Source: Myxococcales bacterium (GTDB lineage Bacteria; Myxococcota_A; Polyangia; Fen-1088). Taken from it: 35,866 nt of DNA. The stretch spans positions 3,444 through 39,309 of the forward strand of contig PMKP01000461.1 of the NCBI GenBank assembly GCA_003157775.1. The letters run 5' to 3'. Below the pieces are notes generated by a model. The model worked only from the letters and a program-made list of their open reading frames with translations, was not told where the DNA came from and searched no databases. Below are positions 1 through 35,866 of this stretch, piece after piece (position 1 is the first letter of the stretch; each line of letters begins with the position of its first letter). Made by a program: the position numbers and the translations under genes.

Positions 1-1104
1 GTCTGGGTCCTGCCCGCCTATTTCATTTTCAGGCACGCCCCCGCCAACGAATGGACCCTGTCCCTGGCTGGCCTGATCGATCCGGTGCTGGTCCTCTTCT
101 TCTTCTTCATGGTGGGGCGCGCGTTTGGCCTGCGGGTGATGCTCTATGTGGCGGTGTTGTGGGGGGCCAGCGACTTCTACAACTTCGGCTCGAATTTGAT
201 GGGCTCGACCCTACGCCAGGATTGGCTGGTGGCCCTGGGGCTGGGGGTGTGTGCCATCAAGCTGCGCTGGCCCTTCCTGGGCGGCGTACTCATCGCCTAT
301 GGTGGACTCATCCGCGCGTTTCCCGCCATGGCGGCGTTTTTCCTGGTGGTGCCGATGGCCTGGTTCGTGGTCGACTATTGGCGGGCGCACCGGCGCATCC
401 CCAAGTTTGCGGAGCTCCGTGCGGCCGAGCGACCGGCTCTGCGCGCTTTCACCGGCGCAGCGGTTTGCGTGATCGCATCACTTGTCATCACGTCGGCCCT
501 GTTTGGCGCGCGAGATTCCTGGGGCAAGTGGTATCAAAAAATCGAGATCCACGCGACTGGACCCAGTTCGAACAACGTTGGCCTGCGCAATGTCCTGGCC
601 TTCGATCCTGAGTTTTCGTCCAAAGGCATCGCGCAGAGGCACGCCCCGGACAATTGGGAGCTAATGCAGCGCACGACCTTCGCCGCCCGCCGCCCACTGT
701 TCTATCTGATCAACCTCATCGTGACGGCCTTGGTTCTGATTGCGTGCCGGGGACGCAGCTTGGAACAGGCATCCCTTCTTGGTCTCATGCTCATTCCGTT
801 CTATTTCTATCCGTCCAACTACTATTGCCATTACGTATTCCTGTTACCGCTGGCCGTCGCGGTTTCGGGCCCGGAGGCTGAACGCAATCGCAGCTTCGCA
901 GTGGTCTTCATTGTGCTGGCGCTCATGGCGGTGGGCCAGTACTTCACCCTGGCCGAGGGGTGGACCGATTCGCGCTATACCTACCAAAGCTTCTTTCTGC
1001 TGAGTGGCTTCGCGATCATCATGGTCGAATTGGCGCGTGAGTCCCTGCGGCTCGCGCCCCTGTGGGGCAGCTCTGGGGGTGAGCCAGCCAAGTCCGACGG
1101 CTAG
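1..1104 (+). CDS. Polytopic membrane protein, GT87/DUF2029-like (5' truncated)
   Basis: The frame is open from base 1 to the TAG at 1102-1104, so the true start lies upstream of the window. The visible 367 residues hold about eight or nine hydrophobic segments separated by short Arg-rich loops, for example the segment around LVLFFFFMVGRAFGL and the one around LFYLINLIVTALVLIAC. The overall look, including a loop with RAFPAMAAFFLVVP, resembles GT87/DUF2029-type polyprenol-linked mannosyltransferases, which are inner-membrane enzymes using lipid-linked sugars. The Asp-containing N-terminal loop that would carry the catalytic residue is not in the window, so the activity is not shown. It ends 129 bases before the pectate lyase start and is probably not part of the degradative locus. 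Membrane location is confident; the family is tentative. Confidence 0.6.
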   Translation, partial: VWVLPAYFIFRHAPANEWTLSLAGLIDPVLVLFFFFMVGRAFGLRVMLYVAVLWGASDFYNFGSNLMGSTLRQDWLVALGLGVCAIKLRWPFLGGVLIAYGGLIRAFPAMAAFFLVVPMAWFVVDYWRAHRRIPKFAELRAAERPALRAFTGAAVCVIASLVITSALFGARDSWGKWYQKIEIHATGPSSNNVGLRNVLAFDPEFSSKGIAQRHAPDNWELMQRTTFAARRPLFYLINLIVTALVLIACRGRSLEQASLLGLMLIPFYFYPSNYYCHYVFLLPLAVAVSGPEAERNRSFAVVFIVLALMAVGQYFTLAEGWTDSRYTYQSFFLLSGFAIIMVELARESLRLAPLWGSSGGEPAKSDG

Positions 1105-1121
1105 CACCGCCGGTGAACGAC

Positions 1122-1131
1122 TGTGATTTGT
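1122..1131 (+). promoter_or_regulatory. Partial copy of the TGYGATTT upstream box
   Basis: TGTGATTTGT matches the first ten bases of the box at 14209-14228, but the following ARACCC half is not preserved. It lies 112 bases before the pectate lyase start, further than in the three better copies (85-91 bases). It may be a decayed or chance copy. Confidence 0.25.
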
Positions 1132-1233
1132 GGCGCAGACGGACGGCGGCGCTGCCTGCCATCTGACCAAAACCGCTCTGGATCTGGCGAACGAGTGGAG
1201 CGAAACTATAGCGATATGCGGAAAGGTGGCACC

Positions 1234-3072
1234 ATGAGAAATCGCCAAATCCTGTTGGGCATCATAATCCTGAGCACGGCCCTTGTTGGCGCGTGCTCGA
1301 ACGACAGCACTGGAACTCAGGCCAGTGGAGGCACGGGAGGCAGCAGTTCAGTGGCGTCAGGCACTGGAGGCGAACAGGGAACAGGCGGCGGTTCCGGTTT
1401 GGGTGGCGCGACCGCAGGGCGATTGAGCAGCGGTGGTGCGGTGACAACCGGCGGTGCGATAACCACGGGAGCTGTGACCAGCGCCGGCGGGACGATGGGC
1501 GGCAACACGCCTACTGGCGGCTCGATCAGCAATGGCGGAGTGACGGGCACAGGTGGCACGACCCGCACGGGCGGAGCAGCCGGCAGCGGTGCCGGCGGAG
1601 CGACCGGCGGCACGACTGGCATGGGCGGCGCGGCCGGCGGCATCACCGCTACGGGCGGAGCGGCCGGCGGGAAGGGCGGAGCAACGGGTGGCGCGATCGG
1701 CGGCTCAGGCGGAGCGACAGGCGGTAGGGGCGGAACCACCAGCTCAGGTGGCAGCACGGGATCGGGAGGCGTAACGGCGCGGGGCGGGTCCTCGGGTTCC
1801 GGGGGCAGCGCTGGCCAATCCGGTTCAGGTGGTTCGATCCCGTCCGGCCCGGCCGTGGCATTTCCCGGCGCATACGGCTTCGGGAAGAAGGCGACTGGCG
1901 GGCGGGGCTACACCGTCTATCACGTCACCAGTTTGGACGACAGCGGCACGGGAACCTTCCGCGACGCTGTCAGCGCGGACAACCGCATCGTGGTCTTCGA
2001 CGTCGGCGGGTACGTCAATCTGCAAACCGCCGTGTCGGTCAAGAGCAACCTGACCATCGCGGGCCAGACCGCGCCCGGCGACGGCATCGGCTTCATGGCA
2101 AAAGAGGTTTCGTTTGACGCCTCTACGAACGTGATCGTGCGCTACGTGCGCTTCCGCCAGGGCATGCTCGATACTGGCACCGCCGGGGCCAAGAAGAGCG
2201 GGATCAACCTGCTCGATGGCAGCAACCTGATCTTCGACCATGTCTCGATCGAGTTCGCCCAGTACGACAGCATCGACGCGGTGGGGGCGACCAACATCAC
2301 CGTGCAGAACTCCATCATTGCGGACCCGACCGGGCAACAGTTCGGGGCGCACACCGAGATGACCGGGGGATTCTTCACCTGGTACGGTAACTTGTGGGCC
2401 AACGCCCATGGTCGGCAGCCCTTGGCCAAGTCCAACACCCAGTATGTCAACAATGTGGTCTACAACTACGGGTACGCCTATTGTGCCGGGGACACCAGCG
2501 GCGTCTTCTGGCACGACATCATCAACAACTACTTCATCGCAGGCCCGTCCACGACTAGCGCGGGAGACGACTATTACCAGATGAACAGCGGGCAAACCGT
2601 CTACGTCAAGGGGAATCTCCTAGACAGCGACAAGGACGGCACACTCAACGGCACGGATGCAGGTTCTCCGGGCGGCACGACCAAAGCGAACGCGGCGAAC
2701 TCCACGGATACCGCGAGCATGCCGACCACCAGCGCGGCGGACACGTACACCGCCGTGCTGGCTGGCGCGGGCCCCTCCCTGCACCGCGATCAGGTCGATT
2801 CTCTGGTGGTCGCCGACGTGAAATCGCTGGGGAAATCCGGCCAACTGTGGACGGACCAAACCGCAACGGGCCTCACCAACAGCGGCTATGGGACCTTGGC
2901 AGGCGGGACCGCGCCCGTTGACACCGACAAGGACGGCATGCCCGATGCCTGGGAAACCAAGTACGGCCTGAATCCCAACGACCCCTCCGACGCCATCGGC
3001 GACTTCGACAAGACCGGCTACACCAACATCGAGAAGTACATCAACGGGATCGTGGACGGGCTGTACCCATAG
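1234..3072 (+). CDS. PL1-like pectate lyase lipoprotein with Gly-rich linker
   Basis: Predicted surface or periplasmic lyase cutting polygalacturonate by beta-elimination. The ATG at 1234 is chosen because GAAAGG (1221-1226) sits 7 bases upstream and the protein then begins with a lipoprotein signal ending in LVGAC (Cys21). Residues about 29-206 are a Gly/Thr/Ser linker. The catalytic part starts near residue 208 with AFPGAYGFGKKATGGRG, the typical opening of bacterial PL1-family lyases, followed by TSLDDSGTGTFRDAV and right-handed beta-helix rungs (VIVRYVRFRQG, NLIFDHVSIEF, VNNVVYNYG). From Asp563 a DTDKDGMPDAWE calcium-binding (thrombospondin type 3-like) tail follows, as often seen in these enzymes. 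612 residues. The segment after FDHVSIEF lacks the SW-S-DE pattern common in the family, so exact substrate is open. An alternative ATG at 1216 would add six residues and has no better ribosome site. Confidence 0.85.
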   Translation: MRNRQILLGIIILSTALVGACSNDSTGTQASGGTGGSSSVASGTGGEQGTGGGSGLGGATAGRLSSGGAVTTGGAITTGAVTSAGGTMGGNTPTGGSISNGGVTGTGGTTRTGGAAGSGAGGATGGTTGMGGAAGGITATGGAAGGKGGATGGAIGGSGGATGGRGGTTSSGGSTGSGGVTARGGSSGSGGSAGQSGSGGSIPSGPAVAFPGAYGFGKKATGGRGYTVYHVTSLDDSGTGTFRDAVSADNRIVVFDVGGYVNLQTAVSVKSNLTIAGQTAPGDGIGFMAKEVSFDASTNVIVRYVRFRQGMLDTGTAGAKKSGINLLDGSNLIFDHVSIEFAQYDSIDAVGATNITVQNSIIADPTGQQFGAHTEMTGGFFTWYGNLWANAHGRQPLAKSNTQYVNNVVYNYGYAYCAGDTSGVFWHDIINNYFIAGPSTTSAGDDYYQMNSGQTVYVKGNLLDSDKDGTLNGTDAGSPGGTTKANAANSTDTASMPTTSAADTYTAVLAGAGPSLHRDQVDSLVVADVKSLGKSGQLWTDQTATGLTNSGYGTLAGGTAPVDTDKDGMPDAWETKYGLNPNDPSDAIGDFDKTGYTNIEKYINGIVDGLYP

Positions 3073-3185
3073 ATCGGAAGAGGTCCGACAAAGGGCAGCA
3101 TCCCGCTAGACTGATTGGCGACTTGCCGACTCGGCGCAACGGCATGGGCAACCATGTGCTTGCGTGGGACTTTCGGCGATCTCCA

Positions 3186-3222
3186 GACGTTTGCTCAACC
3201 CGTTCGTGCCTTGTCCGGCCCC
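3186..3222 (+). promoter_or_regulatory. Degenerate copy of the conserved upstream box
   Basis: AACCCGTT at 3197-3204 is followed by GTCCGGCCCC at 3213-3222. In the better copy at 4961-4997 the CCC-to-GTCC distance is also 14 bases. The 5' half of the box is weak here: 13 of 20 positions match the 4961 copy. It lies upstream of the GH43-like gene. Confidence 0.3.
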
Positions 3223-3238
3223 TTCTCCTGTGAGAACC

Positions 3239-4846
3239 ATGCGAAGAGCACGCGCGATGCAATTGAGAAGGATCCTTGGCCTTGCCATCTCCACTGCCGT
3301 GATGCTTGGCGGCAGTCAGCGCGCAACCGCGACGACGTACATCTTCGCGACTTTCAAGGGCGACGACGCTGCTGGCATGAAGCTGTCCATCTACACGTCA
3401 ACCGACTCGATCAACTTCACCCTCCTGTCCGACACGGGGTTCGGCGGCAACACCAACTACATCCGCGATCCCAGCATCATGAAGTACACTGACGGCAAGT
3501 ATTACGTCGCCTACACCGATCCAACGACCGCAAGTTGCTGTAATCCCGAGGATCACTTCGGCATCGCCGTGAGCTCTGACCTGATCCACTGGACCGACCT
3601 GACGACCGTGAAGGCAGGCGTGCCAAGCGTCTCCCGCACCTGGGCTCCGGAATGGTTTGTCGAGGGCGACGGCACGATCAGGATCATTGCCAATATCGAC
3701 ACTGGCAGCGAGCTCCCAGATTTTCAGCCGTATGCCTTCACTGCCCAAGACAGCACGTTGACATCCTGGAGTGGGCCGACAGCGCTTGGTATCGGCGCGG
3801 ACTATATCGATACCTACGTGGCCAAGCTGGGTTCCACCTATCATGCCTTTATCAAGAGTGAGACCACTCGCTATCTGGAACACGCCACCGCCCCGAACCT
3901 GATCGGCCCGTGGACGTTCGTGGGTAAGAACGACTGGGCGGGATGGGGGTCCGGAATGGAAGGACCGGCTATTGTCCAGTTAGATGACGGCACGTACAGA
4001 ATGTATGTGGACCCGCAGGCCGGAGGAGTGCCTTGCCAGACCATGACGAGCTCCGATCTGAACACCTGGTCCGCGAGAGCCAGCATACCGGGAGCTGCGG
4101 GATCGGTCATTCGGCATGGCACTGTCATACGAGACGAGGCGGGGCTCGGGTCCAATGGATACTTTACCGCCGCGGGCGGCGCGACGGGAACTGGGGGCGC
4201 CACAGGCGCAGGGGGGGCAGGTGGCGCGGGCGGCTCCACGGCCAAGGGTGGCTCTACCGCTAGCGGGGGTGTGAACGCCAGGGGTGGCTCCACCAGCACC
4301 GGGGGCACGACTGCGCTCGGCGACGCCGCCAGTCCGGGCGACGCGACCGGGATCGGAGACGCGACAGGCACGGGCGGCGCTAGCGGTGGTGCCGCTGGTG
4401 GAGTTGGGGGAAGTGTACCCAGCACGGGCGGACGCGGCGGATCGGTGACTGGCGGTGCGACGGGCAGCGGCGGCGCAGGTAACATAGACGCGGGCGTCGG
4501 CGCCGGGGGATCCATCGGCGCCGGAGGTACGACTGTTGGCGGCGGTGCCACAGCGCCGGATGCGAGAGTCACGACCGGTGGTGTTTCCGGAACCGGTGGC
4601 GCTGGCTCGGTCGGGACCGGAGGTTCGGGTGGCCCGTCTGCGGGAGCCGGAGGCAGCACCGACGCCACTGGTGGGATGACCGAAGCGGGAAGCGCGCCGG
4701 ACGCGGGAGCCTTCGTCGCCACGAATTCGTCGGGGTGTAGCTGCGCGCTCGACGGCGGGCCATCAACGCCGGCATCAGTGTCGGGGTGGCTGCTGTTCGG
4801 TGTGTTCGCGTTGGTAATGAACGCCCGTCGGCGCAAGCGCCGATAG
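3239..4846 (+). CDS. GH43-like secreted glycosidase with C-terminal MYXO-CTERM-type anchor
   Basis: Probable arabinan- or galactan-side-chain hydrolase. From ATG 3239 the protein has a Sec signal (ILGLAISTAVMLGG) with cleavage near ATA-TTYIF. ATG 3257 (GAAGAG 8 bases upstream) is an equally good start. Residues about 30-305 read as a five-bladed GH43 propeller: IRDPSIMKYTDGKYYVAY with candidate base Asp77, YIDTYVAK with candidate pKa-modulating Asp191, and GMEGPAIV with candidate acid Glu241. This order matches the usual GH43 triad. Residues about 311-490 form the Gly-rich linker. The end is SSGCSCAL, a hydrophobic stretch (GWLLFGVFALVM) and RRRKRR, the myxobacterial C-terminal sorting pattern. 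The last 145 residues are nearly the same as those of the GH29 gene at 17013-19304 although the catalytic domains are unrelated. 535 residues. Confidence 0.8.
   Translation: MRRARAMQLRRILGLAISTAVMLGGSQRATATTYIFATFKGDDAAGMKLSIYTSTDSINFTLLSDTGFGGNTNYIRDPSIMKYTDGKYYVAYTDPTTASCCNPEDHFGIAVSSDLIHWTDLTTVKAGVPSVSRTWAPEWFVEGDGTIRIIANIDTGSELPDFQPYAFTAQDSTLTSWSGPTALGIGADYIDTYVAKLGSTYHAFIKSETTRYLEHATAPNLIGPWTFVGKNDWAGWGSGMEGPAIVQLDDGTYRMYVDPQAGGVPCQTMTSSDLNTWSARASIPGAAGSVIRHGTVIRDEAGLGSNGYFTAAGGATGTGGATGAGGAGGAGGSTAKGGSTASGGVNARGGSTSTGGTTALGDAASPGDATGIGDATGTGGASGGAAGGVGGSVPSTGGRGGSVTGGATGSGGAGNIDAGVGAGGSIGAGGTTVGGGATAPDARVTTGGVSGTGGAGSVGTGGSGGPSAGAGGSTDATGGMTEAGSAPDAGAFVATNSSGCSCALDGGPSTPASVSGWLLFGVFALVMNARRRKRR
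4409..4846 (+). repeat. C-terminal anchor cassette, copy 1 (pairs with 18804-19240)
   Basis: This DNA codes for the distal Gly-rich linker and the SGCSCAL anchor of the GH43-like protein. It aligns with 18804-19240 in the GH29 gene: shared peptides include DAGVGAGGS, PDARVTTGG, PDAGA and SGCSCAL, and the DNA block GACGCGGGNGTCGGCGCCGG is kept. From block start to the shared ACGCCCGTCG is 412 bases here and 409 there, so the two copies are almost colinear. Confidence 0.75.
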
Positions 4847-4960
4847 CACTGCGTGCCTCGCAGGTGCCGCGGCGCAGCCGCGTCAAGAATAGATGCTGTG
4901 TGCCGAGTGGTGAGGCCCGCTTCCCAGGTTGGGCGGTGGCGAGCCATTTCGGTCAGGCGC

Positions 4961-4997
4961 TGCGATTTCTAAACCCGTTTCCGTGTGGTCCTGCCCC
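4961..4997 (+). promoter_or_regulatory. Conserved upstream box, copy A
   Basis: TGCGATTTCTAAACCCGTTT at 4961-4980 followed by GGTCCTGCCCC at 4987-4997. The same pair of blocks with the same 26-base offset is found at 19281-19317, and the first block again at 14209-14228. All three lie 85-91 bases before the start of a lipoprotein glycosidase. It could be a promoter, an operator, or simply retained homology of a duplicated block. Confidence 0.55.
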
Positions 4998-5041
4998 CTG
5001 TAGTGCGGCGCGGGAGCAATTCCCAAAGCAATGGCCATCAT

Positions 5042-5046
5042 GGAGG
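5042..5046 (+). promoter_or_regulatory. Ribosome binding site GGAGG deciding the GH2 start
   Basis: GGAGG ends 5 bases before ATG 5052. This rejects the in-frame upstream ATGs at 5031 and 5040. The PL11 gene has the same site and spacing (7730-7734). Confidence 0.75.
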
Positions 5047-5240
5047 ATACGATGCGAACCAGAACCCGGAAAGTGCCCCAGGCTCTAGCAAGAGGCTCCT
5101 TGTCTCTGCTCCTTGCCGGCGCCGTCACCATGTTTCAGGGCTGCAGCTCCAGCACGGGCCCCCAGCAGGCCACTGGAGGGTCAGGTTCAGGCGCGGCCGT
5201 GCAAACCGGCGGGGCCGCTAGCGGTGGCTCGACCGCTGCA
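5042..5240 (+). repeat. N-terminal lipoprotein cassette, copy 1 (pairs with 7730-7928)
   Basis: Ribosome site, signal peptide, lipobox and first linker repeats are near-identical in DNA to 7730-7928, for example GAGGCTCCTTGTCTCTGCTC and CCACTGGAGGGTCAGGTTCA in both. The catalytic domains that follow (GH2 here, PL11 there) are unrelated. Confidence 0.75.
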
Positions 5241-7637
5241 TCCGGCGGCAACTCGGCGGGAAGCGGAGGAGGCGCGCCCAGCGGTGGCGTGGTGACCTCA
5301 GGAGGAACCGTTGCATCTGGCGGCGTGACCGCCGGCGGTGGTGTGAAGGGTGGCACGCCCACAACTGGCGGCGCCGCACCCCCCTTGGGCGGAACGGTCA
5401 CAAGCGGCGGTGTCGGTGCCACCGGCGGCGCGACGAGCACCGGCGGCACTGGCAAGACCGGTGGTGCGGGCTCCTCTGGCGGCACGGTCGCCTCTGGCGG
5501 TGTGACGAGCACCGGCGCTACCGGCAAGACCGGCGGCGCGGGCCCCTCTGGCGGCACGGTCGCCTCTGGCGGCGTGACGAGCACCGGCGGTGTCACGTCG
5601 GACGGTGGAACCCTGCCTTCATCGGGTGAGCGGACAAAAATAATGCTGAATCCTAGCTGGACATTCAACAAAGGTGACGTGACCGGCGCGGAAGCGACCG
5701 CCTACGACGACAGCAAGTGGAGTAAAGTAAACCTGCCCCACGTATTCGACACTCCCTACTACTCACTGAAGAAGGGGATCTTTTGGTACATGGGAATCGG
5801 CTGGTACCGCAAGCACTTCAATGTGCAAGCGGATTGGAAGACCTCCAAGAGAATCGTCCTGGAGTTTGAAGCGGCCTTCCAGGTCGCTGACGTCTACGTA
5901 AACGGCACCCTAATGGGAGAACACAAGGGCGGGTTTACTGGCTTCTATTTCGACATAACCGATGCTGTCACCGCGGGCGACAACGTCATCGCCGTCAAGG
6001 TCGACAACACTTGGAACGCTCAAATCGCCCCGCGCGGGGGTGACTGGCTATTCTTGGGCGGTATCCAAAGGGATGTGTTCCTTGTCGTTACCGATCCACT
6101 CCACGTGACGTGGTACGGCACTTTTGTCACCACGCCCACGGCCACGGCGACCTCGGCAACGGTCGAGGTCAAGACGGAAATAAAGAATGAAAACGCGGCG
6201 GCCGCGAACTGCAAGGTGACAACAACCATCGTCGACGCAACCAATGCCGTGGTGGCGACCATGGAAAGCACCCAATCGATAGATGCCGGGGCAATCTATG
6301 AGTTTGACCAAACCAGTGCGGCCATCGCCAATCCGCACCTATGGTCTCCCGAAACACCGTATATGTATACGGTGAATACAACCGTGTCGAATGGAAGCAG
6401 CGTGGTGGACAACTACCAAAGTCCGCTCGGCATAAGGTCGATCGAGTGGACGGCTGAGCAGGGTTTCTTCCTCAATGGAACGCACTATTTGATCGTTGGC
6501 ATAAATGCGCACGATGATCGCGCCGGCTGGGGTATTGCACAGACCAATGCGGGTTTTCGGAGGGACGTGAAGCTAATGAAGGACGCTGGCTTCAACTTCA
6601 TCAGGGAGTGCCACAACGCCCATGACGTTTCCTGGGATGACGCGGCGGACCAGTTGGGAATGCTTGAATGGCCAGAGAATGATTTCTGGGGAGTGGGCGG
6701 ATTTACTTCCACCGAAGCCCCCGATTGGCGGCAAAGCTCCTATCCCACCAAGAGTGCAGACGAGCAGCCGTTCCAAGACAACTTGAAGCAACAACTGACG
6801 GAGTTCATTCGCGAAAGAAGGAACCACCCAAGCATCATTGTGTGGAGCATGGGAAATGAAACCTTCGATGTGGAGGCCGGAACGCCCATGACCAATTGCA
6901 AGGCGTTCTATAAGGTTCTGGCGGCTCTGGCCGAGACTCTCGATCCCTCAAGGAAGTCCGCGGTGGGCGGCGCTCAACGAGATGGGTTCGATCAACTGGC
7001 CGATGTCGTTGGATATAATGGGGATGGGGCGACCATCGCCGCCTATCAGGACCCGGGGAAGCCCAATTTGATAACCGAGTACTACGACCATGCTGGCGAT
7101 GCGGCCTATCCATGGCGAGCAGGACAAGTCCGATGGGTCGGTTACGGCTACGGCTCGTTTTTGACTGATAACGGTGGGTTGGGCGGTGTGGTTGATTACT
7201 ACAGACTTCCCGGTCCGGAATGGTATCAGTACCGACAGGATCATCTGGGAACTGCATATACGTTGCCGACGAGCGGTACGCCGACGAAGATCGTTTTGAC
7301 CGCGGACAACCTGACCATAGGGAACGACGGCACGGATGATACCGAGCTTTCCGCTCAACTAGCCACTGCTGATGGCACGGCAGTGGATAGCACCGCCCCG
7401 ATAACGCTTACGGTAACCTCGGGCGGCGGGCTATTCCCCACTGGTTCTTCAATGACCTTTGACAATTCCAAGTGTCCGGACACAAGGTGCATCCGATATG
7501 GCATGGCAAAGATGACCATGAGGTCCTATACGCCGGGAACCATTACAGTGACTGCTACTTCTCCGGGATTGACGAGCGCGAGCGTAACCATTACCTGCGT
7601 CGACAAGAGCGGCTCGCCGCCGGCTTTTGGGGGCTAG
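5052..7637 (+). CDS. GH2-family beta-glycosidase lipoprotein (beta-galactosidase-like)
   Basis: Predicted exo-acting beta-galactosidase or related GH2 enzyme on the cell surface, fitting galactan side chains of rhamnogalacturonan I. The signal peptide ends at FQGC (Cys31); Gln before Gly is unusual for a lipobox. The Gly-rich linker covers residues about 40-195. The GH2 sugar-binding and sandwich domains follow (SWTFNKGDV, GIGWYRKHFNV, EFEAAFQVADVYVNGTLMG), then the TIM barrel with FRRDVKLMKDAGFNFIRECH, the acid/base Glu603 in WSMGNE and the candidate nucleophile Glu676 in LITEYYD. The last ~110 residues form an Ig-like invasin/GH2 C-terminal domain (LTVTSGGGLFPTG). 861 residues. It is a paralogue of 14294-16996, but its signal peptide and linker start instead match the PL11 gene downstream. 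Confidence 0.9.
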   Translation: MRTRTRKVPQALARGSLSLLLAGAVTMFQGCSSSTGPQQATGGSGSGAAVQTGGAASGGSTAASGGNSAGSGGGAPSGGVVTSGGTVASGGVTAGGGVKGGTPTTGGAAPPLGGTVTSGGVGATGGATSTGGTGKTGGAGSSGGTVASGGVTSTGATGKTGGAGPSGGTVASGGVTSTGGVTSDGGTLPSSGERTKIMLNPSWTFNKGDVTGAEATAYDDSKWSKVNLPHVFDTPYYSLKKGIFWYMGIGWYRKHFNVQADWKTSKRIVLEFEAAFQVADVYVNGTLMGEHKGGFTGFYFDITDAVTAGDNVIAVKVDNTWNAQIAPRGGDWLFLGGIQRDVFLVVTDPLHVTWYGTFVTTPTATATSATVEVKTEIKNENAAAANCKVTTTIVDATNAVVATMESTQSIDAGAIYEFDQTSAAIANPHLWSPETPYMYTVNTTVSNGSSVVDNYQSPLGIRSIEWTAEQGFFLNGTHYLIVGINAHDDRAGWGIAQTNAGFRRDVKLMKDAGFNFIRECHNAHDVSWDDAADQLGMLEWPENDFWGVGGFTSTEAPDWRQSSYPTKSADEQPFQDNLKQQLTEFIRERRNHPSIIVWSMGNETFDVEAGTPMTNCKAFYKVLAALAETLDPSRKSAVGGAQRDGFDQLADVVGYNGDGATIAAYQDPGKPNLITEYYDHAGDAAYPWRAGQVRWVGYGYGSFLTDNGGLGGVVDYYRLPGPEWYQYRQDHLGTAYTLPTSGTPTKIVLTADNLTIGNDGTDDTELSAQLATADGTAVDSTAPITLTVTSGGGLFPTGSSMTFDNSKCPDTRCIRYGMAKMTMRSYTPGTITVTATSPGLTSASVTITCVDKSGSPPAFGG

Positions 7638-7729
7638 TGGATGTTCCGCGATGGCTCCTGGCCGGGGCCAACTGCTGATGTCCGTATGTGCTACGCATTC
7701 GCCAGAATGCGCAAGACCCAAAACACTGT

Positions 7730-7928
7730 GGAGGATGCGATGCGAACCAGAACTCAGAGAACTATCGAGGCTCTAGCGCGAGGCTCCTTGTCTCTGCTCC
7801 TTGCCGGCACCGTCATTTTGTTTCAGGGCTGCGACTCGACCGGCACGGGCTCCCAGCAGGCCACTGGAGGGTCAGGTTCAGGCGGCGCCGTGCAAACCGG
7901 GGGAGCTGCGAGCGGCGGCTCGATTGCT
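7730..7928 (+). repeat. N-terminal lipoprotein cassette, copy 2
   Basis: Second copy of the block at 5042-5240. GGAGG at 7730-7734 lies 5 bases before ATG 7740, and the encoded signal keeps ALARGSLSLLLAG and FQGC with Cys31 at the same residue number as in the GH2 protein. Confidence 0.75.
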
Positions 7929-10013
7929 GGCTCCGGCGGCCAGTCGGCGGGAAGCGGTGGCGCCGCGCCCAGTGGAGGCGTGGTGACCTCAGGCGGAACC
8001 GTTACATCCGGCGGTGTCGTTACCAGCGGCGGTTTGGTTGGCAAAGGCGGTGCTGCGCCCCTCTCGGGCGGGACGGTCACAAGCGGCGGCGTCGGTGTCA
8101 CCGGCGGCGTGACACCGATGGGCGGTGCGAGCAAGACCGGCGGCGCGGGCCCCTCTGGGGGCGTGGTCACCTCTGGTGGTGTGACGAGCACAGGCGGCGT
8201 CGCAGGCGGGGGAGGAGCAAGCAACCCAGTCACCGGGGGCGGCACCGGCCACTACCAGATGGAGAACCTGGATCGCGGCGTGGTGGCAGTAAAGGTCTCG
8301 GGCGGCGTCTACGTCGGGTGGCGCATGTTTGGCTACGAATACACCGGAACGGACAGCGATACTTCGTACAACCTCTACAAGGACGGCGCCAAGCTCACAA
8401 ATGTGACCGATAGCACTAACTACCTGGATGCGGCCGGGACTGCCAGCAATAAGTACTCGGTGAGCTGCGTGCTCAAAGGGACCGAGGGGCCGCAGTCTGC
8501 TGCGGTCACGCCCTGGGCGCAGCAATACACTAGCATCCCGCTGACACCGCCGGGCTCCCAGTACAATGCGAACGATGGAGAGCCAGGAGATCTCGATGGC
8601 GACGGCAAACTCGACATCGTGCTGAAGTGGGAGGGGAGCACGAAAGACAATTCCCAGGCGGGCGTCACCGACCCTGTCTATATCGCTGGATACACGTTGG
8701 CGGGCAAGCAGCTCTGGATTCTCAACCTGGGCCCGAACATTCGTTCGGGGGCGCACTACACGCAGATGTCGGTGGGCGACTTTGACGGGGACGGGAAGGC
8801 GGAATTTGCTTGCAAGACCGCGCCGGGAACCAAGGACGGAACCGGCACGTATCTGAGCACGGGACCCGCTGCCAGCGACGATGACAGCGCTGATTATCGG
8901 AATGCATCCGGCTACATTCTGACCGGGCCGGAGTATCTGACCGTGTTCGCTGGAGACACCGGCAAGGAGCTGGCGACGGTGGACTACCCGGTGCCGCGCG
9001 GAGTGGTGACCTCGTGGGGAGACGGCTACGGCAACCGGGTGGACCGCTTCAACGGCGGGATGGCGTTCGTGAGTGATACGGGCACTGGCAAGACCGCGAC
9101 CGGGCGGCCGAGCATTATCCAGCAGCGTGGGTACTACACGCGCCTGACGATGTCGGCGTACAACTGGCGGGATGGAGCCTTGACCAAGGCTTGGATTTTC
9201 GACAGCAATGACTCTGCGAATAGCAAAGCCGTTGGCCAGGGCGACCACTCAGCGATGGCGGCGGACGTGGACGGCGACCTTGCCCAGGAGATTCTCACCG
9301 GGGCGTTGACCATTGGCAGCGACGGAACCTGGCACTGCAGCTCGGGAATGGGACATGGCGATGCCTTTGATGTGAGCGAGCTTGTTCCGGGCAAGGGTAT
9401 GACCGCATTTTCGATTCACGAGGGGATGGGGGGTATGGATGCTCATAACGCTGACACCTGCGCGTTCTACTTCAAGACTACTGAATCCGGCGTCGACTCC
9501 AACCGTGGACGTGCCGACTATGTCGGCCCGGGCGACGAAACCAGCGCATCGTGTTACTGTGGATCGTGCAACGAGCATCTGGCCCTATGCAGCACCGGTG
9601 CCACATCAGTTACCGTTTCACCCGGGACCAACTTCGTCATCTACTGGGACGACGATGAATGGCGTGAGAGTGAAAACGCCACGTCGATCACCAAGCCCAG
9701 CAGCGGCGCAACCTTGCTGAGCGCGAGCGGCTGCTCATCGAACAACGGCACGAAGTCCACCCCGACGCTAACCGCAGACCTACTGGGCGATTGGCGTGAG
9801 GAGATTGTCTACCGTGAGTCGACCAACGCGAACTTGCGCGTGTACACAACGACAACCGTGACCAAGCGCCGGATCTACACGCTCATGCACGATGCGACCT
9901 ACCGGGCGCAGGTCGCGTTCGAGAATGCAAGCTACAACCAGCCGCCCCACCCGGGATTCCAGATCAACCCCAGCATGCCCGCTCCGCCAGTGCCCAACAT
10001 CTATGTGAAATAG
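7740..10013 (+). CDS. PL11 rhamnogalacturonan lyase lipoprotein
   Basis: Predicted endo-acting rhamnogalacturonan lyase cutting the Rha-GalA backbone of rhamnogalacturonan I. ATG 7740 follows GGAGG by 5 bases; an earlier in-frame start at 7641 has no signal peptide. Lipobox FQGC (Cys31), linker about residues 40-168. The PL11 domain starts near residue 171 with MENLDRGVVAVK and GVYVGWRMFGYE, the family's typical opening, and runs to the C-terminus. Calcium-type loops DLDGDGKLD (from Asp284) and DFDGDGKAE (from Asp347), the YNWRDG motif, and the late DLLGDWREEIVYR and PPHPGF motifs are all as expected for YesW-like enzymes. 757 residues, of which about 585 are catalytic, the usual family size. 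It is the last gene of the forward set and converges on the DUF362 gene. Confidence 0.92.
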   Translation: MRTRTQRTIEALARGSLSLLLAGTVILFQGCDSTGTGSQQATGGSGSGGAVQTGGAASGGSIAGSGGQSAGSGGAAPSGGVVTSGGTVTSGGVVTSGGLVGKGGAAPLSGGTVTSGGVGVTGGVTPMGGASKTGGAGPSGGVVTSGGVTSTGGVAGGGGASNPVTGGGTGHYQMENLDRGVVAVKVSGGVYVGWRMFGYEYTGTDSDTSYNLYKDGAKLTNVTDSTNYLDAAGTASNKYSVSCVLKGTEGPQSAAVTPWAQQYTSIPLTPPGSQYNANDGEPGDLDGDGKLDIVLKWEGSTKDNSQAGVTDPVYIAGYTLAGKQLWILNLGPNIRSGAHYTQMSVGDFDGDGKAEFACKTAPGTKDGTGTYLSTGPAASDDDSADYRNASGYILTGPEYLTVFAGDTGKELATVDYPVPRGVVTSWGDGYGNRVDRFNGGMAFVSDTGTGKTATGRPSIIQQRGYYTRLTMSAYNWRDGALTKAWIFDSNDSANSKAVGQGDHSAMAADVDGDLAQEILTGALTIGSDGTWHCSSGMGHGDAFDVSELVPGKGMTAFSIHEGMGGMDAHNADTCAFYFKTTESGVDSNRGRADYVGPGDETSASCYCGSCNEHLALCSTGATSVTVSPGTNFVIYWDDDEWRESENATSITKPSSGATLLSASGCSSNNGTKSTPTLTADLLGDWREEIVYRESTNANLRVYTTTTVTKRRIYTLMHDATYRAQVAFENASYNQPPHPGFQINPSMPAPPVPNIYVK

Positions 10014-10021
10014 GCTTGGCC

Positions 10022-10050
10022 TTTCCACATCTCCATATGGGAGTGGGAAA
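10022..10050. terminator. Possible bidirectional hairpin between convergent genes
   Basis: An imperfect hairpin (TTTCCAC ... GTGGGAAA with inner CTCC/GGAG around an ATATG loop) lies in the 76-base gap between the convergent PL11 and DUF362 genes. The stem is broken and there is no long T-run, so the call is weak. Confidence 0.3.
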
Positions 10051-10089
10051 ACCGAACCGCTTCGGGAAAGGAAGCTACTAGGGAAGAAT

Positions 10090-11844
10090 CTACCCGCCCC
10101 TGGTGACAAGACGCCGAAGTCTTTCAGCCACCACTGCGCCGAATGCCAGCATGGCGCCCCAGCGGGTGGCCCTGCGGTCCGTCCCTGCGATATCACAGCC
10201 GCTCCCTGAATCCCCGCCGCCAACCGTCGAGCCCTTGGTTCCGCTACTGCCGGCCGCGGCGCTCGCGCCCGTTCCGGCGTTGGTTCCGCCCGTGGTTGCC
10301 GAGCCCCCTGATGCGGACGCAGAGCTTGGCACCACACCGCCGCTGCCCCCTTGGCCGCCTGAGGTAGTGCCACCGTTCTGGGGCACACCTCCGGTAGCCG
10401 GCGAACCCCCGCTGCCTGCGCCCCCGGCCGCGCTGGTTCCACCGCTGCGCGCGCCACCAGCCGCGCTGGTTGCGCCGCTGCCCGCGCCACCGGCCGCGCC
10501 AGTCCCGCCGCCGCCCGTGCCTCCAGTCGCGCCGGTTCCGCCGCTGCCTGTGCCACCAGCCGCGCTGGTTCCGCCGCTGCGCGCACCTCCGGCCCCGCTA
10601 GTCCCGCCGTTGCCTGCGCCTCCGGACCCGCTAGATCCGCCGCCGCCGCCAGTGATGGCGGGCCAATTAGGGGGAGTGCACTCAACCCACTGCAAGGCGT
10701 CCGTCGTGGCATAACCGAAGTTGGTGAGAAATTGCGGAAGGTAAATGGCGGCGTTGGTCACTCCCAGCGCTGGCATGGGACCGGTGGCCATGATGGTTGA
10801 GTTGAGAAGAATGCTGGTAGCCGCGAGGTAGTCCACGATGGGGGCAAAGGTCCCCATGACGATCCGATCGACTCTGACGTTTGCCGTGGCGCTACTGCCG
10901 CCGTTTGCCAGCAGCCCATCCACAATACACAGTTGCTGACGGACAGGACTGCCACCGAGGATGGCGGCATGTTTGTTTATATTGAAGATAGCGTCTAGTA
11001 CGTGCAACCCCGTCGAACTCGGTGTCGTTTGGTCGGAACCGGCATTCATGAAGGTGCCGAGATGGTTCTTCATGCACAGGGAACAACTGCCGAACTGGAA
11101 CGATGTTCCCGGACCGCTGTGGACCTTGAGTACGGCAATGTTCACGAGGATGTCGATGACGCCATTGACCAGGTCGCCGACGCCCGATATGCTTTTCGTA
11201 CTGGCGGCAATGGTGACCGGCACCATGCCGCCAACTGATTGCGCAAACTTGCTGACGGTCGCGCGTATCTTGGTCGCGTCCGTCAAGCTGGCATAGGTGG
11301 TGGTGTAGCACGACGAGGCGTCGCCGTGGGCGTCGAATAGAGTGATGTTCGCCGCTGGAACCCCCAACTGATCTACCAACACGTCGCAGATCTTCTTGAC
11401 GACGGCTACGCGGGGATGGTTTCCGGTGTCGCCTTGTATCGCATTGACCTTGATGGCCACCTTCGTGCTTGCCCAAGCCTTGCCCGTCGGCTTCTGGAAG
11501 ATCGTGCTCCAAGCATCGGCCGCCGTAGTCTTCTGGGCTAGCTGCATCGCCATTTGGTCCATGTTGATGGAAACCACGCTCGGGTCGACGTAGGAGTTCT
11601 GGCTCTCCCAGACCGTACTCACAGCCCCGGAGGAGGGGAAGTTCCCCAGCATCTTTGGGTCATGGCAGCAGATGACCCGCTTGTTGTCGATTGCCGGATT
11701 GACCTGCAGGCCGCTGACCCAGCCCCCAGTCGACTGGGCGAAGAGCTTGTCGAACCTCAGGGCACTGATTCCCATCGCGCCCGCCGCGCCCGCCGCAGCG
11801 GTCTTGAGGAAATCGCGGCGCTTGGGGTGTGGACTTACAGACAT
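10090..11844 (-). CDS. Tat-exported DUF362 protein with C-terminal anchor
   Basis: Function not established. The N-terminus carries a twin-arginine signal, KRRDFLK at residues 8-14, followed by an Ala-rich hydrophobic stretch, so it is probably exported folded. Residues about 90-400 resemble the DUF362 family (KVAIKVNAIQGDTGNHPRV, LVDQLGVPAANITLFDAHGD, CSLCMKNHLGTF), which is often described near iron-sulfur or cofactor proteins; the CSLC pair may bind metal, which is inference. A Gly-rich linker covers about 415-545 and the protein ends with GSGC, a short hydrophobic stretch and RLRRLVTRGG, a weak MYXO-CTERM-type tail. 584 residues. The start codon overlaps the end of the upstream esterase gene by 10 bases, so the two are probably translated together. 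Confidence 0.75.
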   Translation of the reverse strand: MSVSPHPKRRDFLKTAAAGAAGAMGISALRFDKLFAQSTGGWVSGLQVNPAIDNKRVICCHDPKMLGNFPSSGAVSTVWESQNSYVDPSVVSINMDQMAMQLAQKTTAADAWSTIFQKPTGKAWASTKVAIKVNAIQGDTGNHPRVAVVKKICDVLVDQLGVPAANITLFDAHGDASSCYTTTYASLTDATKIRATVSKFAQSVGGMVPVTIAASTKSISGVGDLVNGVIDILVNIAVLKVHSGPGTSFQFGSCSLCMKNHLGTFMNAGSDQTTPSSTGLHVLDAIFNINKHAAILGGSPVRQQLCIVDGLLANGGSSATANVRVDRIVMGTFAPIVDYLAATSILLNSTIMATGPMPALGVTNAAIYLPQFLTNFGYATTDALQWVECTPPNWPAITGGGGGSSGSGGAGNGGTSGAGGARSGGTSAAGGTGSGGTGATGGTGGGGTGAAGGAGSGATSAAGGARSGGTSAAGGAGSGGSPATGGVPQNGGTTSGGQGGSGGVVPSSASASGGSATTGGTNAGTGASAAAGSSGTKGSTVGGGDSGSGCDIAGTDRRATRWGAMLAFGAVVAERLRRLVTRGG

Positions 11845-13874
11845 TGTCTAATCGCTTCCTTCCTTCTTTGTTTTCGAGGGTTGCGGCGGGCGCCCAGCAC
11901 CAGGAGCACGCCGAGGGCGAAAGCCGCAGCGTCCGACAAGCCGCTGGCACGGCTTCCCACTCGGCAGGAGCAACCACCTTTGTCTGTGGTTCCGGTCGCC
12001 TGTGCGGTGCTTCCACCGTTGTTGCCGCCCGAGGCGCTCTTGCCACCCGAGGCGCTGCTGCCACCCGAGGCGTTGTTGCCACCCGAGGCGTTGTTGCCAC
12101 CCGAGGCGTTGTTGCCGCCCGAGCTCGTGAAGCCCCCCGAGCCGGTGTTTCCGCCTGAGCTGGTGTTGCCGCCAGAACCGGTGTTCCCTCCCGAGCCCGT
12201 ACTCCCTCCCGAGCTGGTGTTTCCACCCGAGCTGGTGTTGCCACCCGAGCTGGTGCTACCTCCCGAGCCGCCGGTGGCCACCGCGCCCGAGTCCTTGAGG
12301 ACGAGTGCAGCGGCGTCCCCAGTGGCTACGCTGGCGTCCCTGGGCGCGACTACGGCACCATCCGTCCTGTCGACTACGCCGCCATCTGGCCCGCCAGCGG
12401 GCAAGGCAGGAGCATCGGTGCGAAACGGCGATGCAGGCAGCGCGGGGGTGCCTTGGCTGAAGAGGCTCGCCGTGGGATTCCCAGCCCAGCAATAGCGCGC
12501 ATTCTTCGGCGCCGTGACCGACGCCGCGGAGACAAGAATGGTCGAATCGGGCTGGATCGCGGCGGTCGCGGTCACGTAGTTGTCGTCGGCACCGGCGATC
12601 TCAAAACCAGTGGCGGTGCCTCCCTGAAAAGCCATGCCGGCGTCTGTGTGGGTGAAGGAGAGGCGGATGGAGCCGCCTTCGATGGCCATGTGATCATAGA
12701 GTGGCCCGTAGTCGGCGACGTCCTGCCCGTAGGTGATTGCTTCCGCCAGGAGACCCAGACGCAGACCCACATCCTGCTTATCCGGAGGATGCACATAGGT
12801 GGGGTCGCCGATGTCGATGGTAACGGCCAGCCCGGTATTGGCAACAATCTCGGTTGTCTGGAGCTGCGCTTCGCGCAGGACGGGCCAACCCGAGCTGGAA
12901 ATGCTGTAGTTGGGGAGCTGAACTATCAGGAACGTGAAGTTCTGTCCCCAGGCCTGGCGCCAGGAAATGACCAGTCCAACCTGCAGATCCCGGTAGGTGT
13001 CTCCGCCCCAAGTCACCGACTCGCCTTGATACCAGATGACGCCGTGGATGGCGTAGGGAATCAAAGGCGCAATCATGCCATTGTAGCAAATATAGGGATT
13101 GTGTTGGTTGGTGTAATTGGGATTGGCCTGGAACTGGGCGAGCAGGGTCGCAACCGAAGGGATGGAGGCGAGCGACTCTTGCGACATCCAGCACTGAATG
13201 CAGCTAGCACCAAAGGAACTGATGATGATGCCAATGGCCACGTTGGGCAGAGCCTCGGTCAGTTCTCGCGCAAAAAAATAGCCCGCGGCAGAGACATTCG
13301 CGACTGTTTGCGGTGACGTCACCACCCAGGATGCCTTGAGGGTCGAGGCGTCGAGCGGCTTCGCCGACGGGCTCCAGGGAGCGGTCCAGGAGCGAATCAA
13401 TGGGTAGTTGGCGGCAGCGATTTCCTGGGCTTCGTTGTTCAGCCCGCAGGGGGACCCGTAGGTGCAGTGGACAGTGTAACCCATGTTGGACTGTCCCGAC
13501 CCGATCCATACTTCCCCGACATAGACGTCTGCCACAGTGACGGTTGACGACCCGGTCACGGTCATGGAGAAGGGCCCCCCGGCATCTTGAGCGGGCAGGC
13601 GCACCGTCCATTTCCCGTCGGATCCGGTCGTGGCCGTGGCTTGCTGCGTGCCGAGCTTCACGGTGACGCTTTGGTTGGCGGTGTCCGTGCCCCACACTGG
13701 CACTTCCACATTGCGCTGCACGACCATGTGATCGCTGAACAGGCTAGGCAGGGTGACGGCGGCCATGGCTGGCGTGCCTAGGGACAGCCACGCCAAGGCC
13801 GTGGAGAGAAGGAGCAACACACGCGCAAGAGTCCCCACCGACTGATTCTTGTTCGCAGTTGCTGAAGCTCGCAT
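11835..13874 (-). CDS. SGNH O-acetylesterase (sialate O-acetylesterase type) with C-terminal anchor
   Basis: Predicted to remove O-acetyl groups; in this context acetylated pectin or rhamnogalacturonan is a likelier substrate than sialic acid. The start at 13874 is set by GGAGG (complement of 13881-13885) 6 bases upstream and a Sec signal ending PAMA-AVTLP near residue 38. The mature part opens with LPSLFSDHMVVQRNVEVPVWG, typical of this family's first beta-sandwich, then GSGQSNM with nucleophile Ser129, WYQGESV, and DIGDPTYVHPPDKQDVG with candidate catalytic His362. A linker of strict 18-bp repeats (12024-12275) precedes the GGCSCRVG anchor, a hydrophobic stretch and an Arg/Lys-rich end. 679 residues. 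First gene of the two-gene reverse operon with the DUF362 protein. Confidence 0.85.
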   Translation of the reverse strand: MRASATANKNQSVGTLARVLLLLSTALAWLSLGTPAMAAVTLPSLFSDHMVVQRNVEVPVWGTDTANQSVTVKLGTQQATATTGSDGKWTVRLPAQDAGGPFSMTVTGSSTVTVADVYVGEVWIGSGQSNMGYTVHCTYGSPCGLNNEAQEIAAANYPLIRSWTAPWSPSAKPLDASTLKASWVVTSPQTVANVSAAGYFFARELTEALPNVAIGIIISSFGASCIQCWMSQESLASIPSVATLLAQFQANPNYTNQHNPYICYNGMIAPLIPYAIHGVIWYQGESVTWGGDTYRDLQVGLVISWRQAWGQNFTFLIVQLPNYSISSSGWPVLREAQLQTTEIVANTGLAVTIDIGDPTYVHPPDKQDVGLRLGLLAEAITYGQDVADYGPLYDHMAIEGGSIRLSFTHTDAGMAFQGGTATGFEIAGADDNYVTATAAIQPDSTILVSAASVTAPKNARYCWAGNPTASLFSQGTPALPASPFRTDAPALPAGGPDGGVVDRTDGAVVAPRDASVATGDAAALVLKDSGAVATGGSGGSTSSGGNTSSGGNTSSGGSTGSGGNTGSGGNTSSGGNTGSGGFTSSGGNNASGGNNASGGNNASGGSSASGGKSASGGNNGGSTAQATGTTDKGGCSCRVGSRASGLSDAAAFALGVLLVLGARRNPRKQRRKEAIRQCL
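12024..12275 (-). repeat. 18-bp tandem repeat array coding for the esterase linker
   Basis: About 14 units of 18 bp. Five in a row (12024-12041 through 12096-12113) follow the plus-strand pattern GCCRCCCGAGGCGYTSTT with few changes and encode Ala-Ser-Gly-Gly-Asn-Asn type hexapeptides; later units drift but keep the period. This is coding minisatellite DNA. Confidence 0.8.
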
Positions 13875-14293
13875 GGACCACCTCCGTGGCGGAAATCGAT
13901 GCTTTGAGGGGCTGTTGCCTCGGCGCATCCGAGCCGAGCCATCCCCCACGTCTCGGCCAGCAGCGCCTACGCTGCATCGACCTGAGATTGCGTCTTGTGG
14001 CCTCGTTCTGTCATAACGCAAAAAGCTAGAAACCACGGATTGACTGGCCTGCTTAGGTTACCTGACGTTGCGCCATGTGCTCTCGTTGCATGCCTGGCTA
14101 GAGGGCGCGGGCAGGGGCATTTCGGGTTGAACTAATTTGCGCCTTCGCTCTCCGTTTCGCGCAGCCGTGTCCGCCGGAGCCCAGTCTCCTTTCTTCTTGG
14201 TCAACGGGTGTGATTTGTAGACCCGATTTCCCATGGCTGAGCCCCTGGAACACGAGGAAGCGACCTGCAGCGCAGCAGCAAAGAGAGAACGAC
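13875..14293. other. Divergent intergenic region between esterase and GH2 operons
   Basis: 419 bases with no convincing gene. It must hold promoters for both directions. It contains the upstream box copy B (14209-14228) for the GH2 side, the esterase ribosome site, and a small hairpin GCAGCG/CGCTGC (13960-13975). Short frames here have no family features. Confidence 0.6.
14209..14228 (+). promoter_or_regulatory. Conserved upstream box, copy B
   Basis: TGTGATTTGTAGACCCGATT begins 85 bases before the GH2 start at 14294. It fits the consensus TGYGATTTNNARACCCNNTT shared with 4961-4980 and 19281-19300. Unlike those two, it is not preceded by a C-terminal anchor cassette, so retained coding homology does not explain it. 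Confidence 0.55.
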
Positions 14294-16996
14294 ATGCACG
14301 CGAACCTACCTGTTCGGTTCTCGACCACCAATCCCCCGGGATCTCTGGCAAAAATTGCGGGAATCGGCTTGGCCGCGCTCATCCTCGTGTGGGCAAGCTG
14401 CAACTCCGGCAGTTCCAATTCCGTGTCCGACTCCGCGGCAGGGAATCCGGGCTATGGGGGGAAGACCAGCGAGTCGGCTGGAGCAGGTGGCGAAGTTGAC
14501 CAGGGCGGCTCTTCAGGGTCAGGCGGCGTTCCTAGTTTTGGCGGAACGCTCGCAGTTGGGGGAGCGGCCGCTGGCGCTAGTGCAACCGGAGGCACGTCAG
14601 CCGCAGGTGGCGCGACTGGTGGTGCGACCATTGCCTCTGGCGGCGGTCCATCGCGTGGCGGCTCCACGGCCGCCGGGGGGGCGGGCGGAAATGGCCTCCT
14701 GTCAGGCGGCAGCACGGGACGCGGTGGCTCCACGAATAGTGGGGGCGCGGGTGGTTCCTCGGGGTCCAAGGCAGGCGGCGGAACCACCGGCTCGGGAGGA
14801 ACAGTCGCGGCAGGGGGAACGACAAACGCAGGCGGCTCCACGCCGATGGGCGGGACCAGCGGGGGGAGTTCGGGTAATCGCCAGACGCTGAACTTCAATC
14901 AGTCCTGGAAATTCAAGCGGGCGGACGTCGACGGCGCACAGGCAACCAGCTTCGACGATTCGTCGTGGTCGACGGTCGGGCTGCCCCATTCGTTCAGTCT
15001 GCCGTACTTCCTGTCAACGCAATTCTACACCGGCTACGGCTGGTATCGGAAGCACTTCACCGTGCCGGCGGAATGGTCGGGCAAGCGGGTATTCCTGGAA
15101 TTCGAGGCGGCGTTTCAAGACGCGCAAGTCTACGTGAATGGTACGTCGATCGGCAAACACCAAGGTGGCTACATTGGATTCTCCTTGGATGCCACCAGCG
15201 CCGTGGTGACCGGTGACAACGTGGTGGCGGTGCAGTTGAACAACAACTGGAACGCGCAACTGGCGCCGCGCGCGGGTGACCACACCTTCAGCGGTGGACT
15301 CTACCGCGACGTGAACCTGGTAGTGACTGATCCGCTGCACATCACCTGGTACGGCACCTTTGTGACCACGCCGACCGTCTCGGCGTCGTCAGCTACGGTG
15401 AACATCAAGACGGAAGTGCGCAACGACTATGCGACCAGCAAGAATTGTACGCTTGAGACTGACATTGTGGATGCCAAAGGCGCGACGGTGGCCACGGTGT
15501 CTTCTACACAGGTCGTGGCTGCGAACAGCACGGTGACGGTTGAACAAACCACGCCGGCGATTGCCAATCCCTCCCTCTGGCATCCAGATCACCCGACGCT
15601 ATACCGCGCGGTCAGCACGATTTCCGATGGCACGACGGATGTGGACAGCTTCAGCACGACGTTTGGCTTCCGTTGGATCAGTTGGTCGGCTACCAGTGGG
15701 TTTTCGCTGAATGGCTCGCACTACTACTTTCACGGCGTCGATGTCCATCAGGACCACGCAGGCTGGGGCGACGGCGTTACAAATGCCGCGCTCTTTCGCG
15801 ACGTGAAGATGGTCAAGGACGCTGGCTTCAATTTCATCCGCGGCTCGCACTACCCGAAGGACCCGGCGTTTGGCGATGCCTGCGACCAGCTTGGCGTTCT
15901 GTTCTGGTCGGAAAACAACTTCTGGGGTTATGGGGGCGCGACGGGCGAGGGCGACTGGAAGACGGCAGGCTCCTATCCCAACAATGCCGCTGACCAGGCC
16001 GCGTTTGAGACCAGCGTCACCGACAGCCTGACCGCGATGATCCGCGTGCATCGCAATCACCCGAGCATCGTCGCGTGGAGCATGTGCAACGAAGTCTTCG
16101 ATACCGCTGACGCCACCATGTCGCTGATGAGTGCATTGTTGGCAAAAGAGGTCGCACTTACCCATCAATTGGACCCAACCCGCCCGGCAGGCATAGGCGG
16201 GGCGCAACGTCCCAAGGGCAGTGGACGGATTGACAAGATCGGAGACGTGGCCGGCTACAACGGTGATGGCGCGACCCTGTCTGACTTCCAGAACCCGGGC
16301 GTCGCAAACCTCGTGACCGAATACGGCGGCGTCAACTTCACCGCCCGGCCCGGCAGCTACGATCCAGGTTGGGGCAGCTTGAGCACCACGCTCACCAATG
16401 GTTTCCCCACCGAATACTCGTGGCGTAGTGGTCAGGCGCTCTGGTGCATCTTTGACCACGGCAGCGTCGCCGGCTCGAGGAATGAGATGTCGGGAATAGT
16501 GGACTACTTCCGTCTGCCAAAGCGGGCCTGGTACTGGTATCGCAACGCGTACGCCAACGTTCCGCCGCCGACCTGGCCCGCCAGCGGCACGCCGGCGGCT
16601 CTGCAAGTCACCGCTGACAAGACCAATCTCTCGGCCGTGGATGGCACGGACGACGCGCAGTTGATCGTGACGGTCCTGGATGGGCAGGGGAACGCCATCA
16701 ACAACAATGTTCCGGTGACTCTGTCCATTACCTCGGGCCCAGGCGAATTTCCGACTGGAACCAGTATCACCTTCACGCCGGCGTCAAGTAGTGATCAATC
16801 GGACATTGCCATCGTCGACGGCAAGGCCGCCATCGAATTCCGCAGTTACTACGCAGGCACGAGCGTCATCAAGGCGACCTCGCCCAATCTGACTGCGGCA
16901 ACGATCACTATTACGTCGCAGGGCAGCCCGGCTTGGGTTGACGGCGTCACCCCACCGACTGCGGCGCGACCGTACACGCGCTACACGGGCTCCTGA
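14294..16996 (+). CDS. GH2-family beta-glycosidase lipoprotein, second paralogue
   Basis: Probable surface beta-galactosidase-like enzyme. ATG 14294 is chosen by the lipoprotein signal ending LVWASC (Cys36) and by agreement with the start of 19368, which shares the ACGACATGCAC context and the IAGIGL core. The Gly-rich linker runs to about residue 193. GH2 domains follow as in the 5052 paralogue: GYGWYRKHFTVPAEW, EFEAAFQDAQVYVNGTSIG, FRDVKMVKDAGFNFIRGSHY, acid/base Glu600 in WSMCNEVFD, candidate nucleophile Glu676 in LVTEYGG. An Ig-like C-terminal domain ends the protein (LSITSGPGEFPTG). 900 residues. The next gene starts 16 bases after the stop, so these form an operon. Confidence 0.9.
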   Translation: MHANLPVRFSTTNPPGSLAKIAGIGLAALILVWASCNSGSSNSVSDSAAGNPGYGGKTSESAGAGGEVDQGGSSGSGGVPSFGGTLAVGGAAAGASATGGTSAAGGATGGATIASGGGPSRGGSTAAGGAGGNGLLSGGSTGRGGSTNSGGAGGSSGSKAGGGTTGSGGTVAAGGTTNAGGSTPMGGTSGGSSGNRQTLNFNQSWKFKRADVDGAQATSFDDSSWSTVGLPHSFSLPYFLSTQFYTGYGWYRKHFTVPAEWSGKRVFLEFEAAFQDAQVYVNGTSIGKHQGGYIGFSLDATSAVVTGDNVVAVQLNNNWNAQLAPRAGDHTFSGGLYRDVNLVVTDPLHITWYGTFVTTPTVSASSATVNIKTEVRNDYATSKNCTLETDIVDAKGATVATVSSTQVVAANSTVTVEQTTPAIANPSLWHPDHPTLYRAVSTISDGTTDVDSFSTTFGFRWISWSATSGFSLNGSHYYFHGVDVHQDHAGWGDGVTNAALFRDVKMVKDAGFNFIRGSHYPKDPAFGDACDQLGVLFWSENNFWGYGGATGEGDWKTAGSYPNNAADQAAFETSVTDSLTAMIRVHRNHPSIVAWSMCNEVFDTADATMSLMSALLAKEVALTHQLDPTRPAGIGGAQRPKGSGRIDKIGDVAGYNGDGATLSDFQNPGVANLVTEYGGVNFTARPGSYDPGWGSLSTTLTNGFPTEYSWRSGQALWCIFDHGSVAGSRNEMSGIVDYFRLPKRAWYWYRNAYANVPPPTWPASGTPAALQVTADKTNLSAVDGTDDAQLIVTVLDGQGNAINNNVPVTLSITSGPGEFPTGTSITFTPASSSDQSDIAIVDGKAAIEFRSYYAGTSVIKATSPNLTAATITITSQGSPAWVDGVTPPTAARPYTRYTGS

Positions 16997-17012
16997 AGCT
17001 ACGGGATGAGTC

Positions 17013-19304
17013 ATGACAACTCACCAAGGCAGAATCACTCACCGTAAGCATGCGCGAAGGATCGCGCTTTTCGCACTGCCGGTTTTGCTGGTTTCGGCGA
17101 CCTCGTCGGCCCAGACCCTGACCATGCAGCAGCTCCTGAGCAACCACATCGAGCAGCGCTTCGGCATGTTCATCCACTACAACATGAACACCTACAACCC
17201 TGGCTGGGGCGAGAATCGCGTGAGCCCCTCCACCTTTGCGCCCCCGAGCGGCGATTGCCACACCTTCACTGATCAGTGGGCGAAAGCCGCGAAGTCGGCG
17301 GGTATGAAGTTCGGCGTGCTGACCACTAAGCACCATGACGGATTTGCCATCTGGCCGTCAAAGGCGGTCCCGCCGAGCACCTCGCCGTACGGAACAACTC
17401 CCTACACCATCGCGCAAAGCGGGGTTCCGACCATGGACGTGGTCAAGTGCTACGTCGATTCATTCCGCGCCCAGGGACTAGACCCTGACCTTTACTTCTC
17501 GATCTGGGATCCCAATAACGGCATCGGGTCGCAAGCTGGGCACAACACCGATCCGGGCGCGGTCGACTGGAACGTAGTGGGCGGTTACATCACGACACAG
17601 ATTACGGAACTCTTGACCAACTACGGCGAAATTCCCCTGTTGGTGTTCGACGGCTATTCCTGGCTGACGGGACACCAGCAGATCCCCTACCAGAAGATAC
17701 GCGCTTTGGTTCGCCAGCTACAGCCGAATACCATCATCAGTGACCACAACGGCGGGGTACCCTGGGAGGTGGACGTGGAAATGTTCGAGGAGCCTCTTGG
17801 CGTCACGGTTCCGTCGGGAAACGTCACCGCAGGATTGCAAGGACAGACCATTGCCAAGGACAAGAACTGGTTTTGGAGAAGCACGCAGGCCGCCGCCGGC
17901 TATATGTCGGCTTCGGACGTTGCCAAGGAAATCAAGAACGTCGAATCCAACTACACCAACTTCATTCTCGATTGTCCGCCCAATCTGCAGGGATTGCTCG
18001 ATGCTCCCGTGGTGACGGCGCTGGGTCAGGTGCCGCAGTACTGGACGCCGGACACTTCGCGGGCTCCCTTGCCGGAACAGCAACCGAAGATCGAGACGCC
18101 CCTGACCCCGGGTTCAGCCACGGCTACAAGCGGCAGCCCTGGGCTGGCGATTGACGGCTACAACGACTCACCCAAAGGCGTGAACAACACGTTGCACAGC
18201 AGCAAAGGGGAAAGCGTGTGGACGTCGACAGGTTCGCTTCCGCAGTCAGTGACGCTCAACCTCGGAAAGAGCTACGACAATATCGACATGCTGGAATACC
18301 TGCCGCAACGGAACACTGGTACCACGGCGGGCAACATCACATCCTACAAGGTGTACGTGAGCACGGACAATGTGACCTTCACTCAGGTGGCCAGCGGGAC
18401 CTGGCCAGCAGATCCGACCTACCACGGCCTCCTGTGCCCGCAGCGCGTGCAATTCGCTGCTCAGACGGCACAGTACGTGCGGCTGGAGATCGACGCGGTC
18501 GGTGGCGGGGGAACCAGCGCCATCATTGGTGAACTTGCGGTCGGCTCGACGGGAACAACCGGAGCTGGAGGCACGGGCGGCGGCGGAGGCAGCGCGGGCA
18601 GCAGTGGTACTGGCGGCGCTGGTGGTGGTGCGGTTGGAGGAGCCGGCGGAAGTGCGCCCGGCGGCGCGGGTGGCCGTGGTGGTGCCGGCGGAGGAGCCGG
18701 TGGAAGCGCGTCCGGCGGTACTGGTGCTCGCGGCGGTGCTGGCGGAGCCGGCGGGAGCGTGCCCGTGACAGGCGGAGCGGGCGGTGCCGCTGGTGCAGCC
18801 GGTGGTAGTACGCCCAGCGCAGGTGGACGCGGCGGCTCCGGGGTGGGCGGCGCTACGGGCGGAGCTGGCGCAGGAAACCTAGACGCGGGAGTCGGCGCCG
18901 GGGGATCCTTTGGCGCCGGGGGCACAACTGGTGGCGTCGGCGCCACGGGGCCGGATGCGAGAGTCACGACAGGTGGCGCTTCCGGAGGCACGGGTTCTGT
19001 CGAAACTGGGGGTGTGGGCGGCACGCCCGCGGGAACCGGGGGCAGCACCAGCGCCACTGGCGGGACGACTGAAGAAGTAGGCACTCCGGACGCGGGAGCG
19101 GGCGGCCCCGCGAGTTCGTCGGGTTGTAGCTGTGCGCTCGTCGGCGGGTCATCATCGGCCTCGCCTTCGGCATCGGCATGGCTCTTGCTCGGTCTGATTG
19201 CGTTGATATCGGACGCCCGTCGACACACGCGGAGACGTCCTGCGCAGACCCTGGATGGGCCAACAATTCTCGTCGGTCGGTGCGATTTTGAGACCCAATT
19301 GTGA
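17013..19304 (+). CDS. GH29-like alpha-L-fucosidase with F5/8-type domain and C-terminal anchor
   Basis: Predicted alpha-L-fucosidase acting on terminal fucose of wall polysaccharides. Sec signal with cleavage near SSA-QTLTM (residue 33). The GH29 barrel begins EQRFGMFIHYNMNTY, then FGVLTTKHHDGFAIW, DLYFSIWDPN and LLVFDGYSW with candidate nucleophile Asp213; NFILDCPPNLQGLLD closes the domain. An F5/8-type C (CBM32-like) domain covers about 366-510 (SVTLNLGKSYDNIDMLEYLP). The linker runs about 512-700, then SSGCSCALVGG, a hydrophobic stretch and RRHTRRR. Oddly the frame continues 21 residues past the Arg cluster, into DNA that matches the intergenic box before the GH2 gene at 5052. 763 residues. 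The anchor cassette matches that of the GH43-like protein. Confidence 0.85.
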   Translation: MTTHQGRITHRKHARRIALFALPVLLVSATSSAQTLTMQQLLSNHIEQRFGMFIHYNMNTYNPGWGENRVSPSTFAPPSGDCHTFTDQWAKAAKSAGMKFGVLTTKHHDGFAIWPSKAVPPSTSPYGTTPYTIAQSGVPTMDVVKCYVDSFRAQGLDPDLYFSIWDPNNGIGSQAGHNTDPGAVDWNVVGGYITTQITELLTNYGEIPLLVFDGYSWLTGHQQIPYQKIRALVRQLQPNTIISDHNGGVPWEVDVEMFEEPLGVTVPSGNVTAGLQGQTIAKDKNWFWRSTQAAAGYMSASDVAKEIKNVESNYTNFILDCPPNLQGLLDAPVVTALGQVPQYWTPDTSRAPLPEQQPKIETPLTPGSATATSGSPGLAIDGYNDSPKGVNNTLHSSKGESVWTSTGSLPQSVTLNLGKSYDNIDMLEYLPQRNTGTTAGNITSYKVYVSTDNVTFTQVASGTWPADPTYHGLLCPQRVQFAAQTAQYVRLEIDAVGGGGTSAIIGELAVGSTGTTGAGGTGGGGGSAGSSGTGGAGGGAVGGAGGSAPGGAGGRGGAGGGAGGSASGGTGARGGAGGAGGSVPVTGGAGGAAGAAGGSTPSAGGRGGSGVGGATGGAGAGNLDAGVGAGGSFGAGGTTGGVGATGPDARVTTGGASGGTGSVETGGVGGTPAGTGGSTSATGGTTEEVGTPDAGAGGPASSSGCSCALVGGSSSASPSASAWLLLGLIALISDARRHTRRRPAQTLDGPTILVGRCDFETQL
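18804..19240 (+). repeat. C-terminal anchor cassette, copy 2
   Basis: Partner of 4409-4846. It encodes the distal linker and SGCSCAL anchor of the GH29 protein and, as at copy 1, is followed by an upstream box and a new lipoprotein gene. Confidence 0.75.
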
Positions 19305-19317
19305 GAGGTCCTGCCCC
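19281..19317 (+). promoter_or_regulatory. Conserved upstream box, copy C, overlapping the GH29 stop
   Basis: TGCGATTTTGAGACCCAATT at 19281-19300 followed by GGTCCTGCCCC at 19307-19317, the same offset as copy A. It starts 87 bases before ATG 19368. Its first 20 bases lie inside the last codons of the upstream fucosidase gene. Confidence 0.55.
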
Positions 19318-19367
19318 TGCTTGGGTTGCGCGGGCGATCCGCCGACCTGGGCAGCGGAGAAAACGAC

Positions 19368-21473
19368 ATGCACACACACCGATCCAACCGGCTCTCGATG
19401 ACTGCCTTGGCGGAAATCGCGGGAATCGGCTTGAGCCTGCTTTTCCTGGGGACAGCCGGCTGCAGCTCGGGCAGTTCCAATGCCACGGTTGGTGCTACAG
19501 GAGGGAACACTAGCGCCGGTGGAGAGAGCGGTGGTTCGGTTGCGGCGGGAGGCGCTGCGAACAAGGGCGGTTCTATCGACTCCGGCGGGAGCACAGCGGG
19601 CGGGGGTAGTCTCAGCGCTGGGGGTGCGACAGCAGGCGCAAGTGGGTCAGGCGGCGGTCAGAGCGGAGTCGGCGGCAATGCGATGACAGGCGGCAGCGCG
19701 ACGACAGGCGGCAGCGCGACGACAGGCGGCAGTGCGATGACTGGCGGCATTGCGATGACAGGCGGGAAGGCAGGCGCAAGTGGGTCTGGCGCCGCTGGTG
19801 CTCAGGGCGGCAGCACGGGCGGAGCAGGCGGCATGGGCGGCTCAGCCGGTACGACCGGCAAAGGCGGTTCGGGCGGGGGCGCCGGATCCGGAGGTGCGGT
19901 CAGCGGGGGCGTAACGGCAGGCTCAGGGGGCAAGACTGGTGCGGGCGGCAGCGCGGGGGGCGCGGTAGGCGCGACGGGCGCAGGCGGCGCGCAGAGCGCT
20001 GGCGGCACGACAGGAGCGGGCGGGGCAATTCAGGATCCCGAAGACCTCAAGCGAGCATTTGCCGAGTATCGGTTCGGCATGTTCATCCACTTCGGGATGA
20101 ACACCTTCTCAAATGATGGGGCCAAGGACCTGCCCAACCAGGATCCGTCCCTGTTCAATCCGACCAATCTCGACCCCGGCCAGTGGATCGACGCTGCGGT
20201 GTCAGCCAAGATGAAGTTTGCTGTTCTCACGACCAAGCACCACGATGGCTTCCTGCTGTGGGACTCGGCGACCACTGACTACGACGTCGGCAATGCCAAG
20301 GTACCGGCAGCGGGCCACGTGGATGTGGTCAAGCTGTTCGTCGACGCCTGCCGAGCGCGCGGGGTCGCGCCCGGCCTCTACTTCTCGATCCAAGACCGCT
20401 CCACGCCTGGGCTGGGCCAGAGCGGTTGGAGCGTGACCAACGAGCGGATGCCACAGAATTTGATCGACTACGTAAAGGCGCAAATCAAGGAACTGCTGAC
20501 CAACTACGGCTACATCCCGTTCTTCGTGACCGACGGCTGGGCCTGGTCAATGGGCATGACCATCATGCCCTATCAAGATATCCGCGAATACGTCTACCAA
20601 ATCAGCCCCAATACGCTCTACTGCGAGCATCAGGGCCAGCAAGTCCCGTGGCACGACGACATCGTCTACTACGAGGAGCCCAAGGGTGGTGCCTGGTCTC
20701 CCGCCGGCAACATCCTGGCGTCCTGGCAAAGCCAGAAGATGGGACATGCCTGGTTCTGGACGCCCCCCGATGCGGGGGACGCTGGCCCGGCCGTCTCGGA
20801 TTTCGTCACGACGCACCTTGCGGATCTTGAGCCGAAATACACCAACTACGCGCCCGATTTCGGACCCAACCGCCAAGGTTTGCTGGAGGACGCGGCGGTT
20901 ACCAAGTTGAAGGCAGTGGGTGCCGCCTGGTCGCCCAATGCGTCGCGCCCACCCCTGCCCACCCAGCCGCCGCACCTCAACCATGTGATCACCGCGGTCA
21001 ACGCCACCGCCAGCAGCTCAGCGTCGGGCTCCAAGGCCTTGAACGCGGTCGACGGAATCAACGATGGCGGGTTCACCACCTACTACACCGAGACGTTGTG
21101 GCAATCGGCGGCGGCGGCTCCGCAATGGCTTACCATCGATCTCGGCAAGACCTACAGCGGTATCGACATGCTCAGCTACCAGCCACAGCAGATCGCGCCC
21201 CAGCAGTCACCACAGGATTTCACGGGACGCATCACCGGGTACGCCATCTCGTGCAGCACCGATGGCACGACCTTCTCTCCGGTGACTCTCAAGACGGGCT
21301 ACGACGGCACCTGGCAGTGGGGCGCCACACAGTTGGCCGGCTGGGCCTCGGCCGAGTTCAACGCGGTGACCGCGCGCTACGTGAAATTGCAAGCCAACTC
21401 GGCCACCGGCAACAACGTGAAGATCAACGAGGTTGATGTGGGCGGCCGCCTGGTTGCCCCCGTCGCCCAGTAG
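19368..21473 (+). CDS. GH29-like alpha-L-fucosidase lipoprotein with F5/8-type domain
   Basis: Second predicted alpha-L-fucosidase, here anchored at the N-terminus. GGAGAA lies 8 bases before ATG 19368; the signal ends LGTAGC (Cys32). The linker, about residues 40-222, contains five 18-bp repeats. The GH29 barrel begins EYRFGMFIHFGMNTF, with FAVLTTKHHDGFLLWD, GLYFSIQDRS and FFVTDGWAW with candidate nucleophile Asp389. The F5/8-type C domain covers about 545-700 (WLTIDLGKTYSGIDMLSYQP) and ends the protein; there is no C-terminal anchor. 701 residues. It shares the domain order of the 17013 gene, but linker and anchor have moved from the C-terminal to the N-terminal end. It follows that gene by 63 bases. 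Confidence 0.87.
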   Translation: MHTHRSNRLSMTALAEIAGIGLSLLFLGTAGCSSGSSNATVGATGGNTSAGGESGGSVAAGGAANKGGSIDSGGSTAGGGSLSAGGATAGASGSGGGQSGVGGNAMTGGSATTGGSATTGGSAMTGGIAMTGGKAGASGSGAAGAQGGSTGGAGGMGGSAGTTGKGGSGGGAGSGGAVSGGVTAGSGGKTGAGGSAGGAVGATGAGGAQSAGGTTGAGGAIQDPEDLKRAFAEYRFGMFIHFGMNTFSNDGAKDLPNQDPSLFNPTNLDPGQWIDAAVSAKMKFAVLTTKHHDGFLLWDSATTDYDVGNAKVPAAGHVDVVKLFVDACRARGVAPGLYFSIQDRSTPGLGQSGWSVTNERMPQNLIDYVKAQIKELLTNYGYIPFFVTDGWAWSMGMTIMPYQDIREYVYQISPNTLYCEHQGQQVPWHDDIVYYEEPKGGAWSPAGNILASWQSQKMGHAWFWTPPDAGDAGPAVSDFVTTHLADLEPKYTNYAPDFGPNRQGLLEDAAVTKLKAVGAAWSPNASRPPLPTQPPHLNHVITAVNATASSSASGSKALNAVDGINDGGFTTYYTETLWQSAAAAPQWLTIDLGKTYSGIDMLSYQPQQIAPQQSPQDFTGRITGYAISCSTDGTTFSPVTLKTGYDGTWQWGATQLAGWASAEFNAVTARYVKLQANSATGNNVKINEVDVGGRLVAPVAQ
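19680..19769 (+). repeat. Five 18-bp tandem repeats in the fucosidase linker
   Basis: Units of the form GCGAYGACAGGCGGCAGC run at 19680, 19698, 19716, 19734 and 19752 and encode Ala-Met/Thr-Thr-Gly-Gly-X hexapeptides. The near-identity of neighbouring units suggests recent slippage. Confidence 0.85.
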
Positions 21474-21569
21474 CACGCAAGACTGTCAACCATGTACGCA
21501 GCCAGCACGAACTCAGTTTGGAGCCCGCCGCCAGGGCGGCCGCCCCCGCTGGCCGATCGCGTGGGGAGC

Positions 21570-21588
21570 CCGCCGGCTCTGCCGGCGG
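21570..21588. terminator. GC-rich hairpin after the fucosidase gene
   Basis: CCGCCGGC-TCT-GCCGGCGG is an 8-bp perfect stem with a 3-base loop, about 100 bases after the GH29 stop. No T-run follows, so it may be a Rho-assisted end or an RNA fold only. Confidence 0.35.
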
Positions 21589-21606
21589 CGTACCATCGCG
21601 GGAGGG

Positions 21607-21633
21607 CATGGGAACCCTCTCAGGGTTCCCATG
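21607..21633. promoter_or_regulatory. Perfect 12-bp inverted repeat before the ECF sigma gene
   Basis: CATGGGAACCCT, loop CTC, AGGGTTCCCATG. The stem is perfect, with no T-run after it. It sits just before the probable sigma factor start and could be an operator for a dimeric regulator, a terminator of the enzyme operon, or an RNA hairpin controlling sigma translation. Confidence 0.5.
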
Positions 21634-21638
21634 TCGGA

Positions 21639-22322
21639 TTGACATCTAGCCCTGAGATCGACCACACTTTAGTGGTGTCGCTCGCCGAGGACAGCCTGTC
21701 CTTGCTCGATAGGCTTCGCAACCGCACGCCGGTTGATGGGGAAGATGGGCCCCTGACCGCGCTTGCCCGAGAGGCGCTGGGGAATGACCCTGAGAAGGTT
21801 CGCAAGTTTCTCGACGCCATCGCCCCCACGGTTCGGCGGACCTGCCGCAGCGTCATGGGATACACCCATCCCGACCTAGAGGACGCCATCCAGGAATCTC
21901 TGATCGACATCGTTCGGGCGCTGCCCCAGTATCGTTTCGAAGCGGACGTGTCGCATTATGCTGCGAAGATCGCCCTGCGCGTGGCCATCGCCGAACGCAG
22001 CAAGGACCGCGCGCGGGTAGAACATCTTCGCCTCTTTCATCAGAGCCGCGAGTCTCGGCCTCAATCGCTGGATCCGTCTGGCGTCGTCGCTGATGTTGAA
22101 TGCTCCTGGCTCGCCCATCTGATTGTCCGCAAACTGAAAAGGTCACAGACCGAAGCGGTTCTCCTGCGCTTCTTTCTGGGATGTTCGGTGGAGGAGATTG
22201 CCTCGATCACCGGTGTTCCGCTCAACACCGCCAAGACGCGCCTTCGCACCGGAAAGGACAAACTGCGGCGCTATCTCGAAAAACGGGGCTATTCACTCGA
22301 GACTGCGGGGGTGTTTCGATGA
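21639..22322 (+). CDS. ECF-type RNA polymerase sigma factor
   Basis: Directs RNA polymerase to a regulon, probably under control of the next gene. Region 2 is seen in HPDLEDAIQESLIDIVRALP followed by YAAKIALRVAIAERSKDRAR, region 4 in LKRSQTEAVLLRFFLGCSVE and IASITGVPLNTAKTRLRTGK. The start is uncertain. The frame is open back to an ATG at 21492, but that stretch is hairpin-rich, encodes a Pro-rich peptide and has no ribosome site. TTG 21639, just after the inverted repeat, is given here; GTG 21561, 21672 or 21675 are alternatives. About 227 residues. The stop overlaps the anti-sigma start as ATGA, showing translational coupling. Confidence 0.8.
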   Translation: MTSSPEIDHTLVVSLAEDSLSLLDRLRNRTPVDGEDGPLTALAREALGNDPEKVRKFLDAIAPTVRRTCRSVMGYTHPDLEDAIQESLIDIVRALPQYRFEADVSHYAAKIALRVAIAERSKDRARVEHLRLFHQSRESRPQSLDPSGVVADVECSWLAHLIVRKLKRSQTEAVLLRFFLGCSVEEIASITGVPLNTAKTRLRTGKDKLRRYLEKRGYSLETAGVFR

Positions 22323-23206
22323 ATCGTTGCTTGCATCCTGAAGAGGCCATGGACATGGCGCTGGGCGGAACCTTGCCTGCGGCGCAACGCCGGGATCTCA
22401 ACCTGCACTTGGCTGCCTGCGCTGCCTGCGCGGCGCATATGGCGGCGGCCCAGCGGACGCGAGAAGCATTGGCGGAACAGCCTCAAGACGAGCTACTGGA
22501 TAGGCAGGCTGTGGAAGGGGCCATGACTGGGCTTTTCCCGCCCCGCTTTGCCAGGCTCAGATATCGGCGAGCCTTCCGCCTCGGGTTCGCGCTGGCGGGG
22601 CTGCTCTTGGCCAGCGGCTTGGCAGGGGCCGCCCTCTGGCGTTCGCACCGATCGTCCTCGGTCCCCTTGCTCCTCCCGGAGCCATCCGGGGAAACTCGCG
22701 AGGTTGCCCCAGCCCCCAGCCCGGCCCAGCCCAGCCTTGCTGCCGAGCCCGCTCCCCCGTCTGACGAACCGGCGTTGCAGCGGTCCACGCGAGCCCAGCC
22801 GTCGGCAGCTGCACTCTTTGCCCAAGCGCTCGCTCTGCGTAGCGAGGGCAAGGTCGACGCTGCCATTGCAGCCCACCTGCGGTTGCAGCGCCTCTATCCA
22901 ACGGCTCGTGAGACACGCTTGTCATTTGCTCTCGCCGGGCGATTGCTGATGGAAAGGGGCTCGCCGGAGCAGGCTTTGGCCCAGTTCAACCAGTATCTGG
23001 CTCGGCCCGGAGACGTTGCGGAAGAGGCGTTGGTGGGACGAGCGACGGCTCTGGAACGTCTCGGGCGTTCTGCCGCCGAAGCTGCAGCATGGCGAGAGGT
23101 GCTCGAAAGTCATCCAGGATCGATCTACGCGAACCGCGCGAAACAGCGGCTGGCCGCCCTGGCGGCAAGACCGCGGGCTACGACGGAGCACGGGTCTAGC
23201 CGCTAG
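22319..23206 (+). CDS. Anti-sigma factor with zinc-finger motif, TM helix and TPR-like domain
   Basis: Likely inhibits the upstream ECF sigma factor. The N-terminal cytoplasmic part has Cys4 and His30-X3-Cys34-X2-Cys37, the zf-HC2 type zinc site of anti-sigma factors. A transmembrane helix spans about residues 87-107 (LGFALAGLLLASGLAGAALW). A Pro-rich periplasmic spacer (about 115-165) leads to a helical TPR-like domain (ALRSEGKVDAAIAAHLRLQR, SPEQALAQFNQYL) to the end. 295 residues. The frame extends upstream to 22100, but ATG 22319 is right because it overlaps the sigma stop and begins the zinc motif. The periplasmic part probably senses an envelope signal, which is inference. Confidence 0.85.
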   Translation: MNRCLHPEEAMDMALGGTLPAAQRRDLNLHLAACAACAAHMAAAQRTREALAEQPQDELLDRQAVEGAMTGLFPPRFARLRYRRAFRLGFALAGLLLASGLAGAALWRSHRSSSVPLLLPEPSGETREVAPAPSPAQPSLAAEPAPPSDEPALQRSTRAQPSAAALFAQALALRSEGKVDAAIAAHLRLQRLYPTARETRLSFALAGRLLMERGSPEQALAQFNQYLARPGDVAEEALVGRATALERLGRSAAEAAAWREVLESHPGSIYANRAKQRLAALAARPRATTEHGSSR

Positions 23207-23212
23207 CCTTTT

Positions 23213-24331
23213 GTGGCCGGGACCGGACCCAGATCGAGTATTGTTAGTCGAAGATTGTCTCCCGGGCTGCGCGTCCTAGTCCTTTTTGCCGTAACCAGCA
23301 TGCTGGTCGGTCGGCCACTCTTTGCCATGCCGCCTTCACGGGGTGAAGTGAAGGTCGTGGTTGCGGGCAGCGATCGCTCCTTTGCCGCCATCACTAAATC
23401 GCTGACAGAGTCTCTGTCTTTCATCGCCGTGACGGCCCAATTCGAACGAGCGGCGTCGGTGGACCCACACAGCGTCTCGGAGCTTCACCCGCCACGACCG
23501 TCGGTCGTTGCCTACTTGTGGATCGACGCTGCGGCGGAAAGCGACGTCACACTGTACATCACAGATTCTGCCACGGAGCGCGTGTTCGTCAGGCGCATAG
23601 GCACGGACCACGGGTTGGACAAAGTGGTAGTCGAGAGTTTGGCGCTCGTGGCACAGAGCTCGCTTGAAGCTCTTCTCGAGGGAAAGCTCATCGGCGTGAC
23701 CCGCAATGACTACGAGCAATCGCTCAAAGTCGCTGGGGCACGGCCAGCCTCGGAAGGCGTCCCAAAGCAAGCCGCGGCGCCGCACCCGAACGATGTGCAC
23801 GGTGTTGGGCCATCCCGTTGGCAGCTTTGGGTCGGCTATGAACTACAGGTTTGGGATGGCGCTACCGTGCGCCACGAGGCGGCCCTCGGCATCGAGTATG
23901 AGCGTTGGAGATTGCGCTTCGGAGTGGACATCTACGGCACCTGGCCAATCCAGTTTCAAAATGGGGAATTAGGCGCCGAGTTGTTCAGCAGCGGGGTTCG
24001 CTTGGGCGTGTCGCGCCCCTTGGCGCTTCCGCGCCAGCTACGCTTTGTTCCCGGCCTTGGCTTTGCGATGGAGCTGACCCACATACGCCCGGAACTGAGC
24101 GGTCAGGATGCTCAACCGGCATCGGCGTATTTCGCTTTCGATCCGACAATCCGCGCGGCTCTGGGCATCGAACGGTCATTTGGCCGCTGGTCAGTTCGTG
24201 GGGCCCTCGGCATGGATTTCGCGATTCGCCCGGTAAACTACGTGGTGACTAGCCGGGCCCAAACCGAAGTGGTGCGGACGCCATGGAGGGAGCGGCCTTT
24301 CGTGGCCATCATCTTGGCAGCACGGCTTTGA
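23213..24331 (+). CDS. Envelope protein with barrel-like C-terminal half, partner of ECF module 1
   Basis: Not recognised as a named family. A GTG at 23213, 6 bases after the anti-sigma stop, opens a signal-like N-terminus (LRVLVLFAVTSMLVG). The first half (about 45-190) is a small mixed domain with VVESLALVAQSSLEALLEGK. The second half (about 200-372) alternates hydrophobic and polar residues with many aromatics (WQLWVGYELQVW, RWRLRFGVDIYGTW, FGRWSVRGALGMDF), as in outer-membrane beta-barrels, though it ends in Ala-Arg-Leu rather than an aromatic. 372 residues. A protein of the same plan lies next to the second ECF module (28405-29490). Function unknown; possibly the outer-membrane sensor or output of the module. 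Confidence 0.6.
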   Translation: MAGTGPRSSIVSRRLSPGLRVLVLFAVTSMLVGRPLFAMPPSRGEVKVVVAGSDRSFAAITKSLTESLSFIAVTAQFERAASVDPHSVSELHPPRPSVVAYLWIDAAAESDVTLYITDSATERVFVRRIGTDHGLDKVVVESLALVAQSSLEALLEGKLIGVTRNDYEQSLKVAGARPASEGVPKQAAAPHPNDVHGVGPSRWQLWVGYELQVWDGATVRHEAALGIEYERWRLRFGVDIYGTWPIQFQNGELGAELFSSGVRLGVSRPLALPRQLRFVPGLGFAMELTHIRPELSGQDAQPASAYFAFDPTIRAALGIERSFGRWSVRGALGMDFAIRPVNYVVTSRAQTEVVRTPWRERPFVAIILAARL

Positions 24332-24342
24332 AGCTTCTGTAT

Positions 24343-25344
24343 CTACCGCCGGGCTTCGTAGATCTTTATGGGCCCGCCGCCACGGCGCGAATCGAAGACG
24401 ATGTGGCTTCCATCGTTTGATAGCCAGGGATCACTGTCGTCGTTGACATTCAGTTCCGTGGCTGGCTGCGGGGCGGAAAACTTATTCGTCACCGTGGCAC
24501 GAGTCGCATAGAAGAGCGAGTTTGCTGTGTTCAGGCGTCGTGACGCGAAGACGATGCTGGTCCCATCTCGGTACAACGCCGGATCCCAATCGACTTGAGG
24601 GGAATTCAATTCAGTGAGTGGCGTGGGCGGGCCCCACGGGGCCGCCGTCGACGAGCGGGTGGTTGCGTAGAGATCCCAGTCCGAGCCGTGCAAGGAAGCA
24701 AAGACCATGAGCAATTGATCATGAGACAGCGAGGGTGACAGATCCGTGTCACCCCCGACGAAGTCGGTTACCGGCACGGGAGGATCCCAGCCATCGGTTC
24801 GTTTCAAACGGTGGGACACCCAGAGGTGCTCGCCCGCCGCTGCGTCTCCGGGACGGGCGCTCGCGAAATAGATCGTGAGTCCGTCGGCTGATACCTCTGG
24901 TGTCTCGTCCAAAAAGGGGCTCGACAGCTCAGCAACCTGACTCGGCGCCACCCACTGGGCTGTGCTGCTGGCTCGCTTGACCACCCAAATGTCCCAATCG
25001 GTATTGGGATTCGACGAGAAGTAGAGTTCCAGCTCGTCGGCCGTCAGGGTTGGATCGGCTTGGCTCGCGGGGGTGCTCGCGAGCGGGGGAAAGAGGCTCA
25101 CGCTGCCAAAGGGAACCCAGACTTCCGCCACGGCGTCCGTCTCACCGGCCAGCGCATCTTGGCTGTCTGGCAGCCCATCGACCGGCGCATCGACCGGCAG
25201 CCCAGCTACGAAAGCATCCGCCGTTATGCCTGCCTCACCCTGAGGCGCGCCCAGGCTACCCAGCGAACGCTGATCCACGCTGCAGCCGTACGCCGCCACC
25301 GCGGCAATACAGGCAGGCAGCAGCGAAGGCCAAGGCTTGGGCAT
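24343..25344 (-). CDS. PD40/TolB-like beta-propeller lipoprotein
   Basis: Exported lipoprotein, signal ending AAYGC (Cys21). An Asp/Ala-rich spacer (about 30-75) is followed by repeated propeller motifs of PD40 type: DPTLTADELELYFSSN, TPEVSADGLTIYFASARP, SPSLSHDQLLMVFAS, DPALYRDGTSIVFASRR and DPWLSNDGSHIVFDSRRGG. Each repeat has the usual Asp-Gly turn and a Phe/Tyr-Phe strand. 333 residues. Such myxobacterial proteins are common and of unknown role; binding of carbohydrate or protein partners is plausible. It is convergent with the barrel-like gene, only 11 bases apart, and carries no Gly-rich linker. Confidence 0.8.
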   Translation of the reverse strand: MPKPWPSLLPACIAAVAAYGCSVDQRSLGSLGAPQGEAGITADAFVAGLPVDAPVDGLPDSQDALAGETDAVAEVWVPFGSVSLFPPLASTPASQADPTLTADELELYFSSNPNTDWDIWVVKRASSTAQWVAPSQVAELSSPFLDETPEVSADGLTIYFASARPGDAAAGEHLWVSHRLKRTDGWDPPVPVTDFVGGDTDLSPSLSHDQLLMVFASLHGSDWDLYATTRSSTAAPWGPPTPLTELNSPQVDWDPALYRDGTSIVFASRRLNTANSLFYATRATVTNKFSAPQPATELNVNDDSDPWLSNDGSHIVFDSRRGGGPIKIYEARR

Positions 25345-25647
25345 GTCCGCACAGCTTAGCCCAGCGCCCGGACGCCGCCAACACGGCGGATGAGACTTGC
25401 CCTCAAATCACTCATTCCGGCGAATGGCAAGAATGGCCAATCGCCGTGCCTGAGTGGGGCATCGAACTTAGTGCTACGCGTTGCCGATTCCGCAAAAAAG
25501 TGACGAGCGCAAAAAATAGCTAAACCCGAAATGCCCCTGCCGTCCTCCCTGCATGCACAAGTGTGGATCTTGCTCACCTCCCACGCGTCGCGATCGATAC
25601 ACCGTCGAAAAGAAATCGAAGAATGGAGTCTGCAGGCGCCCTTCATC

Positions 25648-25661
25648 TTCGTGCATGTGCT
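25648..25661 (+). repeat. 14-bp direct repeat, copy 1
   Basis: TTCGTGCATGTGCT, repeated exactly at 25686-25699. The copies start 38 bases apart, upstream of the GH43-like gene. The spacing is near 3.6 helical turns, so a simple same-face pair of operators is not obvious. Confidence 0.5.
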
Positions 25662-25685
25662 TTGCACCGGCAAGAAGGGCTAATT

Positions 25686-25699
25686 TTCGTGCATGTGCT
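25686..25699 (+). repeat. 14-bp direct repeat, copy 2
   Basis: Exact second copy of the 25648-25661 sequence, ending 27 bases before ATG 25727. It lies where a promoter or operator of the GH43-like gene could be. Confidence 0.5.
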
Positions 25700-25726
25700 C
25701 GGCAGTGGCAGAAAGGAATGAGTTCC

Positions 25727-27442
25727 ATGAGAACATTCATCAGTCTGTTTGTCGTGACGTTTTTCGTAAACGTCCTGCCGCCAGCAGGCGCGCTAGCAGC
25801 GCCGGATGCCGGCACCAAGACCCTCATCGACTATTTCCAGCCGACCCCCATTGTTTGTCCGTTGACGTCTAGTACGTGGGGCGCGTCCGGGGTTATTCCC
25901 CGTGATACCTGCAATGGCCTCGAAGACTCGACCGACAAGCAGTGGCAGTACTGGGATGGAAAGATCCTGAAGGGCCCGGACGGCAAGTATCACATGTATG
26001 CGGGCCAGTGGCCGCAGAACAAGGGCTTTGCCGATTGGCCCAATTCGGTAATTGCAGAGGCGGTTAGCAACGGAACGGTCATAGGATCCTACGTCCTTAG
26101 CACGACCACTCCTTTCACTGGAAAGGAGCAGAATGTCACCGGCGCGGTCCTCAGCGATGGCAGCTACGCCCTTCTCGATAGTTTGGGCACGAATGGTACG
26201 GGCGATATCTATACTTCCACCTCACTCGCCAATCCATGGACGTCGAAAGGACAGTTTCAGATTACCGGTGGCTCCACTTCGACCCAAACAACGGAAAACC
26301 TGAGCATCTGGGCAAATGCTGATGGCAGCTTCGAGATCATGAGCCGGAGTTTTCAGGAGATGGTCAGCACCAGCAACATTCTTGGGCCGTACACGATTAA
26401 GGCGACCGTTCCGAGCCTGCAAAGCCAGGGTTATGAAGATCCAGTGATCTGGTGCAGCGGTGGCCAATACCATCTGGTTGCCAACGACTATAATGCTCGA
26501 AAAGCAAATCACTACACGTCAACGGACGGTATCAACAATTGGAAGAACATGGGATTGGCCTACGATCCGACGAGCGATTTCGTGCGCTACACCGACGGGA
26601 CCGTCAACCACTGGTACAAGATGGAGCGGGCCGGCGTGGTTATGGAGGAGGGCCATGTCAGTGCCTTTACCTTTGCGGTCATCGACGTTGACAAGAACTC
26701 GGACGTGGCCGACGACACCCATGGGAGCAAGATCATCGTTGTTCCCTTTGACGGCGTATCGTTCGATCGCGATAGCCCAGGACCCGGAAGCGCGGCCTGC
26801 CCGGCTGGTTCTGGCGGCTCAGGAGCAGGCGGCCAAACTGGTGGCTCGGGTGGAAGCGGTGGCTCATCGGGAACCGGCGGCGCCACGGGATCTGGCGGCA
26901 AGACCGGAACTGGAGGGAACGCGGTAAGCGGCGGCAGCACGGCAAGCGGCGGTAGCACGGCAAGTGGCGGTGCCACGGGAAGTGGCGGCAGGACGGGAAC
27001 CGGCGGGAGCACAGCGATGGGTGGAGCACTAGGGACCGGCGGCGCAGTGGGAGCCGGCGGCACAACACCATCCGGTGGAACGCCGGGAAGCGGCGGTGCT
27101 GTGGGAACTGGCGGCAAGACCGGAACTGGTGGAATGGGTGGGGTAGGGACCACCGGTGGCACGGTCGCAACCGGTGGCAATGTGGAAACCGGCGGCAGTG
27201 TCGCCACGGGCGGATTAACCAGCTCTGGTGGATCGTCGGGAAGCGGTGGCGTCGGGGGCAGTGTAGCCACCGGCGGCACTCTGGAATCCGGTGCGACTGG
27301 CGGCACGACGGCCGGGGGTGGCACGACGTCGGAAAGTGGCGGCTGCTCCTGTCGCATTGGTGCGGGACAGACAGCCAGCTACCCCGGTTTTGCGCTGCTT
27401 GCACTTGTCATGTTCGCACTTCGTCTTCGGAGAAGGCGCTAG
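25727..27442 (+). CDS. GH43-like beta-propeller glycosidase with C-terminal anchor
   Basis: Putative glycoside hydrolase, substrate unknown. ATG 25727 is chosen because GAAAGGA ends 9 bases upstream; ATG 25718 abuts that site. Sec signal with cleavage near ALA-APDAG. Residues about 30-355 form a propeller-like domain with NGLEDSTDKQWQYWDGKILK, DGKYHMYAGQWPQ, NVTGAVLSDGSYAL, ENLSIWANADGSFEIM and GYEDPVIWCSGGQYHLV, a pattern seen in bacterial proteins annotated as GH43-like. Catalytic residues cannot be assigned with certainty; the acidic residues in NGLED and YEDPV are candidates. The linker covers about 361-535, then GGCSCRIG, a hydrophobic stretch (FALLALVMFAL) and RLRRRR. 571 residues. It stands alone between two reverse genes. 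Confidence 0.7.
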   Translation: MRTFISLFVVTFFVNVLPPAGALAAPDAGTKTLIDYFQPTPIVCPLTSSTWGASGVIPRDTCNGLEDSTDKQWQYWDGKILKGPDGKYHMYAGQWPQNKGFADWPNSVIAEAVSNGTVIGSYVLSTTTPFTGKEQNVTGAVLSDGSYALLDSLGTNGTGDIYTSTSLANPWTSKGQFQITGGSTSTQTTENLSIWANADGSFEIMSRSFQEMVSTSNILGPYTIKATVPSLQSQGYEDPVIWCSGGQYHLVANDYNARKANHYTSTDGINNWKNMGLAYDPTSDFVRYTDGTVNHWYKMERAGVVMEEGHVSAFTFAVIDVDKNSDVADDTHGSKIIVVPFDGVSFDRDSPGPGSAACPAGSGGSGAGGQTGGSGGSGGSSGTGGATGSGGKTGTGGNAVSGGSTASGGSTASGGATGSGGRTGTGGSTAMGGALGTGGAVGAGGTTPSGGTPGSGGAVGTGGKTGTGGMGGVGTTGGTVATGGNVETGGSVATGGLTSSGGSSGSGGVGGSVATGGTLESGATGGTTAGGGTTSESGGCSCRIGAGQTASYPGFALLALVMFALRLRRRR

Positions 27443-27601
27443 CCCCGAAGAGGGCTGGCCCCATCTCGACGCGTCTGCTGCAAGTGGCCCACGGTTGCTT
27501 GGCCGTGCGAGGGCGCGGCGGCCAGGACGGTCGACAGGCATTGCAGCTCACCGATTTCGTGAAGCTTGTGCGCTGCCTGGCCCCTCAAGTGTGGTGTGGG
27601 T

Positions 27602-28408
27602 TCACTCTGCCAGCAAGCCGTTCATGCCGATGCGCCTGTTGCTGATGGCACAATCGTCAACGTAGAGGATCGCCGGTTCCGGCGACACAGCATCTCCGAC
27701 GCTCACCACGTCCCATGCGACCCACGAGGTCAGCCCGGTGGTGCCTTGCCAATCCAGGATCTGCTGGTCATTTAGCCAAAGGGTCAAGTGGCCGGCAGAG
27801 TCGCTGGCGTCCCGATAGAAAGCCTCGAGTTGAAACCAGGCTCCGACCGGGACCGCGGGGGACTGAGGCACATCCAGCGGCAAATCCCCATTTCGATGGT
27901 CGTACAGCCGCAGAGACATCCCCCCGGTTGTTGGGCTGGTCAAGTTCACGTCGAACAGCTCGCCTTCGCTCGGCGGATCGCCAAGCTCAGCGCGGAACTT
28001 CATGATTACCCAGTACTTGCCAACGGAGACGCTCTGCGGCAGGTAATACCAGGCACTGTAGTAGGCCTGGCTGGGTAGACCCCCGTTTTGCACGAGGCTG
28101 GCACCAAGCCCCGCGGTATTTTCCGCGGTGGCGCTGATGGTGAGTTTCGCCGCGAAAGTGCCATGGTGTGCTTGTTCGCTCGACACCTCTATGGTGTTCG
28201 GCTGATTTGGCGTGTTGGGCGACGGCACAGGGCCGGCGGCGCCGTGACCGAAAGGAATATTGGTCCATTCGGGGAAGCCGCTTCCCCCGACCTCGAAGTG
28301 CGAGGTCCACAAGTCAGAGCCGACATCCAGGTTCTGGCCGCAGCCCGAGACCAACGCCAGGCACCACACGGCCAACGAAAACCTATTCCTCATCGCTTTT
28401 GGTCTCAT
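27602..28408 (-). CDS. ConA/LamG-like lipoprotein, possible polysaccharide lyase or binding protein
   Basis: Exported lipoprotein with signal ending LVSGC. The rest looks like a jelly-roll (concanavalin-like) fold: GTFAAKLTISATAENTAG, AYYSAWYYLPQSVSVGKYW, VPVGAWFQLEAFYRDASDSA, GHLTLWLNDQQILDW and the closing AILYVDDCAIS. This pattern is shared by LamG-like binding modules and some polysaccharide lyases; no catalytic residues can be named. ATG 28408 is given because it overlaps the upstream stop as ATGA; ATG 28393 is an alternative. 268 residues. It is translationally coupled to the barrel-like gene and convergent with the GH43-like gene, 159 bases apart. Confidence 0.65.
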   Translation of the reverse strand: MRPKAMRNRFSLAVWCLALVSGCGQNLDVGSDLWTSHFEVGGSGFPEWTNIPFGHGAAGPVPSPNTPNQPNTIEVSSEQAHHGTFAAKLTISATAENTAGLGASLVQNGGLPSQAYYSAWYYLPQSVSVGKYWVIMKFRAELGDPPSEGELFDVNLTSPTTGGMSLRLYDHRNGDLPLDVPQSPAVPVGAWFQLEAFYRDASDSAGHLTLWLNDQQILDWQGTTGLTSWVAWDVVSVGDAVSPEPAILYVDDCAISNRRIGMNGLLAE

Positions 28409-29490
28409 CGCATACCCCACGAGGCGCCCGCACAGGCGCCCATCCAAACATAGGGGGTCCGACCGGCCAAACCTTCAGGCAGGGCGGACACCGAGGGTGG
28501 ATCCAGTAGGAACTCGGCTTGCAGCGAAACGAATGGCGTGAGCCCAGCCCGCCGTGCCAGGCGCGCCCCCAGGCCGACACGGCCACCTAGTTCCATTCCG
28601 ATCGGCGATCTTGCGATGTACAGGTCAAGCCCTCGCTCCGACAACAGCGCAAACGTGAGGCCGACTTCGCCATAGAAATCGATCCACGAGCCCCAAAGGG
28701 TCGCGCGGATCCCGAGATCCACGGGAAACCTCCACTGCCGGAGGCGCAGGCCGCCGATGCTGGTGTCCGCCGGCCAGAGCGCAGCCGCTCCCAGAACCGG
28801 AACAACACGGCCCCGGCCCAGGGTGAGCCGGAGAGCGCCTCCCCAATGCATTGCGAGATGTTCCGAGTCCAGCCCGGCGATCAAGCTGGGGCCGAGCTCG
28901 ATGCGGACGAGCGGCCGGGGCGGGAGAGTAGGGAGGGCCTTGGCTTCGGCAGGGGGAGACGGCATTGGTGCCGGCGGAGTTGAACAAGGCGGCCGCTCGC
29001 AAAGCCCGGCGTCCAGCAGCGCCGCTGGATCGATGATCAACGCAGCGAAGAGCGCCGCCACCTTGGCTCGGTAGGCGCAGTCCCGGGCTTCCTCGCGATA
29101 TTCGCGAACCTTGTCGAGCACGGAGATGCGAAACATGGCGCCCAGGTCTTCGACCCGGATAGGCGCGCTTTTGGTTTCTGGCCCGCGCAATCGCGAGATC
29201 AAATGCTCGCGCGGCACCAACGTAACAAGCTCTTGCCAGATGGCGTCCGGCAGAGGGCAAAGGCTGTCGCCAACGACTGGGTCGAGTAGCCCTGGAAAAA
29301 CTGGCCCGTTCGTCTCGGGAGACAATGTTTCTGGGGGCTCGTTTCCTTGCGCGTCATCGACAGCATGCGCCGGTGTCGACAGAGCAAGGACTATCGCGGT
29401 GATGACGCATGACCGCTGGTGCCAAGATACCCGCACAGAGACACGATATCCGAAGGTGGCTTCAGGGATCGAGTCATTCTGTTGAGCCAT
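28405..29490 (-). CDS. Envelope protein with barrel-like C-terminal half, partner of ECF module 2
   Basis: Not a named family. From ATG 29490 the N-terminus holds a signal-like stretch (CVITAIVLALSTPAHA). The first half has DAIWQELVTLVPREHLISRL and the helix AKVAALFAALIIDPAALLDA, comparable in place and pattern to the LEALLEG helix of the protein at 23213. A Pro-rich spacer follows, then a barrel-like half (VRIELGPSLIAGLDSEH, WRFPVDLGIRATLWG, WIDFYGEVGLTFALL). About 361 residues. The start is uncertain: a GTG at 29526 would add 12 residues. It is divergent from the ECF sigma gene by about 91 bases and coupled to the ConA-like lipoprotein. Role unknown; the repeated association with ECF genes suggests part of the signalling module. 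Confidence 0.55.
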   Translation of the reverse strand: MAQQNDSIPEATFGYRVSVRVSWHQRSCVITAIVLALSTPAHAVDDAQGNEPPETLSPETNGPVFPGLLDPVVGDSLCPLPDAIWQELVTLVPREHLISRLRGPETKSAPIRVEDLGAMFRISVLDKVREYREEARDCAYRAKVAALFAALIIDPAALLDAGLCERPPCSTPPAPMPSPPAEAKALPTLPPRPLVRIELGPSLIAGLDSEHLAMHWGGALRLTLGRGRVVPVLGAAALWPADTSIGGLRLRQWRFPVDLGIRATLWGSWIDFYGEVGLTFALLSERGLDLYIARSPIGMELGGRVGLGARLARRAGLTPFVSLQAEFLLDPPSVSALPEGLAGRTPYVWMGACAGASWGMR

Positions 29491-29581
29491 CGCAGGGGCG
29501 AAGCAACTTATCCGTGAAGCAATCACCCCCGGGACGCCCTACAAGAGTCAGGTGCATTCTGTAGTACAATCACAAGTTGAG

Positions 29582-30187
29582 ATGGGCCAAGCATGTCTTT
29601 ACGACATCGGCCGTCGGCGAGGTACGTCCGGCGGTGGCGGATTTGAGAGCATCTATCAGGAGTGGTTTGAGGAGGTCTGCTGTTGGATCCGGGCGCTAGG
29701 CGGCCCGGATGCCGATCGCGACGACATTGCCCAAGAGGTTTTCCTGGTGGTACGCCGCCGTCTTGAGGCTTTTGACGGCGCCAACCTGGCGGGCTGGCTC
29801 TATCGCATCACCCAGCGTCAAGTCAGAGATTTTCGCCGTCGCACCTGGATAAGGCACATCTTCACCAGGGGCCGCATGGACGAGCCAGATACCCTGCCGC
29901 ACACTAGCCAGAATCCTGCGGCCGCGCTCGAGCGGAAGGAGAACCAATGCGTGCTGTACGCGCTGCTTGGCAAGATCCGCGAGGCACGGCGTAGCGCCTT
30001 CATTCTTTTCGAAATCGAAGGGTTCTCAGGCGAGGAGATTGCGCAGATTCAGGGAGTTCCACTGAACACGGTTTGGACTCGGCTTCATCACGCCCGCAAG
30101 GATTTCTTTGCACTCGCTGCGAAACAGCACAGATCTCTGGCCCGGCGCCCAAGTGAAGCGAGCACGATTGGGAGAGCAGAACCATGA
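29582..30187 (+). CDS. ECF-type RNA polymerase sigma factor, second
   Basis: Region 2 is seen in FESIYQEWFEEVCCWIRAL, ADRDDIAQEVFLVVRRRLEA and NLAGWLYRITQRQVRDFRRR; region 4 in LLGKIREARRSAFILFEIEG and EEIAQIQGVPLNTVWTRLHH. ATG 29582 is given; GTG 29552 would add ten residues and neither has a strong ribosome site. 201 residues from 29582. Its stop overlaps the next gene's start as ATGA. Its region 4 motif GVPLNT is shared with the first sigma factor of the window, but the rest is clearly different, so the two are not a recent duplication. Confidence 0.87.
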   Translation: MGQACLYDIGRRRGTSGGGGFESIYQEWFEEVCCWIRALGGPDADRDDIAQEVFLVVRRRLEAFDGANLAGWLYRITQRQVRDFRRRTWIRHIFTRGRMDEPDTLPHTSQNPAAALERKENQCVLYALLGKIREARRSAFILFEIEGFSGEEIAQIQGVPLNTVWTRLHHARKDFFALAAKQHRSLARRPSEASTIGRAEP

Positions 30188-30960
30188 TGTCGCCACAACA
30201 ACCTCCGCCCACGGGTCGGGACACCCTGGAACAGGATCCCGTGCGGCTGTGCGTGGATCAAGACAGGGTCACGGATCCTTCTGCCGAATGGAGCCTGTCC
30301 CTGCTTCGCCAGGCTACCCCTTACCAGGCTCCCGCGGGACGGAAAGAGCGCGTGTGGCTGGCTCTGCCGAGGGAGCGCCCGTACCGGCCTGGGAAGCTGC
30401 GCTTCGCTCTAGCCGCGGCTGCACTGCTCGTGTCCGGCGTCTTCGCAAGCGCTGCGGTGGCGCAATGGCCGGTCTGGTTGGCGGGTGTGATCGATCGCAT
30501 TGTCCCGAGCGCCCCGAGTACCACGCCGCCGATTCCTGCCAAGCGGCTGCGCCCGGCGCCCAGCGAGATGCCTCCGGCGCCGGTGCTGCTGCCTCTGCCC
30601 GCCTCAGGGCCGGTTGCCACGCCGACGACCCCGACTGGCGAAGGGGCGGCTGCACGACCCAAGCATGCGTCAAGACTTGCATGGCCGGAAGCAGATATGG
30701 GGCCTCTCTTGGACGCCATGCGTGCCCTGCGCGTAGAACGGAATCCCCTTCGCGCGCGTGCGCTACTGATCGCGTATCTGGATCACCATCCCAATGGCAA
30801 GCTGTCTGAAGAGGCTTTGGTAATGCTGATCGAGGCGGCTGCGGGCAACGGCGACAGCGATGCCCCGGCACTTGCGGCACGCTATCTCAAGCTGTATCCG
30901 CGAGGACCGTTTCGCGGCATGGTCGAACGGATGTTGGCGGCGACGAGCAAAGGGCCGTAG
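30184..30960 (+). CDS. Probable anti-sigma factor without zinc motif
   Basis: Placement and plan suggest an anti-sigma factor: it overlaps the sigma stop by 4 bases, has a cytoplasmic N-terminus of about 72 residues, one transmembrane helix (about 73-93, FALAAAALLVSGVFASAAVA), a Pro-rich spacer and a helical TPR-like C-terminus (MRALRVERNPLRARALLIAY, EEALVMLIEAAAGNGDSDAP, AARYLKLYPRGPFRG). No His-X3-Cys-X2-Cys motif is present, unlike the first module. 258 residues. The family match is weak; the assignment rests on context and architecture. Confidence 0.65.
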   Translation: MMSPQQPPPTGRDTLEQDPVRLCVDQDRVTDPSAEWSLSLLRQATPYQAPAGRKERVWLALPRERPYRPGKLRFALAAAALLVSGVFASAAVAQWPVWLAGVIDRIVPSAPSTTPPIPAKRLRPAPSEMPPAPVLLPLPASGPVATPTTPTGEGAAARPKHASRLAWPEADMGPLLDAMRALRVERNPLRARALLIAYLDHHPNGKLSEEALVMLIEAAAGNGDSDAPALAARYLKLYPRGPFRGMVERMLAATSKGP

Positions 30961-31061
30961 ACCGGCGATCGCGGCGACAGGCGTCCGGCTACAGCAACGC
31001 CGCGACTACGTTTGACCATTGAGTATGCGTTGTCCAAGGACGGGTGCGGCGCAGAAGCGGG

Positions 31062-32934
31062 ATGGATCGAAATGCGCTGCCCGGTCGGGCGTGCGACAAT
31101 ACGAGGATGCACCTGAAGACGGAACACGACTAATGTCACGTGAGAGAGCGAGGCGTTTGCGACTCACGGGGCACCATGAAACGCCAGCGCGGATCGCCGG
31201 TGTTCTTGCCTGGTTGCTCGCAGCTAGCTGCGCGCCGGTCGCCACGAGTGAGGGCGCCGATCAGGATGCTGCGGCCGGAACCTCGGGCGGCGCTTGCAAG
31301 GGCTCGGCTAGCTGCACAGGCGGGAAAGCGGCTGGTGGCGCAGGCGGGAATGCTCAGCTTGGCGGGGCGGGCGGTGGTGGGTCGACGGGAACCGCAGGCC
31401 GGACAGCGACGGGTGGCTCGGCGAACACAGGTGGCTCGGCGAAGACAGGTGGAGCGGCTAGCAGCGGAGGCCAGACGGCGTCAGGTGGCTCGACGGAGAC
31501 AGGTGGCGCGACGGGGACGGGCGGCTCGACCGGGACGGCTGGCTCGGGCGGAAAAGCAGGCGCGACGGGCGCAGGCGGCAGTAGTTCAGGCGGCACAACC
31601 GGCACGACCTGCGGCGGTGGAGGCGGCTGCGGCGGAAGCAGCTCGACCTCCGACGCAGGCAGCGACGCGCCCGTGGATGCGCCCCTTGTCTGCATAGGTC
31701 CCACGGTTTCCGAGGACCCTTCTCTGCGCCGCCCTGCACCCCGTCCCGACGCCGGCGCAACCTCCTGCGGTGCCTGGGCATTGACCAACGGTGTTTGCTG
31801 TGCCCAGTACTGCAGCGCCGACAATGAATCCCAAGACTGTACTTCGTGCGGAGGGCCGGGTTCCGCGGAGTGCACGGTGGTGAACAGCAAGGCTTGTGCC
31901 TCGGGCCAGTGGCCAGAAGTCCATTGTGTCAGCGACAATGAGCCGTGGCACTACTCCCGCTCTACCCATTTCGGGCTGACCTCCGACGGGGCCTGCGACT
32001 TCGGCCTCTATGGCCTCTGCACGACGAACTACAGTGCCACTGGCCAGTTCGCCGACAAATGCCGCAGCTTCTGCACAGCGCACCCGGATCTCTGCAGTGA
32101 TCCTGACACCACCACATTTCGTGGAAACTTCGCGGCCCCCGACGGCGACTACTACACACAGTTCTGGCCCAGTCTCCCGGGTGACAACGACAACTACCTG
32201 AGCTGTGGCGAGTGCTTCCAACTCGTGCGCACCAAGAATGACGGCACCGACTACCAGCCCGGAGAGACCGGCTACACGCCGCCCATCGTGCTCCAGATTA
32301 TCGATTCCTGCCCCTGCGCGGCCAATCCCAAGTGGTGCTGTGGCTCGGGACGTGACCATTGCGGCGAAGTTCCTCTCTTCAAGTACGGCTGTCCACTTCC
32401 GCCCGCAGAGGTTCCCCGGGCAAGCGACGACCCCGAGCCCAATGAGAGCCTTCACCTGGATCTCTCGGACATCGCCATGTCGCGCTTGCAGAGCGGTGAC
32501 CCTACCGGGCCAATGCCCGATGGGGTAGTCCCAACCCGGTACCGTCGCGTGCCTTGCCCGGTGAAGGGCAACATCCACATCCGGCTGCACAATTTGCCGA
32601 GCGAGTACTATTTCGCTCTCAGTGTGGTCAATGTCTCGGGGTTCGGTGCGGTCATCAACGTCGAAACCAGATTGCCGTCCGGCACGTGGCTGTCGTTGAT
32701 GCGGGATCCCAACTACTCGCAGTCCCGGCCGCAGGAACGCGGCGGCAGGTGGGTGCTTCCGCAGGGGGCCCAAGTTTCCCTCCCGCTGGCCCTGCGATTC
32801 ACCGATGCATCGGGACGCTCGGTGGTATCCGAGCAAGCCGTGACGGCCTGGCCTCCATCCGACGCAAACGACTTCACCTACATCGACACTGGTGTGCAGT
32901 TCTGACATCAGCGAAGCGGCCGCGATTCTCGCTC
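31062..32934 (+). repeat. Tandem gene duplication, unit 1 (pairs with 33016-34901)
   Basis: The similarity starts at GGATCGAAATGCGC about 70 bases before the start codon and ends after the shared ATCAGCGAAGC just beyond the stop. It therefore includes the upstream region (TGCGACAATAC, GGATGCACCTGAAGACGGAA in both), the whole gene and a short 3' flank. Confidence 0.85.
31133..32905 (+). CDS. Expansin-like lipoprotein, tandem copy 1
   Basis: Predicted non-hydrolytic wall-loosening protein. ATG 31133 is chosen because it is the start shared with the second copy; a one-base difference just before it breaks the longer frame. Signal ends LAASC (Cys33). Linker about residues 50-165. A Cys-rich segment follows (GVCCAQYC, DCTSCGG). 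The expansin D1 (double-psi barrel) shows THFGLTSDGACDFGLYGLC, SCGECFQLV and IDSCPC with Asp391; HLDLSDIAM has Asp443, matching the two conserved Asp of expansins. D2 begins VVPTRYRRVPCPVKGNIHI, then YYFALSVVNVSGFGAVINVE and WVLPQG. 590 residues, more than twice a typical bacterial expansin of about 200-250. The end TYIDTGVQF is conserved between copies. Confidence 0.85.
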   Translation: MSRERARRLRLTGHHETPARIAGVLAWLLAASCAPVATSEGADQDAAAGTSGGACKGSASCTGGKAAGGAGGNAQLGGAGGGGSTGTAGRTATGGSANTGGSAKTGGAASSGGQTASGGSTETGGATGTGGSTGTAGSGGKAGATGAGGSSSGGTTGTTCGGGGGCGGSSSTSDAGSDAPVDAPLVCIGPTVSEDPSLRRPAPRPDAGATSCGAWALTNGVCCAQYCSADNESQDCTSCGGPGSAECTVVNSKACASGQWPEVHCVSDNEPWHYSRSTHFGLTSDGACDFGLYGLCTTNYSATGQFADKCRSFCTAHPDLCSDPDTTTFRGNFAAPDGDYYTQFWPSLPGDNDNYLSCGECFQLVRTKNDGTDYQPGETGYTPPIVLQIIDSCPCAANPKWCCGSGRDHCGEVPLFKYGCPLPPAEVPRASDDPEPNESLHLDLSDIAMSRLQSGDPTGPMPDGVVPTRYRRVPCPVKGNIHIRLHNLPSEYYFALSVVNVSGFGAVINVETRLPSGTWLSLMRDPNYSQSRPQERGGRWVLPQGAQVSLPLALRFTDASGRSVVSEQAVTAWPPSDANDFTYIDTGVQF

Positions 32935-33015
32935 ACCGGTCATCGTCCTGCTGGGTGAGCGTCATGGGCAGGAGCCATGCACTAGAGCGGCGCGACGTCG
33001 TGCCGCTGCAACAGA

Positions 33016-34901
33016 ATGGATCGAAATGCGCCGCCCGGTCGTGTGTGCGACAATACAAGGATGCACCTGAAGACGGAACGCGACCTAATGTCGCGTGAGG
33101 GGGCGAGACGTTTTCGTCTCACGGGACACCACGAAACGCCAGCGCGGATCGCAGGTGTTCTTCTTTTCTCCGGTTTGCTCGCAGCTAGCTGCGCGCCAGT
33201 CGCCACGAGCGAGGGCGCCGATCAGGATGCTGCTGCCGGCGCTTCGGGCAGGACCGCGACTGGCGGCGCAGGTGGGAACGCTCAGCTTGGCGGGGCGGGC
33301 GGTGGTGGGTCGACGGGAACCGCAGGCCGGACAGCGACGGGCGGCTCGGCGAACACAGGTGGCTCGGCGAAGACAGGTGGCGCGTCTGGCAACGGAGGCC
33401 AGACGGCGTCAGGCGGCTCGACGGGGACGGGCGGCTCGACCGGGACGGCGGGCTCGAGCGGGAACGCAGGCTCGGGCGGGAAAGCAGGCGCGACGGGCGC
33501 AGGCGGCAGTGGTTCAGGCGGTACCACCGGCACTGCCTGTGGCGGTGGGGGCGGCTGCGACGGAAGCAGCTCGACCCCAGACGCCAGCAGCGACGCGCCT
33601 GTGGATGCGTCGCTTGTCTGCATAGGTCCCGCGGTTTCAGAGGACCCCTCTCTGCGTCACCCTGGTCCCCGTCCTGACGCCAACTCTTCCATGTGCGGCA
33701 ACGTCAATTGGGTAGTGACCGACGGTGTGTGCTGTGCTGAGTACTGCAGCAACGACGATAGGTCTGAAAGATGCGACTTGTGCGGAGGAACAGGCTCGGC
33801 CCAATGCACGGTGGTCAGCAGCAAGGCGTGCACCTCGGGCCAATGGCCGGAAGTCCATTGTGTCAGCGACAACGAGCCGTGGCACTATTCCCGCTCCACC
33901 CATTTCGGGCTGACCTACGGCGGCGCTTGCGCCTTCGGTCTCTATGGGCTCTGCACCAAAGCTTACACATTCACGGACTCGCAGCTCGGGGGGCTATGCG
34001 CCACCTTCTGCAACACCTACCCGGATCTCTGCCAAGACCCCGCTACCACCACGCTGAGGGGGAACTTCGCGGCCCCTGACGGCGACTACTACACGCAGTT
34101 CTGGCCTGATCTTCCCGGCGACAACGACAACTATCTAAGCTGCGGCGAATGCTTTCAGCTCGTGCGTACCAAGAAGGATGGCACCGACTACCAATCTGGA
34201 GAGACTGGCTACACGCCGCCGATTACACTCCAGATTGTGGATTCCTGCCCGTGCGCGGCCAATCCCAAGTGGTGCTGTGGCTCGGGACGTGACCATTGTG
34301 GCGAGGTTTCGGATTTCAAGTACGGCTGTCCGCTTCCGCCCGCGCCGCCCGTGCCACCGCTCGACCACGACCCTCTACCCAACGAGAGCCTGCACCTGGA
34401 TCTCTCGGACATCGCCATGTCGCGGCTGCAGACGGGGGACGCAAACGGGCTGATGGTGGATGGGGTGATCCCAACCCGATATCGTCGCGCGCCCTGCCCG
34501 GTGACAGGCAACATTTACATCCTGCTGAAGAATGGGGGTGAGTACTACTTTGCTTTCAGCGTGGTCAACGTTTCCGGCCTTGGATCGCTGGTGAACGTCG
34601 AAGCCAGGCTCCCGTCCGGTGACTGGGTTTCGCTGATACGTGACCCCAACTACGAGCCGTACAGGCCGCAGGAACGCTTCGGCACCTGGGTGCTTCCGCA
34701 AGGGAAGGGGCCATTCACACTGCCCTTGGCCCTGCGGTTCACGGATCCGTCAGGACGTTCGGTGGTATCGGAGCAAGCCATCACGAGTTGGACTCCGCCG
34801 GCCACCACCGACGCAACCCTCAAACAGTTCTACCAGGATTTCTACTACATCAACACCGGCGTGCAGTTCTGAGATCAGCGAAGCATTGTGGCCGCGGGCA
34901 A
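33016..34901 (+). repeat. Tandem gene duplication, unit 2
   Basis: Second unit of the duplication at 31062-32934. The upstream region, signal and linker are almost identical in DNA, while the domains diverge more. Confidence 0.85.
33088..34872 (+). CDS. Expansin-like lipoprotein, tandem copy 2
   Basis: Paralogue of 31133-32905 with the same order: signal ending LAASC (Cys35), linker, Cys-rich segment (GVCCAEYC, CDLCGG), expansin D1 with THFGLTYGGACAFGLYGLC, SCGECFQLV, IVDSCPC (Asp385) and HLDLSDIAM (Asp438), then D2 with VIPTRYRRAPCPVTGNIYI and YYFAFSVVNVSGLGSLVNVE. 594 residues. Differences cluster in the Cys-rich segment, in the loop after GLYGLC, and in a short insert before the YINTGVQF end. 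An in-frame ATG at 33061 is rejected because the equivalent frame in copy 1 ends at once. It lies 182 bases after copy 1 and may have its own promoter because the upstream region is duplicated. Confidence 0.85.
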   Translation: MSREGARRFRLTGHHETPARIAGVLLFSGLLAASCAPVATSEGADQDAAAGASGRTATGGAGGNAQLGGAGGGGSTGTAGRTATGGSANTGGSAKTGGASGNGGQTASGGSTGTGGSTGTAGSSGNAGSGGKAGATGAGGSGSGGTTGTACGGGGGCDGSSSTPDASSDAPVDASLVCIGPAVSEDPSLRHPGPRPDANSSMCGNVNWVVTDGVCCAEYCSNDDRSERCDLCGGTGSAQCTVVSSKACTSGQWPEVHCVSDNEPWHYSRSTHFGLTYGGACAFGLYGLCTKAYTFTDSQLGGLCATFCNTYPDLCQDPATTTLRGNFAAPDGDYYTQFWPDLPGDNDNYLSCGECFQLVRTKKDGTDYQSGETGYTPPITLQIVDSCPCAANPKWCCGSGRDHCGEVSDFKYGCPLPPAPPVPPLDHDPLPNESLHLDLSDIAMSRLQTGDANGLMVDGVIPTRYRRAPCPVTGNIYILLKNGGEYYFAFSVVNVSGLGSLVNVEARLPSGDWVSLIRDPNYEPYRPQERFGTWVLPQGKGPFTLPLALRFTDPSGRSVVSEQAITSWTPPATTDATLKQFYQDFYYINTGVQF

Positions 34902-34932
34902 AGTGATTGAGTTCATCTTGATAGCCACCGCG

Positions 34933-35866
34933 CTACGGGGCAGAGGCGTCGGGCTCGGCGCCGGCCCCGAACGGGGCGAAAAAGGAAATGATGATGGGTG
35001 GCAGTGAGGCGAGCAGGACGAAGCCGAAGAATGCCTGGTAGCCGAGCCAGGCCTGGATGCGTCCGCTCACTATTCCGGTCAGCATCATGTTGAGCGCCAT
35101 GATCCCGGTGGCAAAGGCATAGTGGGCCGTGCGATAGCGCCCAGGCGACAGCTCCTGCATCATGTACAACATCATTCCAACCGTGCCCAGGCCGTAGCCC
35201 AGCTTCTCAATCAGCACCACGCAGGTAATCCAGACCAGATCGTGGGGCAGGGCTTGGCTCAAGTAGAAGAACGTCACATGCGGCACATTCAGTGCAAAAG
35301 CCAATACCACGAACACGCGCCGCAGGGTAAAGCGCGCGGCCAGCAGACCTCCCAACAGGGTCCCGCCGACGAATGCCACTGTCCCGAAGGTTCCGTTGAT
35401 GTTGCCAAGGGCCATGTTGTCGAGCCCCAGACCGCCGACGGCTCGCTTGTCCATGAGAAACAAAGGACCGATCTTTTCGATGAAGCCCTCGCCAAATCGG
35501 TAGAAGAAAACCGCCGTGATCATCATCCAAACCCGCGGCTTCCTGAAGAAGCTGACCCAGGCATCCGCGGTGGTGGCCAAGGCCGCGCGCACGCTGGCCG
35601 GCGCGTCCGCGGCTTTGGCCCCAGGAGGAAGAAGATAGAAGTGCCAGAGGGCGGTCCCGGCCAAGATGGCCGCAATCAGCATCATCACCATCATCCATGC
35701 CGTGAACCACGCCGGGTTCGGCCCAGCCACCGGCGCCGGCTGGCCTGCCGCGGCCCAGTCGTAGATCACCTTGGTCAGGCTGACCAGCGCGCCCGAGACC
35801 AGGACCTTGCCCAGATTCCAGAAGGCGCCTTGCAATCCGACATAGAGCGCCTGTTCCTTGGAGGTG
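34933..35866 (-). CDS. MFS transporter, AmpG-like (5' truncated)
   Basis: The reverse frame is open to the window edge; the codons before the TTG at 35835 continue as Glu-Gln-Ala-Leu-Tyr-Val-Gly, so the start lies outside. The visible ~311 residues have about seven or eight membrane helices (WFTAWMMVMMLIAAILAG, VWMMITAVFFYRFGEGF, TVAFVGGTLLGGLLAARF, YGLGTVGMMLYMMQEL, FFGFVLLASLPPIIISFF). The pattern, with VGLQGAFWNLGKVLVSGAL and FFRKPRVWMM, resembles MFS members related to AmpG, which carry saccharides or muropeptides. Uptake of oligosaccharides released by the locus is possible but not shown. It converges on the second expansin gene with a 60-base gap. Confidence 0.8.
   Translation of the reverse strand, partial: TSKEQALYVGLQGAFWNLGKVLVSGALVSLTKVIYDWAAAGQPAPVAGPNPAWFTAWMMVMMLIAAILAGTALWHFYLLPPGAKAADAPASVRAALATTADAWVSFFRKPRVWMMITAVFFYRFGEGFIEKIGPLFLMDKRAVGGLGLDNMALGNINGTFGTVAFVGGTLLGGLLAARFTLRRVFVVLAFALNVPHVTFFYLSQALPHDLVWITCVVLIEKLGYGLGTVGMMLYMMQELSPGRYRTAHYAFATGIMALNMMLTGIVSGRIQAWLGYQAFFGFVLLASLPPIIISFFAPFGAGAEPDASAP

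Follow-up and report, generated by a model that had tools for sequence, protein, structure and literature searches.

Canonical bacterial expansins of the EXLX1 type (BsEXLX1/YoaJ, and those from Xanthomonas, 9ms4, Streptomyces, 9ms5, and Clavibacter, 4jcw) consist of two domains, a D1 of approximately 100 residues and a D2 with an aromatic platform (W125, W126, and Y157 in BsEXLX1), and share equivalents of Thr12, Asp71, and Asp82. Fungal swollenins and loosenins also contain an expansin/GH45-like D1; swollenins are modular, with a linker and a CBM1 (PMC12779228, PMC10909974), whereas loosenins lack D2, and loosenins also lack the base Asp of GH45 cellulases and are non-lytic (PMC9888185). In subfamily C of GH45, PcCel45A loses all activity in the D114A mutant and retains 10% in D85A, with Asn92 put forward as its base, although this residue is missing from some members of the subfamily (PMC5829257); in GtCel45A the Asn loop is fastened by Cys90 and Cys99 (PMC10909974). 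Lipoprotein signals occur in one third of diderm expansins, Myxococcales among them, according to the statement in PMC10501053 that cites de Sandozequi 2022.

Two intact lipoprotein expansin genes

The window, a 35,866-nucleotide stretch of DNA from a genome of 5.48 Mb (87% complete), carries two tandem expansin genes on the plus strand, which a first-pass annotation had placed at 31133–34872. Both open reading frames are intact at these positions: EXP1 (31133–32905) encodes 590 aa and EXP2 (33088–34872) encodes 594 aa when read from the ATG at 33088, and the two proteins are 80% identical over their full length. An in-frame ATG at 33061 is a possible alternative start for EXP2. At 31107–31135, the EXP1 counterpart of this upstream in-frame start (MHLKTERDL) runs into a stop through a one-base difference, and the EXP1 start is at 31133. 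A conserved DNA element (GATCG.AATGCG...TGTGC.A.AAT) lies just 5′ of both copies, at 31066–31112 and 33016–33066, and of the single-copy relatives.

The lipoprotein signal, Gly-rich linker, Cys-rich segment, and enlarged D1 described in the annotation were recovered in both copies. Signal peptides end in a lipobox of LAAS followed by C33 in EXP1 (31133–31231) and by C35 in EXP2 (33088–33192), as identified with a lipobox rule that passes 1.4–1.9% of shuffled N-termini (1.9% for EXP1). The linkers (31265–31690 in EXP1 and 33220–33621 in EXP2) contain 37% and 35% Gly, respectively, with 35–37% over residues 45–185 of the two proteins. Each Cys-rich segment holds nine Cys (residues 212–265 of EXP1, 31766–31927; residues 203–258 of EXP2, 33694–33861); the segment is kept in relatives, and searches of Pfam and the PDB gave no relative for it. 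D1 spans 31955–32557 in EXP1 and 33889–34497 in EXP2, with approximately 200 residues (about T278–C475), twice the canonical bacterial length, and is followed by a CBM63-like D2 (32558–32902 and 34498–34869). Purifying selection acts on D1-D2, with dN/dS of 0.13–0.27.

Expansin fold and conserved residues

Pfam searches, run as a protein-level scan and as a genome search, matched only Expansin_C, just under the cut-off in the former and at the cut-off in the latter. A profile built from 14 relatives gave the beta-expansin 2hcz as its top PDB match (E 7e-6), followed by the bacterial expansin 9ms4 and the GH45 enzyme GtCel45A (8bzq). An AlphaFold model of medium confidence (pLDDT 67, pTM 0.66) matched the two-domain plant, bacterial, and fungal expansins 1n10, 2hcz, 4jcw, 7wvr, and 2bh0 in Foldseek over approximately 320 columns, with E values of 5e-14 to 1e-10 and target-normalised TM scores of 0.66–0.79. 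A second, poorer model, of EXP2 from a shallower family-only alignment (pLDDT 54), was left out of the fold search. Since the matches cover both domains, namely the double-psi barrel (DPBB) of D1 and the Ig-like D2, with E down to 5e-14, the expansin assignment, which a predicted fold lacking either element would contradict, stands. We assign both proteins to a distinct family of lipoprotein expansins in Polyangia, with a predicted fold of the expansin superfamily.

The equivalents of Thr12, Asp71, and Asp82 are T278, D391, and D443 in EXP1 and T271, D385, and D438 in EXP2. The Asp positions are exactly those annotated (391/443 and 385/438); both are invariant in 15 family members, and the Thr is conserved in 12 of 12. 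The D2 platform is Tyr-Tyr-Tyr and near-invariant (Y492, Y493, and Y528 in EXP1; Y486, Y487, and Y522 in EXP2).

Plant beta-expansins (EXPB1, 2hcz; Phl p 1, 1n10) provide the best PDB matches in both sequence and fold and share a YRRVPC-like junction and a gap-free D2 pattern with the EXP family, but identity is 16–18%, HFDL is replaced by HLDL, and the Asn loop, insertions, anchor, and linker are found on the EXP side. Unlike the EXP family, neither swollenins nor loosenins are lipid-anchored.

A narrowly distributed family outside the EXLX1 clade

Searching with a profile of the Cys-rich segment, we found the same architecture in 13 of 318 genomes of the class, seven from the same genus, three from a sister genus, and three from three genera of another family, with two further weak matches left out of this count. 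Those that carry a name are “Myxococcales bacterium” fen MAGs, and a search for close relatives on plasmids found none. Beyond Myxococcota, genomes were searched with EXP1 peptide patterns only, and wider occurrence is possible.

A 32-row, 194-column tree, with few eukaryotic sequences, is split (98/99) between an EXLX1 clade of bacterial, fungal, and most myxococcotal expansins and a set in which the EXP family stands with plant expansins, two other myxococcotal types, and PcCel45A; relations within this set are not separated. Because of long branches in this tree, a plant affinity of the EXP family is unsafe, and with so few eukaryotic sequences a transfer from plants to bacteria is a hypothetical origin. 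Relative to EXLX1 expansins, the EXP family falls outside the clade, has a D1 about twice as long, and, in addition to its Cys-rich segment, carries a GH45-C-like loop. What is unusual about the locus is this distinct Cys-rich, large-D1 expansin family, with the GH45-C-like loop that it keeps.

The two further types outside the EXLX1 clade (L012, L016, and L048; L038 and L040) are also lipoproteins, one with a C-terminal extension and one with a Gly-rich linker, and in both the Cys of the D1 loop is preceded by an Asn. The source genome additionally encodes an expansin of the ordinary EXLX1 type that may carry a lipobox (G000:C405, L041) and a second partial match (G000:C277, L105).

Lipid anchoring is common in the phylum

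The annotation had presented a membrane-tethered expansin as exceptional, a claim that did not hold up. A search of 379 genomes of the phylum detected expansins in 53, and among the best 30 myxococcotal expansin loci (L053–L082), two of them truncated, a lipobox is present in all 28 others (25 by the rule and three, L068, L081, and L074, by inspection). The trait had already been reported for Myxococcales, as far as the account of de Sandozequi 2022 in PMC10501053 extends, and the lipoprotein signal is shared phylum-wide. Lipidation and the linker are ordinary for the phylum. The myxococcotal lipoprotein expansins sampled here are mostly of the ordinary EXLX1 type, to which the EXP family adds the Cys-rich segment and the large D1. 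Three plasmid-encoded expansins from outside the myxobacteria (Vibrio, Clavibacter, and Curtobacterium) have no lipobox.

An n/h region and lipobox Cys are found in EXP1, EXP2, and the relatives L018–L021, L028, and L029. Extrapolation of the M. xanthus +2/+7 rule to +2 Ala and +7 Ser suggests sorting to the outer rather than the inner membrane. In the source genome, the same lipoprotein/Gly-linker scaffold also carries a true GH45 (TRYWDCC motif; L106, G000:C170), GH28-like and PL11-like proteins identified by reading their sequences, and, within the window, a pectate-lyase-like lipoprotein at 1123–3072.

The gene pair closes a pectin-utilisation cluster

The region at 1123–30960 is a rhamnogalacturonan/pectin cluster, and the EXP pair sits at its end, behind a conserved ECF sigma module. 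In addition to the pectate-lyase-like lipoprotein, the cluster encodes a PL11 rhamnogalacturonan lyase (7641–10013, plus strand; RGL11_C, 2e-156), two GH2, two GH29, a SASA esterase, two ECF sigma genes, and two proteins bearing MYXO-CTERM sorting tags, of which one is weakly GH43-like. Nearest to the expansins are a lipoprotein with a sub-threshold polysaccharide-lyase match (PF14099; 27602–28447, minus strand), an ECF sigma factor (29552–30187, plus strand), and a membrane protein (30184–30960, plus strand) with a possible anti-sigma role; all three are syntenic with an expansin in three relatives. In G386, a second copy of the family has a relative of the SASA esterase close by. The plant-wall target put forward in the annotation fits the PL11, GH2, GH29, esterase, and pectate-lyase-like neighbours.

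A GH45-C-like loop and the proposed role

Residues D85, N92, F95, and D114 of PcCel45A align to D391, N398, W401, and D443 of EXP1 (D385, N392, W395, and D438 in EXP2) in three MAFFT modes, and the stretch from D85 to Cys96 is also aligned by hhalign (PcCel45A) and by HMMER (GtCel45A, 8bzq). All 15 members have the Asn, the Trp, and both Asp, and the GH45-C acid Asp114 and proposed base Asn92 both have equivalents (D443 and N398). Cys393 and Cys402 of EXP1 match the loop-fastening disulfide of GtCel45A. Canonical EXLX1 expansins lack the Asn/Trp/Cys loop that the D1 of EXP keeps. The annotation mentioned neither this loop nor the lack of conservation of the tandem arrangement. Tyr67 was dropped as evidence, since the register of Thr16, Tyr18, and Tyr67 against PcCel45A is unstable across alignments.

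We consider it likely that EXP1 and EXP2 are cell-anchored, non-lytic wall looseners that cooperate with surface enzymes. The pectin neighbourhood and the enzymes on the same scaffold speak for a wall loosener working with such enzymes, and the absence of the GH45 base Asp, as in non-lytic expansins, speaks for non-lytic action: the base Asp of subfamilies A and B is missing from the family, whose alignment has no Asp after the STHF motif, at the position of HiCel45A Asp10. The sorted protein would sit in the outer membrane, with a linker of approximately 140 residues keeping D1-D2 off the cell. D2 would bind cellulose microfibrils through its three Tyr, while the D1 groove, with its two Asp, would grip a glucan chain and loosen cellulose-matrix contacts without cleavage, which could let lyases and hydrolases on the same kind of anchor reach pectin and cellulose. 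Expression would probably be switched by the adjoining ECF sigma factor, a link of position only. Action confined to the zone where cell and plant tissue touch, as the annotation proposed, is a hypothetical feature of such a protein.

Non-lytic action is not certain, however, because the Asn/Trp/Cys loop retained in D1 is that of active GH45-C enzymes. D1 could instead be a working GH45-C-like endo-beta-glucanase joined to a CBM63, in which Asp443 would serve as acid and Asn398, fixed in place by Cys393/Cys402, as base, as the alignments, the invariant Asn, the PcCel45A mutants, and the GtCel45A disulfide would have it. We nevertheless find this doubtful. The full nine-residue proton relay of PcCel45A is absent, two of its residues being changed (Gln93 to Pro or Ser and Ser14 to Arg) and Asn105 not placeable; the C-terminal part that bears Trp154 in PcCel45A is replaced by D2 (CBM63); the Pfam scan contained no GH45 match; Asn92 is not universal even in subfamily C; and the genome already holds a true GH45. 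Improbable, too, is a two-domain expansin family with a GH45-C catalytic core that, tethered to the surface, would both loosen and slowly cut glucan; such a family would be a living link that joins expansins to GH45 enzymes.

Myxobacteria are predators, and the target might also be the cell's own envelope or that of other bacteria (peptidoglycan), as for the DPBB proteins RlpA and MltA, or the pair might act as polysaccharide-binding surface adhesins. Although DPBB folds are found in lytic transglycosylases (PMC9888185), we regard this as very unlikely given the expansin-type D2 with its aromatic platform, the plant-pectin neighbours, the recurrent association with a carbohydrate esterase, and a scaffold shared with plant-wall enzymes.

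As a cell-anchored wall loosener, the pair would act inside a pectin-utilisation locus, on the lipid-anchored scaffold of the enzymes themselves, in myxobacteria with fen-MAG relatives, and so bears on how plant matter gets opened in such soils. What is new here is a distinct expansin family with a partly cellulase-like active site; lipoprotein signals had already been reported for Myxococcales. The family bears on whether expansins ever cleave glucan and on how they relate to GH45 cellulases, as one protein joins the two-domain expansin architecture with the GH45-C Asn loop, and point mutants give a direct test.

An old duplication kept or regained locally

The tandem arrangement is local, as three syntenic relatives (L017, L019, and L020) carry one copy in a conserved order of PL-like gene, g28408, ECF sigma factor, membrane protein, and single expansin, followed in L017 and L019 by an MFS gene. 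EXP2 is closer to these single copies (85–88% identity) than EXP1 (72–76%), EXP1 branches outside all type-A members (support 91/67), and dS between EXP1 and EXP2 is 0.74, against 0.45–0.70 between other genomes. Together these results indicate that the pair goes back to an old duplication and was either kept or regained at this locus. A recent duplication was ruled out, the dS between the copies exceeding most values between relatives. For the N-terminal and linker part, dS between the copies is 0.29, which suggests possible gene conversion between them. In G090:C5, two lipoprotein expansins of the ordinary EXLX1 type (L010 and L015) form a tandem that arose independently.
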